From Gemmatimonadota bacterium (lineage in GTDB: Bacteria > Latescibacterota > UBA2968 > UBA8231), in assembly GCA_018660835.1 (NCBI GenBank), contig JABJJN010000103.1, positions 1-64,000 on the forward strand: a stretch of 64,000 nt of DNA, in the 5' to 3' direction. The first letter of the stretch is position 1. Every line of letters begins with the position of its first letter. A model generated the notes under the pieces. It saw nothing but the letters and a program-made list of their open reading frames with translations, ran no database searches and had not been told where the DNA came from. Shown here in pieces: positions 1-64,000 of the stretch. A program made the position numbers and the translations under genes.

Positions 1-708
1 ATTGCCATGTGACGCCAGCTGCATCCCACCCGTGTGCCACTTCGGTGTCAGTGACTCGAGTTGCCCATTCTGTTCGCAGAGCTTCGCCACATAGTCCGGC
101 GTCTCAATCTGCAGACCGGCTCCCTCGCCGCTTACCTGCATACGGCTCGGATAGTCAGGTAGCTCTGCAGCGGGGTTGCCGCAGAAGACCAGATAGAGCG
201 CGTCGCCTGAAGCCGGCACATCTGCCTCGAAAACCAGCCGTGCAAACCAACTCGTCCCACGGCGCAATACGCCATAGACCTGGCTCGTTACCTGTGTCGG
301 ACTGGCGGCTTCCCGATCAACCCGGGCCACACGCAATTCACGCCCAGGCGACATGACCTGATCGAAAGGCAGTTCCACGAGCAGATCTACAGGCTCACCC
401 CCACGTGCCTGGCCAATCGATTCGCTCACACGCAGGCATTGGTAGAGGGCCCAACCGGCGGCCCAATCCGCCCACGCGTTGGGCAGATCTACCACAGGGC
501 ACCAGTTCGAGGACAACACATCAGCAGATCCCGGATCGGCCAGGAGCGTGCGCTCACCCTCCACACCCTCCTTGATCGAAGTCGCCACACCGAGGGCCAA
601 CTCGTGGTTGCCCTCCGCCAGGGCGCGCCGCAGGATCTCAATCTTTGTTTCGACGTCATCCGTGCGTTCCGCCCGGGTGGGCTCGAGATTGCGTCGATAG
701 GGGCTCAA
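1..708 (-). CDS. Large conserved hypothetical protein, N-terminal part (runs off window)
   Basis: The minus strand from 708 down to 1 is an uninterrupted frame of 236 codons with no stop. The protein begins LSPYRRNLEP (first residue read as Met) and is soluble, with Trp-rich segments such as NAWADWAAGWALYQ and a likely beta-sandwich part (LYLVFCGNPAAELPDYP). The only usable start is TTG at 708-706, because an in-frame TGA lies 14 codons upstream and no ATG or GTG falls between. That TTG overlaps the stop of the upstream PhyH gene as TTGA, which implies translational coupling. A purine-rich GCGGGGGCAGG stretch precedes it. I do not recognise a named family; N-termini like this are, from memory, seen in long hypothetical proteins of Latescibacteria and Poribacteria. 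The C-terminal part lies outside the window, so the function cannot be judged. Confidence 0.72.
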   Translation of the reverse strand, partial: MSPYRRNLEPTRAERTDDVETKIEILRRALAEGNHELALGVATSIKEGVEGERTLLADPGSADVLSSNWCPVVDLPNAWADWAAGWALYQCLRVSESIGQARGGEPVDLLVELPFDQVMSPGRELRVARVDREAASPTQVTSQVYGVLRRGTSWFARLVFEADVPASGDALYLVFCGNPAAELPDYPSRMQVSGEGAGLQIETPDYVAKLCEQNGQLESLTPKWHTGGMQLASHGN

Positions 709-1448
709 GCCTGCCCCCGCAGAATAGGCGTGTTTTCTGGCGGTTCACTCTCTCTGTTCCCACCGATCGTCAACCTCGCATCCATAAAGTGGATGGCCAG
801 GGCTCGACGCGGCCGATCCGTCGTATTCGGCAACGTGCGGTGCGGCGTGGCACCGTGATGGAACATGATCTGACCCGCACGCATGGGCACGGCGACGGCG
901 GCGGGCTCATCCGGATTCGACATGATGAAACCATTCGACGCAGCGCCATCGTGTTCCCACAGCTGTGTGTGGGCGCCAGGAATCACCCACATACATCCAT
1001 TCTCTGGCGTCACATCGTCAAAGGCCATCCAACAGGACACGACTGCATCCGGTTTGCTCACCTGGAAGTAGTAATCGTCCTGATGCCAGCCGATCTCGCC
1101 CCCTGTGTGTGCCGGCTTATACAGCCCCTGGCAGAGAATCAGCCGGAGATTGGGACCGATCAGCGTCTCGACTCTGTCCAGAATACGTGCATCGCGCACC
1201 AGATCGGCAAAGACCGGATGAAACAGATGGGCGCAGCGAATCTGGTTGACCTCAGTCTGTGTTCCGTCGGCGAGTTCTCCCTGACGGATATTCTTCAGTC
1301 CCTGCTCCTGACGCAGACGCTCGAGACAATTGTCGTAGGCTGCTGCGAGGGCCTGGACCTCGTCAGGAGGGAACACGGTGTCGAAGGCAACGAAACCTTC
1401 TCTTCTGAATTCCTCGACCTGTGTTGGTGTCATCTGCATCGGTGTCAT
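705..1448 (-). CDS. Phytanoyl-CoA dioxygenase (PhyH) family protein, canonical HxD
   Basis: This is a 247-residue cytosolic Fe(II)/2-oxoglutarate-dependent oxygenase of the PhyH family. The first two metal ligands are in IGWHQDDYY (H122, D124). The distal histidine and the 2-oxoglutarate-binding arginine are in the stretch HHGATPHRTLPNTTDRPRR near residues 197-215. The segment ENGCMWVIPGAH is the usual PhyH core strand. Length is normal for the family. The N-terminus MTPMQMTPTQ offers three Met starts within six codons and none has a clear ribosome site, so the start is uncertain by up to five residues. It is first in a two-gene operon with the TTG-started gene below it. The substrate cannot be told from sequence; many bacterial PhyH enzymes hydroxylate small metabolites rather than phytanoyl-CoA. 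Confidence 0.9.
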   Translation of the reverse strand: MTPMQMTPTQVEEFRREGFVAFDTVFPPDEVQALAAAYDNCLERLRQEQGLKNIRQGELADGTQTEVNQIRCAHLFHPVFADLVRDARILDRVETLIGPNLRLILCQGLYKPAHTGGEIGWHQDDYYFQVSKPDAVVSCWMAFDDVTPENGCMWVIPGAHTQLWEHDGAASNGFIMSNPDEPAAVAVPMRAGQIMFHHGATPHRTLPNTTDRPRRALAIHFMDARLTIGGNRESEPPENTPILRGQA

Positions 1449-1721
1449 TTCGATCCATGGTTAAGGGCAACGCAACGAAAGTAGCAGGGGGCGACATGAC
1501 CCTCAATGGCAGGTCGATTGGTAGTCAGCAGCGGTGCGAGAACACCCTTCTCTATGATCTCGTGCACTCTCAACATCTTGTAGCTACGGTGAGCCCGGTT
1601 CGCCGTGCCTGAATTGGCGGAGGCGCGCGGTTCGGGCTGACGCTTCACGGTCTCCACATTTCTGTCTATCATACCTCGCCTTTCACGACCTCTGACCGCC
1701 GCAAGCTAGCCGCTGGAGCTG

Positions 1722-4700
1722 ATGATGCCTGCCCTCGCCAGACTGTCCTTCTGGGTACCCGCTGAGGAAGAGATCCCGTTCGAGAGGGACTTCACCGAAA
1801 AGCTGATGCCCATTCTGGTGAAACACCAGCTTGTCGATGTGGGTCGTTCCGGGCGTGCCGGGGTACCTGGCATTCTCAGTCGGCTCTTCGAGGTGACCGG
1901 CCCGGGACAGATCATGGCGCAAGAACTGGCCTTGGCAACAGACGCCGAGTGGTCTGTGCTGCTGGCGGAATTAGGAACGAAGTATGGCACGAGCTCTTCA
2001 GCGGGACCGCTTCGCTTCAGTTTGCGCATCTGTTCCACACCCGCAGGACCGGGTACGACAGCTGAGATTGGCCCCGCCTACCGTCAAGGGCTGTGGCATT
2101 CCTTCAGTGTCCGCAGCGGCCTGCCTGACGCCATCGTCAATGACATCCTCCAAGATCGGAGTGGAAACCTGTGGTTTGGTACCACATGTGGTGTGAGCAA
2201 GTTTGATGGTGCACAGCTTACCACTTTCACGACCGAAGACGGCTTGGTTGACAATCGAGTGCGGGCTCTCGCCGAGATGCGGGATGGCAGTCTGTGGTTC
2301 GGAACGCAGGCCGGTGTGAGCCGTTTCGACGGAATCGAATTTGTGTCCTTTACCGTCGAGGATGGATTGGCCCATGATTTCACCTATGCCATCAAAGAGG
2401 ATCGCCATGGGGAACTCTGGCTTGGTACCAAGGAGGGTTTGAGCTGGTTCGACGGCAAGGTATTCCAGTCGTTCGCAATAGACGATAGTCCAGCGAATGT
2501 ATTCAACACACACGCCCGCTTCACCGCAGATTCCATAACTGCGGGGATGGGTGGCAGTCGAGTGTTATCCATAGCGGAGGATCGGAGTGGAAACCTGTGG
2601 TTCGGCACGCAGGAGGGTGCGAGCCGATTTGATGGCGAGCGCCTCACCTCCTTCACGGTAAAAGACGGCCTCGCGGGAACGTGGGTACAAGCCATCCATG
2701 AGGATAGGGATGGGCAGATGTGGTTTGCCTTTCAGTACGGCGACGGGGTGAGCCGGTTCGACGGAAAGGAGTTCACCACTCTCTCCGTCGATGACGGCCT
2801 TGCCAGCAACAAAGTTCTCGCAATCGCGGAAGATCAGGGCGCGAATCTTTGGTTCGGCACTTTTGATCAGGGCGTTTGTCGATACAATGGGACGGAGTTC
2901 AGATCCTTCGAAATAGAGGATGGACTGGCAAACAATCAGGTCCTTTCGATCGGTGCAGACAAAGTTGGCAACCTATGGTTTGGCACGAAAGGTAGTGGCG
3001 TTACACGGTTCGCTGGAGCGCAGTTCGCAGCATTCACCACACGTGACGGCCTGATCCACAATGGCGTGCTGTCCATGCTTCAGGATCGAGAAGGAGATTT
3101 CTGGTTTGGCACATTCAAGGGCGCCTGCCGACTCGGAGAAGATGGATTTTCGTCCTTCGATGCGAACAGAGGCCTCACGGATGAAGGGGTCGACGCCTTG
3201 TTGGAGGATGCGAGTGGCCAAATCTGGTTCGGGACACCCGAAGCTGTAAGCAGGCAAACCGAAGAAAACTTCAGATCTTTCTCAATTGACGATGGCCTGG
3301 CGACAGATGCCGTTTGGACGATGCTAGAGGATCGATCAGGTAGTCTCTGGTTTGGTGGTGCAGAGCGTAGGATCGGCGTAACGCGCTACGACGGGAAGAC
3401 GTTTACCCGCTTTGATGCCGATGATGGCCTGGTCCACAACTCTGTGATGGACATTCTCGAGGACAGCCACGGCTTCCTGTGGTTCGCCACACAGGAAGGA
3501 GTGAGCCGGTTTGATGGACAGGCCTTCACAAACTTCACTGTCAAGAACGGTCTGGTAAACGACGACCTGACATCGATCGTGGCAGACCGGGACGGCAATC
3601 TGTGGTTCGGGTCGGCAGGGGGGGTGAGTCGATTCGACGGGACACGCTTCGTGAACTTCACTACAGCGGACGGTCTATCACACAACGTTGTCGAGTGTAT
3701 GATGGTGGATCGGCGGGGCCATCTGTGGTTCGGGACTTTCGGAGGGGGCGTGTGTCGATATGACGGCATCGTGTTTCAGTCTCTGGACAAGCACGATGGC
3801 CTGATCCACGATACGATCCAAGAGATGGTTGAGGATCCCCAGGGCGATGTATGGATTGCCACGGAAGGGGGGGTCACCCGCTATCGCCCCCACCATACAC
3901 CGCCCGTTGTTCGCGTCACCCACGTGGTGGCCGATCGTCGCTACGAACCCGAAGGTCAAGTCCTTCTCCCGGCGGCCAATCAACTAGTCACGTTCGAATT
4001 TCAGGGACTAAGTTTCTCGACCTACCCGGACGACATGATATATCTGTGTCTGCTTGAGGGACGTGATACTGACTGGCACAAGACTTCTCATCAGCATGCA
4101 GAATACCAGGATCTGTCGCCCGGCGATTACAGATTCCAGGTCATGGCTGTCGATCGGGACCTGAACTATTCGCAGCCGGCCATGGTGAGGGTGACCGTCG
4201 TGCCGGATCCCCGCATAGAGGCACTGAACCAGGCAGTCGGTGCGACCAACGCAACTGTCGAGTTCATCGGCAACAGCCCGGCTCTGCGCTACATTCTCGG
4301 GCAACTAGCCGAAGTGGCTTCGACAGATGTTACTGTCTTCATCTCTGGCGAAACCGGTGCGGGAAAAGGCCTGGCCGCCCGGTGTGTCCATGGTAGCAGT
4401 ACTCGTAAGGCGGGCCCGTTCATCCAGGTGAACTGCGGGGCCATCCCTGAGAACTTGGTCGAGAGTGAGCTCTTCGGGCACGAGCGTGGCGCATTCACCG
4501 GCGCTATGGCGCGTAGACCAGGTAAGATCGAGTTGGCCGACGGAGGCACGCTGTTTCTCGACGAGATCGGCGACCTGCCCCTGCCTGCACAAGTGAAGCT
4601 ACTGCACTTTCTCGATGATCGAACCTTCGAGCGTGTCGGGGGCACTGAGAACTTGAATCCCGATGTGCGCATCATCGCGGCAACCAACAGGGATCTGCAG

Positions 4701-5201
4701 CAAATGGTAGCTTCCGCCAGCTTCCGCGAGGATCTGTACTTCCGTCTGAAGGTCTTCCCAGTGCGCCTGCCACCGCTGCGTGAGCGGCGGGAGGACATCC
4801 AGTTGCTGGCCAGCCACTTCGTCGCGGCCATGGCAGCCCATCTCGGAAAGCGCGTCACTCACCTGGCTCCCGATGCTATGAAGGCCTTGCAGGCCTACGA
4901 TTGGCCGGGTAACGTGCGAGAGCTAGAGCATGAGATGCAGCGAGCAGTGATCGTGTGCCGCGGTGAGGAAGTCCTGGCTCGGGATATTGCGCTCGGGCGG
5001 GTCAAGAATTCTGAAGATCCGGTCGAGGAGTTGGTCCAGGAGTCAGTCGATCTGCAGACGCTCGAACGGCGCTACATCTGCCTGATCCTGGAGCAGACCG
5101 GCTGGGTAATCGGCGGTCAAAGTGGAGCAGCTACGGTTCTCGGCCTGAACGAGTCCACCTTGCGAGGGAGGATGAGGAAGCTGAAGATCACACGCCCCTA
5201 G
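1722..5201 (+). CDS. Sigma54 activator with 14-blade double propeller and Y_Y_Y domain
   Basis: A 1159-residue single-chain regulator. Residues 1-120 are an N-terminal domain I do not recognise. Residues about 123-720 hold 14 repeats of the two-component-regulator propeller type (core LWFGT..GVSRFDG), which fits two seven-blade propellers. Residues about 733-827 are a Y_Y_Y Ig-like domain. A sigma54-interacting AAA+ domain starts near 848: Walker A GETGAGKG (about 876), the sigma54-contact loop GAFTGA (about 923), Walker B GGTLFLDEIG, and the arginine-finger region FREDLYFRL. A Fis-type helix-turn-helix ends the protein (LGLNESTLRGRMRKL). In hybrid two-component systems the propellers are periplasmic and followed by a membrane helix and kinase. 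Here I see neither signal peptide, membrane helix nor receiver, so the sensor is probably cytosolic and acts directly on the AAA+ ring. ATGs at 1722 and 1725 both fit; GGAG at 1715-1718 is better spaced for the second. Confidence 0.93.
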   Translation: MMPALARLSFWVPAEEEIPFERDFTEKLMPILVKHQLVDVGRSGRAGVPGILSRLFEVTGPGQIMAQELALATDAEWSVLLAELGTKYGTSSSAGPLRFSLRICSTPAGPGTTAEIGPAYRQGLWHSFSVRSGLPDAIVNDILQDRSGNLWFGTTCGVSKFDGAQLTTFTTEDGLVDNRVRALAEMRDGSLWFGTQAGVSRFDGIEFVSFTVEDGLAHDFTYAIKEDRHGELWLGTKEGLSWFDGKVFQSFAIDDSPANVFNTHARFTADSITAGMGGSRVLSIAEDRSGNLWFGTQEGASRFDGERLTSFTVKDGLAGTWVQAIHEDRDGQMWFAFQYGDGVSRFDGKEFTTLSVDDGLASNKVLAIAEDQGANLWFGTFDQGVCRYNGTEFRSFEIEDGLANNQVLSIGADKVGNLWFGTKGSGVTRFAGAQFAAFTTRDGLIHNGVLSMLQDREGDFWFGTFKGACRLGEDGFSSFDANRGLTDEGVDALLEDASGQIWFGTPEAVSRQTEENFRSFSIDDGLATDAVWTMLEDRSGSLWFGGAERRIGVTRYDGKTFTRFDADDGLVHNSVMDILEDSHGFLWFATQEGVSRFDGQAFTNFTVKNGLVNDDLTSIVADRDGNLWFGSAGGVSRFDGTRFVNFTTADGLSHNVVECMMVDRRGHLWFGTFGGGVCRYDGIVFQSLDKHDGLIHDTIQEMVEDPQGDVWIATEGGVTRYRPHHTPPVVRVTHVVADRRYEPEGQVLLPAANQLVTFEFQGLSFSTYPDDMIYLCLLEGRDTDWHKTSHQHAEYQDLSPGDYRFQVMAVDRDLNYSQPAMVRVTVVPDPRIEALNQAVGATNATVEFIGNSPALRYILGQLAEVASTDVTVFISGETGAGKGLAARCVHGSSTRKAGPFIQVNCGAIPENLVESELFGHERGAFTGAMARRPGKIELADGGTLFLDEIGDLPLPAQVKLLHFLDDRTFERVGGTENLNPDVRIIAATNRDLQQMVASASFREDLYFRLKVFPVRLPPLRERREDIQLLASHFVAAMAAHLGKRVTHLAPDAMKALQAYDWPGNVRELEHEMQRAVIVCRGEEVLARDIALGRVKNSEDPVEELVQESVDLQTLERRYICLILEQTGWVIGGQSGAATVLGLNESTLRGRMRKLKITRP

Positions 5202-5224
5202 GACAAACCCGGAACCACGGTATT

Positions 5225-5240
5225 TGACGGGTACCCGTCA
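5225..5240. promoter_or_regulatory. 16-bp perfect palindrome, possible operator or enhancer site
   Basis: TGACGGGTACCCGTCA is a perfect inverted repeat 24 bp after the stop of the sigma54 activator and about 310 bp before the next start codon. Fis-type HTH domains of sigma54 activators bind such dyads upstream of their target promoters, so this may be the activator's own enhancer site. That link is inference from position and symmetry. Confidence 0.4.
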
Positions 5241-5392
5241 TATGCGACGGGACATTAGTGTTTTCTGTAACCTATTGTTATGCATAGGAGATCCGAAGAA
5301 TCATGACAGATCAAACCGTCAAATACAACGGCTTGGCCTGTGGCCTTACGTCACTCCGAAGGAGATAGAAAAACTCACCAAGCTTCTATAAA

Positions 5393-5425
5393 ACAGGCAC
5401 TTGGGAGGCCCTCCGAAATGCCTGT
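5393..5425 (+). other. Imperfect hairpin in the 5' leader of the secreted propeller gene
   Basis: Outer arms ACAGGCA (5393-5399) and TGCCTGT (5419-5425) enclose a TT/AA pairing and an inner GGAG/CTCC stem with a GCC loop, giving 13 pairs and two mismatches. No T-run follows, so it does not look like a plain terminator. It overlaps the candidate -24/-12 element and could be an RNA leader element or a protein-binding dyad. Confidence 0.35.
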
Positions 5426-5547
5426 CTCTCGTAGGAATGAAGTTTGCAGAGAAGTTGAGCACGTCAGACCAGCCGAGTTGGCTGCAATCTCTTGTAAATG
5501 AGACAGAGACCATTACACACCGCACAGTCGCAAAGGGACTGGATCAG

Positions 5548-6768
5548 ATGAAGCATTGGCAACGGCACACGAAGTGGTCGTATGTGATGGCGGCATCGCT
5601 TGTAGCAATCGCTGCGATCGGACAACCAGCGGCAGGCGAGGAGCCTGATTGGCAACGTGGCGACGTCTTCCTCGCGGTGGGCGACGGCAGTTACAACATC
5701 TATGACCGTGCGGGCAACTTCAAAGAGAGCCTGCAACAAGAAGGTGGTGGCTACACCTCTGACTGCGGATTCAGTCCGGACCTTAGCCAATTGGTGACCA
5801 CCGACTACACCCACTCCCGGTTGGTCATTTTTGAAGACGGGGCCTCCGGCCTTGCCCCACAGATAATCGAGACGGGCGAGACCTCAGCCGGCGGTCATGC
5901 CGGCGCCGTCGTCTTCGACGAAGCGGGCAATCTATTCGTCGGACACCCGGACGGTAACAACTTCATCCACAAGTACAGCCCGAGTGGCAATCTCATCGAG
6001 ACGTACGATGTTGAGGTTGAAAAGCGCGGCTCCAATTGGCTCGATCTGGCGGCGGATCAATCGACCGTGTACTACACTTCCCAGGGACGGGTTATCTACC
6101 GCTATGATGCCACAGCGCGGGCACAACTGACATCGTTCGCGGAACTGCCCGGAGATGGGAACGCTCAGGCCGTGCGGCTCTTGGCTCCGGGGGATGGTAG
6201 CGGTGGGCTACTGGTGGCGGACGGAGTCAATGTCAAACGCCTCGACGAACGTGGTGATGTGGTCATGACCTACGACTTACCCGGCCGCGACAGTTGGTTT
6301 GCCATCAACCTCGATCCCGATGGCAACTCTGTATGGGCGACGGATGCCGAGTCTGATCAGGTCGTGCGCTTCCACATCGGATCTGGCGTGGTGCAAGGCT
6401 CCTTCACCGCCGGTGGCGGCAACACCGTCTTCGGTGTCTGCCTTAAAGGCGAGATCACTGCCGCCGTGCAGTCTGCGACGGCGTTGCCGTCAGTCTACGG
6501 GATCGCGCAGAACGCGCCGAATCCATTCAACCCAGAGACACAGATTTCCTATCAGTTGCCCGAGGCGGGCGACGTGACCCTGTCGATCTTCAACCTGCTG
6601 GGGCAACAGATCCACACACTGGTGAGTGACCACAGATCAGCTGGAGTCCACACCGTGACTTGGAGTGGTCGTGACGCCTCTGGGCAAGCCGTGTCCAGCG
6701 GAGTCTATTTCTACCGCTTTGAAAGTACTGGTCTGACCGAAACCCGCCGCATGCTGCTGCTCAAGTAG
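5548..6768 (+). CDS. Secreted beta-propeller protein with FlgD-like C-terminal sorting domain
   Basis: From the ATG at 5548 the protein is 406 residues. It opens with a signal peptide (MKHWQRHTKWSYVMAASLVA..., likely cleavage near AAGEE). The middle is an NHL/YncE-like beta-propeller with repeated strand patterns such as VVFDEAGNLFVGHPDG and INLDPDGNSVWATD. The C-terminal 80 residues match the FlgD Ig-like/T9SS-type sorting module: NAPNPFNPETQISYQLP, LSIFNLLGQQIHTLV, GVYFYRFES and a final RRMLLLK. Known members carry this tail for export and surface attachment. The frame extends upstream to 5401, but only this start gives a signal peptide; AAAGGGA lies about 10 nt upstream. It sits after the sigma54 activator and 18 bp before a collagen-like gene, so the two secreted genes are probably cotranscribed. 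Ligand unknown. Confidence 0.85.
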   Translation: MKHWQRHTKWSYVMAASLVAIAAIGQPAAGEEPDWQRGDVFLAVGDGSYNIYDRAGNFKESLQQEGGGYTSDCGFSPDLSQLVTTDYTHSRLVIFEDGASGLAPQIIETGETSAGGHAGAVVFDEAGNLFVGHPDGNNFIHKYSPSGNLIETYDVEVEKRGSNWLDLAADQSTVYYTSQGRVIYRYDATARAQLTSFAELPGDGNAQAVRLLAPGDGSGGLLVADGVNVKRLDERGDVVMTYDLPGRDSWFAINLDPDGNSVWATDAESDQVVRFHIGSGVVQGSFTAGGGNTVFGVCLKGEITAAVQSATALPSVYGIAQNAPNPFNPETQISYQLPEAGDVTLSIFNLLGQQIHTLVSDHRSAGVHTVTWSGRDASGQAVSSGVYFYRFESTGLTETRRMLLLK

Positions 6769-6786
6769 CTGACCCCAAACGGAGAA

Positions 6787-7659
6787 ATGACAACAATGAG
6801 ACTGAGAAATTTTGCTCTTCTGATGGGATCGCTACTGATCGCCTCTTCCGGCTACGCCGACAAGAAGGACCGTGACCCATGTGGTGACTTCATCAATCCA
6901 GGCAATGTGATCTACGCGTGCGCCAAACCCGATGGGAAGTTGCGCTCCGTCTCCTGCCCTGCTGAATGCAGGCGCAATGAAGAGGCGCTGGAGTGGAACA
7001 TGACTGGACCACCCGGAGTCGATGGTGCGGATGGCGCCCCAGGCGCAACAGGCCCTGCTGGCAATGATGGTGCGGATGGCGCCGCTGGTTCGGCCGGGGC
7101 GGATGGTGCCCCCGGAGAACCCGGTGTTACTGGACCTGCGGGCGCAGACGGAGCCGATGGTGCTGATGGAGCACCAGGTGAAACTGGTGCTGTAGGTCCC
7201 GCTGGTGCAGATGGAACGGACGGGACAGATGGCAGTGCCGGTCCTACCGGTGCTGATGGAAGTGACGGTGCCGCGGGTGCTGATGGAAGTGACGGTGCCG
7301 CGGGTGCTGATGGTCTTGCAGGTGCAGATGGCATGGATGGTGCCGAGGGCCCCATGCCTCAATTGGGTGCCAAGGTTGGCAAGGCGTTCGAAGTAGTGTA
7401 TCTGGCAGAAACCGACGGATTCGTCACCGCCTATCTCCAAGACGGTGAAAGTCCTTATGGTGTGCAGCGACTAACCGGCAAGACAGATGGGGCAAGTCCT
7501 CCAACGACGATCGTGGCGAAAGATGGTGCGTACGGACAATCTGATTCTGCCGCGATTTTCTTCCCAGTGAAGAAAGGCGAGTTCTGGCTGGTACATACGA
7601 ACGGGAATATTGGGATGGCTGAACTTTCTGCCGTCTTCTGGACTCCTATGGGGAATTAG
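6787..7659 (+). CDS. Secreted collagen-like (Gly-X-Y) repeat protein
   Basis: A 290-residue exported protein. It has a signal peptide (MTTMRLRNFALLMGSLLIAS.., cleavage near SSGYADKK), a short Cys-containing domain with four cysteines (residues about 30-60), then an unbroken collagen-like run of Gly-X-Y triplets from about residue 74 to 193. The repeats are dominated by GADGADGAxG units with occasional GPPG and GPAG. A non-collagen beta-rich domain of about 95 residues follows. Bacterial collagen-like proteins form trimeric surface stalks; the C-terminal domain is probably the trimerising or binding head. Repeats near 7259-7320 are near-identical at DNA level (GSDGAAGAD twice), a likely site of copy-number change. 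GGAGAA precedes the first ATG very closely; ATG 6796 is also possible. It follows the propeller gene and ends in terminator-like hairpins. Confidence 0.88.
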   Translation: MTTMRLRNFALLMGSLLIASSGYADKKDRDPCGDFINPGNVIYACAKPDGKLRSVSCPAECRRNEEALEWNMTGPPGVDGADGAPGATGPAGNDGADGAAGSAGADGAPGEPGVTGPAGADGADGADGAPGETGAVGPAGADGTDGTDGSAGPTGADGSDGAAGADGSDGAAGADGLAGADGMDGAEGPMPQLGAKVGKAFEVVYLAETDGFVTAYLQDGESPYGVQRLTGKTDGASPPTTIVAKDGAYGQSDSAAIFFPVKKGEFWLVHTNGNIGMAELSAVFWTPMGN

Positions 7660-7718
7660 CGAAAACGGATCGTCTGTGCCCTGTCACCGACGGTCTGGTG
7701 AATACAAGCAGATTACTG

Positions 7719-7747
7719 CTGCTGTGCTATCCGAGATAGCGCAGTAG
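7719..7747. other. Hairpin CTGCTGTGCTATC/GATAGCGCAGTAG
   Basis: A 13-bp stem (with G-T pairs) and a CGA loop lies 60 bp after the collagen-like gene. No T-run follows, so it is probably an mRNA 3'-end structure ahead of the terminator. Confidence 0.45.
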
Positions 7748-7777
7748 GACACCACGTCAGCCCCATCTCTCTATCAG

Positions 7778-7815
7778 AGCCCCGTCATCCCTCAAGATGG
7801 CGGGGCTTTCTCTTT
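7778..7815 (+). terminator. Intrinsic terminator after the collagen-like gene
   Basis: The stem AGCCCCGTCAT/ATGGCGGGGCT is 11 bp with one G-T pair and an 8-nt loop, followed by TTCTCTTT. It is 119 bp downstream of the stop codon and correctly oriented for the plus-strand operon. Confidence 0.8.
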
Positions 7816-7827
7816 AAAGTGTGAGTC

Positions 7828-7850
7828 AGATTCGTCGGATAGGCGAATCT
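7828..7850. other. Small hairpin AGATTCG/CGAATCT
   Basis: A perfect 7-bp stem with a 9-nt loop lies 20 bp beyond the terminator, followed only by a short TT. It could be a back-up terminator or a dyad for the next gene; evidence is weak. Confidence 0.3.
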
Positions 7851-8249
7851 TTAGATCTCAGTATTCAATGACTCTTTCTCGAGCTCAATCGCCACTCCAG
7901 CCAGACTGTCTGCCGACCATCGTCGGCTGAATCCTGCGTGGCGTCTCGCACTATCGAGCATTGTGCACTGTCCCACAACATCCTGACAGGTGCTCAGAAG
8001 TAGGACACGATGCTGGGAGGTGTCGGTGTGCGTTGGAGGTGACGGCGGTGAGTGGGTATGGTGACAAGACACCGTATTATTGCGTAATTGGGGAGCAAAG
8101 AAAAGCTACATCAGAACGCCAAACACCGTCGTCTCAATCCCACCATTCTCGGCGTTGCCGGGCATTTTTCTCAACTTTTCTCGAGGCGGTTGAGGGACGC
8201 ACGGCAATGCGACTTTTCCATAACCGATTGTAAAGACTAAAGAACTGAC

Positions 8250-9062
8250 ATGAATAACAGTCAGAAATATCTCTTCGACCTGCAGGGCTTCCTCGTCATC
8301 GAGGACGTACTCACCGATGCGCAGTGTGATCAGGCGATCGACAAGATCAAGCAGCGCATGAAGCCCATGGAGAAGACGCCCAATGGTTATGACTCCAATG
8401 GCACGTGGCACCATGCGCCAAATCTGTGGGAAGCGGGTGAGCCCTTCTTGTCACTGATCGACCACCCCAAGGTGACCGATGTCCTGTCCGAGATCATCTC
8501 CCCCACCCTGCGCTGTGAGAGCTCCTACAGTTTCGTGCGCTACAAGGACTGTCCCGTCTTCGAGATGCATGGTGGCAGTCGCGGGGGGCGCGTCAATTTT
8601 CGCTATGACGCACGCAATGGACAGATCTACACGGGACTGACGGTGATCTCCTACAATCTGCAGGACGTGGCGCCAGAGGACGGCGGCTTCTCAGCCATCC
8701 CCGGCTCGCACAAGGCAGATTTCCAGTTGTCAGAGGCAGAGCGCAAGGAGCTGTTTGCCTTTGGTGGCCCCCTCGTACGCACGATCCCGGCGCCGCGTGG
8801 TGCCGCCGTCATCTTCACAGAGACCCTCGCTCACGGTGCTGCCAGTTGGCAGCGCGAGGACGAGCCCCGTTATGGCCTGTTCTACAAATACAACGACCGC
8901 GCTGCCGTATATCATGAACAAGGCAATCGACGCCCGAGCAATGAGGCTCTGGCAATGATGACGGATGCCCAACGGTGTTACTTCAACACCGCCTGGCAGG
9001 CCTTCGGACCTGATGGCCGCAACACCAACGACGTGCCTGAATTTGGACCTGACGCGGGATAG
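8250..9062 (+). CDS. PhyH-family protein with HxG in place of HxD
   Basis: A 270-residue PhyH-like protein with the usual fold segments (APEDGGFSAIPGSHKADF; distal histidine in FTETLAHGAASW, H195; following arginine R207). At the place of the HxD metal motif the sequence is FEMHGGSRGGR, so H107 is kept but the Asp position is Gly109. In Fe/2-oxoglutarate halogenases the same Asp is replaced by Ala or Gly so that chloride binds iron, so halogenase-like or other altered chemistry is possible. Loss of iron binding is the simpler alternative. Other bacterial PhyH-like proteins with HGG here exist from memory and are uncharacterised. The ATG at 8250 has no strong ribosome site. The gene is monocistronic and convergent with the DUF6785-type gene. 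Confidence 0.82.
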   Translation: MNNSQKYLFDLQGFLVIEDVLTDAQCDQAIDKIKQRMKPMEKTPNGYDSNGTWHHAPNLWEAGEPFLSLIDHPKVTDVLSEIISPTLRCESSYSFVRYKDCPVFEMHGGSRGGRVNFRYDARNGQIYTGLTVISYNLQDVAPEDGGFSAIPGSHKADFQLSEAERKELFAFGGPLVRTIPAPRGAAVIFTETLAHGAASWQREDEPRYGLFYKYNDRAAVYHEQGNRRPSNEALAMMTDAQRCYFNTAWQAFGPDGRNTNDVPEFGPDAG

Positions 9063-9091
9063 TCACGCCGTACGAGGCTCTGGGGATCTAT

Positions 9092-11257
9092 CTATATATT
9101 TCGCATGACGTGATTGCCTACCTGGCCCGTGAAGTAGTCGATCACCAACCACAGACCGCGCACGACCACGGCGCCGAGGATCATGCCCAGAAAGAAGTAT
9201 CGACTGCGGCGAAACAGGGGTGTGCCGCCGTATCTGAGAACCAGCACTTTGATCAACCAGGCGAGCATGACACTGAACCAGATCTGATCTGTCACACGTG
9301 TCGCCATGATGGGAAAGCCGATGGGGTGTAGCGGCCACCACAGGAATCGACTCTTCATCCACGTAAGGACCGTCATCGCCACGGCACCGATGCCGATGAA
9401 GCCCATCCCTTCCCAGTAAACCCCTGCTGGTTCGAGGGTTGTCGCCGCGGTGGTGTAGATGATCTTCGGGTAGTGCAGGAAGAACCAACGGCTCGCATTG
9501 ATTCCCCCGCCCCGGTAGGTCATTTCCAGGATTGCCCACACCGATCCAGCCATACCGAGAAACACGGCAACCACGATCGCCCAGAACACGACACGGCGGC
9601 TGCGGCGATCCATGCCTTCGATCAGCTTTAGCCCATTGGCAACGATGCCCATCAGGAAGACGCGCACATCGGCAGCCACGACATAGCTGAGGGAGAAGTT
9701 GGCAATCGATGCGGATCCTAACAGCTTGGATCCGAGACCGAAGATCATGAAGTCCGGCACCGTCAATGGCGTCAGGACGACGGCAAGGCCCGCTTCAGCA
9801 ACAATTCTCGTCACCGCCAGGTAGACGATCAGGGCAAGACTGACGAAGACGACACCGGCCCAGATAGGCGTACCAAGAAACCAGAACCACCCGACCATGA
9901 CGGCGACACTGATGACCAGGCCGAACACAGCCGACCGATACGTCATGATTTCGTCATCGTCGCTCAGATCCGAGTCAAGCCACAGCACCTTGCGCGCAAC
10001 TTGCGTCAGGTGCTCCCGGGCCATCCACAGGCCGGAGAGCACAAACACGAGCAGCGCCCCAAAGCCCTGGTAGTTCATCAACTCCGAGACACCCACGGTC
10101 CATACCATCTGCTCCGGCGTCGCGCCACTGTGAAAGACGAAGAGCATTTTTTCGAACTTGGCGAATAGCACGAATCCCCAGACCCCAGCGGCAATGGCGG
10201 GGCTGATCAGATAGGCGAATCCCATCACCGTGAAGCTGATGACCATGCCCAGCGACTGCAGGCCCGGCAGCGGGATACTCCAGGCCGTCGTGATGACGGG
10301 GAACGCATCCAGATAGTTGTTGAGTGCGTTAAAGGAGCCAACGATCAAGGGCAGGGACGCGCCCATCCACATGACTCGACTCTTGAAGAAGGAGTTGACG
10401 AGATCTCCCTCTTGCTCCTCCCGAATCATCGCCTGTGGTACCTGAATCAGTGGATAGGCGAGTCGCTCGCGCTCAACCCACTGCCGCCGCAGGATGACGG
10501 GAATGCAGATCATGGCAGCATACATGGCCAGCAGAAACACACTCCACATCAGCAGCGGTCGTATCCAGATCTTATACGGCACGGCGTGCTCAGGCCCAGG
10601 GAGCCCCTCGAAAAAGTGCTGATTGTGTTGGCCATCGTTGACGACCAGGTCCGCGGGCAGATGTGGAAACAGGACCGTCGCCCAATCGTTGGTTGGATCG
10701 GCGTAGTAGAAGACGCCCGTCATCACCGGCAGCAGCGCCTCGCAGAGACTCGTCGCCAGCGAGGACACAACCATCAGCATGATGTAGACGACGATCAGTT
10801 CTGAACGATTCAGTGCGAGAGTCTTTCCCATCGCACACAGAACCACATGCAGCGCCAGAACACCGACGATGAAACCAGAGAACAGCAGCCCCGGAGAATA
10901 GGGCTGCAGCGTATCAAGAGATGCGAAGTGCATGACAACAGCAGCGGTCACGACGGCAAACAGCACGACAGAGGTCTTCAGGCGTCCCGACAGATACTTA
11001 AGCAGGACATTGACACCGCCGATCAGGACGAGAAAACAGAAAATGGCGCCAAGGGTGCTGAAATGGAGCGTCAGATAGCTGCCACTGATGATGATGTCCG
11101 CGTAGTTGGCCGCGACGCCGAGGAAGAAACTGAGAAAGGCACCGATGATCAGCGCCCGTGCGTGGATGACCTGGTGTTGCGTCGATTCCTGGTCAAGGAC
11201 GGACGCCCCCCGCACAGAGAAATAGCGTCTTAGATCTGCTGGAATTCCCAGGCTCAT
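9092..11257 (-). CDS. DUF6785/DUF6784-type polytopic membrane protein
   Basis: A 721-residue integral membrane protein with at least a dozen hydrophobic segments, for example ARALIIGAFLSFFLGVAANY near residue 35, ELIVVYIMLMVVSSL near 155 and LLMWSVFLLAMYAAMICIPV near 235. A conserved-looking loop VERERLAYPLIQVPQAMI follows the middle segments. From memory this matches the DUF6785 (N-terminal) plus DUF6784 (C-terminal) architecture found in Latescibacteria and related MAGs; function is unknown, though the layout resembles oligopeptide-type transporters. Its ATG overlaps the stop of the upstream M28/FtsX-like fusion by four bases (ATGA), so the two are translated together and probably act together in the membrane. 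Confidence 0.8.
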   Translation of the reverse strand: MSLGIPADLRRYFSVRGASVLDQESTQHQVIHARALIIGAFLSFFLGVAANYADIIISGSYLTLHFSTLGAIFCFLVLIGGVNVLLKYLSGRLKTSVVLFAVVTAAVVMHFASLDTLQPYSPGLLFSGFIVGVLALHVVLCAMGKTLALNRSELIVVYIMLMVVSSLATSLCEALLPVMTGVFYYADPTNDWATVLFPHLPADLVVNDGQHNQHFFEGLPGPEHAVPYKIWIRPLLMWSVFLLAMYAAMICIPVILRRQWVERERLAYPLIQVPQAMIREEQEGDLVNSFFKSRVMWMGASLPLIVGSFNALNNYLDAFPVITTAWSIPLPGLQSLGMVISFTVMGFAYLISPAIAAGVWGFVLFAKFEKMLFVFHSGATPEQMVWTVGVSELMNYQGFGALLVFVLSGLWMAREHLTQVARKVLWLDSDLSDDDEIMTYRSAVFGLVISVAVMVGWFWFLGTPIWAGVVFVSLALIVYLAVTRIVAEAGLAVVLTPLTVPDFMIFGLGSKLLGSASIANFSLSYVVAADVRVFLMGIVANGLKLIEGMDRRSRRVVFWAIVVAVFLGMAGSVWAILEMTYRGGGINASRWFFLHYPKIIYTTAATTLEPAGVYWEGMGFIGIGAVAMTVLTWMKSRFLWWPLHPIGFPIMATRVTDQIWFSVMLAWLIKVLVLRYGGTPLFRRSRYFFLGMILGAVVVRGLWLVIDYFTGQVGNHVMRNI

Positions 11258-14200
11258 GTCTGCACCAGCGTCTCAACTGGCGCCACGACCTGCCGTGCCG
11301 TCTGTGCGTGTTCCTGTCGCAGATCTTCGCCCATCGTCTGCCAGATGAGAAACTGTCGGCGCAGTTTGATGGCGAAATCCTGATTCAGACGTTGCCATTG
11401 CGCTATCGGTCCACTGAGTCGTTCAATGTAGATCTCGACCTCATGGATCCCCGGCGTCTCAGAGGGATAGACGGAAATCTCCAGATACTCGCTCACACCC
11501 AGGTCAAAAGGCGCCAGCCACAGTCCCAGTTGCACAGACCGAATCTCGCCTGCCGCAGTCGATCGTTTCACGATCCGCGTCTGTTCCGTATAGAGTCCGC
11601 CCACAGACTCGTCACTGTACGACGCAAACTGCGAATACAGGAAACCACTCAAACTGTCGACATTGGTCGCATTGACCGTGAAGGGAAAGATGAAACGCAG
11701 CACATCCCCTTCTGCCGCCGGAATCAGCCAGCGGCGCACGACGTCAGGCACAGCGATACGTGACGCCGCGACAGCAGGATAGATAGCGGAGAGCAGGACC
11801 AGGGCGATGACGATCGTCGCCGATGCGACAGCAGCAGTAGAGGAATAGTTGAGAGAGACCCCGGAGAGCAGATCGAATCCCATCAACACCTTACCTGTAC
11901 CCTGGCCCAACAGATAACCGAACACGACACCGAGTACAGCGTATACGCAGGCTTCGGCCAGAAACAGGAAGGAGATATGCGCCGGCGCCAGACCGACGGA
12001 TGAATACACACCGATCTCCCTGAAGCGCTCGTAGACGGAGCCCATCATCGTGTTGAGTACGATAAGAGCTGCGATGATCGCCGGCATGATCAACGAGCTG
12101 AGCCCTTGAATCGACGTGACACCGATCGACGTGTAAGACCACGCACGCAGTTCTCCCGTTTCATCAGGGATTCCCGCCCAAAGAGTGAAGGCTGTTCGTG
12201 CCAGGAAACGCTTGATGAGGGATTCCCCGTCGATTCCGTCATGAAAGCGCACGGCGATCGTGTAGTCCTCTGCTCCGATCGCCGCCAGTCGAGCATAGGG
12301 AACGATGATCAGACGCTGTGCGGGCAGATGCCCGAATTGAATCGCTACGTCAAGTTGCTCGAAGGTGGTCTCCCCCTGCTGCCGGTCCACCTCCAGTCCC
12401 GGCGTCATCAGCGCGTTGTATTCCTCCCGGACAGGGGTCAGGGACTCATCATTCAGATCGTGGATCTGCTCAAAGAGATCCGCATCGAAGATGCCACGAA
12501 CTCGCCACTGGGTACCGAAGAATTCAACCATGTCGCCGATATGAAGGCCCACCGTGTGAGAAGGGCCGGTCGTCGGTGCAAGCTCACGGGCCAGTGTTTG
12601 CGAAATGATGACGCTGCCCTCGCCCTCGTCTTCAAACCAACTGCCCTGCAACAGCGTGCGATCGATACCTGTAACCATTGGTTCCAGTGGATCGAGACCA
12701 AGAACCGCATCTGCCTGTGCTTGATGGCCGGAAGACGAGATAGGGACGGCACCCTCTACGTTCTCGTGATTGAAGCGCCAGGTCCGGGCAACGACGGTGC
12801 CCGTCTCAGCAAAATGAGAGCGTATGTAGTCGATCGCAGGATGATCCCATGGCCACCAGTATGGATCCTGTAGAAGAACACCGGGATACGCCGCATCCCG
12901 TTCCGCAGGAATAGCCAGCGTCGTGATACCTGGCACGAAGGATGTAAAGGACAACACCGTGAAGGTCAGCAGTGTGATCGTCGCCAGTGTCAGATTCGTG
13001 CGCAGTGCCCGCCGCCTCATGTTCGAGATCCCCAGGGCGAAAGCCGCGTAGAGCGCGCCAGACCGACTCATCTGCGTCACGTCCGTGCCCACTCGACGCA
13101 TGCGACGTGCCATCATGAATGAATTGAAGCGGCTCACAAGCAGGACGATGACGAAGGCGCCCGTCGCGCAGATAAATAGCGACAATAGAATCACCAGTGG
13201 GCTCGCCAGATCGAAGGCAGGGTGCACCAGCGACAGAATCACCCAACCCACGAGAAATGTCGCCCCAAGTCCCGCTAACTGACGATTGATATCTGTGGAG
13301 GCGAAAATCAGCTTCTCCAGAAAGAACACAGCCGGCAGCAACAGCCCCACAAAGAACACGAGCCCGGACACCACGTCGTTTTGTGTGCCCTTTACCTCCG
13401 GATAGGCGCGATACTCCATCCCGAGGGCCTCACGCGCAGTCCGTGCATAACGTGCCCATTCCTGATTCTCGCGCGCCTGGTTCGCCTCTGCAATGAGGCT
13501 GCGAGTTGTTTCGTGCAGGCGCTCCACCAGAGGATTCTCGATGGCAAATTGCCGCATCTGTCGCAGACGCGATTCGTTGAGATTCCAGAGATCGGTGGCA
13601 GACTGTAGTGTCACGTGTCTGATCATGCCTTGCCCGATCGTTGCGAACCCCCGCCCCCGCGCTTCATCTGCAGAAGTAGTCTCCTCGTTGTTTAGTAAGA
13701 CCATCGATCCATCCACTAGCCGCAGAGAATCTCCAGGTGTGCCGAAGAGGACCATCTCTCCCATATGGCTGACGCTGTACCCGAACCTGCGCGGCGTCGT
13801 GCCGCGTTTATCGAGGATCTGCGTCTCCCAGTCGCCCATCGTAAAGAATCTGGGTGCACTGACGCGCTCATAGAGATCAATCTGTTTGGCGGGAAACATG
13901 ACGGTCGTCCACGCTGCTTCATCGGCCACGAGAGTTTGCTCGATCAAGCCAAGCTTCTGCGCCTGCTCTCCCCTGTCGGTGGCATACGTGATCGCCCCCG
14001 TAGGCGAATCGACCAGGTAGCCGTGCAGCCCGGCGATCATCGGCGGCATTCCCCCAAGGCGATAGTTTCCTTTCTTGTCTGCCAGGGTCACCCACGGTCT
14101 CCAGAAACGAGCCAGATCGGGCGCCAACGCCGCAATCCCATGCCGAATTCCCGTGACGGCACTTGCTCCAGGTGCTGGCAGTTCGCGTAGTGAACCGCGA

Positions 14201-15732
14201 ATACTCTTTAGCTGATCGGGAATATTCTGGTCGTGCCCGGACCGCAGATCGGCTTCGTTGTGACCGTAGAGCTCATCATCGCCAAGTGCACGCAGAAGGA
14301 TTTCGTTGATCAGCTCACTCTGCCCGTGCAAACGCTCGATGTCGACGAAAGGCGCTTGATCCAGTGGTGAGTCCAGGCGCAGTCGAGGATCCTCGGCCGT
14401 GCGAAGTTCCAGGGTCAGCAGCCCGACCTGTCGGGCTACAGCACCCTCTGTCGTCGCCTCTCCACCAGCGAAATAGCTCCCAATGGTTCGCCCCCTTGGT
14501 GGGCTGATTCCGTTGATCAGCGACGCCCGTCCCCGCACCTGCGCCCCCTGTTTCACCTGCTTCTCATAGGCCATGAAGTTGCGTGCCATGGGCAGGAAGA
14601 AGCGAGGAAAACGCGGCTCCAGCATAGTGTTCCAGAGGGCAACGCGATCACTGTGACTGGACAGATCAAGGCCGATGAAGAGAGAGATATCGAGGTCCCG
14701 GGACATACGTGCCCTGAAGAGATTGACCTTGCGCGCGTAGCGGTTGACGAAGTCGACGATCCCCGCCTTGCGCACGAAGTGGGCACCCGTAGCCAGCAGC
14801 AACACAGAGCGACCCGGCGGATGCTCGCGCAGGTAGCGGGCGAACTCGATCAGTGCCGCAATCGAGACGGCACTCTCGGCGGAAGGAGTGAGACCGGGCA
14901 CGACGGACGTACCGTCGTAGTAGGCGCAGACGACGACGAGCTCATTTTGCAGTTGCGGATCCGTCCCGGGAACAACACCCCAGATGTTCTGCGTCTCGTG
15001 TTGCTCCCAGTCCATGCGCGCCTTGAGTCGAATTCTCAGCCTCCCCTGGCGCAGGCGATCCTTGAGATTATTCCCGGCTTCTGCTTCGATCCAGAATCGC
15101 GGCATGTCGACAGGTGCAATACTCCACTTGTCGCGCGTCTCTTTGATCGTCGTCTCATCAGGTGCGATAAACACAATCGCCCGTGCCCCAAGCGACGCCG
15201 GTGTACGCCAACGATGCGCGGAGTTGAACTCCATGAGTACAACCTGCCCCTCGACCTTGTGCCCCTCCAAATCTTCGAGGTGTCCGTGCCCGCCGTAGAT
15301 GAGTTCAGTCTCGATGCCTTCGGGGGGCACCGTGCTTGTCCGCACCAGATTGGGCCACAGTGACCAGAGAGGTAACACGATCCCATCAGTGGGAAGGTCG
15401 GTTCCTGCCAGAAGGTGTAGAGATGCCCCCTTGTCGATCGGTACCGTGACCAGAAAGGGATCCCGCTGAATCTGCTGTACGCCCGCAGCGGCGAACTGCT
15501 CCTGCACATAGTCGGCAGCGTGGGCATCCCCCGCATAGCCCGCCATGCGTGAACCATGCGTGGAGAGTTCCTCGATGGTTTGCTGCAGTTTCGTCGGATC
15601 TGCCAGACACGGGATGGCTAGCAACAGCGTGCACAGGCAGAGCAGGAATTTGCTGGGTTGCGTCAGGCTCATGAGCGCATGAAAGGTCTTCTGCACTCCT
15701 GGGACAAACTCTTCCGTCACCGAGTTGTCCAC
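11254..15732 (-). CDS. M28-peptidase-like domain fused to FtsX/MacB-like permease
   Basis: A 1492-residue envelope protein. A signal-type segment (SKFLLCLCTLLLAIPCLA) is followed by an M28-like aminopeptidase domain with a PA-like insert. The zinc motifs are degraded: the usual AHYD reads AYYD and the usual GANDNASG reads LTPSAESA, so it is probably a non-catalytic binding domain. After about residue 790 come hydrophobic segments (VVSGLVFFVGLLLPAVFFLE and others), then an FtsX/MacB-like core with a large extracytoplasmic domain and final segments IMPAIIAALIVLNTMMG, FLAEACVYAVLGVVFGYLLG and ATIVIALVLLSAIYPAVAAS. A soluble C-terminal domain follows. No ABC ATPase lies next to it. The longest frame starts at GTG 15732; ATG 15672 would start directly at the signal peptide, and neither has a clear Shine-Dalgarno sequence. 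Confidence 0.82.
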   Translation of the reverse strand: MDNSVTEEFVPGVQKTFHALMSLTQPSKFLLCLCTLLLAIPCLADPTKLQQTIEELSTHGSRMAGYAGDAHAADYVQEQFAAAGVQQIQRDPFLVTVPIDKGASLHLLAGTDLPTDGIVLPLWSLWPNLVRTSTVPPEGIETELIYGGHGHLEDLEGHKVEGQVVLMEFNSAHRWRTPASLGARAIVFIAPDETTIKETRDKWSIAPVDMPRFWIEAEAGNNLKDRLRQGRLRIRLKARMDWEQHETQNIWGVVPGTDPQLQNELVVVCAYYDGTSVVPGLTPSAESAVSIAALIEFARYLREHPPGRSVLLLATGAHFVRKAGIVDFVNRYARKVNLFRARMSRDLDISLFIGLDLSSHSDRVALWNTMLEPRFPRFFLPMARNFMAYEKQVKQGAQVRGRASLINGISPPRGRTIGSYFAGGEATTEGAVARQVGLLTLELRTAEDPRLRLDSPLDQAPFVDIERLHGQSELINEILLRALGDDELYGHNEADLRSGHDQNIPDQLKSIRGSLRELPAPGASAVTGIRHGIAALAPDLARFWRPWVTLADKKGNYRLGGMPPMIAGLHGYLVDSPTGAITYATDRGEQAQKLGLIEQTLVADEAAWTTVMFPAKQIDLYERVSAPRFFTMGDWETQILDKRGTTPRRFGYSVSHMGEMVLFGTPGDSLRLVDGSMVLLNNEETTSADEARGRGFATIGQGMIRHVTLQSATDLWNLNESRLRQMRQFAIENPLVERLHETTRSLIAEANQARENQEWARYARTAREALGMEYRAYPEVKGTQNDVVSGLVFFVGLLLPAVFFLEKLIFASTDINRQLAGLGATFLVGWVILSLVHPAFDLASPLVILLSLFICATGAFVIVLLVSRFNSFMMARRMRRVGTDVTQMSRSGALYAAFALGISNMRRRALRTNLTLATITLLTFTVLSFTSFVPGITTLAIPAERDAAYPGVLLQDPYWWPWDHPAIDYIRSHFAETGTVVARTWRFNHENVEGAVPISSSGHQAQADAVLGLDPLEPMVTGIDRTLLQGSWFEDEGEGSVIISQTLARELAPTTGPSHTVGLHIGDMVEFFGTQWRVRGIFDADLFEQIHDLNDESLTPVREEYNALMTPGLEVDRQQGETTFEQLDVAIQFGHLPAQRLIIVPYARLAAIGAEDYTIAVRFHDGIDGESLIKRFLARTAFTLWAGIPDETGELRAWSYTSIGVTSIQGLSSLIMPAIIAALIVLNTMMGSVYERFREIGVYSSVGLAPAHISFLFLAEACVYAVLGVVFGYLLGQGTGKVLMGFDLLSGVSLNYSSTAAVASATIVIALVLLSAIYPAVAASRIAVPDVVRRWLIPAAEGDVLRFIFPFTVNATNVDSLSGFLYSQFASYSDESVGGLYTEQTRIVKRSTAAGEIRSVQLGLWLAPFDLGVSEYLEISVYPSETPGIHEVEIYIERLSGPIAQWQRLNQDFAIKLRRQFLIWQTMGEDLRQEHAQTARQVVAPVETLVQT

Positions 15733-15803
15733 AGCATCCGGTCAGGTGTAGGTTGCATCCAACATACCCGACCACATCACAACCATCTGATGGACCCAGC
15801 AGA

Positions 15804-16640
15804 ATGGCGACAACCGAATCCTTCAAGAAGCGCCCAAGTCCCGATCAACTACGGGCGATGGAGCGAGATCTGTGTTTTGTCCCCAGCCAGACCCTCTCGC
15901 CAACAGAGCTGACCCGGGATCAGGTCTCAGACTTCAACGAGCACGGCTTCGTCAAGGGCCATCGGCTGTTCGACGAAGACGAGATAGCCGGCCTGCGCCG
16001 TCACTTCGATCGACTTCTTGCGGATGCGATGGCAGCGGGGGGAGACTCGTACTCCATTTCCTCAGCACATCTGAAGGATGGCATCATCTACGATCTCATG
16101 CAGCATCCGCGACTCGTCTCCTGTGCTCAGGATATCCTCGGTCCACATGTCGTCGGTCTCGCCTCCCAACTCTTCTGCAAGATGCCACATGATCCCGTCA
16201 ACATCTGCTGGCATCAGGACGCCAGCCATTGGCCCCTGACACCGTCGAAGACAGCAACCGTCTGGTTGGCCATTGACGATGCGGATGTCGAAAACTCCTG
16301 TATGCGTTTCATCGCTGGATCACACCGACACGGTCACATCGACTACCGTCAGAGTGACAAGGCTGAGAACAATCTCTTCAACCAGACCGCTCTGGACGCC
16401 GAGCACTACGGCGAGTGTGTCGATGTCGAGATGAGGGCAGGTGAGATCTCCATCCATTCAGACCTGTTGCTGCACAGCTCTGAGGCGAACCATTCAGATC
16501 GCAGACGCTGCGGCCTGACGCTGCGCTATTGCGCTATGGATGTGAGAGCCCTGTCAGGTTTCGGTTGGGCCGAAGAGGGCGTCGTGATCCGCGGCAAGGA
16601 TGCGTCCGGCCATTGGGGGAATCCCCCACGGCCCTCATGA
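15804..16640 (+). CDS. Phytanoyl-CoA dioxygenase (PhyH) family protein, canonical HxD
   Basis: From ATG 15804 the protein is 278 residues. The iron ligands are in ICWHQDASHW (H137, D139); the second half of the site lies in SDLLLHSSEANHSDRRR. The strand VENSCMRFIAGSHRHGH is the usual core motif. An in-frame GTG/ATG-type start further upstream (15753) would add 17 low-complexity residues overlapping the divergent promoter, so the internal ATG is preferred. The stop codon overlaps the next gene's ATG as ATGA, so this oxygenase is translationally coupled to a radical SAM enzyme, which suggests they act on the same substrate. The substrate is unknown. Confidence 0.88.
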   Translation: MATTESFKKRPSPDQLRAMERDLCFVPSQTLSPTELTRDQVSDFNEHGFVKGHRLFDEDEIAGLRRHFDRLLADAMAAGGDSYSISSAHLKDGIIYDLMQHPRLVSCAQDILGPHVVGLASQLFCKMPHDPVNICWHQDASHWPLTPSKTATVWLAIDDADVENSCMRFIAGSHRHGHIDYRQSDKAENNLFNQTALDAEHYGECVDVEMRAGEISIHSDLLLHSSEANHSDRRRCGLTLRYCAMDVRALSGFGWAEEGVVIRGKDASGHWGNPPRPS

Positions 16641-17986
16641 CCAGAGGTAGTGATCCAGACCACGAGACATCCAGACTCTACACAGACTTCTGGAATGCTC
16701 TGCCCGCACAACTGCGCACCGAGCAGCAATTGGCTGGCATCGCAGCGGTTGCCTGTGGTGCCACGCACTCAGTGATGGAGCGCTGTAATTTCGCCTGCAC
16801 GAGCTGCTACTTGAGCTCTGCTGCGAATTCGACACAGCCTGCCCCTTTCAACGAAGTGAAGACGCAACTGGATCACCTGCGTGCCTCGTTGGGCGCAGGC
16901 GGTAAGTGCCAGATCACCTCAGGGGAGGTCACTCTCCTTGAGCCTGCCGAGCTCGGTCGACTCATCGCCTATGCTCGTCAGATTGGTCTCGACCCGATGG
17001 TCATGACGAATGGTCAGCGATTCCTGCAACGCCCTGACTATCTGCTGATCTTGGTCAGAGACTTTGGTCTTGAGAAAATCTCCTTCCACATCGACAACAC
17101 GCAGAAAGGGCGTCCCGGTTGGCGACCGGGAATGTCAGAGGAAGAGCTGAATCCTCTGCGTGACCGTTTCGCCAAGCTCGTCCGTGACACACGACAGCAA
17201 ACGGGCAAGGCACTGCATGCAGCCCTGACGATGACCGTCACAGATGACAATTTTCAGGGCATCACGGATGTAGCGAAATGGTCTCTCGCCAATGCCGACG
17301 CCATACGAATTCTAAGTCTGCAACCCGTGGCTCCCGTGGGCCGCACCAAGGATCAGCTCTCGTCCGACCTGTCCCTCGACGGTACGTGGCACCGTGTATG
17401 CGACTCAGTTGGCAAACAGTTGAATCGCGACGCGCTGCACTACGGCCACCCTGCATGCAACATCACCGTCCCCATCGTCGTGATCAATACACACGGAACC
17501 ATCGATGTAATCGAGGCTGTGAGAGCAGGTAGGGCTTGGGACCAACGCATCATGCGTCGAGCCCTGCGAGAGTTTCACTCTGTCGTGGATCTTGGAGAAG
17601 GCGTGTCCGTCGGCAATGCTCGGCGTCTCACTCTTGCCGTGCAGCGCGACCCTCTCGCACTATGCGAAGCGATCGCCTATGGCCTCTATCGTCTCATGGG
17701 AGCCTATCGCATCGTGTTGAGAATGCTGCTCGCAACGTTGCTACGTTCGCCCATCAGCGTCCGTCCACTGCTGCTGGTCGTCCATCACTTCATGGGAAAC
17801 GACGAACTCAACACGGATCAGGGTCGCCAGCGCCTGGCTGCATGTGTCTTCAAGTTATCCGTGGACGGTCAGCTGCGTAGCATGTGCGAGGTCAATGCCA
17901 CGGGAATTCGTGAGCAGCTCACGAAAGACGCATTGCGAGATCGGGCCGAATCGCCCCAAGAACCGGCAGTCGTGTCTCCAGGCTGA
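16637..17986 (+). CDS. Radical SAM protein
   Basis: From ATG 16637 the protein is 449 residues. The [4Fe-4S]/SAM motif is CNFACTSC (CX3CX2C), followed by the usual SAM-contact strand GKCQITSGEVTLLEPAEL and further TIM-barrel strands (LDPMVMTNGQRFL, KISFHIDNTQKG, IRILSLQPVAPVGR). The C-terminal 150 residues are hydrophobic in places (LYRLMGAYRIVLRMLLATLL) with single cysteines (CVFKLSVDG, MCEVNA), but no clear SPASM-type Cys cluster, so extra Fe-S clusters are doubtful. It overlaps the PhyH gene upstream by ATGA. A radical SAM plus a 2OG oxygenase pair is typical of tailoring or C-H activation steps on one metabolite. No peptide precursor gene is visible nearby. Product unknown. Confidence 0.88.
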   Translation: MTRGSDPDHETSRLYTDFWNALPAQLRTEQQLAGIAAVACGATHSVMERCNFACTSCYLSSAANSTQPAPFNEVKTQLDHLRASLGAGGKCQITSGEVTLLEPAELGRLIAYARQIGLDPMVMTNGQRFLQRPDYLLILVRDFGLEKISFHIDNTQKGRPGWRPGMSEEELNPLRDRFAKLVRDTRQQTGKALHAALTMTVTDDNFQGITDVAKWSLANADAIRILSLQPVAPVGRTKDQLSSDLSLDGTWHRVCDSVGKQLNRDALHYGHPACNITVPIVVINTHGTIDVIEAVRAGRAWDQRIMRRALREFHSVVDLGEGVSVGNARRLTLAVQRDPLALCEAIAYGLYRLMGAYRIVLRMLLATLLRSPISVRPLLLVVHHFMGNDELNTDQGRQRLAACVFKLSVDGQLRSMCEVNATGIREQLTKDALRDRAESPQEPAVVSPG

Positions 17987-18164
17987 ACTCCATTGCGTGC
18001 CACCAGCCGCGCTTTACTCGGTGCCCCCTCTTGTGTGGATTTGCCCGTCGCCTATCCCTTGCCGACTCGGGAAGGCTCTGGCTATGTTTGACAGCCCTTC
18101 CTGGGCAGCCATTTTGACGGCCCCAATCATCGAAACACTCATCGCGCCAAGGAGAGCATCCATC

Positions 18165-19676
18165 ATGCGTAAGGCGAGGTATGTCCCAGTGTTGCTTGCC
18201 CTACTCGCGAGCCCGGTCTTCGCTCTTGATGAGAGTGGTATTCAGGCACATCTGACCGCTCTCGATAATCTCTTCGGCGATACAGTCCGACTCATGGAAA
18301 CCTTCTTGTTCGCCGATTTTGGCACAGGCTTCCCGCTGATCGTCGGTGTTCTGCTCGGCGGGGGAATCTACTACAGTTTTTACTTCCGCTGGCTGTCGAT
18401 TCGTGGCTTTCGCCATGCCATCGATGTCATCCGCGGTCGCTACGATGATCCTAAAGATCCAGGGGAAATCAGCCACTTCCAGGCCCTTTCGAGTGCGCTA
18501 TCCGCAACGATCGGTCTGGGCAACATCGCTGGCGTCGCCATCGCTGTGAGTCTTGGTGGTCCAGGCGCTGTGTTCTGGATGATCGTCACCGCTGTCTTCG
18601 GTATGTCCTCGAAGCTCGCCTCATGTACCCTGGCGATCATGTACCGACGCACATCCGACGAAGGTCGGATCTCGGGTGGTCCCATGTACTATCTCGAAAA
18701 GGGACTCGCCCTGAAGGGCAAAGCCGAATTCGGCCGCACCCTGGCCGTGATCTACGCCTTCCTCACCATTGGTGGCTCTTTTGGTGGTGGCAACATGTTT
18801 CAGTCCAACCAGACCCTTGAGATCCTGTCGACGTTATCTCCATGGTTCAAACAGAACAATTGGATCATGGGAATCCTCATGGCCTTCTCTGTCGGTCTCG
18901 TCATCATCGGCGGTATCCGACGCATCGGCAGCGTGACCTCGAAGATCGTCCCCGCCATGTGCGCCCTTTATGTCGTGAGCTCGCTCTTCATCATTCTGTC
19001 GCATGTCACCATGATCCCGTCGATGCTGGTCCAGATCGTCAGCGACGCCTTCACAGGGCCCGCCATGTATGGTGGTTTCTTCGGCGTCATGGTCATGGGC
19101 ATTCGGCGCGCCGCCTTCTCGAACGAAGCAGGGCTTGGTTCGGCTGCCTTCGCACACGCCGCTGCCAAGACGGATGAACCCGCGCGTGAAGGCATGGTGG
19201 CCATGGTGGGCCCCTTCATCGACACAATCGTTATCTGTCTCATGACGGCCCTCGTTTGCATGATCACGGGCGCTTATCAGTTGCCAGAGTTTCAATCAGG
19301 GGAATTCATCGTCGGTGCACGTATGACAGCCGCCGCCTTTGACTCCGCCATTCCGGGAGCTCGTTATGTGCTGGCCATCGCTGTCACACTCTTCGCCTAT
19401 TCGACCATGATCTCCTGGTCCTACTATGGCGAACGCGCCTGGGAGTATCTCTTCGGTCCCGGCACGATCCTGCTCTATCGTGTCATGTTTGTCACTTTCG
19501 TCTTTGTCGGCGCCGTGACGGCTCTCAACAATGTCCTCGGTTTCTCCGATATGATGATTCTCGGCATGGCCTTCCCGAATATCATCGGTGGCATTCTCCT
19601 GAGTCCGCAGATCAAGGAGGTCCTTGAAGACTACTGGAAGCGCCTGCAGAGTGGCGAAATGAAGCCGTACCGTTGA
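18165..19676 (+). CDS. Sodium:alanine/glycine symporter (AGCS family)
   Basis: From ATG 18165 the protein is 503 residues. It starts with a cleavable-looking hydrophobic segment (MRKARYVPVLLALLASPVFA) followed by about 11 membrane helices. Family signatures are clear: FQALSSALSATIGLGNIAGV, GPGAVFWMIVTAVFGMSSK, RISGGPMYYLEKGL, AAFSNEAGLGSAAFAHAAA and FAYSTMISWSYYGERAWEYL. It imports small neutral amino acids with Na+. An AAGGAGAG Shine-Dalgarno lies 9 nt before this ATG, which decides the start against an open frame reaching back to 17844. Its stop overlaps the start of the GH109-like gene (TGATG), so uptake and that oxidoreductase are co-expressed. Confidence 0.94.
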   Translation: MRKARYVPVLLALLASPVFALDESGIQAHLTALDNLFGDTVRLMETFLFADFGTGFPLIVGVLLGGGIYYSFYFRWLSIRGFRHAIDVIRGRYDDPKDPGEISHFQALSSALSATIGLGNIAGVAIAVSLGGPGAVFWMIVTAVFGMSSKLASCTLAIMYRRTSDEGRISGGPMYYLEKGLALKGKAEFGRTLAVIYAFLTIGGSFGGGNMFQSNQTLEILSTLSPWFKQNNWIMGILMAFSVGLVIIGGIRRIGSVTSKIVPAMCALYVVSSLFIILSHVTMIPSMLVQIVSDAFTGPAMYGGFFGVMVMGIRRAAFSNEAGLGSAAFAHAAAKTDEPAREGMVAMVGPFIDTIVICLMTALVCMITGAYQLPEFQSGEFIVGARMTAAAFDSAIPGARYVLAIAVTLFAYSTMISWSYYGERAWEYLFGPGTILLYRVMFVTFVFVGAVTALNNVLGFSDMMILGMAFPNIIGGILLSPQIKEVLEDYWKRLQSGEMKPYR

Positions 19677-20911
19677 TGATGGATCAGATCAAACTCGGCT
19701 TCATTGGTCTCGGTGGTCGCGGGGCAGGATTGGCTGCCCTCGTCGCAGATATGGCAGACGTCCACATTGCCGCAGTGTGCGATGTCTATCAGGATCGTGT
19801 CGACAAGACGATCGAGCGTCTTGCGGCGAAACAGGCGCATCCTCCCGAAGGCTATCTCGACTATCGCCAGTTGTTGGCGCGAGGTGACCTGCAGGGCGTC
19901 GTCATCGCTTCCAGTTGGACGACTCATGTCGAAATCTCTCTGGCTGCGATGCGCGCCGGCATCTACGCCGCCTCCGAGGTGGGTGGCGCATCATCGATAC
20001 AGGAATGCTGGGAATTGGTCCGCGTCAGCGAAGAGACGGGCGTCCCCTTCATGCTGTTGGAGAACTGTTGTTATGGACGCGAAGAGATGGCCGTCCTCAA
20101 CATGGTCAAGCAGGGCCTCTTCGGTGAGTTGATCCATTGTCAGTGTGGATATGAACACGACCTGCGTTCCGAGATCACCCGCGGCACGGAGAATCGCCAC
20201 TATCGTCTGAACAATTTCACCTATCGAAATGCCGACCTGTATCCGACCCATGGCGTCGGTCCCATGGCGAAGATGCTCAATATCAACAAGGGCAATCGTT
20301 TCACAGCACTCGTCTCTATGAGCAGCAAGGCCCGTGGTCTGCATGAATATGTCGTCGAGCATCTGGGGCCAGAGCATTCACAGATCGACACGCAATTCGC
20401 GCAGGGTGATATCACGACGACGATGATCAAATGTGCCCGCGGTGAGACGATTCTGCTGACCCATGATTGCTCGTTGCCGCGACCCTACTCCCGGGGACAG
20501 CGAGTCCAGGGTACGTTGGGAATTTGGATGGAAGACAAGAATGCCCTGCACTTCGATGATTTCGACGGCGAGCGTTGGGCACCCATGTCGGAGTATCTGG
20601 AGAAATACGACCACCCCGTCTGGCGCGACTTCATCAACGATGGCGTTCGTGGTGGCCACGGCGGCATGGACTATCTCGTGCAGCGATCCTTCATCGACGC
20701 GATCAAGGCCGGCCGGCAAACGCCGATCGATGTGTACGACTCAGTCGCCTGGATGGCGATCACAGCCCTGTCCGAAGATTCCATTGCATGCGGCAGCGCA
20801 CCTGTGCCCTTCCCCGACTTCACCAATGGCAAATGGATCCGCAATCAACCCGTTGCGGACAACTATTGGTCATTGGATGGTTTGTATGAAGGTGTTTCAG
20901 CACTCACATAG
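19676..20911 (+). CDS. Gfo/Idh/MocA protein, GH109 alpha-N-acetylgalactosaminidase-like
   Basis: A 411-residue protein with a Rossmann domain (GFIGLGGRGAGLAALV) and a C-terminal alpha/beta dimerisation domain. Several segments resemble the NAD+-dependent glycosidase family GH109: EVGGASSIQECWELV, ENCCYGREEMAVLNMVKQG, GELIHCQCGYEHDLR and YPTHGVGPMAKMLNINKG. In GH109, enzyme-bound NAD+ transiently oxidises the sugar at C3. No signal peptide is present, so action would be cytosolic, on an imported N-acetyl-hexosaminide or a related sugar. Ordinary Gfo/Idh dehydrogenases share the fold, so glycosidase activity is a family-level inference. ATG 19676 shares one base with the symporter stop; ATG 19679 is equally possible. 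Confidence 0.85.
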   Translation: MMDQIKLGFIGLGGRGAGLAALVADMADVHIAAVCDVYQDRVDKTIERLAAKQAHPPEGYLDYRQLLARGDLQGVVIASSWTTHVEISLAAMRAGIYAASEVGGASSIQECWELVRVSEETGVPFMLLENCCYGREEMAVLNMVKQGLFGELIHCQCGYEHDLRSEITRGTENRHYRLNNFTYRNADLYPTHGVGPMAKMLNINKGNRFTALVSMSSKARGLHEYVVEHLGPEHSQIDTQFAQGDITTTMIKCARGETILLTHDCSLPRPYSRGQRVQGTLGIWMEDKNALHFDDFDGERWAPMSEYLEKYDHPVWRDFINDGVRGGHGGMDYLVQRSFIDAIKAGRQTPIDVYDSVAWMAITALSEDSIACGSAPVPFPDFTNGKWIRNQPVADNYWSLDGLYEGVSALT

Positions 20912-20945
20912 CTTCGAACTGACAATGACACACGGAATGGTGAAC

Positions 20946-21527
20946 ATGAAACGGTTGATGGGAAGTGTTGGAGCTGTGCTGATACTCGCTGGCATGGTCT
21001 GCGCGGAGGCCCCGGCAGGTATGGTCCTGTATTTTGAATCTGGCGATGAGGTCTATCTGCTGTTGGCAGAACATGCTGGCAGCCAAAGAGGCTGGGCAGG
21101 CTTCGGCGGTGGTCCGCGAGCAGGTGAATCTGTCGCCGAGACAGCGGCCCACAAAGGTGAAGAAGAATCACGAGGTTATTTCAAGCGCGCTGATCTACTC
21201 GCGATGATCAAGGATCAGTCACCCATCATGGATGGCGATTTCGCATCGTATTTTGTGAAGGTGAACTTTGCTCCGGCACCCGCGGTCATGCAGCATGCCG
21301 TGCCTGAGGACAATGACGCTTATCTGGAGCGCAGCACCTTTGCGTGGATTCCGTATTCGGCCGTCGTTCCCCATCTCGGCCAACCCATCGATCGGAAGAA
21401 AAAGCACATGATCGACGCCGCCTATCTTCCGGCAGGAAGTGAGACACAGTGGTTCTGGCCGATCTGGCTGGGCAACATGCAAAAAGCGGCGAGCGCAGGA
21501 TCGCTGCCGTGGCAGCAGCAGCCCTGA
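20946..21527 (+). CDS. Secreted Nudix-like domain protein with degenerate Nudix box
   Basis: From ATG 20946 the protein is 193 residues and begins with a signal peptide (MKRLMGSVGAVLILAGMVCA, cleavage near AEAPAG). The body resembles a Nudix fold: the strand MVLYFESGDEVYLLLAEH, a loop WAGFGGGPRAGE, then the helix ETAAHKGEEESRGYF at the Nudix box. The box GX5EX7REUXEEXGU is only partly kept: Arg is Lys, the next Glu is Gly and the last Glu is Ser, so hydrolase activity is doubtful. A secreted Nudix domain is uncommon because these enzymes act on nucleotides in the cytosol. In-frame ATGs at 20925 and 20937 would lengthen the N-terminus slightly. It closes the plus-strand block from 15804. Confidence 0.65.
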   Translation: MKRLMGSVGAVLILAGMVCAEAPAGMVLYFESGDEVYLLLAEHAGSQRGWAGFGGGPRAGESVAETAAHKGEEESRGYFKRADLLAMIKDQSPIMDGDFASYFVKVNFAPAPAVMQHAVPEDNDAYLERSTFAWIPYSAVVPHLGQPIDRKKKHMIDAAYLPAGSETQWFWPIWLGNMQKAASAGSLPWQQQP

Positions 21528-21541
21528 CGCTATTGATACCG

Positions 21542-21575
21542 CGCCGTCAGTTCCAGTCTTGTTGAGCTGACGGCG
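21542..21575. terminator. Hairpin between convergent genes
   Basis: Perfect 9-bp arms CGCCGTCAG and CTGACGGCG are separated by 16 nt, located 14 bp after the Nudix-like gene and 4 bp after the minus-strand fragment. No T-run follows on either strand, so it is a plausible but unproven bidirectional terminator. Confidence 0.45.
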
Positions 21576-21579
21576 TGGA

Positions 21580-21772
21580 TCATTTCGACGCTGCGTCCGA
21601 AGCGATTGACAGATCCCAGCGCATCGATTCGCAGTGCCAGGTCTCTCGCGTCTCGAGGAACTCGAGCCATTCATCGAAAGACCACACGGGCATGCGCCGC
21701 TCGACTGCATGTCGCACCAGTGCCTGTGTAGGAACTCAGTCCGGGGACGTCATCCAACAGACCAACCCGCAT
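21580..21772 (-). pseudogene. Short frameshifted gene fragment after the Gfo/Idh gene
   Basis: Three bases after the TAA of the upstream Gfo/Idh gene an ATG (21772-21770) opens MRVGLLDDVPGLSS, then the frame runs into odd sequence and stops. Shifting by one base near 21732 continues as PTQALVRHAVERRMPVWS and FDEWLEFLETRETW, ending at a TGA at 21582-21580. The two pieces together read as one coherent protein of about 63 residues and the total span (193 nt) is one base more than a multiple of three. So either a real frameshift or a sequencing or assembly error breaks a small ORF, or this is the two ends of a larger deleted gene. I cannot assign a family. Confidence 0.5.
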
Positions 21773-21774
21773 GA

Positions 21775-22965
21775 TTACTTGTCCTTCGGCAGTTCACCAA
21801 TTGCCGGCTCTTCACCAATCGACCGACCGTTGCCCGGGCGAAAATCAGGCACACTCAGTGTTCTTCCTGCTTCGATGGCATCCGCCGCAAGGATCGCGGG
21901 AGCCGCCGTGTCCATCGCCGCATAGACATCAAAAGACAGAGGGCGCCCGTCCCGCACAGCATCACGGAAGGCAGCATGCACATAGTAGTCGGCGTCGCCG
22001 TGGCCGCTGGACCGCGCTTCGGCAGGGGCATCGGTGCGCTCGAAGCGCCAGTCCATCTCAGCCATATCATGCATCTGGCCATCTGCACGCCACATCTTCG
22101 GCCGGTCTCGCCCACTGCGCCCCCATTCGATACTGCCACCCGTCCCCATCACCTGATACCAGTGATGGCCACGAGCATGGGGAACGGGTTGCGTAAAGCC
22201 AGCGGCCATGCGCAACAAGGCATCCTTCTCCGTCTTCATCAGCGCCACTTGAATATCCGGCGTCGTGATTTGTGGATGTGCATAACTGGGAGATCCTGTG
22301 CTCATACCTGAGACCTCAACGACTCGATCGTCGAGGACCTTGAGCATGGGGCTCAGTTCGTGCGGCAGGTAGTGGATGGGCGGCATGTCCTGAAGCCAGG
22401 TTGGACGAGCTCCACGATACTGAGAGAGCTCCTCGACACCACAACTTCTACCCGTTTCCGGATCCTGAAAGAACATGCGTGTACCGTAGTAACCGATGTA
22501 CTGGCCCTCACAGAATGTGACACGACCAATCTGTCCTTCAGCGACGATCTGCCGCCAGGCATCGACGAATCCCCAATACCGCGTCTGTTCGGCCAGTTGA
22601 TAGACTTTTCCCGATTTCTCGGCGGCGACAACGATACGCCAGCAATCTTCTAGCGTGTGCGCTGCCGGTACTTCTGAGTTCACATGTTTGCCCACTTCGA
22701 GAGCCATAGCTGCCAGAGCTCCCTGTTCGCGACAACGCACGCAGAGGGCGACGGCATCGACCCCTTCATTGGCAAGCACCTCGTCATACTGCGTCGTTGC
22801 TTGCACGTCTCTTCGATCGTCCAATGCCGCCAGGGCGGGTTCGAGCAAGGCCTCGATCGGATCACACACGGAGACGATTCGATAACCTGGCAAACGCTGC
22901 AACAGGTGAATCCATGCGTGCGCACGATGTCCGAGGCCCACAACAGCAATGCGAACGTCATCCAT
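21775..22965 (-). CDS. Gfo/Idh/MocA family oxidoreductase
   Basis: A 396-residue NAD(P)-dependent oxidoreductase. The N-terminal Rossmann motif is RIAVVGLGHRAHAW; the conserved substrate-site region EVPAAHTLEDCWRIVVAAEKSG follows, with the EK(P) motif replaced by SEVPAA. The C-terminal domain includes GVEELSQYRGARPTWLQDMPPIHYLPHELSPML, whose histidines may serve the substrate site. The start is ATG 22965, chosen because AGAGGAG lies 7 nt upstream and the Rossmann strand begins immediately; the open frame extends to 23034. It overlaps the end of the transglutaminase-like gene by 8 bases, so they form an operon. Substrate unknown, probably a sugar or polyol derivative. Confidence 0.9.
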   Translation of the reverse strand: MDDVRIAVVGLGHRAHAWIHLLQRLPGYRIVSVCDPIEALLEPALAALDDRRDVQATTQYDEVLANEGVDAVALCVRCREQGALAAMALEVGKHVNSEVPAAHTLEDCWRIVVAAEKSGKVYQLAEQTRYWGFVDAWRQIVAEGQIGRVTFCEGQYIGYYGTRMFFQDPETGRSCGVEELSQYRGARPTWLQDMPPIHYLPHELSPMLKVLDDRVVEVSGMSTGSPSYAHPQITTPDIQVALMKTEKDALLRMAAGFTQPVPHARGHHWYQVMGTGGSIEWGRSGRDRPKMWRADGQMHDMAEMDWRFERTDAPAEARSSGHGDADYYVHAAFRDAVRDGRPLSFDVYAAMDTAAPAILAADAIEAGRTLSVPDFRPGNGRSIGEEPAIGELPKDK

Positions 22966-24280
22966 GGGGGAACTCCTCTGGAGGGTGATCAAACCAGTTC
23001 GAGTCGCCGAAGCTCGGAAACATACCGAAACCACGATCGAGATCTCGTGTCTCCCATATCAGACCCGTCTCACAGTAAGAGAGAGATCCATGACCTGGTG
23101 GTGACAACCAGGGGCGCGTCAGCAGGTCGGCTCGATACCACACCGATCGATGCCGAAAGCAGACCCCTTTCTTCAGATTCGTCTCGCAGAATTCGACGAT
23201 ATGAGGGAAAGTGAGTTGAAACTCAGTACCCGGTCCCCATTCGATCGACGCACCAATCGCGGCGCCCGCTTCCTGAATCTGCGTCATCGACATCAGTGCG
23301 CCGTCACGAACAAAGAGGGCGTCCGAGTTAGGATCGACGACGAACCACCGTTCATCCTCAGGATCCCAGATCTCGGCGATGAAATGACCTGCTGTGCCAT
23401 TCGGCGCCTCCGTCACAACCGCGCAGCGCGCAGCGATGCCGATGGACTGGGCAGCACTGACCAGCGCCGCCGCATAGTGCACGCACATCGCAATGGGTCG
23501 TTTGCCATTGTGTCCCTGCTGACGCGGTGCCCAGGATAACAGGGTCTCCGCATCCCATGGGGCATATTGCTCGGCGCGGCCGGAGCCGGTGTGTTCCCAG
23601 CTACCCGCCAGCCAAGAAGACAGGGCACGTACGCGATCGCGAACCGAGCCAGGTGCCAGTGCCCGCTCAGGCAAACATGACCGTAGCGAGTCGAGTCGAG
23701 GCAACGTCGGATCCTCCCAGACGACGGTAGTCGGTGGTGGGTCACTACCCTCGGCGAGCCGCACGCGCAGTACGTATTCCGCCCGCACACAATTCAAATA
23801 ACCCATGCTTTGACTGCGCCAGTTGATGCCACCGTCGTCGCTGACCTCGCTGCCGGGGCTCTCATGACCGGCCTCCAACGCTAAGGACCAACTGTCCATG
23901 GCGGGCGAGTCGCTCCAAAGGTCGAAGGTATTGTCGCCAGCCTGCAGGCGTTCGGCGTCGATGTCGACACGATACCATCGGTAGCCGGATTGCTGGGGCA
24001 TGATGTCAGCCATGTCGACACCATTGACCGCAAGTTTCAGGGGTGTGTCGGAATCAGGATAGGCGCGAGCGAGGAGAAACAACTGCGCCGGCTGACCCGT
24101 CTGTGGCAGGTCGAGGTGCTTGCGGATGCGGCGGAAACGCGTCAACTCTTCGCACAGTGCCGGCGTGACGCGTCCCTCTTCAGAATAGAACAGACGACTC
24201 ATAGATTGGAATCCCGGACGCGAGGTAATCAAGTCATCGCCAACCACTGTGGTGACGTACGGCCCGTAGGGTAGTTTCAC
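22958..24280 (-). CDS. Transglutaminase-like domain protein
   Basis: About 440 residues from GTG 24280. The N-terminal half is beta-rich (YRWYRVDIDAERLQAGDNTF resembles a ligand-binding beta-sandwich). The C-terminal half is a transglutaminase-like cysteine protease fold with a plausible triad: Cys in IAMCVHYAAALVSAAQSIGI, His in AGHFIAEIWDPEDERWF and Asp in VVDPNSD. No signal peptide is visible. Bacterial members hydrolyse or remodel peptides or bind them. Start choice is weak: the open frame runs to 24418, but residues upstream of the GTG look like promoter DNA read as protein; an ATG at 24202 is also possible. It is divergent from the ABC transporter genes and coupled to the Gfo/Idh gene downstream. 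Confidence 0.8.
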   Translation of the reverse strand: MKLPYGPYVTTVVGDDLITSRPGFQSMSRLFYSEEGRVTPALCEELTRFRRIRKHLDLPQTGQPAQLFLLARAYPDSDTPLKLAVNGVDMADIMPQQSGYRWYRVDIDAERLQAGDNTFDLWSDSPAMDSWSLALEAGHESPGSEVSDDGGINWRSQSMGYLNCVRAEYVLRVRLAEGSDPPPTTVVWEDPTLPRLDSLRSCLPERALAPGSVRDRVRALSSWLAGSWEHTGSGRAEQYAPWDAETLLSWAPRQQGHNGKRPIAMCVHYAAALVSAAQSIGIAARCAVVTEAPNGTAGHFIAEIWDPEDERWFVVDPNSDALFVRDGALMSMTQIQEAGAAIGASIEWGPGTEFQLTFPHIVEFCETNLKKGVCFRHRSVWYRADLLTRPWLSPPGHGSLSYCETGLIWETRDLDRGFGMFPSFGDSNWFDHPPEEFPHG

Positions 24281-24432
24281 ACGATCCGTGACGCCAGTCC
24301 TTGGTTTGCCTATGGCGTGAGGGCATCGATCACATAGATTGGGGTTCCGGCGCCGAAGCACTGCTACTACTCGCTTCAGCCCTCGACATTCGTGTGCAAA
24401 AACTGCTTCACGTAGCAAAACTGGAGACTCGC

Positions 24433-25371
24433 ATGGCGGTACTCAGCGTCGATGCTGTGACCAAGCGTTATGATACGGTCACAGCCGTAGACAACGTGTC
24501 CCTTGGAGCCAAACCGGGACGTATCCTCGGTCTGCTCGGCCCAAATGGTGCAGGCAAGACATCGACGATCCGGATGATCACCTACATCACCGTGCCGGAT
24601 GAAGGCACCGTGTCGCTCGACGGTACAGCCGTGGGCCCCTGGAGCCAGAGTCTGATCGGCTATCTACCTGAGGAACGTGGTCTCTACACCAAAATGAAGG
24701 TGGGCGAGCAGCTTGAGTATCTGGCCGCCTTACGTGGTGTGCCACCAGCGCAGGCCCATCAACAGGCACGGACCTGGCTTGAGCGACTCGGCGCCGAAGA
24801 TTGGTGGGACAAGAAGGCGGACGAACTCTCCAAAGGCATGCAGCAAAAGGTCCAGTTCATCGCCACCGTGTTACACGAACCGGCCCTGCTCATCCTCGAT
24901 GAGCCATTCACCGGGCTTGATCCGATCAACGCCGAGTTGCTGAAAGAGATCATCCTCGAACTAAAGGATGCGGGACGAACGATTCTATTTGCCTCTCACC
25001 GCATGGAACAGGTCGAGCAGTTGTGTGATGACGTCTGCCTGATCTCTCAGGGTCAGGTGTTGTTGTCAGGTGGCTTGCGAGAGGTCAAACAACGTTTCGG
25101 CAAGAATACGGTGACCATCGATTTTGTCGGTGATTCGAGTTTCGCCCAATCTCTGGCCGATCAAGAACTGGTGCGCATCCTGAGCCATAGCCATCAGCAG
25201 GTTCAACTCAGGTTGCTGGAGGGAACGAGCGAACGTCATGTTCTGGAGACGGCACTCCAGCATGTGGAGACCATCACGCGCTTCGAATTGGACGAGCCAC
25301 CTCTACAGGAGGTCTTTGTTCAAGTCGTTGGCGAGCAGGCACAATCCCCCACTTCGACGGCGAGCCAGTGA
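24433..25371 (+). CDS. natA: ABC transporter ATP-binding protein, NatA-like
   Basis: From ATG 24433 (GGAG 6 nt upstream) the protein is 312 residues. Walker A is GPNGAGKT, the Q-loop region is GYLPEERGLYTKM, the signature reads ELSKGMQQKVQF (LSKGM variant common in NatA-type proteins), Walker B is LLILDEPFTGLDP and the switch His is in LFASHRMEQVEQL. A C-terminal extension after residue 215 (VTIDFVGDSSFAQ...) is typical of NatA/DrrA-type ATPases. It powers the ABC-2 permease encoded immediately after. NatAB exports Na+ in Bacillus, but related pairs export other compounds, so the substrate is open. Confidence 0.88.
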   Translation: MAVLSVDAVTKRYDTVTAVDNVSLGAKPGRILGLLGPNGAGKTSTIRMITYITVPDEGTVSLDGTAVGPWSQSLIGYLPEERGLYTKMKVGEQLEYLAALRGVPPAQAHQQARTWLERLGAEDWWDKKADELSKGMQQKVQFIATVLHEPALLILDEPFTGLDPINAELLKEIILELKDAGRTILFASHRMEQVEQLCDDVCLISQGQVLLSGGLREVKQRFGKNTVTIDFVGDSSFAQSLADQELVRILSHSHQQVQLRLLEGTSERHVLETALQHVETITRFELDEPPLQEVFVQVVGEQAQSPTSTASQ

Positions 25372-25373
25372 CC

Positions 25374-26669
25374 ATGGACAAAGTCTGGATCATCGCTAAA
25401 AGCGAATACCTCCGTCGTGTGAAATCTCGTGCATTTATTCTCACGACCCTGCTGCTGCCCTTGGCCATCGTCCTGTTCATCGGTGTCATTGCTATGCTGT
25501 CCGTGTCGGCTTTCAAGCAGGAGAAACAACGCAGTGTTGCCATCGTCGACTCCACCGGTGTGCTCGGTACCGCCCTCGTGTCGACATCAGACAAGGACCT
25601 CCGCTTTCTTCAGAGCGACGATTCGATCGATTCGCTGCGCACTCAGGTAAGCGAGGGCGACCATGATGGATATCTGGTTCTGCCCAGGGGATCTGTGGAT
25701 GGTGAGGGACAGATTACCTACTACTCTGCCGAGGGTGGTGGGTCCATGCTCGAACGGCGCATCGAAAGGCGGATCGAGGGGGTCGTCGAGGAAGAACGAA
25801 TGCGACGCCAGAATCTGGACCCCGCCGTCATCCAGGCTCTTCGTGCCAACGTCTCCTTGCGCATGATGCGGTTGACCGACGAGGGGGAGGAAGTGGGTGG
25901 CACAAAGATGTTCACTGTCCTGGGCATCGGCATGGGCGCATTGATCGTCATGATGATGCTCATCTACGGATCCGTCGTCATGCAGGGCGTCATCGACGAA
26001 AAATCCAGCCGCGTTGTCGAAGTCGTGATCTCTGCGGCGAAGCCATTTCATCTGATGTTAGGCAAGGTCCTCGGCATCGGCGCCATGGGTCTGACCCAAC
26101 TCGTATTCTGGTCATTGTTGCTCCTCGTGATCAGCATGGCCGCAGGCACGGTGATCGCCATGTTCCTCGATCCGGCGCAATACAATGTCACCGCCGGCGC
26201 TTCCACGGCGCAGTTGCTCGTTGCGGCAGATATCCACATACCTGACTTCCCTGCCTCCTTGTTCATCTGGCTCATACTGTATTTCCTCGGCGGCTACCTG
26301 CTCTATGCCAGCCTCTATGCGGCGATCGGCTCGATGGTAGAGAGTCAGCAGGATGCCCAGGGCTTCGTGATCCCTGTCATTCTGCCCATCATCGTCGCCA
26401 TGTATACGCTGGTACCGCAGATCGAGAATCCGAGTTCCACGCTCTCCGTCGTCATGTCGATGGTTCCCTTGACGTCACCCATATCAGCCATCGTCCGTAT
26501 CGCCGTCACGGACGTGCCTTTGTGGCAGAGCGTGCTGTCCCTTGCCATCCTCTTCGGCAGTTCTCTCGGCGTCAACTGGCTCGCCGGTCGCATTTACCGC
26601 GTTGGGATCCTCATGTATGGCAAGAAGCCGAGTCTGCGCGAGTTGATCCGTTGGATCCGGTTACCTTGA
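25374..26669 (+). CDS. natB: ABC-2 type permease, NatB-like
   Basis: A 431-residue membrane partner of the preceding ATPase. It has the ABC-2 layout: a first helix (AFILTTLLLPLAIVLFIGVIA) after the KSEYLRRVKSRAF motif, a large extracytoplasmic domain (residues about 45-180), then a block of about five helices including MGALIVMMMLIYGSVVMQGV, the inter-helix motif VIDEKSSRVVEVVISAAKP, and LIWLILYFLGGYLLYASLYA. The motif with EKSSRVVEV is characteristic of NatB-like permeases. A GTG at 25368 overlaps the ATPase stop (GTGA); ATG 25374 is chosen because it gives the usual MDKVWIIAKSEYL start. Confidence 0.88.
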   Translation: MDKVWIIAKSEYLRRVKSRAFILTTLLLPLAIVLFIGVIAMLSVSAFKQEKQRSVAIVDSTGVLGTALVSTSDKDLRFLQSDDSIDSLRTQVSEGDHDGYLVLPRGSVDGEGQITYYSAEGGGSMLERRIERRIEGVVEEERMRRQNLDPAVIQALRANVSLRMMRLTDEGEEVGGTKMFTVLGIGMGALIVMMMLIYGSVVMQGVIDEKSSRVVEVVISAAKPFHLMLGKVLGIGAMGLTQLVFWSLLLLVISMAAGTVIAMFLDPAQYNVTAGASTAQLLVAADIHIPDFPASLFIWLILYFLGGYLLYASLYAAIGSMVESQQDAQGFVIPVILPIIVAMYTLVPQIENPSSTLSVVMSMVPLTSPISAIVRIAVTDVPLWQSVLSLAILFGSSLGVNWLAGRIYRVGILMYGKKPSLRELIRWIRLP

Positions 26670-26693
26670 GTGGCGCGCCATCATCGTGACCCC

Positions 26694-27920
26694 ATGAAGG
26701 ACAGCATCGAGCCCCGTCCCATTGCAGCGGCCGTTGCCGTTGGGATGGCAGCGTTTTTTCTGCTCTTCGGCTATGAAGCCGTGCGCAGTGCGTCCACGTC
26801 GCTCTTCGTCACGCACTACGGCGCCGAGTCGCTTCCATGGGTGATGGCTCTGTCCCCCGTGGGCACAGCGGTCATGCTTCTTGGCTACGGCCTGTGCCTG
26901 ACTCGGCTCGGCGCGCGGCAGACACTCGTCGTGACGAGTCTCGTCTCGTCCACGGTCCTGGCCCTGTGCTGGGCGGGACTGTCGGTGGCAGGTGGTCCTG
27001 CCAGCGCGCTGCTCTATGTCCTGCGCGAAGGCTACATCGTCCTCATCATCGAACAGTATTGGAGCTTCATTAACAGCACGCTGAAGCCAGCCGAAGCCAG
27101 ACGTGTCAATGGCCCCATCTGCGGGCTTGCTTCGGTGGGGGCGATCCTTGGTGGCCTGGCCGTAGGCCGCCTGGCTCCGCTTCTCGGTACGCAGCCCCTG
27201 GTTTTGATCACAGCCATTTCTCTGCTACCTGCTGCCGCCTTCGGTCTATACGCCTATCGCCTCGGGGGCACACCCCGCGGCGAGCGGGACAGTGGCGCCA
27301 GACACGGATCTCTGGCACTGGACCTGTTTGCCAAACATCGAGTGTTGGTCCATGTGGGTCTGTTCATCTTGCTCACGCAGACCGTCTCAACCGTCCTCGA
27401 CCTGTGCTTCAATGGCTTTCTCGCGGATGCCATTCCCGGTCAGGACGAGCGGACCGCCTATCTGGGGAACTTCTATGCCCTTCTCAATGGTGGCGCCTTC
27501 TTCATGCAGTTCATTGTGACACCACTGATCTTGCAGCGGGTTTCTCTGCGGCACGTGCACATGGGCATTCCCATCGTTCATATACTGGCAGCGGTCCTCG
27601 TGATTGTGGAGCCCCGACTGCTGACGGCTGCCGTAGCCTACATCGTGTTTAAGACCTTCGACTATTCCCTGTTCCGCGCGGCAAAAGAGTTGCTCTACAT
27701 GCCTCTGCCTTTTGACGCGCGCTATCGCGCCAAAGAGGTGATCGATGCCTTTGGTTATCGCGCATCCAAGGGGGTCACAGCCGGAGTCGTAGGGATCGCC
27801 TCCTCGGCAGTGGGGATCCTGCCCGCCGTGACCTATCCCGTCGTGGCACTACTGGCGGCGTTGGGCTGGCAGCGAGTCGCCCACCACGCGACGAAGGACA
27901 CATCAGGCGGCGGCGAATAA
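26694..27920 (+). CDS. MFS/nucleotide-carrier-like 12-TM transporter
   Basis: A 408-residue polytopic membrane protein with about 12 hydrophobic segments in two halves. It resembles the MFS-related ATP/ADP carrier (NTT/Npt1) superfamily in the motif REGYIVLIIEQYWSFINS and in the second-half signature FDYSLFRAAKELLYMPL and YRAKEVIDAFGYRASKG. Free-living bacteria encode such homologues without nucleotide exchange being shown. ATG 26694 is preferred over GTG 26670, which directly follows the permease stop. It follows the NatAB-like genes closely and overlaps the next, convergent gene by 18 bases at the 3' end. Confidence 0.78.
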   Translation: MKDSIEPRPIAAAVAVGMAAFFLLFGYEAVRSASTSLFVTHYGAESLPWVMALSPVGTAVMLLGYGLCLTRLGARQTLVVTSLVSSTVLALCWAGLSVAGGPASALLYVLREGYIVLIIEQYWSFINSTLKPAEARRVNGPICGLASVGAILGGLAVGRLAPLLGTQPLVLITAISLLPAAAFGLYAYRLGGTPRGERDSGARHGSLALDLFAKHRVLVHVGLFILLTQTVSTVLDLCFNGFLADAIPGQDERTAYLGNFYALLNGGAFFMQFIVTPLILQRVSLRHVHMGIPIVHILAAVLVIVEPRLLTAAVAYIVFKTFDYSLFRAAKELLYMPLPFDARYRAKEVIDAFGYRASKGVTAGVVGIASSAVGILPAVTYPVVALLAALGWQRVAHHATKDTSGGGE

Positions 27921-29447
27921 TTCTTCGAAGAGCTTCGCTGTCCGCCGACGTTCCTCAGCAATCCTGACCTCGATAAAGAGAGGCGCTCGATTGATCTGAC
28001 GCTGTGACCACGCGTGCAGGAATCCAGCATAGCTGACGGTGCGATCGTAGACGGATAGAATGTCTCGATGGTTCGTCAGTTTCCCCGTCTCCTCGTGGGG
28101 ACGGACCTGGTGGATGTGGTAACCTGTGATTCTCTTCCCAACACGCGCATACCAGTCGCCGATGGGCTGTAAATTTCCGAGGTCACCGTTGTTGCGCGCG
28201 TGCCCCACATCAAAGTGCGCCCCAATACGTCCTGCTTCGTGACCAATGCGACCTTCGACAGAATCAATCCACGCGAGGTATTCACCGATCTCTGTGGCAA
28301 ATCCCCGGTTGGGGCGATCCGCCGGCGTGCCCGGTTGGTTGTGGATATTCTCGATCGACACGCGCATACCGGCAGCGACGACGTCACGAAACAGCCCTTC
28401 ATAGCAGGAGAGGAACGACTCCCACGCCGCGGCGGGTTCACCAGCCGAATCAAACATGGTTGCTGCATTGATCTTGGGCACGTGGACTGTGAAAGAGTCG
28501 GCGGCGCATGCACGTCCATCGTCGATCTGTCGAGCCACATCCTCTGCACCGACGACGCCACTGGCCTCTTCATCCCAGATCAGATTTGGCAGGTGCCAGG
28601 ACAGATAGATCGACCGATCGTCACGCAAAGCCGCAAGTTCGTCCAACATAGCTGGTAGGTCATAACCAGCCTCTCTTGGTCGTAGCTCGAGCACGGACAG
28701 CCCCGCGTCACGTGTCTCTTTTACCGTTTCAAGAGGGTCTCCATGAATCGACCAGCCCACGGGCGAATGGTCGACATCCGCCGGTAATAGATTCTGCTCA
28801 TGGGGCCAACTGATCTGTTCGAGAACCCACTGGCCATGGGCGTCTCGCTCCAACAGACTTATTCCGGGTGGCCCGCCGAAGGCTTTCTCCGGATCGAGAC
28901 CTCGTGTCACGATCTCCTGCCCGTCGCCGATTCGGCGCGAGCGGTCGAAGTGCCGATGGCCTGCCAGATACATCTCGACGGGCTGCTCCTGCAGCCACGC
29001 TTCGATCCAACGCCGTGAATCCTGATCAAGTACGTCGGTCGGGTAGTGCGTCAGAATGACACGCGACGCGGCTGCTTGACTCTCAGCCACGAGCCAGTTC
29101 CGTTCCTCTTCCGACAGGCGCCCCGTGGAGGTGTCTGGCAGCAGAAATTGCACCTCCCCGATATGCACCGACTTGCCGCCCATGCACGGCGCCAGAATCG
29201 GCATCGCTCCTGGATCACGGAGCTCGGCATTCCCCGGTGTAAAGACCCACGGAACGTCCAGCGCCTCTGCCTCCTTGAGGAAGTTGCCAGCTGCCGTCGC
29301 CGTGCCATACGTGGTCATGTCACCGGTGACGGCGACCAGATCAGGAGCCAGTCTGTTTGCTTCAGCTATCGCCCATTGCAGAGCCGCTGCGGCTGGCGTG
29401 TCCGTTCGATCGGAAAGATGCAGGTCCGTGATCTGGATCAGTCGCAC
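27903..29447 (-). CDS. Calcineurin-like phosphoesterase fused to xylose-isomerase-like TIM barrel
   Basis: A 514-residue two-domain protein starting with GTG. Residues 1 to about 195 are a metallophosphoesterase: ITDLHLSD (D8, H10), AVTGDMTTYG (D43), PGNAELRD (N73), ILTHYPTD and LAGHRHFDRS. The GNHE motif reads GNAE, so the general-acid histidine is replaced by Ala74, which often shifts activity towards phosphodiesters or weakens it. Residues about 240-510 are a xylose isomerase/AP-endonuclease-2-like TIM barrel with metal-site candidates in VSIENIHNQPG, IGAHFDVGHARNNGD and HIHQVRPHEETGK. Such a fusion could act on a phosphorylated sugar or cyclic nucleotide and its product. It is transcribed away from the BlaI-type operon. 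Confidence 0.85.
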   Translation of the reverse strand: MRLIQITDLHLSDRTDTPAAAALQWAIAEANRLAPDLVAVTGDMTTYGTATAAGNFLKEAEALDVPWVFTPGNAELRDPGAMPILAPCMGGKSVHIGEVQFLLPDTSTGRLSEEERNWLVAESQAAASRVILTHYPTDVLDQDSRRWIEAWLQEQPVEMYLAGHRHFDRSRRIGDGQEIVTRGLDPEKAFGGPPGISLLERDAHGQWVLEQISWPHEQNLLPADVDHSPVGWSIHGDPLETVKETRDAGLSVLELRPREAGYDLPAMLDELAALRDDRSIYLSWHLPNLIWDEEASGVVGAEDVARQIDDGRACAADSFTVHVPKINAATMFDSAGEPAAAWESFLSCYEGLFRDVVAAGMRVSIENIHNQPGTPADRPNRGFATEIGEYLAWIDSVEGRIGHEAGRIGAHFDVGHARNNGDLGNLQPIGDWYARVGKRITGYHIHQVRPHEETGKLTNHRDILSVYDRTVSYAGFLHAWSQRQINRAPLFIEVRIAEERRRTAKLFEELFAAA

Positions 29448-29536
29448 GCAATCATTCTCTCAGGTGGTTTGGTCTCAGTGAAATCCAACTGTGTGCTACA
29501 TATCCTATGGAAGGTGTGGGCCCGGCGCACGCTGGT

Positions 29537-29565
29537 TTGACAAGCGACATCACTACGACGATAAT
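29537..29565 (+). promoter_or_regulatory. Sigma70-type promoter of the blaI-like operon
   Basis: A perfect -35 TTGACA (29537-29542), a 17-bp spacer and a -10 GATAAT (29560-29565). Transcription would start near 29572, at the edge of the operator dyad and about 33 nt before the repressor start codon. Confidence 0.75.
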
Positions 29566-29571
29566 ACAGTC

Positions 29572-29585
29572 GCTACACATGTAGC
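29572..29585. promoter_or_regulatory. BlaI/MecI-type operator overlapping +1
   Basis: GCTACA-CA-TGTAGC is an inverted repeat with 6-bp perfect arms and a 2-bp spacer. It keeps the TACA-N2-TGTA core of known BlaI/MecI operators and covers the predicted transcription start of the repressor gene, as expected for autorepression. Confidence 0.72.
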
Positions 29586-29604
29586 ACACTCAAGAGAGAC
29601 ATAC

Positions 29605-29997
29605 ATGCCCGCGACTGAAAAACGATCCTCCCTTCCGACCCTCACGCGAACCGAATTGGACATCATGAAGATCCTGTGGCGTGAAGGGCGCCTCGGCGCA
29701 CGAGAAGTGCACGACCGGATTGGTATCCCACACGACTGGGCGTATTCGACGACGCGTACAATTATTGAGCGCATGGTGAAAAAGGAGTTGGCGAAGAAGC
29801 GATCCTTCCACGGCCTCAATGTGTATGAAGCAGCCATCTCACGAGCCCGTGGTCTGGCGGGCATGGTAAGAGACTTCGCCGAGGGTGTTCTGGAGACAGA
29901 AGTTGCCCCCGTCGTCTCGCTCTTTGCCGACGCAAATACCCTGACGCCCGATGAGATCGCCGAACTGTATGCTGTGCTCGAAGAGCCGAGGGCATGA
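29605..29997 (+). CDS. blaI: BlaI/MecI/CopY-family transcriptional repressor
   Basis: From ATG 29605 the protein is 130 residues, normal for the family (120-140). The N-terminal winged helix is clear: LTRTELDIMKILWREGRLGAREV, then AYSTTRTIIERMVKKELAKK (recognition helix) and a wing with RSFHGLNVYEAAIS. The C-terminal dimerisation helices include GMVRDFAEGVLETE and LTPDEIAELYAVL. Family members repress their own operon and are cleaved or inactivated on signal from the partner membrane protease. The stop overlaps the ATG of that protease gene (ATGA). The operator and consensus promoter just upstream support autoregulation. The earlier in-frame codons back to 29491 lie in the promoter and are not used. 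Confidence 0.93.
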   Translation: MPATEKRSSLPTLTRTELDIMKILWREGRLGAREVHDRIGIPHDWAYSTTRTIIERMVKKELAKKRSFHGLNVYEAAISRARGLAGMVRDFAEGVLETEVAPVVSLFADANTLTPDEIAELYAVLEEPRA

Positions 29998-31538
29998 TGG
30001 TCCTGAGTATTGCGCAGATAGATGCCTGCCTCGAAATCCTGTGGCAGCTGACCCTCGCCTCCTCCGTTGTTTTTCTCATAGTGAGCAGCTTGAATCGATT
30101 CCTGCCTCGTCGCGCTGCAAATCTGCGCTATGCCCTGCTGTCACTGGTTCTGATGCGGCTGGTGGTCCCACCCAGTGTGACATCACCCGTCAGTATCGGA
30201 CACCTGCTCAATGGTGTGTCACGTATAGAGACGGCACGCCCCCCTGCCCACTCGGAGGTCCAGGCCTCCCAGCCGATCTTCTGGTCTGACGCGCGAGCCA
30301 TGCCTTCAGCGCCCGTTCCCTCGGCCCGCATCCCCTGGACTCAGACCCTGTTCGTCCTGTGGGTCCTTGGTGTGGGCGTCACAGCATGCTGGTTGATGAT
30401 GCGACGGCGAGCCTATCGACAGCTGATCTCACGCAGCGAAGAGATCACGGCCGGCCCTCCTCGCGAAACCTTCGATCGCTGGAGTCGAAGATTCGCACTA
30501 CGCCAGCCCCTTCGCCTCGTCGCTGGTACCGAGCCCGTCATGCCATTCACTCTGGGGATTCTGCATCCCGTAATCTATCTGCCAAAAAGCGTGTGGAGTG
30601 GCACCGGCCCTGCTATGATCGAGAGTGTCGTGGCACACGAACTGGCGCATGTGAAACGGTGCGATGACGTCGGGCTGATACTGCAGCAGATCGTGCAATC
30701 TCTGTTCTTCTTCCATCCTGTCGTGTGGATGACAACACGCGCCATGAGGCAAGAATGTGAGATCTCCTGCGATCAGTTGGTGCTGGCATCCGGCGACATC
30801 ACGCCCAGATCCTATGGCCAGTCACTGCTTCGGATCCTTGGCTTGCAACTGACATCCACAGCAACCGTCGCCACCATGGGGCCACATGGGAGATTGAAAA
30901 TGCGCCTGCAACAGATCATCGACGATCGACCGAATCGGCGCCTGCACTCGCCCCTCGCCGTTCTTTGTCTCTGTCTTGCAACTGCTGCGACGGCGGCCCT
31001 GTCGCCAATGACCGACGCAGATGGTCAAACGAGTACGTCACAGCCAGCTGCGGGAAGTGGTGTATTGTCCCCAACTACAGCACAGCTGAATCCCATCCCA
31101 CCCTTTGGTGCCAACACGCCACCGCCCACCCTCGATGACCTGATGCCCGGTGCACGTGTGACATCTGGTTTTGGCATGCGTCGTCATCCAATTGATGGAG
31201 ACATGGTGCATCACGATGGGATCGACCTGACCGTCGGCCGCCAGGCAGCCGTTTTCGCGCCTCGGGGCGGACGCATCGAACTCGTCGAGCAGAACTACGG
31301 CAAACAGGGTCGGATGGGGACGGTCATCGTGATCGATCACGGAGGGGGTGCGAAGACCTTCTATGCGCATCTGGCGAGCGTCAACGTCGAGGCAGGAAGC
31401 GGCGTGATGGCGGGCGACCAGATCGGTATTGCTGGATCCACGGGTGTGTCGACGGGCCCGCACCTGCACTTCGAAATCTGGATAGATGACGAGAAGATCG
31501 ATCCTACCCGTATCGGCGAGATCGTCGGCAGATGCTGA
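29994..31538 (+). CDS. BlaR1-like M56 membrane protease with C-terminal M23 (LytM) domain
   Basis: A 514-residue sensor protease. Predicted membrane segments lie near residues 14-33, 45-60, 117-134 and 320-338. Between the third and fourth is the M56 zinc protease: VVAHELAHVKRCDD (H215, E216, H219) with a likely third ligand in QECEISCD. After the fourth segment, on the outside in BlaR1 topology, a Pro/Ser-rich linker (340-380) leads to a complete M23 domain: RHPIDGDMVHHDGIDL (H407, D411), YAHL (H459) and HLHFE (H490, H492). BlaR1 carries a penicillin-binding sensor at this place; here a peptidoglycan endopeptidase-type domain replaces it. All M23 zinc and catalytic residues are present, so the domain may both bind and cut peptidoglycan cross-links. 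Coupled to the repressor by ATGA. Confidence 0.93.
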   Translation: MMVLSIAQIDACLEILWQLTLASSVVFLIVSSLNRFLPRRAANLRYALLSLVLMRLVVPPSVTSPVSIGHLLNGVSRIETARPPAHSEVQASQPIFWSDARAMPSAPVPSARIPWTQTLFVLWVLGVGVTACWLMMRRRAYRQLISRSEEITAGPPRETFDRWSRRFALRQPLRLVAGTEPVMPFTLGILHPVIYLPKSVWSGTGPAMIESVVAHELAHVKRCDDVGLILQQIVQSLFFFHPVVWMTTRAMRQECEISCDQLVLASGDITPRSYGQSLLRILGLQLTSTATVATMGPHGRLKMRLQQIIDDRPNRRLHSPLAVLCLCLATAATAALSPMTDADGQTSTSQPAAGSGVLSPTTAQLNPIPPFGANTPPPTLDDLMPGARVTSGFGMRRHPIDGDMVHHDGIDLTVGRQAAVFAPRGGRIELVEQNYGKQGRMGTVIVIDHGGGAKTFYAHLASVNVEAGSGVMAGDQIGIAGSTGVSTGPHLHFEIWIDDEKIDPTRIGEIVGRC

Positions 31539-31563
31539 CAGCCAACCAAGCTGACAACGAAAG

Positions 31564-31649
31564 AGAGCGGTCGGCGAATTAACGCCGACCGCTCTCGTCC
31601 GAACGAATCTGAGGTGCGACTACGGATCGCGCCTGCGAACCCGCAGGCG
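31564..31649. terminator. Two strong hairpins between the convergent sensor and glutamine synthetase genes
   Basis: The first hairpin has perfect 14-bp arms GAGAGCGGTCGGCG (31564-31577) and its complement (31584-31597) around AATTAA. Read on the minus strand it is followed by TTTCGTT, a short T-rich tract, so it can serve the glutamine synthetase gene as well as the sensor operon. The second hairpin, CGCCTGCG/CGCAGGCG with an AACC loop (31630-31649), lies nearer the synthetase stop. Confidence 0.75.
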
Positions 31650-31681
31650 TCCCGCAAACAACGCGACTGGTCGCAGCATCT

Positions 31682-33862
31682 CTACTTGATAAACAACATT
31701 TCCTGATACGTCGGTAGCAGCCACAAGTCGTCGGCGACGAGTCCTTCCAGCGCATCTGCGTGCTCACGAACCTTGAGCATCGCCGGCAGGATCTTCTTGC
31801 ACGCGTGCTTCGCTTCACTCAGCATCGAACCGTGCTCTGACGCCATCGTCTTCTCCAGAGCGGCCAGGCTGCTCAGCAGACCCTTCGTGAGATCTGTGAT
31901 TTCCTTCAGGACAGACAGGTCGGCGTCGACACCTGCATCCTTCAGATTCGCAGCGGCTGCCGCCAGTTCACTCTGATAACGCATCGCTGAGGGATAGATG
32001 ATCGTCTTGCCCATTTCGACAACCAGATTTGCCTCGACGGTGACGGTCATGCAATACTGCTCGAGGTAAACCTCCAGGCGACTGCCCAGTTCGCGCTTCG
32101 ACAACACCTTGTATTTGCCGAAGAGACTGACCACCTCTTTTGATGTGAGCACAGGCAATGCATCGACGGTGGTCGTCAGATTTGGCAGGCCACGTGTGGC
32201 CGCCTCCGCGTGCCACTCCTCCGAGTATCCATCGCCATTGAAAATGACCCGGCCATGCTTGTTGATGATGTCCTTCAAAAGCTTCTGCACAGCGGCATTC
32301 AGCTTCTTCGGGTCCCCCTTGGTCGCCTTCTCCAACTCGGTGGCGCAGTAGTCGAGGGACTCGGCGACGATCGTGTTCATCGCCACGAGGGGCCCGGCGA
32401 TCGATTGGTTCGACGCCACGGCGCGGAACTCGAAGCGATTACCCGTAAAGGCAAAGGGACTCGTGCGGTTGCGATCGCCAGCGTCCTTTGGCAGGGGTGG
32501 TAACACATCAACACCGACCGTGAGTGTCCCACTCTTCTTCGAAGACCTGGCACCACCCGACTTGATCTGCTCAAAGACGTCGGTCAACTGATCCCCAAGG
32601 AAGATGGAGATAATCGCCGGTGGCGCTTCGTTGGCACCAAGACGGTGATCATTTCCAGCCGAGGCAACCACAGCACGTAGCAGCGGTGCATGCAAATCGA
32701 CACCACGGATCAGCGCGGCGCAGAACACGAGGAACTGGGCGTTGGCGTGTGGTGTTTCACCCGGATCCAGCAGATTGCCCTGTGTCGAGTTGCCAAGAGA
32801 GAAATTGACGTGCTTGCCTGAACCGTTGATACCGGCAAAGGGCTTCTCGTGGGTCAGACAGGACATGCCACTCTTGTTGGCGATTCGACTCAGCGTCGTC
32901 ATGATCAACTGCTGGTGATCGGTGGCGATGTTGCTGTTCTCGAAAACAGGGGCGATCTCATACTGTCCAGGCGCGACCTCGTTGTGACGCGTCTTGATCG
33001 GAATCCCCAGCTTGAACAGCTCACGCTCGCACTCGAGCATGAATGCCAGGACCCGTTCAGGAATCGCCCCGAAATAGTGGTCGTCGAATTCCTGACCTTT
33101 CGGAGAAGGAGCACCGAAAAGCGTGCGACCTGCATTGAGCAAATCCGGGCGGGCGTAGTAGAAGTTGCGGTCTACGAGGAAATACTCCTGCTCAGGACCA
33201 GCAGTTGAACGCACCCGTCCGATTTCGTCGTGGCCAAACAGGGACAGGATACGATTGGCGTGGATATCGAGAGCCTGCATCGAACGCAGGACCGGCGTCT
33301 TCTTGTCGAGGGCCTCTCCAGTCCAAGAAATGAAAGCCGTCGGAATGCACAGAGTCGTACCATTCGGGTTCTCGAGGATGTAGGCAGGACTGGTCACATC
33401 CCATGCGGTATAACCCCGCGCCTCGAAGGTGGCGCGCAGACCACCAGAGGGGAAACTCGACGCATCGGGCTCGCCCTGAATCAGCTGCTGACCAGAAAAT
33501 TCACTCAACGCTCCACCTGCACCATCGGGCGTCAGAAAGCTATCGTGCTTCTCTGCCGTGGATCCGGTGAGTGGGTAGAAGACGTGTGTGTAATGCGTGG
33601 CGCCCTTCTCGATGGCCCAGTCCTTCATGGCCGAAGCGACGACATCAGCAACCGAGCTATCCAGCTTGGCACCTTCATCAACCGTGGCCAGGACGGACTT
33701 GTAGATCTCTTTGGGCAGGCGGATCTTCATCACCTTTGTGCTGAACACATTCGACCCGAAGAGTTCGCCGGCGGGGGTCTCGGCGAAATTCAGCGGTTCC
33801 GCTGTAGGACTGTAGATGTTGACGGCCTCAATAGCTCGCTGCCTGGCGCTACTTCCACTCAT
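31682..33862 (-). CDS. glnN: Glutamine synthetase type III
   Basis: From ATG 33862 the protein is 726 residues, the typical size of GSIII (about 700-730), far longer than GSI or GSII. GSIII features are visible: [104 protein letters not shown], and [18 protein letters not shown]. It makes glutamine from glutamate, ammonia and ATP in the cytosol. GGAGAGAG 8 nt upstream of ATG 33862 decides this start against the frame's earlier codon at 33883. It is a single-gene unit with strong hairpins downstream and a long AT-rich upstream region that probably carries nitrogen-responsive control. No PII gene is next to it. Confidence 0.95.
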
Positions 33863-34365
33863 TTTGCTCTCTCCGAGGAACAAGGGGGTTGGCGAACGTG
33901 ATGAGAAAAAGCAATAAGTGATCCATTGTAAAGTGCGGACTTACGTCGTGGATCAGCAGATTCACCGTTTATGCTGACCTGAGGCTAAGCCGTTGTTTCT
34001 ATGAGACAACGTGTGAACTCGGCCGCCGTCGCAGGGTTCTCATCCTTGATCCGGTGTTTGATTTAGGTGCATTTTCATACATAAATGTCGTAAATGACCT
34101 CAAGAAGACGTTGGTTCGACCGGCTTCAGGCCCTTAACCCAGCGATTACGTGATCTTTTCTCCTGATACCACCGCTTTTCTCACCAATAAAGAGGAATTA
34201 CAACGAAATCTGCACATCACCACGTCGCACCTCTGAGAACATCGGAAACTCCTCTATCCGAAATAAGACATTTTTGTTCGACGGTAATCGAAATGAAACA
34301 TTATTGTCTTTTTTGTCATGGCGAGATCAGGACATAAGATGAGTCAGACACCATTGTGCGGGCCC
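33863..34365. other. AT-rich intergenic region upstream of glutamine synthetase
   Basis: About 500 bp, clearly more AT-rich than the rest of the window, with no credible reading frame. It holds one perfect-to-G-T dyad, CGTTGTTTC/GAGACAACG with a TAT loop (33991-34011), and many A/T tracts such as GTCTTTTTTGTC near 34310. It must contain the minus-strand promoter of the synthetase gene; I cannot assign -35/-10 boxes with confidence. Confidence 0.5.
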
Positions 34366-34403
34366 GAAAAGAGAAAAAGCCGCATCCCCTGACAGGATAC
34401 GGC
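34366..34403 (-). terminator. Intrinsic terminator of the DUF4015 gene
   Basis: On the minus strand the stem GCCGTATCC/GGATGCGGC (9 bp with one G-T pair, 7-nt loop) is followed by TTTTTCTCTTTT. It lies 47 bp after the stop of the LysM/DUF4015 gene. Confidence 0.9.
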
Positions 34404-34449
34404 GTCGTTGCTCATTTCAGCGTAGGCACCTTTGCAGACGCATAGGGCG

Positions 34450-35823
34450 CTACATATCGGGTTCGACCTCGACAGTCTGCTTGCCCAGCAATTCTGGCTG
34501 TCGGCGTAACGATTCGACGACCCGGCCATTGTGCAGCGTCCGCATCGCTTCCAGCGATACATCAAAACGATTCGCCGGATGCCATAACATCCATCCCTGC
34601 GCCCCCGCGTCGCGCGCGGCGAGAATCTGCTCTGTCACATACTGTTCGTCGAAGCCGGTGACGCCATAGGGAAATGCCTGTAACCAGGGTCGCACATCAA
34701 CACCGTGCACTTCAGCCAATGGCTTGAGACGGCGCAGGCCTGCCTGAACCAGGTAGTAGGGATAGTCGGATGGCCTCTCAATCCCCAGGAAAGGGCCAAA
34801 GAAGTGCGATGGATACAGCATGGGACTCGCCACATCCAGAAGCGGCAGGAGATCGGTTAGCTTCTGCCCCAGTCGGCGCAGATCCGCCTCGCGTCCCCAT
34901 GCAGCAACCCCGAAGAGATCTGCAGCGAGCAAAACATTTGTGTCGATCAGTCGCCCTCGGGTCCGAGCAACGAACTCGGTGATCACCTCGTGTTTAGCCA
35001 GATGCCATGTGTCGAAGTCGAAGAGCGCGTCCGCCAGATCGCCCTCCGTAGGGAATCTGACATAGTCCAACTGAATCTCGTCTACACCAAATCGTGAGAC
35101 CTCTGTCACGATCTCAAGCAGATAATCCTGCACCTGCGGCAGAGACGGGTCGAGCCATCCCTTTCCCCACGGGGCACCATCGCCTGCCAGCGACCGCGGC
35201 CGCAATTCGGGTCGTACTGCGGCAAGTCGTTCATCGTAGAAACAAGTGAGTCGCGCCACCACATGCAGACGTCGCTTGTGCAGTTCGCGAACCAATGCCC
35301 GCGGCCGACGAATGGGCGCAAGCGAGTCGACCTGCGTCGCCAGAGCAAGGGGAACCCGTGATGGATAGCTGAGATCGCCCTGCCGGTCCTTGATGTCGAA
35401 GATGATCGTGTTGCCACCAACAGCGATCAACGAATCTGCCAGAGCCAGTATGCGTGCACTTCCCGCTGTTCGTGCAGTCACGTACAGGCCACGCACCTCC
35501 GTGCCATCCGTCGCGATGCGTCCACGTGAACCCGACGCGAGTGGAACATGCAGCGTTTGCCCCGGCATCAGCCGATCTGAATCGAACGAACTGGCGACCC
35601 GGATGGCCTCAGCCAACTCACCCGTCGTATAAAAGTCGGTTGCCGGAAGTAGCCGCGCCGCGATACCCAACAGCGATTCTCCACGCCGAACGACGACGAC
35701 AGAATCACTCTCAGAGTCCAGATATTGATCAGACTCGTCGTATTCAGCTGCCCTTGCGTTCTCCGGGCCAGCGAGGCAGAGCAGCGCCAAGCAAATGATC
35801 ACAATCTGCAAACAGGCCGTCAT
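34450..35823 (-). CDS. Secreted putative glycoside hydrolase (DUF4015) with LysM-like domain
   Basis: From ATG 35823 the protein is 457 residues with a signal peptide (MTACLQIVIICLALLCLAGP, cleavage near ENARAAEY). A LysM-like module follows: VVVVRRGESLLGIAARLL to SDRLMPGQTLHVPL, expected to bind peptidoglycan or another glycan. The catalytic part is a TIM-barrel of the DUF4015/GHL13 type: VRGLYVTARTAGSA, NTIIFDIKDRQGDLSYPS, VVARLTCFYDERLA, DEIQLDYVRFPTEG and LDVASPMLYPSHFFG. The Asp in QLDYVRFP is the usual catalytic-site position in the related families. The substrate is unknown, possibly cell-wall glycan. The frame is open upstream to 35955 (GTG), but those 44 residues would precede the signal peptide, so the internal ATG is preferred, without a good ribosome site. 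Confidence 0.85.
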   Translation of the reverse strand: MTACLQIVIICLALLCLAGPENARAAEYDESDQYLDSESDSVVVVRRGESLLGIAARLLPATDFYTTGELAEAIRVASSFDSDRLMPGQTLHVPLASGSRGRIATDGTEVRGLYVTARTAGSARILALADSLIAVGGNTIIFDIKDRQGDLSYPSRVPLALATQVDSLAPIRRPRALVRELHKRRLHVVARLTCFYDERLAAVRPELRPRSLAGDGAPWGKGWLDPSLPQVQDYLLEIVTEVSRFGVDEIQLDYVRFPTEGDLADALFDFDTWHLAKHEVITEFVARTRGRLIDTNVLLAADLFGVAAWGREADLRRLGQKLTDLLPLLDVASPMLYPSHFFGPFLGIERPSDYPYYLVQAGLRRLKPLAEVHGVDVRPWLQAFPYGVTGFDEQYVTEQILAARDAGAQGWMLWHPANRFDVSLEAMRTLHNGRVVESLRRQPELLGKQTVEVEPDM

Positions 35824-36103
35824 AATTCGTCGGGCCGCGGTTGGCAGATACGCGGGGGCAGGTCGATGCAAAACGGCAGCCAGAGTCAGGGCGGCGGCGT
35901 GCGACAGGGAATTCGTCAGTGTTGGATCCATAGGTGTTGGCTGGTCGAGACGCACTCTTCAGTGGCCGCGAAATATGTAAAAATTGTCATAAAAACAGGC
36001 ACTTACGTAAGTTACGGATGTCCTGGCAGATCGGCAAGAATATCCCAGTCAAACAGCTGGTTGCCATGACAGCGCGGGCTGCCACACCAGTGTATTTCGG
36101 TCC

Positions 36104-36766
36104 TTAGCCGTGAATGGGAGCCAGGGCCATGAGCAAGCGCTGCAACCCGAGACAATCCTGTTCCCCCTGCCTCAGCAGTTTCGTCCATTTCGCCTTCGCC
36201 GTCCCCGTGATCGACGCATAGGCATTGTGCTTGAGCAATTGTTGGCGGACATATCGTAGGCGCTGTGCGCCCTGCTTGGACCCCAGGTGTGGCGCCAATG
36301 GCAAGCCGGCGTGGCGCAAGTAATCGGACAGTCCCAGATCCCCACGTTTGCCTCGTGGCTGCTTGGTGAGTTGCGCCTGACGATGTCGCAGAGCGGGTTT
36401 CACGTCGGTGAGAATCTCGACGAGTCCGCCCCCTGTGTGTGCATGTCGGCGGGCATGGTCGAGCAGATCTGTGTCGAAAGTGAAGAGTCGGCGACCCTCA
36501 TCGTAGCAGCGTTCCACCAGATCTTCCATCAGATCGCCGAAGGCCTGCACGCGCAGGTCCTTCGCCAACGCTGCATCAGCGAAAGCCGTATCTGTGACGG
36601 TCTGCTCTGGGACGAGATCGGTGCCGCCCTCGCCCCCGGCTATACAGGTGACAAGCACCGGTGCCCCATCCCGTGGTCCTTTGATGTCGATGAACATCCC
36701 TTCCTCGACGGCCTGCAGCGGCGGAAGAATCGCGCTTGTTTCTGTTGAGTTGTCCCTATTCTCCAT
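36104..36766 (-). CDS. Predicted RNase H-like (DEDD/YprB-type) nuclease domain protein
   Basis: About 220 residues, cytosolic. The order of motifs suggests a DEDD exonuclease-type RNase H fold like YprB: a first strand MFIDIKGPRDGAPVLVTCIAG, a middle helix-strand FTFDTDLLDHARRHA, and a late helix KLLRQGEQDCLGLQRLL resembling the final acidic motif. The first motif has D-I-K instead of D-x-E, so catalysis is uncertain. ATG 36766 is chosen; an ATG at 36697 has the best ribosome site (GAGGAAGGG) and would start directly at MFIDIKG. The gene is divergent from the Na/Pi transporter gene. The family call is tentative; it could be an unrelated hypothetical protein. Confidence 0.55.
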   Translation of the reverse strand: MENRDNSTETSAILPPLQAVEEGMFIDIKGPRDGAPVLVTCIAGGEGGTDLVPEQTVTDTAFADAALAKDLRVQAFGDLMEDLVERCYDEGRRLFTFDTDLLDHARRHAHTGGGLVEILTDVKPALRHRQAQLTKQPRGKRGDLGLSDYLRHAGLPLAPHLGSKQGAQRLRYVRQQLLKHNAYASITGTAKAKWTKLLRQGEQDCLGLQRLLMALAPIHG

Positions 36767-36885
36767 ATCCCAGGGTAGCGACACTGCTCGATATGCGTCC
36801 AGCCGTTGCCCGACAACGCGGAAAAGGTGAGATTCGTTTCGCTGCCATCGCTGTCAACAACCCGACGTAGAGAGACCGTGATCGG

Positions 36886-37974
36886 ATGACTATTCCGGAC
36901 CGCCTGAAGCCCCTTCTCATCGTCATCTATCTCTATCTGTTTCTGTACAGCATCAAGTTGCTGGGACACTCCTTCAAACTCTTCGGCAAGGGTTTCGCGG
37001 AGACTCTTCTCAACCTGACCTCCGACCCCTTCGTCGGCCTGCTCACAGGAGTCGTGGCCACAACATTGGTGCAGTCGTCTTCCACGACGACGTCGATCGT
37101 CGTGGGCCTTGTCGCTGGTGGTGGATTGTCTCTGACAACAGCCATTCCCATCATCATGGGCGCCAATATCGGCACGACGATCACCAACACTCTCGTTGCC
37201 GTTGGTCATGTTGCCAATCGCGTCGAATTCCGCCGCGCCTTTTCCGCTGGTGTCGTCCACGACTTCTTTAATGTCGGTGCTGTGATCGTCCTGTTCCCCC
37301 TCGAAATGCGCTTTGGCTTCATCGCTCGAGCGGCAACCTGGCTTGAACATGGTTTCGCTGATGTCGGGGGTGTGAAACTCTTCAATCCACTGAAGGCGAT
37401 CGTCAGTCCGGCGATTGATCTGACAGATGCCTTGCTCGGGTCCGTACCCTATGCGCCATTTGTGATGGCCGTCGTCGCCGCGGTCTTCATGTTCAGCTCT
37501 CTCGGGGGGCTGATTGCAACGATGCGATCTCTGATGTTGGCCCGCATCGAGGTCATCATCCATAAGTATCTGTTCCGCAACGATGTTCTCGGCCTGCTCT
37601 TCGGCATCGCCATGACGATCATGGTGCAGAGTAGCTCGATCACAACATCGCTGATCATTCCCCTTGCTGGGGCGGGTCTGGTGACGCTTCGTCAGATCTA
37701 TCCCTACACAATGGGGGCGAACATAGGCACGACGGTTACCGCCATGTTGGCTGCCTTGGCGACACAGCACGAGGTGGCGATCACCGTTGCGTTCTCGCAC
37801 CTGGTTTTCAACGTCCTCGGTATTTCGATCTTCTATCCCCTCAAGAGATTACCCATCGGTCTGGCGGAATACGTGGGGGGTTATGCGAGCCAGTCCAAAC
37901 GGCATCTCGTCATCTTCGTCACTTGTTATATCAGCTTGTATTTCGTCCCACTGATCTTCATCATTTTCAGATAG
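36886..37974 (+). CDS. Na+/phosphate cotransporter family protein (NptA-like)
   Basis: A 362-residue membrane protein with the inverted-repeat signature of family II Na/Pi cotransporters: TTLVQSSSTTTSIVVGLVAGG (Q63-S66) in the first half and TIMVQSSSITTSLIIPLAGAG in the second, each followed by an IMGANIGTT / TMGANIGTT motif. About eight to ten helices are visible. It imports phosphate with Na+. The cytosolic PhoU-like domain that is fused in many bacterial homologues is absent here and is supplied by the separate gene 33 bp downstream. No Pho-box-like direct repeats were recognised upstream. Confidence 0.93.
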   Translation: MTIPDRLKPLLIVIYLYLFLYSIKLLGHSFKLFGKGFAETLLNLTSDPFVGLLTGVVATTLVQSSSTTTSIVVGLVAGGGLSLTTAIPIIMGANIGTTITNTLVAVGHVANRVEFRRAFSAGVVHDFFNVGAVIVLFPLEMRFGFIARAATWLEHGFADVGGVKLFNPLKAIVSPAIDLTDALLGSVPYAPFVMAVVAAVFMFSSLGGLIATMRSLMLARIEVIIHKYLFRNDVLGLLFGIAMTIMVQSSSITTSLIIPLAGAGLVTLRQIYPYTMGANIGTTVTAMLAALATQHEVAITVAFSHLVFNVLGISIFYPLKRLPIGLAEYVGGYASQSKRHLVIFVTCYISLYFVPLIFIIFR

Positions 37975-38007
37975 AGATCATCAACTTCGCGCAGCGAGAG
38001 GTCTGGT

Positions 38008-38676
38008 ATGTGGAAAAGCATCATGGAGTTGTGGAAGTCCGACAACCTGCTGGCGCAGGCGTGGCAGGACACCTACCGGATGCTGGACATCGATCAAGAG
38101 ATGTTTGGTCAGGCCGTGGAGTCCTTGCGACATAGCGAGAATCCGGATGCGCGAGACGCAATCCTGGCCCGCGACAAGGAGGTCGATGCCTTTGAGCAGG
38201 AAGTGCGACGCAAGGTGCTTACACACTGTAGCGTGCGGGCTGGCTCAGATCTGACGGGGTCGATGATGCTCGTAACCATCGTCATCGACATCGAGCGTAT
38301 CGGCGACTACACCAAGAACATCGTCGAACTTGCACGAAGTTATCCCAGTCGCCTCGAGGCAGGGCCGCTGGAGGAAGACCTGCAGCGGATCGAAGCGACG
38401 GTGGCGACCAACTTCGCCCTCACGCGCAAGGCGATCGAAGAGAGCGATGAGGCGGTTGCGCACGAAGTGTTGAAAGAAACGAAGTGGCTCAGCAAGTTGT
38501 GTGACGATCGTGTACGCGATCTGGTTGCGGCACCTGTCGGTGATATGACAGTGAATCAGTCGACGGCACTGGCCCTTTATTTTCGTCAACTGAAACGCAT
38601 CAACAGCCATCTCGGTGATGTGGCGACAGCCGTTGTGAATCCCTTCGATCGCATAGGCTTCAAACCCAAGGGATAG
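38008..38676 (+). CDS. phoU: PhoU-like phosphate regulator
   Basis: A 222-residue all-helical cytosolic protein. The two PhoU repeats carry the metal-binding helix motifs: AILARDKEVDAFEQEVRRKVL and the second-repeat segment MMLVTIVIDIERIGDYTKNIVELA, then a final RQLKRINSHLGDVATAVVNPFDRIGF. PhoU proteins control phosphate uptake and, in Pst systems, PhoR. Here the gene follows an Na/Pi cotransporter, so it probably gates that carrier. AGAGG lies 8 nt before the ATG. Confidence 0.9.
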   Translation: MWKSIMELWKSDNLLAQAWQDTYRMLDIDQEMFGQAVESLRHSENPDARDAILARDKEVDAFEQEVRRKVLTHCSVRAGSDLTGSMMLVTIVIDIERIGDYTKNIVELARSYPSRLEAGPLEEDLQRIEATVATNFALTRKAIEESDEAVAHEVLKETKWLSKLCDDRVRDLVAAPVGDMTVNQSTALALYFRQLKRINSHLGDVATAVVNPFDRIGFKPKG

Positions 38677-38700
38677 CCAGCCTGACAACGCCGCCTTGGC

Positions 38701-39477
38701 TTAGATCGGTTGGCCTTGAAATTCAGCAATGACGGGGGTGTGATCGGATGGCTTCTCCCACGTGCGGGGGGTCCGATCGATTTGGCAGGATGTGCAAATC
38801 TGTCGCAGTGCATCGGAGGCGAGGATGTGATCGATGCGCAAGCCGCGATTGCGCCGAAAGGCCCCCATGCGGTAGTCCCACCAGGAGAAGGTCCCCTCTT
38901 CCTGCTCGAACATCCGATACGTGTCGGTGAGCCCCAATTCGAGCATCGCTGCAAAAGCCGCACGCTCCGCATCGGAGAATAACACCTCACCCGCCCAGGC
39001 GACGGCATCGTGCACGTCCCTTGCTTCTGGCGCGATGTTGAAATCGCCGACGACGACAAATTGCTCGTGTGACTGCAACTGCTCTGCCAGATGGTCTCGA
39101 CATGCGGCGAGCCAATCAAGTTTGTATGTGTATTTCTCCGACCCGACGCTCTGGCCATTCGGCACGTATACGTCGAGGAATCGCACGGAGCCGATCGTCG
39201 CGCCCAGCACGCGCCGCTGCGGGTCTTTGAGACCGGGCAGATCCATCAGGACATCGGTTGCTGGCTCACGGCTCAAGATCGCCACGCCATTGTAGGTCTT
39301 CTGGCCGCTGAACACGACATGGTATCCCGCATCTTCAATCTCGGCGACAGGAAAATTCTCGTCTATCAGCTTCGTCTCCTGTAAACCGAGAATATCGGGC
39401 TGTGCCGTCTCGAGCCATTGCAGCACGTGCGGTAGCCGCACTTTGAGGGAATTCACATTCCACGTAGCGATCTTCAC
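38701..39477 (-). CDS. xth: Exodeoxyribonuclease III
   Basis: From GTG 39477 the protein is 258 residues, normal for Xth/ExoA. Motifs: KIATWNVNSLKVRLP, DILGLQETKL (catalytic Glu), NGVAILSREP, VVVGDFNIAPEARDVHD, FSWWDYRMGAFRRNRGLRIDHIL and WEKPSDHTPV (catalytic Asp-His). It removes nucleotides from the 3' end of duplex DNA and cuts at abasic sites in base excision repair. The open frame runs to 39570, but that part overlaps the end of the upstream gene and does not match the family; the GTG places the first strand at the very N-terminus as in known members. Confidence 0.95.
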   Translation of the reverse strand: MKIATWNVNSLKVRLPHVLQWLETAQPDILGLQETKLIDENFPVAEIEDAGYHVVFSGQKTYNGVAILSREPATDVLMDLPGLKDPQRRVLGATIGSVRFLDVYVPNGQSVGSEKYTYKLDWLAACRDHLAEQLQSHEQFVVVGDFNIAPEARDVHDAVAWAGEVLFSDAERAAFAAMLELGLTDTYRMFEQEEGTFSWWDYRMGAFRRNRGLRIDHILASDALRQICTSCQIDRTPRTWEKPSDHTPVIAEFQGQPI

Positions 39478-39520
39478 TTTTGCTGGTTCCCCCGCCGCCA
39501 GCAACACATCAAAACGCGTC

Positions 39521-41743
39521 TCATCGTATGTCTCCAGGTTCGTTCGTTGATCGGTCAGTATCGACCGCAACGGTCGTGGACGCCACCCGCTCGTGACGAT
39601 CCATCAATCCCTTCAACACTCTCAATGCACCATCGCGGATGCCGAGGCGATGAACCTCACGTTCGTCGGTCTTTGCCAACTGTCGCAGATCCTCCAGTGC
39701 GTGGTCACCGACATCCACGATGCGCTCCAGGACGGCTTCGTAGCTCTCATCGCGGTCAATACGGATCAGGATACCTGCCAGCAGACCCAGCAGCTCCTCC
39801 TGATCGGATGAGTGACGCTGCAGATAGTCGAATCGATTGAGTCGAGCGCGAACACCCGCAGGATCCGAACTCTTCGAGTGTGCATTCTCGGGAACCAGGC
39901 GGCGCAAGTCATTGATCAGTCCTCGCTGGTTGTTGCACCAGTCGAGTTCGCCATCGTCCCTCAGGTCTCGTGCCTGTGTTAGTAGCGTGCCATCGTACTC
40001 GTCATGCAGATCCATTTTGCGCAGAATGTCGAAGAGCAGATCCGACTCTCGATCTTCGGGCAACCGGCGCAACACACTGCTGGCGACATCGGCGAGCTTG
40101 CTCACGTGGTGGGAGGGCCCGTCGATTTTTGCGGGTGCCGCCACCATTTCCTCGCGGTCGGCCTCGTCCAGATCAGGACGGGCAAGTTCCAGTGCTTTCA
40201 GTGTCAGCGAGCGCAGAAACCAACGCCCCTCGAGTCGCTCACGCTTCGGCAGTTGCAGAAAACCGTCCAACTCGTCACCAATCTGGCGCAGCAGTCGCAT
40301 GGCGAGATAGTCGCGGACATCATTGCTGACGCTGTTGGGGGTCCCCTCCGGTCCCGTCGACGAACGACGCTGTATCATCGTTTTGAATTCGGCCACCAGA
40401 TCGACGTCGTCACCGGTATAGATGATGTATGGCTTCCCCAAGGCATGTTCCTCGGCCACTGCATCATAGAAGGCTGTAAGACCCGGCAGGCCCTTGGTTA
40501 CCATCTGCTCCATGAGCGCGATGGATCCCTCCGGGCGATCAACACCGAAACGGCTGACGTCCTTCAAGTCGTGGATAAGATCCTGCACGTGGGCTGGTTC
40601 CAGTGACTGCCCACGCTGACGGGCCTTGTCGAAAGCGATTCGATGCACGATATCGCGATCGACGAGATACTCATCCGGATAGTCGAAGGCATCCTTGATG
40701 GCATCGATCTTCAGCACACCCCAGACGGCCTCACGACGCTCGTCAAAGGTGTCATTCGCCACGTGATACGGATCTCGCAGGAGGATATCGGACTTCGCCA
40801 CCTGGCCCTGGTCAAATACAGGCCGCCCTTCTTCGGCGGGTCGATTCTCTCGCCCCGGTCGGTCCCAGCCGTAGAAGTCCCAGAAGTAGTGGCGGTAGAA
40901 CTTCATGAATTCCGTGTCCGTCGACGTTGCGTCGTATTCGTCGTATTGCTTCGACTGTCGACGTAGTCCGCGCCTCGAATTGCGGCGAAAGCGTTTGCGC
41001 ACGGCTTCTTCGCGTTCGCCGGCAATGCGGCGGTGTTTGTTCAATGCCAGAAGCATGTCCTTGATCCAGTAGTAACCTGGAATGCCGAAATGACCGTGCA
41101 TCCATGTCTGCACGTGACGCGCCAACTCGACCACGAGGTAGTAGTCGAGCAGCTTCCACGCTTCTTGTAGCAGGATTTCGCTGAATGCCCAAGGGTGATA
41201 GCCCGACTCAAAGGCCGCCATCAACACCCCCTCGGGCAGATAGATCGTCTTGCGAGTTCTACCCGTGTGGAAAGACTGGTGACACCGTGGCCCCTCGAAG
41301 ACCAGTAGATCTCGGCTCTTCACCATGGTGACGCTGATACCGCGAGCGAACATGGCATCGAGCAGATAGTCTGGGATGAGACGGATCGACTTGTAGAAAT
41401 AGTTGACCACATCGTGGTCAGCCTGAAAACGCGGCAGTCGATCGTCTTCTTTGATCAGGATCCCAGCGCGCAGGCGCGTCTGCTGGCCAAAGATGACGGT
41501 CTTCTCACTGGTGCGAATGATGGCATTCACATCTGCGTGAGCGATTTCACCTTCACGCAAGCCGCTGTTCGGCCGATCGTCTGGATTGTCGAGAAATTCC
41601 TCGTTGCGGCGATCGACTTCCTCCAGATACCGCCGGGAAAGCAGGCGCCGTGCATCCTGGACCTGCAGCGCCACCTGGCGCTGCTCTCGAGCTGAGGGTG
41701 ATTGGTCCGTCACGACAACAGCAAATGTGCTTTGGGCTCCCAT
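39521..41743 (-). CDS. Large conserved-looking protein of unknown function (740 aa)
   Basis: A 740-residue cytosolic protein without signal peptide or membrane segment. I do not recognise it. The N-terminal third is mixed alpha/beta with a charged start (ARRLLSRRYLEEVDRRNEEF) and segments such as TIYLPEGVLMAAFESGYHPW and WMHGHFGIPGYYWIKDMLL. A basic stretch (REEAVRKRFRRNSRRGLRRQ) follows. The C-terminal half is rich in Asp, Glu, Arg and Leu and predicted helical, perhaps a repeat-type scaffold (LLGLLAGILIRIDRDESYEAVLERIVDVGDHALEDL). No HExxH or nucleotide-binding motif is seen. It overlaps the upstream epimerase gene by 34 bases at its start, and exonuclease III follows after 43 bases. The start could be one of the internal GTGs about 10 codons in. 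Confidence 0.75.
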   Translation of the reverse strand: MGAQSTFAVVVTDQSPSAREQRQVALQVQDARRLLSRRYLEEVDRRNEEFLDNPDDRPNSGLREGEIAHADVNAIIRTSEKTVIFGQQTRLRAGILIKEDDRLPRFQADHDVVNYFYKSIRLIPDYLLDAMFARGISVTMVKSRDLLVFEGPRCHQSFHTGRTRKTIYLPEGVLMAAFESGYHPWAFSEILLQEAWKLLDYYLVVELARHVQTWMHGHFGIPGYYWIKDMLLALNKHRRIAGEREEAVRKRFRRNSRRGLRRQSKQYDEYDATSTDTEFMKFYRHYFWDFYGWDRPGRENRPAEEGRPVFDQGQVAKSDILLRDPYHVANDTFDERREAVWGVLKIDAIKDAFDYPDEYLVDRDIVHRIAFDKARQRGQSLEPAHVQDLIHDLKDVSRFGVDRPEGSIALMEQMVTKGLPGLTAFYDAVAEEHALGKPYIIYTGDDVDLVAEFKTMIQRRSSTGPEGTPNSVSNDVRDYLAMRLLRQIGDELDGFLQLPKRERLEGRWFLRSLTLKALELARPDLDEADREEMVAAPAKIDGPSHHVSKLADVASSVLRRLPEDRESDLLFDILRKMDLHDEYDGTLLTQARDLRDDGELDWCNNQRGLINDLRRLVPENAHSKSSDPAGVRARLNRFDYLQRHSSDQEELLGLLAGILIRIDRDESYEAVLERIVDVGDHALEDLRQLAKTDEREVHRLGIRDGALRVLKGLMDRHERVASTTVAVDTDRSTNEPGDIR

Positions 41744-42450
41744 CCGAGAAGAGCCCGCGCACTAGAGATATTTACCTGCTCGCTGTTCTCATCACCGGCG
41801 ATGAAGAAAGCGTCGAAGCGCCCGCCACCTCCTTGCACAAACTCCAGACCCGCAAGATAGGCATTGGCCAGATCCTCTTCGTCTGTTGGCACGACGCCAA
41901 GAACAGGCTCAGCCCGACGCCGCTCGAGATAACGTTCGCGCGTTGAAGGCCCGGTAATACGAAACACGGCAAGATTCATCTGAAATTCGCGTACAAAGTA
42001 TTGGCAGATCTGCTCCGACAGCGCCTTGGTCAGGCCATACACATTGGGCCCATCAAGAGGCACACTATCCTCAGAGGGATACCAGGTTCGGTTTCGATTG
42101 TGGGCACTCATCGTCCCCGTATGGATCCCGCAGCGAATCCCCATCTCATGCGCCGTCAGCAACAATACATGCAGTCCCAGGCAGTTGACCTGGTAATTAT
42201 CGACAGCCAGTTCCACTGTGTGATCGCGTGTGAAGCCTCCCTGCCCACCCTTCATCACGACGGTGATAAAACTGTCCATGCCATCCAGGCCGCGGCGCAG
42301 GGCCTCGGGATCTGTGATCGATCCCTCGACATAATCCACATCGTGCTGCGGTGGCTTCACATCGAGCACACGCACTGTATGCTGCCGTTGCAGATACGGT
42401 GTGATGAAAGTGCCCACCAAGCCTGAGCCACCGACGAGCAGGACATTCAT
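41710..42450 (-). CDS. NAD-dependent epimerase/dehydratase (extended SDR)
   Basis: From ATG 42450 (GGAG 6 nt upstream) the protein is 246 residues. The NAD site is NVLLVGGSGLVGTFITPYL; the SDR catalytic pair is in VYGLTKALSEQ (YxxxK) with a Ser/Thr site in HTGTMSAHNR. The protein is shorter than full-length sugar-nucleotide epimerases (about 310), mainly in the C-terminal substrate domain. It lies between an SSS symporter gene and the unknown 740-residue protein, all on the minus strand with short gaps, so it probably acts on the imported solute or a sugar derived from it. Confidence 0.88.
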   Translation of the reverse strand: MNVLLVGGSGLVGTFITPYLQRQHTVRVLDVKPPQHDVDYVEGSITDPEALRRGLDGMDSFITVVMKGGQGGFTRDHTVELAVDNYQVNCLGLHVLLLTAHEMGIRCGIHTGTMSAHNRNRTWYPSEDSVPLDGPNVYGLTKALSEQICQYFVREFQMNLAVFRITGPSTRERYLERRRAEPVLGVVPTDEEDLANAYLAGLEFVQGGGGRFDAFFIAGDENSEQVNISSARALLGWEPKAHLLLS

Positions 42451-42467
42451 GACGATCTCCAAAAATC

Positions 42468-43973
42468 CTACGAGGTCGGCTTGCCCTCGATCCGCTCGAA
42501 CAACCGCTCGACCTCTGCCTCTTTCTCAGGCGAACGTCGAGAAATGAATCCGTCGCCGAAGAAGATGATACACGCCACGACCATCTCGCCGCCGGTGGAG
42601 ACGACGAAATTGTCCGGATAGATACTTCTCAGGATGAAGAATGTGACGAACCCGCCGATGAGTGCACCAAGTGCACCTCGCATCGTTGCACGCTTGAACA
42701 GCATGCCGAACATGAGTGGAATCGCCACGGGCGGCAGAATAGCAGCAAAGAGCTTGACCGTCTGCGAGAACGCCTTGCCAATTCCCGGTGAACCGTCGAC
42801 AGCCAGCGCCGATCCCAGAACCGCCATCCCGAAGACAAGCGTCGCGGCCCTGCCAACCTTAGTTAGCTGCGCATCCGTGAGTGGCTCCTTGTGGCCACGC
42901 TCCCAGACATCCTTGGTAAAGACTGCCGCCAGCGAGTTGATATCGCTGTCGATCATCGACATGGTCGCGGCGAACATGGAACACACGAGCAAGCCAATTA
43001 GACCAGGCGCCATGCCTTCCAGGATATGTTTGGCTACCAGGACATAAGTCTGGTCCGGGTCAAAACCAGCGATCGGCGCTGCTGTGAGGGGATCAAAAAA
43101 CTGTGGCATGATCAGCGGTGCAGACCAGGCCGGCACGAAGATGACGAGAGGATAGACGAGGAACAGGGCACCAGAGAGCAAGGCCGCCTTCTGCGCGTCG
43201 CGAGCATCCCCGACAGAGATGAAACGTTGGGCGAGCCCCCACGTGCCACCATTGTAACTGAGAATGACCACAATGAGGTAGACGAACCAGAATTCAATCG
43301 GTATACCCGCACCGGCGTTGAAAAGGTCACCATGTGTTGCGGGCAACTGCTGCCACATGGATCCCCATCCACCCACGGCAACCAGGACGGCCGTCACAAC
43401 GACGGCGCTGAGCACGAATTGGACGGCGAACTGGACGAGATCGGTGAGCACCGTCGCCCACAGACCACCGATGAGCACATAGAGGCAGGTGACGACACCG
43501 CCAATGATGATGATCGGTGTGCGCCCCCATCCCGTTGCCACCTGCACAACGATGGCGATGGCGTAGAGTTTGATGCCAAGATCGAGAAACTTCACGCCAA
43601 TGCCGGCGAGTGCAACCGTAACACGCACGGGCGCCCCATAGCGTTCCTCCAAGTACTGCACAGGGGTCAGCACTTTCAGGCGTGACCAACGAGGTGCCCA
43701 CAGACCCGCCCCGAGCATCATGGCAATGAAGCAGGGAACGGAGAATAACATCCACATACTCAACCCGGCACTGGCCGCCTTCCCCGCAAACCCGACAAAC
43801 ACAACGGCACTATAGCCGGATACGTGGTGACTGATCGCGGCCATCCACCACGGCAGTGAGTGGCCCGCGGCGAAGTAGGCATCTGTTCCCTGCGATCGCT
43901 TGCTGGCGATCAGCGCCAGCCAGACCATGGCGAAGGCGTAGAGGACCATGACGACGTAGTCAACTGTACTCAT
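42468..43973 (-). CDS. Sodium:solute symporter (SSS family)
   Basis: From ATG 43973 the protein is 501 residues with about 13 membrane helices, the LeuT-fold SSS layout. Typical segments: MSTVDYVVMVLYAFAMVWLA, GTDAYFAAGHSLPWWMAAIS, VSGYSAVVFVGFAGKAASAG, APRWSRLKVLTPVQYLEERYG and FAATMSMIDSDINSLAAVFTKDVW. Members carry sugars, organic acids, urea or amino acids with Na+. The frame opens at 44072, but the added residues are polar and lack the first helix pattern; AGGAG lies about 12 nt before ATG 43973. It is divergent from the nitrilase-type gene, with which it shares a 183-bp promoter region, so it may import that pathway's substrate. Confidence 0.92.
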   Translation of the reverse strand: MSTVDYVVMVLYAFAMVWLALIASKRSQGTDAYFAAGHSLPWWMAAISHHVSGYSAVVFVGFAGKAASAGLSMWMLFSVPCFIAMMLGAGLWAPRWSRLKVLTPVQYLEERYGAPVRVTVALAGIGVKFLDLGIKLYAIAIVVQVATGWGRTPIIIIGGVVTCLYVLIGGLWATVLTDLVQFAVQFVLSAVVVTAVLVAVGGWGSMWQQLPATHGDLFNAGAGIPIEFWFVYLIVVILSYNGGTWGLAQRFISVGDARDAQKAALLSGALFLVYPLVIFVPAWSAPLIMPQFFDPLTAAPIAGFDPDQTYVLVAKHILEGMAPGLIGLLVCSMFAATMSMIDSDINSLAAVFTKDVWERGHKEPLTDAQLTKVGRAATLVFGMAVLGSALAVDGSPGIGKAFSQTVKLFAAILPPVAIPLMFGMLFKRATMRGALGALIGGFVTFFILRSIYPDNFVVSTGGEMVVACIIFFGDGFISRRSPEKEAEVERLFERIEGKPTS

Positions 43974-44156
43974 GGGATTGTCGGGCTCCTGTGGGGGCGA
44001 AAGCTGTCGTGCAGCTTGCGAATGGACATTGTCAGATGTCCGCAAAGAAAGGCTCCAATGGGGCAGCGGCAAACGGCAAGCTGGGAAAAATTGCTCACTT
44101 GGACCACGGAACCGTCATTTCACTAAGTACCCATCACCTCTCTTTTTTGGAATCCC

Positions 44157-45005
44157 ATGCCACGTCTCGTGCATATCGCCTCCGTTCAACCGCCTGCCGT
44201 CGGTGACAGTGTCGACTATCAACTGCTGCAGGACGCCGCCGTGTCTCTGGTGGAGCAAGCGGGTGACCTGGGTGCTGACATCGTCTGTCTTCCCGAGTAT
44301 GCCAATTGTATGGGCGACGAATCTTTGTGGCAGCAACCGGGTGAGGCTGAGCAGAATCCTCTCTTCAACAGGATCGCCGGACTCGCATCCAGTCACTCCA
44401 TGTATGTGATCCTGCCACTTCTTGAGGGACGCGAGGGTCGCAGATACAACACGAGTGTCATTCTTGATCGCACTGGGCAGATCCTGGGTAGATATGACAA
44501 AACCCACCTGACCGCCGTCGAACGCGAGGATCAGGCAGTGACACCAGGAGACGAGTACCCCGTGTTTGACCTCGACTTCGGCCGAATCGGCATCATGACC
44601 TGCTACGACGGACACTTCCCTGAGGTTGCCCGTCTATTGGGTATCGGTGGTGCGGAAATCATCTTCTTCCCTTCCTTGCAGCGGCGACTGACGGCTGAGC
44701 ACGTGGAATTGCAGGCACGCTGTCGAGCCATCGACAACTGCCTCTGGGTTGTCCGCTCCAGCTACGGTCACAGTGACGATGTTCCGTGGATTCCGGGACT
44801 CGCCGCAGGCAAGAGTTGTATCATCGATTTCGAGGGAACGGTGCTCGCCGATGCTGGACCGCGTGTTGGCATGGCGCAATACATAGTCGATCTGGATCGA
44901 CCGCGTACGAAGGAGCGGTCATTTGGTGGCGCTCTGGGTGATGCGCGGGCATTTCTGCTGGACGATCGTCGTCCTTCAACCTACGGCGCCCTGCTTGAGG
45001 AATAA
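44157..45005 (+). CDS. Carbon-nitrogen hydrolase (nitrilase superfamily)
   Basis: A 282-residue cytosolic amidase. The Glu-Lys-Cys triad is in CLPEYANCMG (Glu), GRYDKTHL (Lys) and MTCYDGHFPEVARLLG (Cys). The strand IASVQPPAVG opens the fold. Members hydrolyse amides such as N-carbamoyl amino acids, omega-amides or N-acyl amines. The gene is four bases upstream of a deacylase gene and divergent from an SSS symporter, which points to uptake and stepwise breakdown of an amide-containing compound; the compound is unknown. Confidence 0.92.
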   Translation: MPRLVHIASVQPPAVGDSVDYQLLQDAAVSLVEQAGDLGADIVCLPEYANCMGDESLWQQPGEAEQNPLFNRIAGLASSHSMYVILPLLEGREGRRYNTSVILDRTGQILGRYDKTHLTAVEREDQAVTPGDEYPVFDLDFGRIGIMTCYDGHFPEVARLLGIGGAEIIFFPSLQRRLTAEHVELQARCRAIDNCLWVVRSSYGHSDDVPWIPGLAAGKSCIIDFEGTVLADAGPRVGMAQYIVDLDRPRTKERSFGGALGDARAFLLDDRRPSTYGALLEE

Positions 45006-45008
45006 CAG

Positions 45009-45896
45009 ATGCAATTGAAGACACGTGTCTTTCAGGGCGTGAGTGATGGCCCCCATCTGCTGATTACAGGAGGTGTACACGGCGACGAATTTGAGTCGAT
45101 GTCCGCGATGCGTCGCCTGATCCGAGATATTCTGCCGGCATTCCTGCAAGGCAAGCTGACCTTGGTTCCCGTTGTCAACGAGGCGGCTTTTCTGCGCGGC
45201 ACACGTGCAGCGGAGGACGACCTGGACCTTGCCCGCACTTGTCCAGGCGATCCGAATGGTTCCATCACCGAGCGCACAGCAGACGCCCTCAGCACGCTGA
45301 TTCGGTCCGCCGACTACTACATTGATCTGCATACGGGGGGCAATATTATGGAGGTGTGGCCCATGTCTGGCTATGGCCTGGTCCCCGACGTGGACGTCCT
45401 CGATACGCAACGCCGCATGGCGCAAGCCTTCAACCTGCCCTTTGTATGGGGGACGAACTGTGCATTGGACGGTCGCTCTCTATCCGTCGCCCGTGATGCG
45501 AAGGTTCCAGCGATCTACACGGAGTACATGGGTGCTGGTCGCTGCCATCGTGACGGAGTCCAGGCGTATTACGACGGCTGCCTGAATGTGATGGGTGAGT
45601 TGGGGATGATCGATCGCCAGCCGCGCGAGTCCGTTGTTTTGCACACGATCGAAGACAACCGGCCTGATGCAGGCCATATGCAGGTCTGCAATCCGTCCCC
45701 TCTGACAGGGCTCTTCGAACCTCGTGTCTCATTGGGAGCCCACGTCGTCACAGGTCAGATCATCGGTGTTGTCTCGGATGTGATGGGTGACAGAATCGTT
45801 GAAGTCGCTTCCAGGGAGGCGGGGATCGTGCTGACCCTGCGCGTCTTCTCACGCGTCCACGAAGGCGATGCCTTGGCCGTCATCGTCGAGGTGTGA
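45009..45896 (+). CDS. Succinylglutamate desuccinylase/aspartoacylase-family zinc deacylase
   Basis: A 295-residue M14-like enzyme. Zinc ligands are in TGGVHGDEFESM (His and Glu) and DYYIDLHTGG (His); the general-base Glu is in AIYTEYMGAGR. The C-terminal 90 residues form the usual beta domain with a lipoyl-like hairpin (LFEPRVSLGAHVVTGQIIG). Family members remove acyl groups from N-acyl amino acids or act as carboxypeptidases on small amides. It follows the nitrilase-type gene by three bases, so both work in one pathway. The start ATG 45009 is well placed after the stop of the first gene. Confidence 0.9.
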   Translation: MQLKTRVFQGVSDGPHLLITGGVHGDEFESMSAMRRLIRDILPAFLQGKLTLVPVVNEAAFLRGTRAAEDDLDLARTCPGDPNGSITERTADALSTLIRSADYYIDLHTGGNIMEVWPMSGYGLVPDVDVLDTQRRMAQAFNLPFVWGTNCALDGRSLSVARDAKVPAIYTEYMGAGRCHRDGVQAYYDGCLNVMGELGMIDRQPRESVVLHTIEDNRPDAGHMQVCNPSPLTGLFEPRVSLGAHVVTGQIIGVVSDVMGDRIVEVASREAGIVLTLRVFSRVHEGDALAVIVEV

Positions 45897-45973
45897 ATCT
45901 TCACGAACCTTGCCATTGTGCGGTTGTCACGTGTGGTTTGTAGTGGATCAGACACTTCAAGCATGAGGAATCG

Positions 45974-46582
45974 ATGACGCCCGAGACGCATGATCTGCAG
46001 CAATATCTGAAATCGACACCCGTCATCGATGCACAGCACCCCGACATCGTCGGCACGGCTCGAGACATTACATCGGATACCCAGAGTGATGTGGATCAAG
46101 CGTCTCGACTGTTCGAGTGGGTTCGCGACACGATCCCCCACTCCTGGGATATCCAAACACGTGTCGTAACCTGCACTGCCTCAGATGTGCTGGCGCGCAA
46201 GACGGGCATCTGCATGGCCAAGAGTCATCTATTGGCCGCCTTGTGCCGTAGCGTTGGTATTGCCGCTGGTTTTGTCTATCAGCGCTTCAAGCGCGATCTC
46301 GACGAACCGGAATTTGGCCTGCACGGACTCAACGGAATCTATCTCGCAAGCCTTGATCGGTGGATTCGCGTCGATCCACGGGGCAACAAGCCTGGTGTGA
46401 ATGCGCAGTTTAGTCTCGACGAGGAGCAACTCGCCTTTCCACCCGATCCGGCCAAGGGCGAGCGGATCATCGAGACGATCTTCGTCGATCCGGATCCGGC
46501 AGTCGTCGATTTCCTCCAGACCACACCTGATCTGCTCGAAGGCTGGGAGAATCTCCCGGAGCAGTTGCAACACACGGTCTGA
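45974..46582 (+). CDS. Transglutaminase-like protein, short form
   Basis: A 202-residue cytosolic protein with a transglutaminase-like cysteine protease fold: Cys in RKTGICMAKSHLLAALCRSVG, His in FGLHGLNGIYLAS and Asp in WIRVDPRGNK. The preceding helix FEWVRDTIPHSWD is typical. It lacks any extra domain. GAGGAATCG precedes the ATG closely. It lies 77 bp after the deacylase gene and is probably part of the same unit; peptide or amide hydrolysis is the likely activity, by family analogy only. It is convergent with the double MBL gene. Confidence 0.85.
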   Translation: MTPETHDLQQYLKSTPVIDAQHPDIVGTARDITSDTQSDVDQASRLFEWVRDTIPHSWDIQTRVVTCTASDVLARKTGICMAKSHLLAALCRSVGIAAGFVYQRFKRDLDEPEFGLHGLNGIYLASLDRWIRVDPRGNKPGVNAQFSLDEEQLAFPPDPAKGERIIETIFVDPDPAVVDFLQTTPDLLEGWENLPEQLQHTV

Positions 46583-46611
46583 TTCGCAAGATCACCCGGA
46601 GCCCCTCGCCA

Positions 46612-48423
46612 CTACCACCAGACGATCGCCTCCGCGAGTTCGCCGTAGGATCGACCATTCCAGGTCACGTCAGCGACGATCGTCCATGCGTGAACGTCAC
46701 GTGTCTGCGGCAGGGAGACGACCACGGGCGTCGACGTGTCTGTCTTCGCAGCGACATGCAGATCGACGGCATCCGGTAGCACCGTCGCGCCACCGGATGC
46801 TCGCAGAACGACACGACAGTCACGTGCCTGGCTCTCGTGATTGCGGATCCGCACATCGAAGCGCAGTTCGCTTCCCGGTTCGGCGCGAACCTTGTACGGA
46901 TAGAATTCCACCCAGTGTGGGTCCATGCCCATGTTGGCATGCGGCTGATCAATGATCCCCTCGAAGATCTCTGCCCAACGATCCATCCAGATTTGCCAGC
47001 GTGCCACCTTGTCGGGCGAGCAATCGACGGCTCCCCCATGGCCTGTCAGCAGGACCTGCGGATCACGTTCCTGAATCTGTCGCGGCATGTCGCGATAGCT
47101 GGAGACAGGGGTGCGATTCTTGGGAATGAAGGAGTGGATGAAGTCCCGCTCTGGAGCGAAACACATACCAGAAATATTGTCGCCTATCGACAGGTAGCGT
47201 TGACCATCTGCCTCAAAGGTGATCAGATGGTGATACCAGGTCTGCCCGGGAAACTGCTCCATGCGAAAATTGAAGCCGCGCCACGCAAAGACTTCGTCAC
47301 GCTCTAGGACTCGATCGACCTGGGTCGCATGCGGCACCAGACAAGGCATGTCGTAGCGCTCGGGGTGCTCAATGATATCAGTGACTTCAGGTGAACAAGC
47401 CACCTTGGCTCCGTATTTCATCTGTAGCGCAGGCAAACCGGCGAGATGATCGTCATGGTAGTGTGATGGTAGAAACCACTCGACCTGACGGATACCGGTC
47501 TCCTCCTCCAGCCAGGGGGTCAGGTGATCGACAAAGCGGTGCGGATTGGCGTTGATCGGCGCCCCCGACGTGTACCCGCAGTCGATGAACAGTCCATGCC
47601 CTTCATCATCGCGCACGATGTATGTGTTGGCGGCAGAGTTGCTCACCTCGAAGACGTGCTCACTCAACTGGCGGAATACGGGCCGATAGGGCTCATAGGG
47701 TCGACCGTAGAACAATTCGTAGAGCTCTCGCAGGGCCGACTCAAGTCGATTCAGGTCCTCCACTTTGTAGTCGAAGGGCTCGCCGTGCCCCGGCAGAATC
47801 ACCTGCGGCGCCAGCTGCCGCACCGTCGCCAGACTCTCGAGCAGATTCACATGCCCCTGAAAGGACATATACGACCACTGAGCGCGGGCGTAGTCGTGCA
47901 TTTTCCCTGGCGCCGACAGCAGATCTCCGCAGGCGAGATAGCGCACGCCCTCTATGTCGAACAGGTAGCCGGATGAACCGAAGGTGTGCCCCGGCAGTGG
48001 CACGACGGACACGTCGAGATCTTGCCAGCGAAGGATGTCGTAGTCAACGGCCCAGCTTCCGCGAATGTCCTGCAAGGAGCTGAACCCTGGAAAGAACGCA
48101 GTATAGTTGTCGGAGGTGTCATAGGAGGCGCGCAGGATATCGGCCTCCTCGAAGTATCTCTTCTCGCAAAATGGCACAGCCACATCGACCCCGGCGCTGG
48201 CCCAACTGGCGGCGGCACTGCATTGATCGCGATGAAAATGGGTCAGCAATAGCCGATCGACATCAGTCGCGGTGATTCCAGTTGCATCGGTGTCAGATGG
48301 CTGATGTGCACCGCAGTCGATCACCAGCCCCCGCGACGCACGAGAGATGACATAGGTACTGCAGGATCCTGGCAACCATGAGATGTAATCGTTGATCCGG
48401 TTCAAGTGATATCCATCTGGCAA
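46612..48423 (-). CDS. Tandem metallo-beta-lactamase-fold protein with C-terminal beta-sandwich
   Basis: A roughly 600-residue cytosolic protein with two MBL-fold domains. The first (residues about 12-255) has THFHRDQC, where the usual last His of HxHxDH is Gln67, so one zinc site is altered; later ligands are in PLPGHTFGSSG, ACGDLLSAPG and LPGHGEPF. The second (about 260-500) has a complete HYHDDH in PSHYHDDHLAGL, then GQTWYHHLITF, SIGDNISG and LTGHGGAVD. The last 100 residues look like an Ig-like or NEW3-type beta-sandwich. No ATG start exists: an in-frame TAG sits two codons upstream of TTG 48423, so the start is this TTG or TTG 48405, which has GGAT 6 nt before it. A 15-bp tandem repeat abuts the 5' end. 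Confidence 0.85.
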   Translation of the reverse strand: MPDGYHLNRINDYISWLPGSCSTYVISRASRGLVIDCGAHQPSDTDATGITATDVDRLLLTHFHRDQCSAAASWASAGVDVAVPFCEKRYFEEADILRASYDTSDNYTAFFPGFSSLQDIRGSWAVDYDILRWQDLDVSVVPLPGHTFGSSGYLFDIEGVRYLACGDLLSAPGKMHDYARAQWSYMSFQGHVNLLESLATVRQLAPQVILPGHGEPFDYKVEDLNRLESALRELYELFYGRPYEPYRPVFRQLSEHVFEVSNSAANTYIVRDDEGHGLFIDCGYTSGAPINANPHRFVDHLTPWLEEETGIRQVEWFLPSHYHDDHLAGLPALQMKYGAKVACSPEVTDIIEHPERYDMPCLVPHATQVDRVLERDEVFAWRGFNFRMEQFPGQTWYHHLITFEADGQRYLSIGDNISGMCFAPERDFIHSFIPKNRTPVSSYRDMPRQIQERDPQVLLTGHGGAVDCSPDKVARWQIWMDRWAEIFEGIIDQPHANMGMDPHWVEFYPYKVRAEPGSELRFDVRIRNHESQARDCRVVLRASGGATVLPDAVDLHVAAKTDTSTPVVVSLPQTRDVHAWTIVADVTWNGRSYGELAEAIVWW

Positions 48424-48468
48424 AACCTATCTGGTCGAAACCTATCTGGTCGAAACCGACCTGGTCGA
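48424..48468. repeat. 15-bp tandem repeat, three copies, at the 5' end of the MBL gene
   Basis: AACCTATCTGGTCGA occurs twice exactly (48424-48438, 48439-48453) and once with two changes (AACCGACCTGGTCGA, 48454-48468). The array lies directly upstream of the TTG start of the double MBL gene and places a stop codon in its frame. Confidence 0.9.
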
Positions 48469-48570
48469 ATCCACCGGGTGATCAGACTGAGGATTGATCG
48501 AAGACTGGCCGTGCCGTAGTGTAGCGCCGCCCACTTCTTCGTCCAACAACGTCATTCAGGATGTCTTCCA

Positions 48571-49419
48571 ATGAGCGCCGCTGCCCAACCCAATCCATTC
48601 CCTGCCCTCACGCCTGCTCAACGACTTCATATCGAGATCTATGGCTATGTGATTGTCGAAAACCTGCTGTCTGCTGCCGAAGTGAATGGCCTCAAGGACA
48701 CACTCTACGAAATTGAGGATCGCTTCCGAACATCCGGCCAGATGCCAGGGCCAAATTGTTTCAATACGAGTACGACAGAGCAGTTCTTTCGTATCGACAA
48801 CCTGCCGCATCTGGCACCGACCTTCTTCGACTATGTCACGCATCCACGGATCGTTGGCATGGCCCAGGAGATCATCGGCGGCCCTGCTCGACTGCAGCAG
48901 TCCGATGCCCACATCCGGCGCCCCGTGCCCGATCAAGATGGCCGCTATGGCTTCCACCGCGGTATCAATCCTGCATACGATCACACGGAGAACGGACTCT
49001 ACCACTTCTCCTTTGTAAAAGCCTTGACGAATCTCACCGATCTTGGACCGGACGACGGTGGCACGACGGTCATCGCCGGCACACACAAGGTGCCCGTCGA
49101 TGTGCCCCAGGAAGCGATCGTGGCAGCCGCCATGGACGATCCATCCATGATACATCAGGTGGAGGCCCCTGCTGGTTCGACCCTCCTGTTTTACGAGTCA
49201 CTGATTCATGCGGCGGGCATCATCAAGTCTCAGAAGGATCGTCTGCTGATTTTGGGTGGCTACATGCCGACCATGTTTCAGGCCTGGAATGGTTACGATC
49301 CCGATATGGATTTTGCTGCGACCGTGTCTGACGAACACAGAGCTCTGCTCACGGGCGAGAGCAAGTTCAACTGGCCACGCCAACGACGTGAACTCGCTGA
49401 GCCCATGGAGGTTGCCTGA
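48571..49419 (+). CDS. PhyH-family protein with HxG in place of HxD
   Basis: A 282-residue PhyH-like protein. Family segments: GYVIVENLLSAAEVNGLKDTL, LGPDDGGTTVIAGTHKVPV, and the distal site FYESLIHAAGIIKSQKDR (H213, R224). At the iron site the sequence is RYGFHRGINP, so H129 is followed by Gly131 where Asp is expected, as in the other HxG protein of this window at 8250-9062. Either altered metal chemistry (as in 2OG halogenases) or loss of iron binding is possible. It is the first gene of a four-gene plus-strand unit with an aldo-keto reductase two bases downstream. Confidence 0.85.
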   Translation: MSAAAQPNPFPALTPAQRLHIEIYGYVIVENLLSAAEVNGLKDTLYEIEDRFRTSGQMPGPNCFNTSTTEQFFRIDNLPHLAPTFFDYVTHPRIVGMAQEIIGGPARLQQSDAHIRRPVPDQDGRYGFHRGINPAYDHTENGLYHFSFVKALTNLTDLGPDDGGTTVIAGTHKVPVDVPQEAIVAAAMDDPSMIHQVEAPAGSTLLFYESLIHAAGIIKSQKDRLLILGGYMPTMFQAWNGYDPDMDFAATVSDEHRALLTGESKFNWPRQRRELAEPMEVA

Positions 49420-49421
49420 CC

Positions 49422-50309
49422 ATGCAGACCCACCCCGTCTGCCTGGGGACGGCTGCCTTTGGCACAGCGATGTCGAAGGCGGAATCCTTCGGGATTCTTG
49501 ATCAATACGCGACCATGGGTGGCCGCTGCATCGATACTGCCAACAACTATGCTTTCTGGCGGGGTCAGGGTGGAGAGAGTGAAGCCGTCATCGGCGAGTG
49601 GCTTGCCAACGTCGATCGAGCGCACTTCACGGTGATGACCAAGATCGGCTCTCAACCCGTGGAGCAGACCCCTGACCCGCGCGGTCTTGAGGGTCTGTCT
49701 TCGCAGGCAATCCATCGTGCCGTGGATAAGTCGCTGGAACGACTGGGGATCGACCAGATCGATCTGCTGCTGGCGCATCACGATGACCCGCATACGCCCC
49801 TGCTTGAGACCTGGGAGGCCCTCGGCGAGCAGGTCGCACAGGGCCGGGCCGCGAAGATTGGTGTGTCGAACTATTCTACTCAGCGTCTCGCCGAACTGGT
49901 CCAGATCGTCGATGACCACCAACTGGTGCCACTGGATGTGTTACAGCTGCAGTATTCTCCCCTCGTACCCGTGGCCCAGACCGATGCGATGCTGGTGAGA
50001 TTCGATACATCCATGCGAGATCTCGTGGCGCAGATACTGCCACAGGCGATCGTGTTTGCCTACTCGCCACTGCTTGGAGGTCGAGTCTTTGACATCCCCG
50101 AGGATGCCGACTGGCCCTCTGCCTACGACACGGAGGCAAATCGAGAACAGGTGGCCTATTTCCGCCGTCAGGCACAGACGATGGGTGTCTCTGTCTCAGC
50201 CTTTGTCTTGAAGACGATCGCCGACGAGGGTTTGCACCCGATCACCGCCACCTCCAAGGTGGACCGACTCGTAGAGAATCTCGCGCTCGTTGCGGGCGCA
50301 GCAGGCTAA
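49422..50309 (+). CDS. Aldo-keto reductase
   Basis: A 295-residue TIM-barrel NADPH oxidoreductase. The catalytic tetrad is visible: Asp in CIDTANNYAFW, Tyr in the same stretch, Lys in VMTKIGSQ and His in IDLLLAHHDDPHT. The cofactor region is near KIGVSNYSTQRLAEL and the C-terminal TSKVDRLVENL. Length is normal for the YajO/general AKR group. GGAGG lies 11 nt before the ATG inside the preceding PhyH gene. With the oxygenase before it, it may reduce the oxygenated product or its aldehyde. Confidence 0.92.
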   Translation: MQTHPVCLGTAAFGTAMSKAESFGILDQYATMGGRCIDTANNYAFWRGQGGESEAVIGEWLANVDRAHFTVMTKIGSQPVEQTPDPRGLEGLSSQAIHRAVDKSLERLGIDQIDLLLAHHDDPHTPLLETWEALGEQVAQGRAAKIGVSNYSTQRLAELVQIVDDHQLVPLDVLQLQYSPLVPVAQTDAMLVRFDTSMRDLVAQILPQAIVFAYSPLLGGRVFDIPEDADWPSAYDTEANREQVAYFRRQAQTMGVSVSAFVLKTIADEGLHPITATSKVDRLVENLALVAGAAG

Positions 50310-50324
50310 TAGGAATCCAGTCAC

Positions 50325-51059
50325 GTGCGCGTCTGGAGCCACAACGCCTACTGGTTTCAGGGGGCACCGAGCCTGTGGGGCCAGGAGCGCCAAGTTCCCC
50401 ATCCTGATGCGGTGTCGGCCCTCACACAGCTTTACGCTTCACTGCGGCCTGACGTCCTCTGCCTGCAGGAAGTACCATCCGGCGAAGTCGCCGCTGACTT
50501 GGGCCGACTACTGGGGATGCGGAGTTACTTTGCACCGGGCGGCGAACGAGTCGCCTATGGTGGCGCATTCCTGTGGCGAGGCGATCGCGATGGCCAGACT
50601 GAAGATTTTACATCCTTGAAAGTCTCGGAGGATCGATGTTTCGAGCGAATCTGTATGAAGCTGACTCTCGAAACGGCTTCAGGCACGTTGGCGATCGTCA
50701 ACGTTCACCTGTCGAGCAATCGCTTTGCACCGGGCGGCAATGGTCATTTGCTACGCAGACCCGAACTCGACAAACTTTTTTCTGCAGCTGGCCTGCCACA
50801 TGTCGTCGCTGGTGACTTCAATGCCACCTTCGACAGCACGGTCTGCGAGCAGATGCGCTTGCAGGGATACGGCGATCCTCACCAGAGCACGGGTCACGTC
50901 ATCGACTATGTGTGGATTCGCGAGCCCGACATGAACGTGACGGAGCCACTACCCTTCGACGGCTCTTTTCATGTGCCGGGCCACAGCAAGATTGCCTTGA
51001 GTGACCATCGGCCTGTCGGTGTCCGCATCCAACTGAAAGAGAATACAGATGAAGTATGA
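50325..51059 (+). CDS. Endonuclease/exonuclease/phosphatase-family hydrolase
   Basis: A 244-residue EEP-fold metal-dependent hydrolase starting with GTG (AGGA about 10 nt upstream). Motifs: RVWSHNAYWFQG (Asn), DVLCLQEVPSGE (Glu), IVNVHLSSNR, VVAGDFNATFD, HVIDYVWI and KIALSDHRPVGV. Family members include DNases, sphingomyelinases and inositol or nucleotide phosphatases; the short form and lack of a signal peptide suggest a cytosolic phosphodiesterase. It sits 15 bases after the aldo-keto reductase and overlaps the HAD gene by 11 bases, so it belongs to the same operon. Confidence 0.9.
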   Translation: MRVWSHNAYWFQGAPSLWGQERQVPHPDAVSALTQLYASLRPDVLCLQEVPSGEVAADLGRLLGMRSYFAPGGERVAYGGAFLWRGDRDGQTEDFTSLKVSEDRCFERICMKLTLETASGTLAIVNVHLSSNRFAPGGNGHLLRRPELDKLFSAAGLPHVVAGDFNATFDSTVCEQMRLQGYGDPHQSTGHVIDYVWIREPDMNVTEPLPFDGSFHVPGHSKIALSDHRPVGVRIQLKENTDEV

Positions 51060-51762
51060 TGGAATCTTCTTCGACTCAGGCGGGACGATCTATGGCTTCT
51101 CGGGAGAAGCTTCAGAGGATCCGAGCCACTCTCAGGTCGCCGCACGTATGGCAGAACGCGCCTATGCGGCATTGAGTTGGTTGGGGATCGCGACGACGGA
51201 GCAGATCGTTGCGGATCACATCACCGAGCTAAACCAACTGGCTCGAACCAGCCCACCGGGATACACGGAGGAAACACTGGTACGATCTGTGTTTGAACGC
51301 CTTGGCGAGGAGCCACGCAACGACCACATCGTCTATGTCACCGGTGTTGTGTCGGGCCCGCGATTTCGCTCGTGGCTGTTTCCCGGTGTCGCCGAAACCT
51401 TGTCGGCCTTGTCCACAGCGGGAATCTATATGGGGATCATCGCCAATACGCATGTCCCGGGCTGGGTCATGGATCGAAACTTCCGCGGCGTAGAGGTGGG
51501 GCAACATTTCCAGGAGCGGATCTATTCAGGCGACGAAGCGGTGGAAAAGCCCGATCCGAGAATCTTCCGAATCGCTGAAGATCGTGCGCAGATGGCAGGA
51601 AAGCGTCTCATCTATATGGGTGATCGTGTCGACAAGGATGTCGCCGGGGCGGAAGCCGCAGGTTGGGATTCGATCCTCTTCCGTTCGACAGAATCATCGA
51701 GCGACGGCAGGGCGACGTACGAGATCGACGACTGGGCAGAACTACCGGCAATTCTCACCTGA
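51049..51762 (+). CDS. HAD-superfamily hydrolase
   Basis: A 237-residue HAD hydrolase. Motif I is FFDSGGTIYGF: the nucleophile Asp is kept but the second Asp of DxDxT is Gly, a variant seen in some non-phosphatase HADs. Motif II is in GIIANTHVPGW, motif III Lys in AVEKPDPRIF and motif IV in IYMGDRVDKDVAGAEAAGW. The cap region (residues about 20-85) is helical. With the DxGxT variant, a phosphoglucomutase- or dehalogenase-like reaction, or a weak phosphatase, is possible. It ends the PhyH-AKR-EEP-HAD unit and overlaps the convergent Gfo/Idh gene by 21 bases. Confidence 0.9.
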   Translation: MKYDGIFFDSGGTIYGFSGEASEDPSHSQVAARMAERAYAALSWLGIATTEQIVADHITELNQLARTSPPGYTEETLVRSVFERLGEEPRNDHIVYVTGVVSGPRFRSWLFPGVAETLSALSTAGIYMGIIANTHVPGWVMDRNFRGVEVGQHFQERIYSGDEAVEKPDPRIFRIAEDRAQMAGKRLIYMGDRVDKDVAGAEAAGWDSILFRSTESSSDGRATYEIDDWAELPAILT

Positions 51763-52797
51763 CAGATCTGATCTAAGACGCTCGATCAGGTGGTCCGCCG
51801 GGTCACAGGGCAATGCGACAGGTCTGCGCTCCAGCGCGCTCACATAGATCCCCAGCACCGTATTGAACTCTACGAGGGCTTGCTGCAGGCACAATGGGTG
51901 GAGGTTGTTGTCATCCTCCATCCAGTCGAACATGGCCTCGGTCATCCGCGCCTGTCCCAGGATGTCCTCGTCGGGATATTCGTGAACGCCTGATTCTATC
52001 CGACCATCGACACCGATCTCCCACGACCACATAGTCCAGTGCACGAATCCACGCGTGCCATACACAGCAACCCGCTTATGTGTGTGAATTCCATCGCGGC
52101 CGAACTCTGGCGCCATCTCACCACTCTGCAATACCGCCTGCACGCCACTATCAAAAGTGATCACCGCCGCCGCACTGTCAGGGGCGAAGTGCTTTCGCCG
52201 TGTGTCCGCCAACCCTTGCGCCCCTGAGACCTGCCCGAAGACGTGCGTCGGTGACTGGCCCGGCAAAAAGGCGCCGATCGCCTGCAGCGTATGTGTCCCC
52301 TGATACGCCAGATTCATACCGCAACTGGCATCGACACAGCGCACGTCGCCGATCTGACCATCGGCGACTCGTTGCTGCAATTCGTATCGGCGCGGTTGAA
52401 AATGCAGTTGGTGATTGATCGACACTTTGAGAGGATGACTCTGCGCGAAAGCGTGAATTTCGCGATAGTCCTCGGCATCAATGGCGAGAGGCTTTTCAAC
52501 AATGAGCGCGCCAACCCCGCTTTCATGCGCCGCCTCCATCACCTCCAGCCGAACACTGGGCGGCGTATTCACGTGCACGAGGTCGGGCTTTTCCCGCGCA
52601 AACATGTCGCGGTAGTCTGCATATCGTGCGGGGACATCGAATTCGTCAGCAAAGTCGCTCAGATGCTGAGGCGTACGCGCTGCGACGGCCGCCAGTGATC
52701 CTCTCTCTATGTGTTGATAGGCTTCTGCGAGGCCGCGGGACCGATTCGGTCCGACGCCAATGATCGCACACTTGTACACGAGGATGTCTTTCGTCAT
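51742..52797 (-). CDS. Gfo/Idh/MocA family oxidoreductase
   Basis: From ATG 52797 the protein is 351 residues. The Rossmann strand is YKCAIIGVGPNRSRGLAEAY; the EKP motif is intact in ALIVEKPLAIDAEDYREI; the substrate-domain segment SINHQLHFQPRRYELQQRV follows. The frame extends to 52893, but this ATG lies just before the first strand. It is a single gene convergent with the PhyH-AKR-EEP-HAD unit and divergent from the hemerythrin gene. Substrate unknown. Confidence 0.9.
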   Translation of the reverse strand: MTKDILVYKCAIIGVGPNRSRGLAEAYQHIERGSLAAVAARTPQHLSDFADEFDVPARYADYRDMFAREKPDLVHVNTPPSVRLEVMEAAHESGVGALIVEKPLAIDAEDYREIHAFAQSHPLKVSINHQLHFQPRRYELQQRVADGQIGDVRCVDASCGMNLAYQGTHTLQAIGAFLPGQSPTHVFGQVSGAQGLADTRRKHFAPDSAAAVITFDSGVQAVLQSGEMAPEFGRDGIHTHKRVAVYGTRGFVHWTMWSWEIGVDGRIESGVHEYPDEDILGQARMTEAMFDWMEDDNNLHPLCLQQALVEFNTVLGIYVSALERRPVALPCDPADHLIERLRSDLSGENCR

Positions 52798-52887
52798 GAG
52801 AGATGGGCAGACAGTTGCCGAAGGTAACCTGATAGCGGACGCCACACACTTGACATCGAGAAGCTTGGTTGCGTGTTTGCTATAAAA

Positions 52888-52901
52888 GGACACAATTGTC
52901 C
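52888..52901. promoter_or_regulatory. Dyad GGACA-CAAT-TGTCC upstream of the hemerythrin gene
   Basis: Five-base perfect arms flank a CAAT spacer (inner ACAATTGT is also palindromic). It lies 28 bp upstream of the hemerythrin start codon and 7 bp after a TATAAA stretch (52881-52886) that may be the -10 element. Position fits an operator; the regulator is unknown. Confidence 0.4.
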
Positions 52902-52929
52902 GATTTAACTCACATCAGGAGTAAATTCG

Positions 52930-53394
52930 ATGAAAATCACACAGGCGTTGCTCGGAGAGCACGCCATCTTTGCCACTCTCTTCGATCATCTGGAAGAGCA
53001 GATCCCACAGGCGGACTGTGCGGGCAAAGTACGTGCCCTTGGCGCGATGCTACAGTCGGCACTGGCCTCCCACGCACAATTGGAGGAGACGCTGCTCTTC
53101 AGCTCGCTCGAGAGCGTGATGGATACGCAGATGGGGCCTGTGGCGGTCATGCGCATGGAGCACGAGCAAATTGAAGGTGGACTCGAAGCACTGCCCTCAA
53201 AAGACGAGGTGACCTCTGCACAACGGACGCTCCTGCAGGTGATTGTGACGGCGCGATCTCACTTCGCCAAGGAAGAGCAGATATTGTTTCCTCTGGCTGC
53301 CCAGTTGTTGGGCGATGAGACACTCGAAGCACTTGGGGAGCAGTGGGCAACGGCTCGTCACGTCATCGAGGCAGACGTACCCGCCTGCGCCTGA
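52930..53394 (+). CDS. Hemerythrin HHE domain protein
   Basis: A 154-residue four-helix protein with the diiron-ligand pattern of HHE domains: His in LGEHAIFATLFDHLEEQ, His/Glu in LASHAQLEETLLFSSLE, His/Glu in MRMEHEQIEGGLEAL, and His/Glu in ARSHFAKEEQILFPLA. Such proteins bind O2 or NO or act in iron-centre repair (RIC/YtfE-like), but the RIC N-terminal ScdA domain is absent. AGGAG stands 8 nt before the ATG. It has its own promoter region with a dyad and is convergent with the PhyH gene at 53427. Confidence 0.92.
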   Translation: MKITQALLGEHAIFATLFDHLEEQIPQADCAGKVRALGAMLQSALASHAQLEETLLFSSLESVMDTQMGPVAVMRMEHEQIEGGLEALPSKDEVTSAQRTLLQVIVTARSHFAKEEQILFPLAAQLLGDETLEALGEQWATARHVIEADVPACA

Positions 53395-53426
53395 GCCGAT
53401 CGTTCTACCAGTGATAGCCAGTCATT

Positions 53427-54338
53427 CTACCAGCGATACAACTTCGCCCCACGACGCGAGACCTGCGCCAGCTTCCATGCCGCCAGCCACAGCTGGCGAT
53501 CATCGACGATGAGTTCGGGTGACTCGACACTACGCACGAGCATCCCTGGCAACTGCGGCCGGCCATTCGGTTTGCGCGCGTCATTCCAGCGCAGATCCAT
53601 ACTCCAGCGCACGTGGTCCGAGTGATTCGGGTCACTTGCGTGGGGTGTGCGGCAATGCAGCAGGATCATCCCGCCTCGATCCACCGGCACCGTGATCGGT
53701 TCGACATCTGGTAACTCATCGGGGGCGATCGTATAGCTGCCCCCATCGCCGCCGGTAGGCCGCACGTGCCGCCGCAGGGGTTGCTTGTGACTCCGAGGCA
53801 ACACACGCAGTGTGCCATTCTCGGCACCTGCATCCACGAGGGGAATCCACGTCGTCACGATCAGGGTCTCATCCGCCTCGGGTAGCAGCACACCCAGATC
53901 CTGATGCCACGCCGTAGAGCGAGCCCACTCGTTGCTCGATAGATCGCCCGCATAGTCACCGGTCGCCGGCAGCTTCGCGCGAATGTGCTGGCATGAGTGT
54001 GCGTAGATCTCCGTGCCGACGAGGGATTCCACGATGTCGAGCAATCGCTCATTATGGAGAAAGGCGAAGATCGCCGGGCCGAGATTGGCAGGAAAGTTGA
54101 TACCCCCGGCAGCACTCGCATCCGCTCTCACGAGAGGGATCAGACGCTGTGCGAAGGGTAGCTCGGCATAGTCCCGGTCGATACTGCCTTCTGCCAGCAG
54201 ACGAGTCGCTGCCCGCGCGACGATCTGCTGCAGTTCCTCCTGCACGGGGTCGAGATCTGCTGTCCTGAGTGCGTCCGGCAGGTGCAGATATCCCTCGTCG
54301 TGGAAAAACTCAAGTTGGGTTGCTGTCAGTCCGCTCAT
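53427..54338 (-). CDS. Phytanoyl-CoA dioxygenase (PhyH) family protein, canonical HxD
   Basis: From ATG 54338 the protein is 303 residues. Iron ligands are in STAWHQDLGVLLPEADE (H145, D147) and MILLHCRTPHASDPNHSDHVRW carries the distal His and Arg; the core strand is ENGTLRVLPRSHKQPLRRH. It is a complete 2-oxoglutarate oxygenase by motif. The open frame begins nine codons further upstream. The 3' end shows a short duplication: TATCRCTGGTAGAA, which includes the stop codon, is repeated 24 bases downstream. Single gene, convergent with hemerythrin and divergent from the ABC exporter. Confidence 0.9.
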   Translation of the reverse strand: MSGLTATQLEFFHDEGYLHLPDALRTADLDPVQEELQQIVARAATRLLAEGSIDRDYAELPFAQRLIPLVRADASAAGGINFPANLGPAIFAFLHNERLLDIVESLVGTEIYAHSCQHIRAKLPATGDYAGDLSSNEWARSTAWHQDLGVLLPEADETLIVTTWIPLVDAGAENGTLRVLPRSHKQPLRRHVRPTGGDGGSYTIAPDELPDVEPITVPVDRGGMILLHCRTPHASDPNHSDHVRWSMDLRWNDARKPNGRPQLPGMLVRSVESPELIVDDRQLWLAAWKLAQVSRRGAKLYRW

Positions 54339-54550
54339 GACGCAATCGTAGCGGTTCCTGCTCACGGGTCAAGGCAAACTGCCGCCTCTCTTCATGACCA
54401 CACCTTGCCGAGCCGGGCACATTGGTGTAAACATCCTTTCTCCCTCATAAGTTGTGAGGACCTCAACCAGCCGATGGGAAGATTCAGCTGAGCCCCCCCT
54501 CCAAAGAGACCGAATCAGCATCAGATACGGATGGCTCGATACATGATCGT

Positions 54551-56284
54551 GTGTCCGCTGGCGCGTATCTGAAGCTTCTCGGCCACTATCTGCGCCCCCA
54601 CAAGCCCCGTGTTGCGCTGTTGGCCGTGTTCATCTTCGGATACATCGGCGTGCGCCTCAGCTTTCCCCAGATCGGGCGCTTTTTCATCGATACGGCGCGT
54701 GCCGATGGCCCGCTGGACAGCCTGATGTGGGCAGCCGGTTTCTATCTGATTGCCGGTATTGGCAGACAATTCTTCTTCCTCGGTTCCAGCTATCTGGGTC
54801 AGGATGTCGGCTGGCGGACGACCAACCGCATGCGCGGCGAATTGTCCGAGCACTGTTTGCGACTCGACATGGGCTTCCACAGCGCCCACACGCCGGGCGA
54901 ATTGGTGGAACGGGTTGACGGCGACACGACGGCCCTATCGAACTTCTTTTCGGCCTTTGCTGCCCATGTCATCGGCGCCTGCCTGCTGTTGATCGGCGTG
55001 CTTGTCTTTGTGTGGCGCGAGGATTGGCGCATTGGCCTCGCCCTATCCCTGTTCGCTCTCGTCGCCTTTATGGCGATCAATCTGACCCGCAGCATCGCAG
55101 TACCGATTTACGCCGCCGAACGGGAGGGCTTCTCTCGGCTCTACGGATTCCTTGAAGAACGCCTCGCCGGTATCGAAGACATCCGCGTCAATGGTGCGGT
55201 CGGCTTCATTCTCGATCGCTTCTTCCGGGTGAATCGTGATGCCTATGGACGCGTGATGAAGTCCGCTGTGATGGGTGCCATCCTGCGCTCGATCACCACG
55301 ATCCTCTTCGCCTTCGGCCATGCCATGGCGATGGCCATGGGATACTGGCTCTACGTTCAGGGAGAGTTCACGATTGGCACGGTGTATCTCGTCTTCGAGT
55401 ACACCACCCTATTGCGCTTTCCCTTGTTTCAACTCAGTGAACAGATCAATGATCTGCAACGGGCAACGGCAGGTTTCAAACGCATCGAGGCGCTGCATCG
55501 GATTGAGTCACGCGTCCTCGATGGTGACGGCCGGATTTCCCCCGGTCCACTGGCGGTCGCCTTCGAAAATGTCGACTTCGACTACTTCCCAGGCAGCCCC
55601 GTCCTGCGCGATGTGAGTTTCCGCCTGGAAGAGGGTCAGACGCTGGGACTGCTGGGACGCACGGGTAGTGGCAAGACGACGCTGATTCGCCTGTTGTTCC
55701 GCTTTTACGATGTCCATGAGGGTGGCCAGATTCGCCTGGGCGGCGAAGCCCTGACCGATGTGACCCTGAATAGTCTGCGGCAACGTGTTGGCATGGTCAC
55801 GCAGGATGTGCAGATCTTCCGCGCCACGGTGCGTGAAAATCTGTCGCTCTTCGACGAGCAAGTCGAGGATGACCACATCCTGGCAGCCATCGACGCATTG
55901 GACCTCTCCGATTGGTACGACACGTTACCAAACGGGCTCGACTCGACGATTGCTGCAGGCGGCTTGTCCGCCGGCGAATCACAGCTTCTTGCCTTCGCTC
56001 GAGTCTTTCTCAAGGATCCAGGTCTCGTCATTCTCGACGAGCCCTCTTCACGGCTCGACCCGCTCACGGAACGCCGCATCGAGCGCGCCGTCAATGAGTT
56101 ACTTCGCGGCCGCACAGCCATCGTCATCGCCCACCATCTGGCCACCGTGCAGCGAGTCGACGACATCATGATCCTTGACGAGGGCCGTATTCTGGAACAT
56201 GGCCGGCGTGAGACGTTGGCCCAGGATCCCACTTCAGAATTCGCTCGCTTGCTGCGTGTCGGCTTGGAAGATCACACGGCATGA
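54551..56284 (+). CDS. ABC exporter half-transporter, subunit 1 (consensus Walker B, atypical signature)
   Basis: A 577-residue type IV ABC exporter half: six membrane helices in residues 1-310 and an ATPase domain from about 335. Walker A is GLLGRTGSGKTTLIRLL, Walker B LVILDEPSSRLDP with the catalytic Glu, and the switch His is in VIAHHLATVQR. The signature is LSAGESQ rather than LSGGQ. The next gene encodes a partner half with the reverse pattern, so the two form a heterodimer with one consensus and one degenerate site. The start is taken as GTG 54551; the ATGs at 54531 and 54543 are out of frame. Its stop overlaps the partner's ATG (ATGA). Substrate unknown. Confidence 0.9.
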   Translation: MSAGAYLKLLGHYLRPHKPRVALLAVFIFGYIGVRLSFPQIGRFFIDTARADGPLDSLMWAAGFYLIAGIGRQFFFLGSSYLGQDVGWRTTNRMRGELSEHCLRLDMGFHSAHTPGELVERVDGDTTALSNFFSAFAAHVIGACLLLIGVLVFVWREDWRIGLALSLFALVAFMAINLTRSIAVPIYAAEREGFSRLYGFLEERLAGIEDIRVNGAVGFILDRFFRVNRDAYGRVMKSAVMGAILRSITTILFAFGHAMAMAMGYWLYVQGEFTIGTVYLVFEYTTLLRFPLFQLSEQINDLQRATAGFKRIEALHRIESRVLDGDGRISPGPLAVAFENVDFDYFPGSPVLRDVSFRLEEGQTLGLLGRTGSGKTTLIRLLFRFYDVHEGGQIRLGGEALTDVTLNSLRQRVGMVTQDVQIFRATVRENLSLFDEQVEDDHILAAIDALDLSDWYDTLPNGLDSTIAAGGLSAGESQLLAFARVFLKDPGLVILDEPSSRLDPLTERRIERAVNELLRGRTAIVIAHHLATVQRVDDIMILDEGRILEHGRRETLAQDPTSEFARLLRVGLEDHTA

Positions 56285-58071
56285 GCGAAACCGTGAAATC
56301 ACCCTCGACGCTGCGTACAGCGTGGTTGTTGGTCCTCTATCGACCGTGGTTGTTCCTCGGTACGGTACTGTTCCGCGGCATCGACGATCTGGTGCCCTTC
56401 GCCACGGGCCTGATCATGAAGGCCTTCTTCGACACCATTACGGGCGATGCCGCCGCAGGGTTCACGGCGTGGACCCTTGTCGCCTTCTACGTCGTGATCG
56501 AACTCGGTGATCGAGGCGTGTTGTTTGTGGCCACCATCCTCGGCCACCGCTGGTGGTACACGGCGAGTTCTCTATTGCGCAAGAATATGCTCATCGCCGT
56601 GTTGGCCATTCGAAATCCCCTGCAAGTAGCCTCCGCGTCGGGTGAAACCACGAATCGCTTCCGCGATGATGTGGATGCTGTGGTCACGTACATCGAGCAA
56701 TACATCCATCTATGGGGAAACCTGGCCTTTGCCGCCCTCGCCATCACGTGGATGGCCCGTATCGATGTGATGGTAACCATCGTCACCGTGATTCCAGCAG
56801 TGGTGATCGTTACCATCGTCGATGTCGCACGCAAGCAAATCATGAAGTACCGCACTGCACAGCGTGAGGCGACAGAGGCCTCAACGAATTTCGCCAATGA
56901 AATGTTTCAGTCGGTACAGGCACTGCAGGTGGCCACTGTCGAAGGCAAGGCCGTCGAACACTATCGACATCTCAACGATGCACGCCGGAAATCAACGCTC
57001 ATAGACAATCTGTTCAACCAGATGTTGATGTCGGTAAATGTGAACATCAGCCACCTGGCGACGGGTGCTATTCTGATGCTGGTGGCGCAGTCAATGAAGG
57101 ATGGAACCTTCTCTGTCGGCGACTTTGTCTTGTTCTCGACCTACGTCGGTGAAGTGGCACGCAGTGGATCGCTGATCGGTAGGGTCATGGCGCAGCACAG
57201 ACGAGCCGAAGTCTCCCTGGGACGCATGACCAGCACGATCGAGACCCAGTCGACTGCCGCGCTTGTAGAGGCTGGTCCGGTCTATCTGACCGAGCCCCTG
57301 CCGCCGATTCCGCCACCTGATCCGCTGGCGACGCATCAACTCAACGAGCTGGAAGTTCGCGGTCTGAGTTGCGTTTACCCCAACAGCCCCAATGGCGTCC
57401 ACGACATAGATTTCCAACTGCGTCGTGGGTCCTTTACGGTGATAACCGGTCGGATCGGCGCCGGCAAAACGACCCTCGTTCGCGCGCTATTGGGTATCGT
57501 GCCCACGACTTCCGGTCAGATCCTGTGGAATGGCGACCAGATTGAGGAACCGAAGGATTTCTTCCTACCCCCTCGCTGCGCCTACACACCACAGGTACCG
57601 CGGCTGTTCAGTGAGAGTTTGCGCGACAACATCCTGCTCGGACTGCTGGAGGAGCATCAGATGGTCGACACGGCAGTGCGCATGGGTGCCCTGGAGGAGG
57701 ATATTCCAACCCTCGAACGAGGTCTTGATACCATTGTAGGGCCGCGCGGTGTGAAACTTTCAGGTGGACAGATACAGCGGGCAGCGGCAGCGCGGATGTT
57801 TGTCCGCGAGGCCGAGCTTTTCGTCTTCGACGACCTGTCTTCTGCCCTCGATGTGCAGACTGAGCGCCTCCTGTGGGAACGACTCTTCGAAACGCGCCAG
57901 CAGACCTGCCTGGTCGTGTCCCATCGTCGACCCGCCCTGCAGCGCGCCGACCAGATCATCCTACTGCACGAGGGGCGCATCAGCGCCACGGGAACATTGA
58001 GCGAATTGCTCGAGTCGAGTGTCCAGATGCGTAGTCTATGGCATGGCGATGACGGCCTCTCGCAAGAGTAG
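56281..58071 (+). CDS. ABC exporter half-transporter, subunit 2 (degenerate Walker B)
   Basis: A 596-residue ABC exporter half. The membrane domain spans about residues 1-320 and the ATPase domain follows from 355: Walker A VITGRIGAGKTTLVRALLG, a canonical signature VKLSGGQIQRAAAARMF, Walker B LFVFDDLSSALD where the catalytic Glu is Asp, and the switch His in VVSHRRPALQR. In a head-to-tail dimer, its Walker B pairs with the atypical LSAGE of subunit 1 (degenerate site), while its LSGGQ pairs with subunit 1's full Walker motifs (consensus site), as in TM287/288 and BmrCD. Translation is coupled to subunit 1. Multidrug-, lipid- or peptide-type export is possible. Confidence 0.9.
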   Translation: MSETVKSPSTLRTAWLLVLYRPWLFLGTVLFRGIDDLVPFATGLIMKAFFDTITGDAAAGFTAWTLVAFYVVIELGDRGVLFVATILGHRWWYTASSLLRKNMLIAVLAIRNPLQVASASGETTNRFRDDVDAVVTYIEQYIHLWGNLAFAALAITWMARIDVMVTIVTVIPAVVIVTIVDVARKQIMKYRTAQREATEASTNFANEMFQSVQALQVATVEGKAVEHYRHLNDARRKSTLIDNLFNQMLMSVNVNISHLATGAILMLVAQSMKDGTFSVGDFVLFSTYVGEVARSGSLIGRVMAQHRRAEVSLGRMTSTIETQSTAALVEAGPVYLTEPLPPIPPPDPLATHQLNELEVRGLSCVYPNSPNGVHDIDFQLRRGSFTVITGRIGAGKTTLVRALLGIVPTTSGQILWNGDQIEEPKDFFLPPRCAYTPQVPRLFSESLRDNILLGLLEEHQMVDTAVRMGALEEDIPTLERGLDTIVGPRGVKLSGGQIQRAAAARMFVREAELFVFDDLSSALDVQTERLLWERLFETRQQTCLVVSHRRPALQRADQIILLHEGRISATGTLSELLESSVQMRSLWHGDDGLSQE

Positions 58072-58090
58072 ACGTCTTAGAGGGTTGACG

Positions 58091-58927
58091 ATGACAGACA
58101 GGGCTTTCCAGACTCGTAAGGGTGCATTGGCACAGGCACGTACCATCGTCGCCGCCACCAATGCCTGCTCACCTGATGATCTGCTACGTGATGAAGTCAC
58201 CATCGTGCCGGCCGCCCTGCACGCAGACCGGATGCCCTTTCATCTGGGTCGCCCGCATCTGAGCTTGACGACCTTCGGCGTCGGCGTCGTGGTGACAGTC
58301 AGCGACGAATGGGTGCAGTGGATCCGGCGCCTGGTTCGCGGCCTGAGCCGCGATGACATCTTCGCGACCCAGTGCCTGTCACGGATCCAACGCCACGTAC
58401 AACGCTCCCGTCAGCCTTTCGCTGGCCCGCAACACCGCTACGTATGTGCCCAGGAGCTGTGGCGTGAGGTGCAGCCACCGATGGCTGTAGAAATCGAGTG
58501 CGTGCAACCGGGCCCGGCGATGGATGCACTATACGACCTACCCTTCGAGCATGCCCTGGGTGACCGTGGCAACACGGAGCGTCCCGATATGGTTGGCGTC
58601 ACGGCACGCAAGGACGGTGAGGTCGTCGCCCTTGCAGCCGCTAGCGCCGACCACGAGCAGATGTGGCAGATTGGCGTCGATGTCCAGCCGTCGTATCAGG
58701 GGGCTGGCATTGGTGCAGCGATCGTCAGCCAGTGCACGCGCGCCGTGCTGCGTGCCGGCCGCGTGCCCTACTACTCGACACACTTGTCCAACCTGCGCTC
58801 GCAGTCGGTGGCGATACGCTGTGGATTCGTTTCGGCGTGGACGGAGGCGTATGTATACGTGCCAAGGGGAAGGCGTATTGCCGGGGACTATCTTGGGGAG
58901 CAGCGAGTTTCGATCCGCGATACTTGA
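58091..58927 (+). CDS. GNAT-family N-acetyltransferase
   Basis: From ATG 58091 (GAGGG upstream) the protein is 278 residues. The acetyl-CoA site is in the C-terminal domain: WQIGVDVQPSYQGAGIGAAIV (QxxGxG/A type) and the following helix and strand up to LRSQSVAIRCGFVSAW. The N-terminal 130 residues are a separate alpha/beta region (LHADRMPFHLGRPHLSLTTF) of unknown role, perhaps a degenerate second GNAT domain. It lies 19 bases after the ABC exporter genes, so it may modify the exported compound or protect the cell from it. Substrate unknown. Confidence 0.85.
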   Translation: MTDRAFQTRKGALAQARTIVAATNACSPDDLLRDEVTIVPAALHADRMPFHLGRPHLSLTTFGVGVVVTVSDEWVQWIRRLVRGLSRDDIFATQCLSRIQRHVQRSRQPFAGPQHRYVCAQELWREVQPPMAVEIECVQPGPAMDALYDLPFEHALGDRGNTERPDMVGVTARKDGEVVALAAASADHEQMWQIGVDVQPSYQGAGIGAAIVSQCTRAVLRAGRVPYYSTHLSNLRSQSVAIRCGFVSAWTEAYVYVPRGRRIAGDYLGEQRVSIRDT

Positions 58928-59003
58928 CGATGCGGAGCCCTTCACATGAATCCCGGCGGTAACCTCGTCCTCTAACAACTAACTCTCACTCGAAGGAAGA
59001 ACC

Positions 59004-59354
59004 ATGGCTACAACCGAAGATGTATTGACCCATCACCTGACATGTTTTGGAGAAGGTGACCTCGACGGAATCCTCTCCGACTATACGGCGGAGTCCATCT
59101 TTTTCACGCCCTTGGGAACACTCAAGGGCATCGATCAGATCCGTCCGCTCTTCGAGGGACTGATTGCCGAATTCGGTAAGCCCGGCGCGTCCTTCGAGAT
59201 GACCTGTCAAGCCGTAGAGGGCGACTGTGCCTTCATCACGTGGACGGCTGAAACGGCGGACAACTCCTACGAGCTGGGCACAGACACGTTTGTCGTGAAA
59301 GACGGCAAGATTGTGGCACAGTCCTTTGCGGGGAAAATTGTCCCCAAGGCGTAA
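59004..59354 (+). CDS. SnoaL/NTF2-like domain protein
   Basis: A 116-residue single-domain protein of the cone-shaped NTF2-like fold: helix TTEDVLTHHLTCFGEGDLDG, strand YTAESIFFTPLG, GIDQIRPLFEGLIAEF, then the curved sheet (CAFITWTAETADNSYELGTD, FVVKDGKIVAQSFAG). Members are ketosteroid-isomerase-like enzymes, cyclases or small-molecule binders; no catalytic residue can be assigned. AAGGAAG precedes the ATG. It follows the GNAT gene by 76 bases in the same direction and converges with the amidohydrolase gene. Confidence 0.88.
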   Translation: MATTEDVLTHHLTCFGEGDLDGILSDYTAESIFFTPLGTLKGIDQIRPLFEGLIAEFGKPGASFEMTCQAVEGDCAFITWTAETADNSYELGTDTFVVKDGKIVAQSFAGKIVPKA

Positions 59355-59365
59355 AGAGGGGAAGG

Positions 59366-60613
59366 CTACTTCACCCGCTCTCCCGCCTGAAACACAGCGA
59401 CGACACGACTCACGGCGCTGACATCCCGTGTCGGATCTCCGTCGAAAGCGACCAGGTCGGCGACCTTGCCCACTTCGATCGTACCAAGTTCATCCGCCAG
59501 ACCGATCGCCTCGGCGGAGATCCGCGTTGCTGCCTCCAATGCTTCACCCGGTGTGAAACCGACTTCTACGAGCAACTCCAGGTCGTAGTCGAGGTGACCG
59601 AAGGCGAGATCATTCACACCGGAATCTGTACCTGGCACAATCCGTTCTTTCATGCAGTAGTCCAGCAATTGGCGCATCACATCGAGCCGCCCCTGGGCGC
59701 GTGCCTCCAGAGACTCGAGCATCTTCAGATCCGCGCCGGCTGCACTGCCATCATCGCGACGACGACGCAGTTGTGTGATCTGCGGCCAGCGACACCAGGC
59801 CTGCAATGTGGGACTGATCCAGATGCCGCACTCGGCCATCATCTCGGCCAACTTCGGATCGAAACGAAGTTCGCCATCGGGATCTAGAAATTCGGCGTGC
59901 TCCATCAGATCGATGCCGGCTTTCACGGCATTCACCATCGACTCCGAGGCTCGACAGTGAGCAGCTGTCAGACGGTGAAAATGCTGGGCTTCGTGTACGG
60001 CGGCATGCAGCTCCGCTTCTGAATAGGAAGCTCTTCCTGGAATCGTGCCCTCCGTGCCACCGCCAGAGGCCATGATTTTGATATAGTCGGCTCCCTCATG
60101 CACAAGGCGGCGTACACTGCGTCGGATCTCCTGCTCGCCATCTGCAACTTCATTGCACATGTGGAAGTGGCCGCCAGTACAGGTAATGGGCCGCCCTGAC
60201 ACCTGCATTCGCGGACCGGGGATAAGCCCTCGACTCAACCCCTGCTTCAGGGTAAAGCCCACTTTGTTTCGTGCGCCGTGTTCACGGATCGTCGTGATCC
60301 CCGCCTGCAGGTGACGGTGCATATTCATTGCCCCCGTCAGAACCATCATCTCGTCGGTCTCGGAAAACATCTCAGAATAGGGGCGACCGTCCCCTGCGAG
60401 GCTCAGGTGTGTGTGCCCATCGATCAACCCTGGGCTCAGGCAGGAATCTCCGAGGTCGATCGTCTTCGCCCCAGGTGCAGCCTGCCCGGTGATCGCGCCA
60501 ACCGCATCGACTGCCACAATCCGGCCAGCAGAGACAAGAACAGCCTGATCTTTGCGTGGCACCCCACCGCGGCCATCGGCGAGAAGACCGGCGCGAATGA
60601 TCGTCTGCGTCAT
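59366..60613 (-). CDS. Metal-dependent amidohydrolase (imidazolonepropionase/prolidase-like)
   Basis: From ATG 60613 (GAGGG 6 nt upstream) the protein is 415 residues. Metal ligands: DGHTHL (HxH), the carbamylated Lys in YIKIMASGGG, His in TAAHCRASE, His in DLMEHAEFLD, and Asp in VPGTDSGVND. The segment PITCTGGHFHMCNEVADG is typical of the Sgx9260/prolidase-like branch of the amidohydrolase superfamily, which hydrolyses Xaa-Pro or Xaa-Arg dipeptides or organophosphate-like substrates. There is no signal peptide. An ATG at 60625 overlaps the upstream stop as ATGA and is an alternative start. It is last in the minus-strand operon with the phosphatase-like and serine hydrolase genes. Confidence 0.9.
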   Translation of the reverse strand: MTQTIIRAGLLADGRGGVPRKDQAVLVSAGRIVAVDAVGAITGQAAPGAKTIDLGDSCLSPGLIDGHTHLSLAGDGRPYSEMFSETDEMMVLTGAMNMHRHLQAGITTIREHGARNKVGFTLKQGLSRGLIPGPRMQVSGRPITCTGGHFHMCNEVADGEQEIRRSVRRLVHEGADYIKIMASGGGTEGTIPGRASYSEAELHAAVHEAQHFHRLTAAHCRASESMVNAVKAGIDLMEHAEFLDPDGELRFDPKLAEMMAECGIWISPTLQAWCRWPQITQLRRRRDDGSAAGADLKMLESLEARAQGRLDVMRQLLDYCMKERIVPGTDSGVNDLAFGHLDYDLELLVEVGFTPGEALEAATRISAEAIGLADELGTIEVGKVADLVAFDGDPTRDVSAVSRVVAVFQAGERVK

Positions 60614-60621
60614 GGCATCCC

Positions 60622-62736
60622 TCATTCCACCAGCAGAAGCTGTCCGAAGCCTGAAGGATCTCGTGACGCCCCACCGGTAGACCACAAGCGATGGTGCGAG
60701 ACTCGGCCGTCGTCGAGATCGTTGATCATCGCATCAAAACGCACGATGTCACCCACTGCGGGGCGTGCCTGTGTGTCTCCCCGGATCTGAGAGAAAGGGA
60801 CCGTGATCTCCAGTGTATAGCCACCGTCGTGCCGTTTCGCCGCCCAGAGGAACCCCTCCTTCCAGGCATTTGTGCCCTCCGCTGCGTCATCCGGACGTAG
60901 AGCAGGCAGCACATTCTGACTCACGAGCGCATCGTACGATGCCGTGCGTGCAGACTCGGCACGACCATCGATGTAGATCTCGACACCATCGACTCCCCAA
61001 GGTGACGCGCCGGGTGAATTGGCAACATCTTCATCCTCAACACGGAAACTCAGGTGCAGACCCGCAGCAGACCAACCGGCCTGCACATAGGCGGTCATAT
61101 CAGCATTGCCAGCGTAGTTAGCAGCAGATACGATCGTGCGTGACTCTGCATCGATGATCATTGCACTGATCTGGGACCATTCAGCCAGGTCACCATCGAG
61201 AGTCGGTGTGTCCATCGGCGACACATTGTAGAAGGCCTCTCGCAGCACAGCCTGATCCTGCATCGTGACGTCCAGAGGAATCCCATCTCCTTCGCCACGC
61301 AGAGCCACCGTCATCGGCAGAGAAATCGCCCCTCGCCACGCCGGCCGGGCCAGATCTTCCTGAGAGGGGATGACATCGATGGCGACACCGGCCACGCCAC
61401 CACTCGGCACCCTGACATCCTTGGTGGCTGCACCCTCTACTGCCAGTGACAGCTCCACATCGAAATCCAAGGGATTCATGAGCACCACCTTTGACTGCTC
61501 ACCCTCGCGTGAGAACTCGATCGCTCCCATCAGCTGCTGCGACCAGCCCGAGTTCATACGGTCGCGGGTGGCTCGACCAACGGGGACGACAAACTGATCG
61601 ATGATCTCACCCTCAGCATCAATCGCCGTTGCTTCCATCTTCGCCGCTGTCACATCGATGGCGAGGTAGTGATTCGTCGACTTGGCAACCTGCTGATAGC
61701 GATTTTCTGCACTGTTGATCTGGTAGAGCGGTGCACCGCCACCACCGGTCACGACATACGTCACGCCGTCCTTGGCAGAGCGCTCGTAGATGTGATCGTG
61801 ACCATTGAGGACCAGATCGACACCATACATCTCAAACAGCGGCATGAGGAATCGCTGACCCTGATCGACGGGCCATTCCCGTGGTGTGCCATCCGGCTGC
61901 CGGCGACCATGTGGACCGGAGGTCAAAGGGGCATGATGAAAGGCCGCCACCGTGTAACGATTCCTGGACGAACGCAACTGCTCGTGCAACCACTCGTATT
62001 GCTCAAATCCGGGGGCCAGTTGCGAATTGCTGTCGATGATGAGCAAGGTCAGATACTGATAGTCGACACGATACCAGTGTTCGTTGCCAGGCAATTCGAA
62101 GAGACTGAAGTAGTGTGAACGCTCCGCCTGTTCAGGCGTGGGCGGCACCGTGACGAACTGACGCGTCCGTTCGTGGTTGCCAATCGCTGGCCACAAGGGA
62201 ATTCTCCCAAGCAGATCGCGCGCCGGATCGAAAAATTGATCGATCCACTGATCATATTGGCTGCCATCGGCGGGATAGTCGCCGGTACCGACGATGAAAA
62301 GGGCATCGGACTCGTTCTCGTAGATTCGCTGCGACACCTTGTGCCACACATCGGGGAGGGAGCGTACGTCACCGAGAGCAAGAAACCGGTAGGCAGCAGG
62401 GCTCTCGGGTAACGTGTGGAATTCGCGCTCGCCACTGTCGAGTCCGCTTCCCTGCAATCGGTAGGTGTAACGCGTGTCCGGCTTGAGTCCATCGAGGGCG
62501 AAGATGTGATGACGATCGGCATCATGCGTCGCCGTAACACGTTTGCCTTTGCCGTCAGCACGTTGCCATGTCAGCGTCGCTGCGACTGGCTCGGCGTGAT
62601 CGACGACAATGGTCATCGCAGCCGGGCCAGGCTGCAACAAGAAGGGACCACAGTCGTATTCAGTGGCAGCAGCGAGTTCACTGACAGCAATACCACTGAA
62701 CAGGGCGCAGACGCAAAGGTTGCTCAATACTCGCAC
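60622..62736 (-). CDS. Secreted purple-acid-phosphatase-like metallophosphoesterase with C-terminal CBM9-like domain
   Basis: From GTG 62736 the protein is 704 residues with a signal peptide (MRVLSNLCVCALFSGIAVSE, cleavage near LAAATEY). A fibronectin-like N-terminal domain typical of purple acid phosphatases (TRYTYRLQGSGL) precedes the catalytic domain: FLALGDVRS, VGTGDYPAD, AIGNHERTR, AAFHHAPLTSG and LNGHDHIYERS, a full set of metal ligands. The C-terminal 170 residues (TPTLDGDLAEWSQI, GVDGVEIYIDGR, EITVPFSQIRG) match the CBM9-like sugar-binding domain. GGAG five nt before this GTG decides the start; the open frame's first codon at 62778 is a TTG without a ribosome site. It probably releases phosphate from sugar- or polymer-bound phosphate outside the cytosol. 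Confidence 0.9.
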   Translation of the reverse strand: MRVLSNLCVCALFSGIAVSELAAATEYDCGPFLLQPGPAAMTIVVDHAEPVAATLTWQRADGKGKRVTATHDADRHHIFALDGLKPDTRYTYRLQGSGLDSGEREFHTLPESPAAYRFLALGDVRSLPDVWHKVSQRIYENESDALFIVGTGDYPADGSQYDQWIDQFFDPARDLLGRIPLWPAIGNHERTRQFVTVPPTPEQAERSHYFSLFELPGNEHWYRVDYQYLTLLIIDSNSQLAPGFEQYEWLHEQLRSSRNRYTVAAFHHAPLTSGPHGRRQPDGTPREWPVDQGQRFLMPLFEMYGVDLVLNGHDHIYERSAKDGVTYVVTGGGGAPLYQINSAENRYQQVAKSTNHYLAIDVTAAKMEATAIDAEGEIIDQFVVPVGRATRDRMNSGWSQQLMGAIEFSREGEQSKVVLMNPLDFDVELSLAVEGAATKDVRVPSGGVAGVAIDVIPSQEDLARPAWRGAISLPMTVALRGEGDGIPLDVTMQDQAVLREAFYNVSPMDTPTLDGDLAEWSQISAMIIDAESRTIVSAANYAGNADMTAYVQAGWSAAGLHLSFRVEDEDVANSPGASPWGVDGVEIYIDGRAESARTASYDALVSQNVLPALRPDDAAEGTNAWKEGFLWAAKRHDGGYTLEITVPFSQIRGDTQARPAVGDIVRFDAMINDLDDGRVSHHRLWSTGGASRDPSGFGQLLLVE

Positions 62737-62782
62737 AGATTCTCCGGATCGTCTAAAGGTGGATCGAATGTCAGGCAAACCG

Positions 62783-63829
62783 CTAGCGAATCGAATTCAG
62801 AATAGGTGTCAGCACCTGCTGTTGAAAGCGCCAGGCAGCGGACATCGTCTCATAGGGCTGGGTCTGCCCGTCAAAATCGACGGGATTCATCGTGATACTG
62901 AGCTCAAGACTCGGGAAGCAGATCGCATAGTTTCCTCCCGCACCCCAGGATGTGAATCCATCCCGTGGCAGGTCGGGCCACAACTGGCCGAATTCGTTGC
63001 TCCAGAAACCGTGCCCATATCGTCGCATGGCCGGCTCTTCTGCATCACGCAGAAAGGGATTCACACGAGTCGAGGCACGTAGCCACTTGGCAGGTACAAT
63101 CTGCTCACCCGCCCACGCGCCATCGTTGCACCACAGCCAACCCATCCGCGCGTGATCGTGTAAGGTGGTTCGAATACTCGTTCCCCAGCCAAACACGTCG
63201 ACCCGGGCTGACTCGGCCATCTTCTGCGAACCCGCATTGTATTGCCAGGCTGCACCTATTCGACCAGCAATCCTGTCCTTGAACAAACCACCCATCTTGG
63301 CAGAGCCTTCCGGATCGTCGATGTCGTAGAGACCGTAGGCCCTCTCTATGCAATGCATGAGAAGACACATGCCCGTTGTCTGGTAGTTGAATACGGCCCC
63401 GGGCTCCTCCCCTGGCTTGAGAAAGCCGGAGACATTGCAGATGAGATGCCGCAGGGTCGCGCCGCGATTGGCCTCGAAGGCATACCGACCCTCCTTGGGA
63501 CCACGACCGGGAGGGATATCCATCATCTCTGGAAAGAGATCGACGACGAGGTCATCCGCACTGCCAATACGGCCTTCTTCGATGGCGATACCGAGCATAT
63601 TCGACAGCACAGATTTCATCGCCGAGGCGATGTGGACTTCCTGCGTTGCCTCCATCTGACGAAGCCACTCAGCCACGAGATAGCCGTGGCGCACAATCGC
63701 CACGCGGTATGGTTTATCAGGAACAAGCATATCGAGGCACTGTCGCGACGCGGCGAATTTGCCACTGTCCATGCCGACATCCTCTGGTCTGGCTGTCTTC
63801 CAGATCGACATGGGATACATGCTGTCCAT
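62783..63829 (-). CDS. Serine hydrolase, class C beta-lactamase/esterase family
   Basis: A 348-residue member of the beta-lactamase-related family (Pfam Beta-lactamase, AmpC/EstB-like). The nucleophile is in HIASAMKSVLSNML (SAMK = SxxK). The second motif region is PGAVFNYQTTGMCLLMHCIE (YxT in place of YxN), and the third-strand HxG or KTG equivalent may be WGAGGNYAICF. No signal peptide is visible, so it is probably a cytosolic esterase or D-amino peptidase-type enzyme rather than a secreted lactamase. AGAGG lies 9 nt before the first ATG. It heads the operon with the purple-acid-phosphatase-like and amidohydrolase genes (46-base gap). Confidence 0.88.
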   Translation of the reverse strand: MDSMYPMSIWKTARPEDVGMDSGKFAASRQCLDMLVPDKPYRVAIVRHGYLVAEWLRQMEATQEVHIASAMKSVLSNMLGIAIEEGRIGSADDLVVDLFPEMMDIPPGRGPKEGRYAFEANRGATLRHLICNVSGFLKPGEEPGAVFNYQTTGMCLLMHCIERAYGLYDIDDPEGSAKMGGLFKDRIAGRIGAAWQYNAGSQKMAESARVDVFGWGTSIRTTLHDHARMGWLWCNDGAWAGEQIVPAKWLRASTRVNPFLRDAEEPAMRRYGHGFWSNEFGQLWPDLPRDGFTSWGAGGNYAICFPSLELSITMNPVDFDGQTQPYETMSAAWRFQQQVLTPILNSIR

Positions 63830-63932
63830 TTGTCACGACCTCTTGCGTGTGAGCTGAAACCTGACCTGCTTCAGTGTCCGGACATCTTCACGGCAGAAAA
63901 ACCACCTCTGACAGCGTGTGAGCAAGTGAGTG

Positions 63933-64000
63933 ATGAATATTCAGAAAATCGCCAGCCAGATTCGTGTGACAGATCTTGAGCGTTCGATTGCCTTCTACAC
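63933..64000 (+). CDS. VOC (glyoxalase/bleomycin-resistance) superfamily protein, start only
   Basis: ATG 63933 opens MNIQKIASQIRVTDLERSIA followed by FYT at the window edge. The pattern xxxRVxDLERSIAFYT is the first strand and helix of VOC-fold proteins (glyoxalase I, dioxygenases, resistance proteins). A GTGAG stretch stands just upstream. The rest lies outside the window, so the enzyme type is open. It is divergent from the serine hydrolase operon. Confidence 0.75.
   Translation, partial: MNIQKIASQIRVTDLERSIAFY

Follow-up and report, generated by a model that had tools for sequence, protein, structure and literature searches.

A BlaI gene coupled to an M56-M23 gene

The window, a 64,000-nucleotide stretch of a bacterial contig, carries on its forward strand a two-gene unit made up of a 130-residue BlaI-family repressor (29605..29997) and a 514-residue protein (29994..31538) in which a BlaR1-type M56 domain is followed by an M23/LytM domain. 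The repressor gene begins with the ATG at 29605, and its stop codon (29995-29997) is overlapped, as ATGA, by the start codon of the fusion gene at 29994; the stop of the fusion gene ends at 31538. A first-pass annotation of this DNA had described both the ATGA coupling to an M56 gene and a BlaI-type repressor, and both descriptions hold. The repressor matches the Penicillinase_R winged-helix domain (PF03965, E=6.8e-25; 88 bits vs. a cut-off of 22.6) as well as MecI and BlaI structures. Alignment to MecI places its F107 in the dimerisation domain, at the position of the scissile Phe (P1'), which in S. aureus BlaI is Phe102 of the scissile pair Asn101-Phe102 (PMC9834060). Downstream, a strong hairpin of 14 pairs (31563..31596), scored as a minus-strand terminator, lies between the convergent fusion and glutamine synthetase genes.

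Upstream of the repressor gene is a sigma-70-type promoter (29537..29565, forward strand), with TTGACA at 29537-29542, GATAAT at 29560-29565 and 17 nt between them. Called a consensus promoter in the first reading of the sequence, it agrees with the consensus at 11 of 12 positions and is the best of three promoter-like sites in 29440-31700, where shuffled sequences gave a mean of 0.8. A putative BlaI-type operator, GCTACA-CA-TGTAGC (GCTACACATGTAGC), follows at 29572..29585 over the expected +1. Its TACA-N2-TGTA core (29574-29583) lies 8 nt from the -10 element and has the form and place of the operators found at the own promoters of BlaI and MecI. The operator had also been called before, and as a sequence it is borne out: GCTACACATGTAGC is the sole match in the window at up to two mismatches, itself with none, while shuffles gave a mean of 1.17 matches at that tolerance. 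A test of dyad symmetry alone was not significant for this site (6 of 9 pairs, p ~0.48), but all 10 arm positions of the motif are present, a score that 0 of 1000 shuffles reached at the printed precision; the significance of the operator is thus that of the motif score and not of the dyad test. Between the unit and the divergent gene, GTGTGCTACAT (29491..29501) is a perfect inverted copy of the operator's downstream half (29579-29589). An 11-nt perfect inverted pair arose in 17 of 5000 shuffles of the 201-nt region around it, and GTGTGCTACAT is a possible second BlaI half-site.

The M56 domain spans residues 15-307 (30036..30914; PF05569, E=6.6e-39). Its zinc site consists of H215ExxH219 and E256xxxD260, with D224, Y274 and R304 in support; these correspond to H201, H205, D210, E242, D246, Y261 and R294 of BlaR1, which bind zinc or support the site (PMC9834060), and they are invariant over the aligned rows. 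A profile search with the M56 part returned only two BlaR1 sequences at E<=0.001 (8EXP, E=4.7e-25). The NCBIfam model blaR1_generic matched residues 21-342 only, with 95 bits vs. a cut-off of 400, a partial match that suggests the front half of BlaR1 without its sensor. Pfam and NCBIfam searches of the fusion protein found no penicillin-binding transpeptidase-like (SxxK) domain and instead an M23 domain at residues 406-504 (31209..31505; PF01551, E=1.1e-25). The fold, the HxxxD and HxH zinc motif and the catalytic His pair place this domain among the M23 peptidases by sequence, and the five residues named in the first-pass annotation, H407, D411, H459, H490 and H492, are all present as stated. 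By the roles of their LytM counterparts, H407, D411 and H492 would be the zinc ligands and H459 and H490 the catalytic residues. The autocleavage Phe284 of BlaR1, part of a Ser-Phe site before TM4, is without a counterpart in the window protein, which has a gap of 4 at the aligned place; several of its relatives do have a Phe there.

An AlphaFold2 model was computed from a 17-row alignment (loci of 16 distinct genomes, one given twice). Its mean pLDDT is 75.1 and its pTM 0.55; the protease and M23 parts are mostly above 80, and a loop (75-111) and a linker (337-376) are below 50. Helices are modelled at 6-36, 42-57, 115-147 and 320-335. The fourth corresponds to the predicted TM4 (residues 320-337, 30951..31004; model and hydropathy), which is followed by the family's P338-M339. 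Arginines are clustered at 39-40, 137-139 and 312-316, on what would be the cytosolic sides if the protein had the Nout/Cout arrangement known from BlaR1 (PMC9834060). Hydropathy by itself marks 226-244 as well, which by alignment lies inside the protease part. Together these data fit the four-helix M56 protease proposed earlier, and they predict four transmembrane helices in the BlaR1 orientation, an extracytoplasmic loop at the position of BlaR1 EL1 (residues 58-115, 30165..30338) and, as had also been supposed, an M23 domain outside the membrane. Foldseek against the PDB returned M23 structures (best ShyA 6UE4, E=5e-10) and BlaR1 8EXQ (E=1.2e-7). With a pTM of 0.55 and a pLDDT below 50 in loop 75-111, the relative orientation of the domains is undefined in this model, and therefore no plugging of the M23 groove by the outer loop, comparable to that by EL1 in BlaR1, is seen.

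Distribution of the fusion, its repressor and its operator

M56-M23 fusions had been said to occur elsewhere. We found at least 25 such loci: the window, the unclassified MAG L059, the Gemmatimonadota locus L061 and 22 in the phylum of genome G108, the last from 21 genomes, G212 having two. The phylum of G108 appears to include KSB1, judging from one record (L060, candidate division KSB1 bacterium isolate Zod_Metabat.1197) that is identical to G212:C221 over the compared part. The contig of L059 stops within the fusion, all but the end of M56 is missing in G201, and the G158 gene is interrupted by an in-frame stop. A BlaI gene lies directly upstream on the same strand at all 23 testable loci of the at least 25, so that the adjacency expected from the window holds wherever it could be read; in G181 and G189 the contig ends inside M56. 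All 23 of these BlaI proteins have a Phe at the scissile Phe102 position. Other than BlaI, no neighbour recurred across the loci compared, as read by eye from first residues without clustering.

The relatives are 24-49% identical to the window protein, and their distribution is uneven. A search of 147 related genomes with the window protein found full-length matches in just two, G000 and G108; at E<=1e-28 none of the remaining 63 genomes in the window's phylum had a match, and 26 of the 82 genomes of G108's phylum had one, not every one of them a fusion. Among 386 genomes, with three candidates scored per genome, the same query at E<=1e-30 picked up only G000, G108 and G316, the last with an M56 match that did not extend over M23. 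A G108-centred profile search of 388 genomes, again with three candidates scored per genome, found 25 with E<=1e-60, all among the 82. Scanning public genome contigs with the M56 part gave at least 80 loci, and among the matches listed an M23 domain was present in L059, L060 and L061; the other 77 of the 80 loci among the matches listed had none in the retrieved stretch, some of these stretches ending inside the M56 gene.

A 42-row tree of M56 sequences placed all 18 of the fusions included within a single 22-member group (support 100/98). The four non-fusions of this group come from G108's phylum and have no M23 match, their M56 being of the same kind but followed by a different C-terminal region; Pfam named no C-terminal domain for the two that were scanned. 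The two other M56 proteins of the window's own genome fall elsewhere in the tree. The window, L059 and L061 group together here (86/78); in the tree used for the M23 residue tally only the pairing of the window with L059 is firm (97/86). The M56-M23 unit has the look of an old subfamily that is frequent in G108's phylum and sporadic outside it. Horizontal gain of the unit by the window's lineage is likely, because the other 63 genomes of its phylum, many of them incomplete, gave no match at E<=1e-28. Contamination of the assembly stands at 7.98%, and we considered whether the contig had been misbinned. The neighbouring glutamine synthetase III shares 81% identity with one from the same-class genome G036, and the contig was therefore taken as native; in the same check the same-genus genome G001 gave no match at E<=1e-100.

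Recurrence of the operator was scored at 16 of the 25 fusion loci. For each, the highest-scoring sigma-70 site ahead of BlaI was chosen, which agreed with the consensus at 9 to 11 of 12 positions in all 16, and the next 47 nt were scored for CTACA-N(1-2)-TGTAG, a motif derived from the window itself. This scoring replaced a plain dyad test, which was weak over the 16 loci (non-significant for most singly, 3 of 16 under 0.02). The summed score of the 16 promoters was 137, vs. a null mean of 103 and a largest sum of 113 in 1000 dinucleotide shuffles. The operator that had been expected in homologous promoters therefore recurs in the 16 taken jointly, but not in each taken singly: G202 scored 6, below its own null mean, G158 scored 7 (p 0.43), and p was 0.06 to 0.11 for G159, G174 and G184. 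L059, the closest relative among the matches listed, has the identical TTGACA-17-GATAAT promoter, then CTCGCTACAGATGTGGCGAG. The spacing is N2 in the window and L059 and N1 in the other 14 loci, so that "same operator" here means the same kind and not the same sequence. Five further promoters (G208, G161, G188, G156 and G201) look alike by eye; they stand outside the 16-locus statistic, as do G155 and the three loci whose contigs end too early (G108, G181 and G189).

A scan of the whole genome for the GCTACA-CA-TGTAGC dyad had been suggested as a route to the regulon, and it gave no wider one. The window operator GCTACANNTGTAGC occurs exactly once in the 7.1 Mb assembly. Six one-mismatch sites outside the window were taken as chance: five lie inside called ORFs and the sixth is intergenic, beside a gene which, read by eye from its first residues, we take to be fliG. 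CTACANNTGTAG has a single additional copy, at C97:54332, which ends 12 nt ahead of the ATG start of an HDOD gene; it was rejected as a target, 3 to 4 chance sites being expected in 7 Mb by a hand estimate that assumed 60% G+C. In seven genomes of G108's phylum searched for TACTACANNNTAGTA, the pattern was at the fusion promoter in G184, G183, G159 and G212. G212 had one further copy, inside a mechanical 95-aa ORF and at a distance of 69 nt from the next gene's 3' end, and the pattern was not found in the genomes of G158, G214 and G108. G158 and G214 lack a match even at their own promoters, so these patterns are strict and looser regulon members could be missed. Since the strict patterns match almost only the unit's own promoter, this looks like a regulon of one, and the most likely target of BlaI is the unit itself.

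The M23 site and the proposed circuit

We tallied the zinc ligands and catalytic residues of the M23 site in 24 readable proteins, the window included; L059 was unreadable, and an extra degenerate M23-like stretch in G155 was left out. The zinc ligands (equivalents of H407, D411 and H492) are kept in all 24. One catalytic His is lost in 8, or in 9 counting the ambiguous G156: the His459 position holds Gln in six proteins (G108, G158, G159, G181, G188 and G189) and Lys in G191, and the His490 position holds Cys in G212b. In G156 a residue is inserted in the motif; the alignment counts the site as intact, but a Cys stands two before H492, as in its sister G212b. The proteins with a lost His sit at about four places in the tree, with weak branches between them, and repeated loss is likely; the branches with good support require no more than a single change of this state, as reckoned against the tandem-M23 rows alone. 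Both catalytic His are kept in 13 of 13 stand-alone M23 controls, which, being the best matches to the window protein, are biased towards intact sites. Retention of the zinc ligands throughout, with a catalytic His lost in 8 or 9, suggests that selection keeps a zinc site able to bind and makes cutting optional, which would suit a receptor. The function shared by the family may therefore be sensing rather than cutting. The window protein itself may cut peptidoglycan, as was first proposed: its residues fit, but the same cannot be extended to the 8, perhaps 9, relatives. Peptidoglycan as the signal is an inference from the domain family.

Gene pairing, the recurrence of promoter and operator, the conserved catalytic residues, the predicted topology and the membership of one M56 subfamily were observed or computed, and they support the BlaI/BlaR1-like autoregulatory circuit that had been read from the window. 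The ligand, the direction of the signal, the M23 activity, BlaI cleavage and a closed-loop output are inferred. Judging from the promoter and operator anatomy, BlaI on the operator over +1 would repress its own two-gene operon. The M23 domain, outside the inner membrane in place of a penicillin-binding sensor, would bind a peptide or cross-link of peptidoglycan and, in the case of the window protein, would probably cleave it too. By analogy with BlaR1, a conformational change would then travel through the four-helix M56 part and activate the cytosolic gluzincin site, which would cut BlaI before the conserved Phe107 and derepress the operon. As the operator search gave no second target, the main output would be more of the same receptor or enzyme, a self-amplifying or homeostatic loop. 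A 58-residue loop at the EL1 position together with a wall-ligand domain at the sensor position could thus amount to BlaR1 logic working with peptidoglycan peptides. We lean towards this reading, in which a wall ligand acts through M56 on BlaI, over its negation, though by a modest measure. A bolder form of it is less likely than not: the wall enzyme would be its own receptor, a membrane-bound M23 domain that signals its own occupancy or turnover of cross-links by way of M56 to BlaI and thereby controls its own level, a one-protein homeostat for a wall endopeptidase. The relatives with a lost His would then be pure peptidoglycan receptors, parallel to the BlaR1 sensor. That sensor is itself related to penicillin-binding enzymes and works as a receptor.

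The same parts can be arranged with the M23 domain as output, M56 sensing membrane state, a metal or a ligand of the outer loop, cutting BlaI and so inducing a membrane-anchored wall endopeptidase in the same protein. PetP, possibly copper-sensing, would be a parallel for an M56 protein that senses something else, and a regulon that appears to be the operon itself fits this arrangement. A full set of M23 active-site residues is present in the window and L061 and, within G108's phylum, at 14 of 22 loci (13 if G156 has lost one); four loci carry a pair of M23 domains that are both intact, a fifth a pair with one of them degenerate, and in G162 a separate M23 gene directly follows. Against it stand the catalytic His lost in 8 or 9 of 24 proteins where no zinc ligand is lost, and the four M23-less members of the subfamily, whose other C-terminal region on the same kind of M56 fits interchangeable sensors. 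We regard the M23 domain as output as rather unlikely, if a serious competitor.

We give little credence to a release of the M23 domain, in which M56 or a signal peptidase would cut after TM4 to free a soluble periplasmic hydrolase or amidase activator, BlaI regulation being secondary. The low-confidence linker 337-376 between TM4 and M23 would allow it, a signal-peptidase site has been determined in BlaR1 at Gly331 (PMC9834060), and EnvC and NlpD are degenerate LytM proteins that act as activators (PMC9662197); yet the sequences bear no sign of cleavage, and the constant pairing with BlaI points to signalling. Least probable of all is that the protein is an ordinary BlaR1 relative of the drug type, with a passively fused C-terminal domain that plays no part in signalling. 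The C-terminal parts of M56 proteins do vary, as the 77 M23-less loci of the 80 among the matches listed illustrate, but a passive domain would hardly keep its zinc ligands in 24 of 24 proteins as divergent as these.

Should the preferred reading, a wall ligand sensed by M23 and relayed through M56 to BlaI, be correct, the BlaI/M56 design would serve as a common framework into which different outside domains can be fitted, the penicillin sensor being one of them. Both the sensing of peptidoglycan state by bacteria and the restraint of wall endopeptidases are open questions. A sensor built from a wall-enzyme domain and wired by proteolysis to one promoter would be a two-gene system that can be tested in the laboratory, with natural catalytic-site variants as built-in controls, and its recurrence in other bacteria makes the unit a testable candidate for direct cell-wall sensing.

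Comparison with known systems

We did not find the circuit described in the titles or abstract openings of the literature searched, mostly without subscription papers. The architecture itself is in print: one review counts M56 among the catalytic domains that accompany M23, together less than 1% of hits, assigns the combination no function and reports no demonstrated role for M56 in wall cleavage (PMC9662197).

The closest relatives in design are BlaR1/MecR1 with BlaI/MecI of Staphylococcus and Bacillus. The window shares with them a BlaI-family repressor, a TACA-N2-TGTA operator, an M56 gluzincin with HExxH...E and equivalents of D210, D246, Y261 and R294, and, by prediction, four transmembrane helices, Nout/Cout, with an outside domain after TM4. 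It differs in having M23/LytM in place of the penicillin-binding transpeptidase domain, in lacking the autocleavage Phe of BlaR1 at the aligned place, and in its neighbourhood, where none of the eight ORFs scanned encodes a beta-lactamase or PBP. In BlaR1, EL1 (residues 56-96) sits in the active site of the sensor; the drug displaces it, the sensor moves and the protease responds (PMC9834060). The cyanobacterial PetR/PetP likewise combines a BlaI-type factor with a neighbouring BlaR1-type protease, serving copper and not beta-lactams (PMC7896320), which shows that BlaI/M56 pairs can serve other signals; unlike the window unit, it has a four-protein regulon with plastocyanin and cytochrome c6 as targets.

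With the M23 endopeptidases LytM, ShyA, MepM and Csd1 and the degenerate LytM factors EnvC and NlpD, the window protein has in common the M23 fold and zinc ligands, and it has the catalytic His as well; unlike them, it carries a membrane M56 protease in the same chain and has a repressor as its partner. For endopeptidase homeostasis, the nearest functional parallel would be WalRK of Bacillus subtilis, which monitors the products that wall endopeptidases generate and tunes the amount of these enzymes (PMC7299342). WalRK does so through a two-component kinase and response regulator, with sensor and enzyme as separate proteins, whereas under the homeostatic reading the window unit would join the two in one.

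Genes and sites flanking the unit

Upstream of the BlaI/M56-M23 unit lies a divergent gene (27903-29447, minus strand) for a fusion protein that combines a calcineurin-like phosphoesterase with an AP-endonuclease-type TIM barrel. The stretch between this gene and the unit contains the operator half-site again, in inverted orientation (29491-29501). The promoter of the divergent gene might be a further BlaI contact; the search for sigma-70 sites on this gene's strand gave no good match, the best being 8/12.

Downstream lies a glutamine synthetase III gene (31682-33883, minus strand). Within the class, 8 of 47 genomes, including the window's own, have a match to it at E<=1e-100, with no match at this threshold in the same-genus genome G001. 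Its distribution is patchy, resembling that of the M56-M23 fusion. The gene at 34450-35955 (minus strand) carries a DUF4015 putative glycosyl hydrolase domain, and its N-terminal stretch looks LysM-like by eye.

Elsewhere in the window's own genome (G000), contig C97 holds an identical copy of the operator core, CTACACATGTAG (L171:1501-1512), with 12 nt separating its end from the ATG of a gene that encodes an HDOD domain. This copy may be a chance occurrence.

Variation in the M56-M23 architecture

Two intact tandem M23 domains are present in the fusions of four genomes, at loci L141 (G213), L147 (G214), L150 (G202) and L193 (G208). The fusion at L159 (G155) also carries two M23 domains, of which one is intact and the other degenerate. 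A separate M23 gene (L143:10482-11069) directly follows the M56-M23 gene in G162, and is the only candidate we noticed for a second member of a BlaI/M56-M23 operon. Damaged loci were also seen: L197 (G201) keeps BlaI and M23 with most of M56 gone, and in L142 (G158) M56 is split by an in-frame stop.

Relatives without M23

The M56 proteins at L155 (G170), L156 (G175), L157 (G173) and L158 (G171) belong to the same M56 subfamily as the fusions. In all four, M23 is replaced by a C-terminal region of ~240-290 residues, which in G175 ends early at the contig end. Two of the four proteins were scanned with Pfam, and neither has a named domain in this region. The replacement of M23 in these genomes is an apparent sensor swap.
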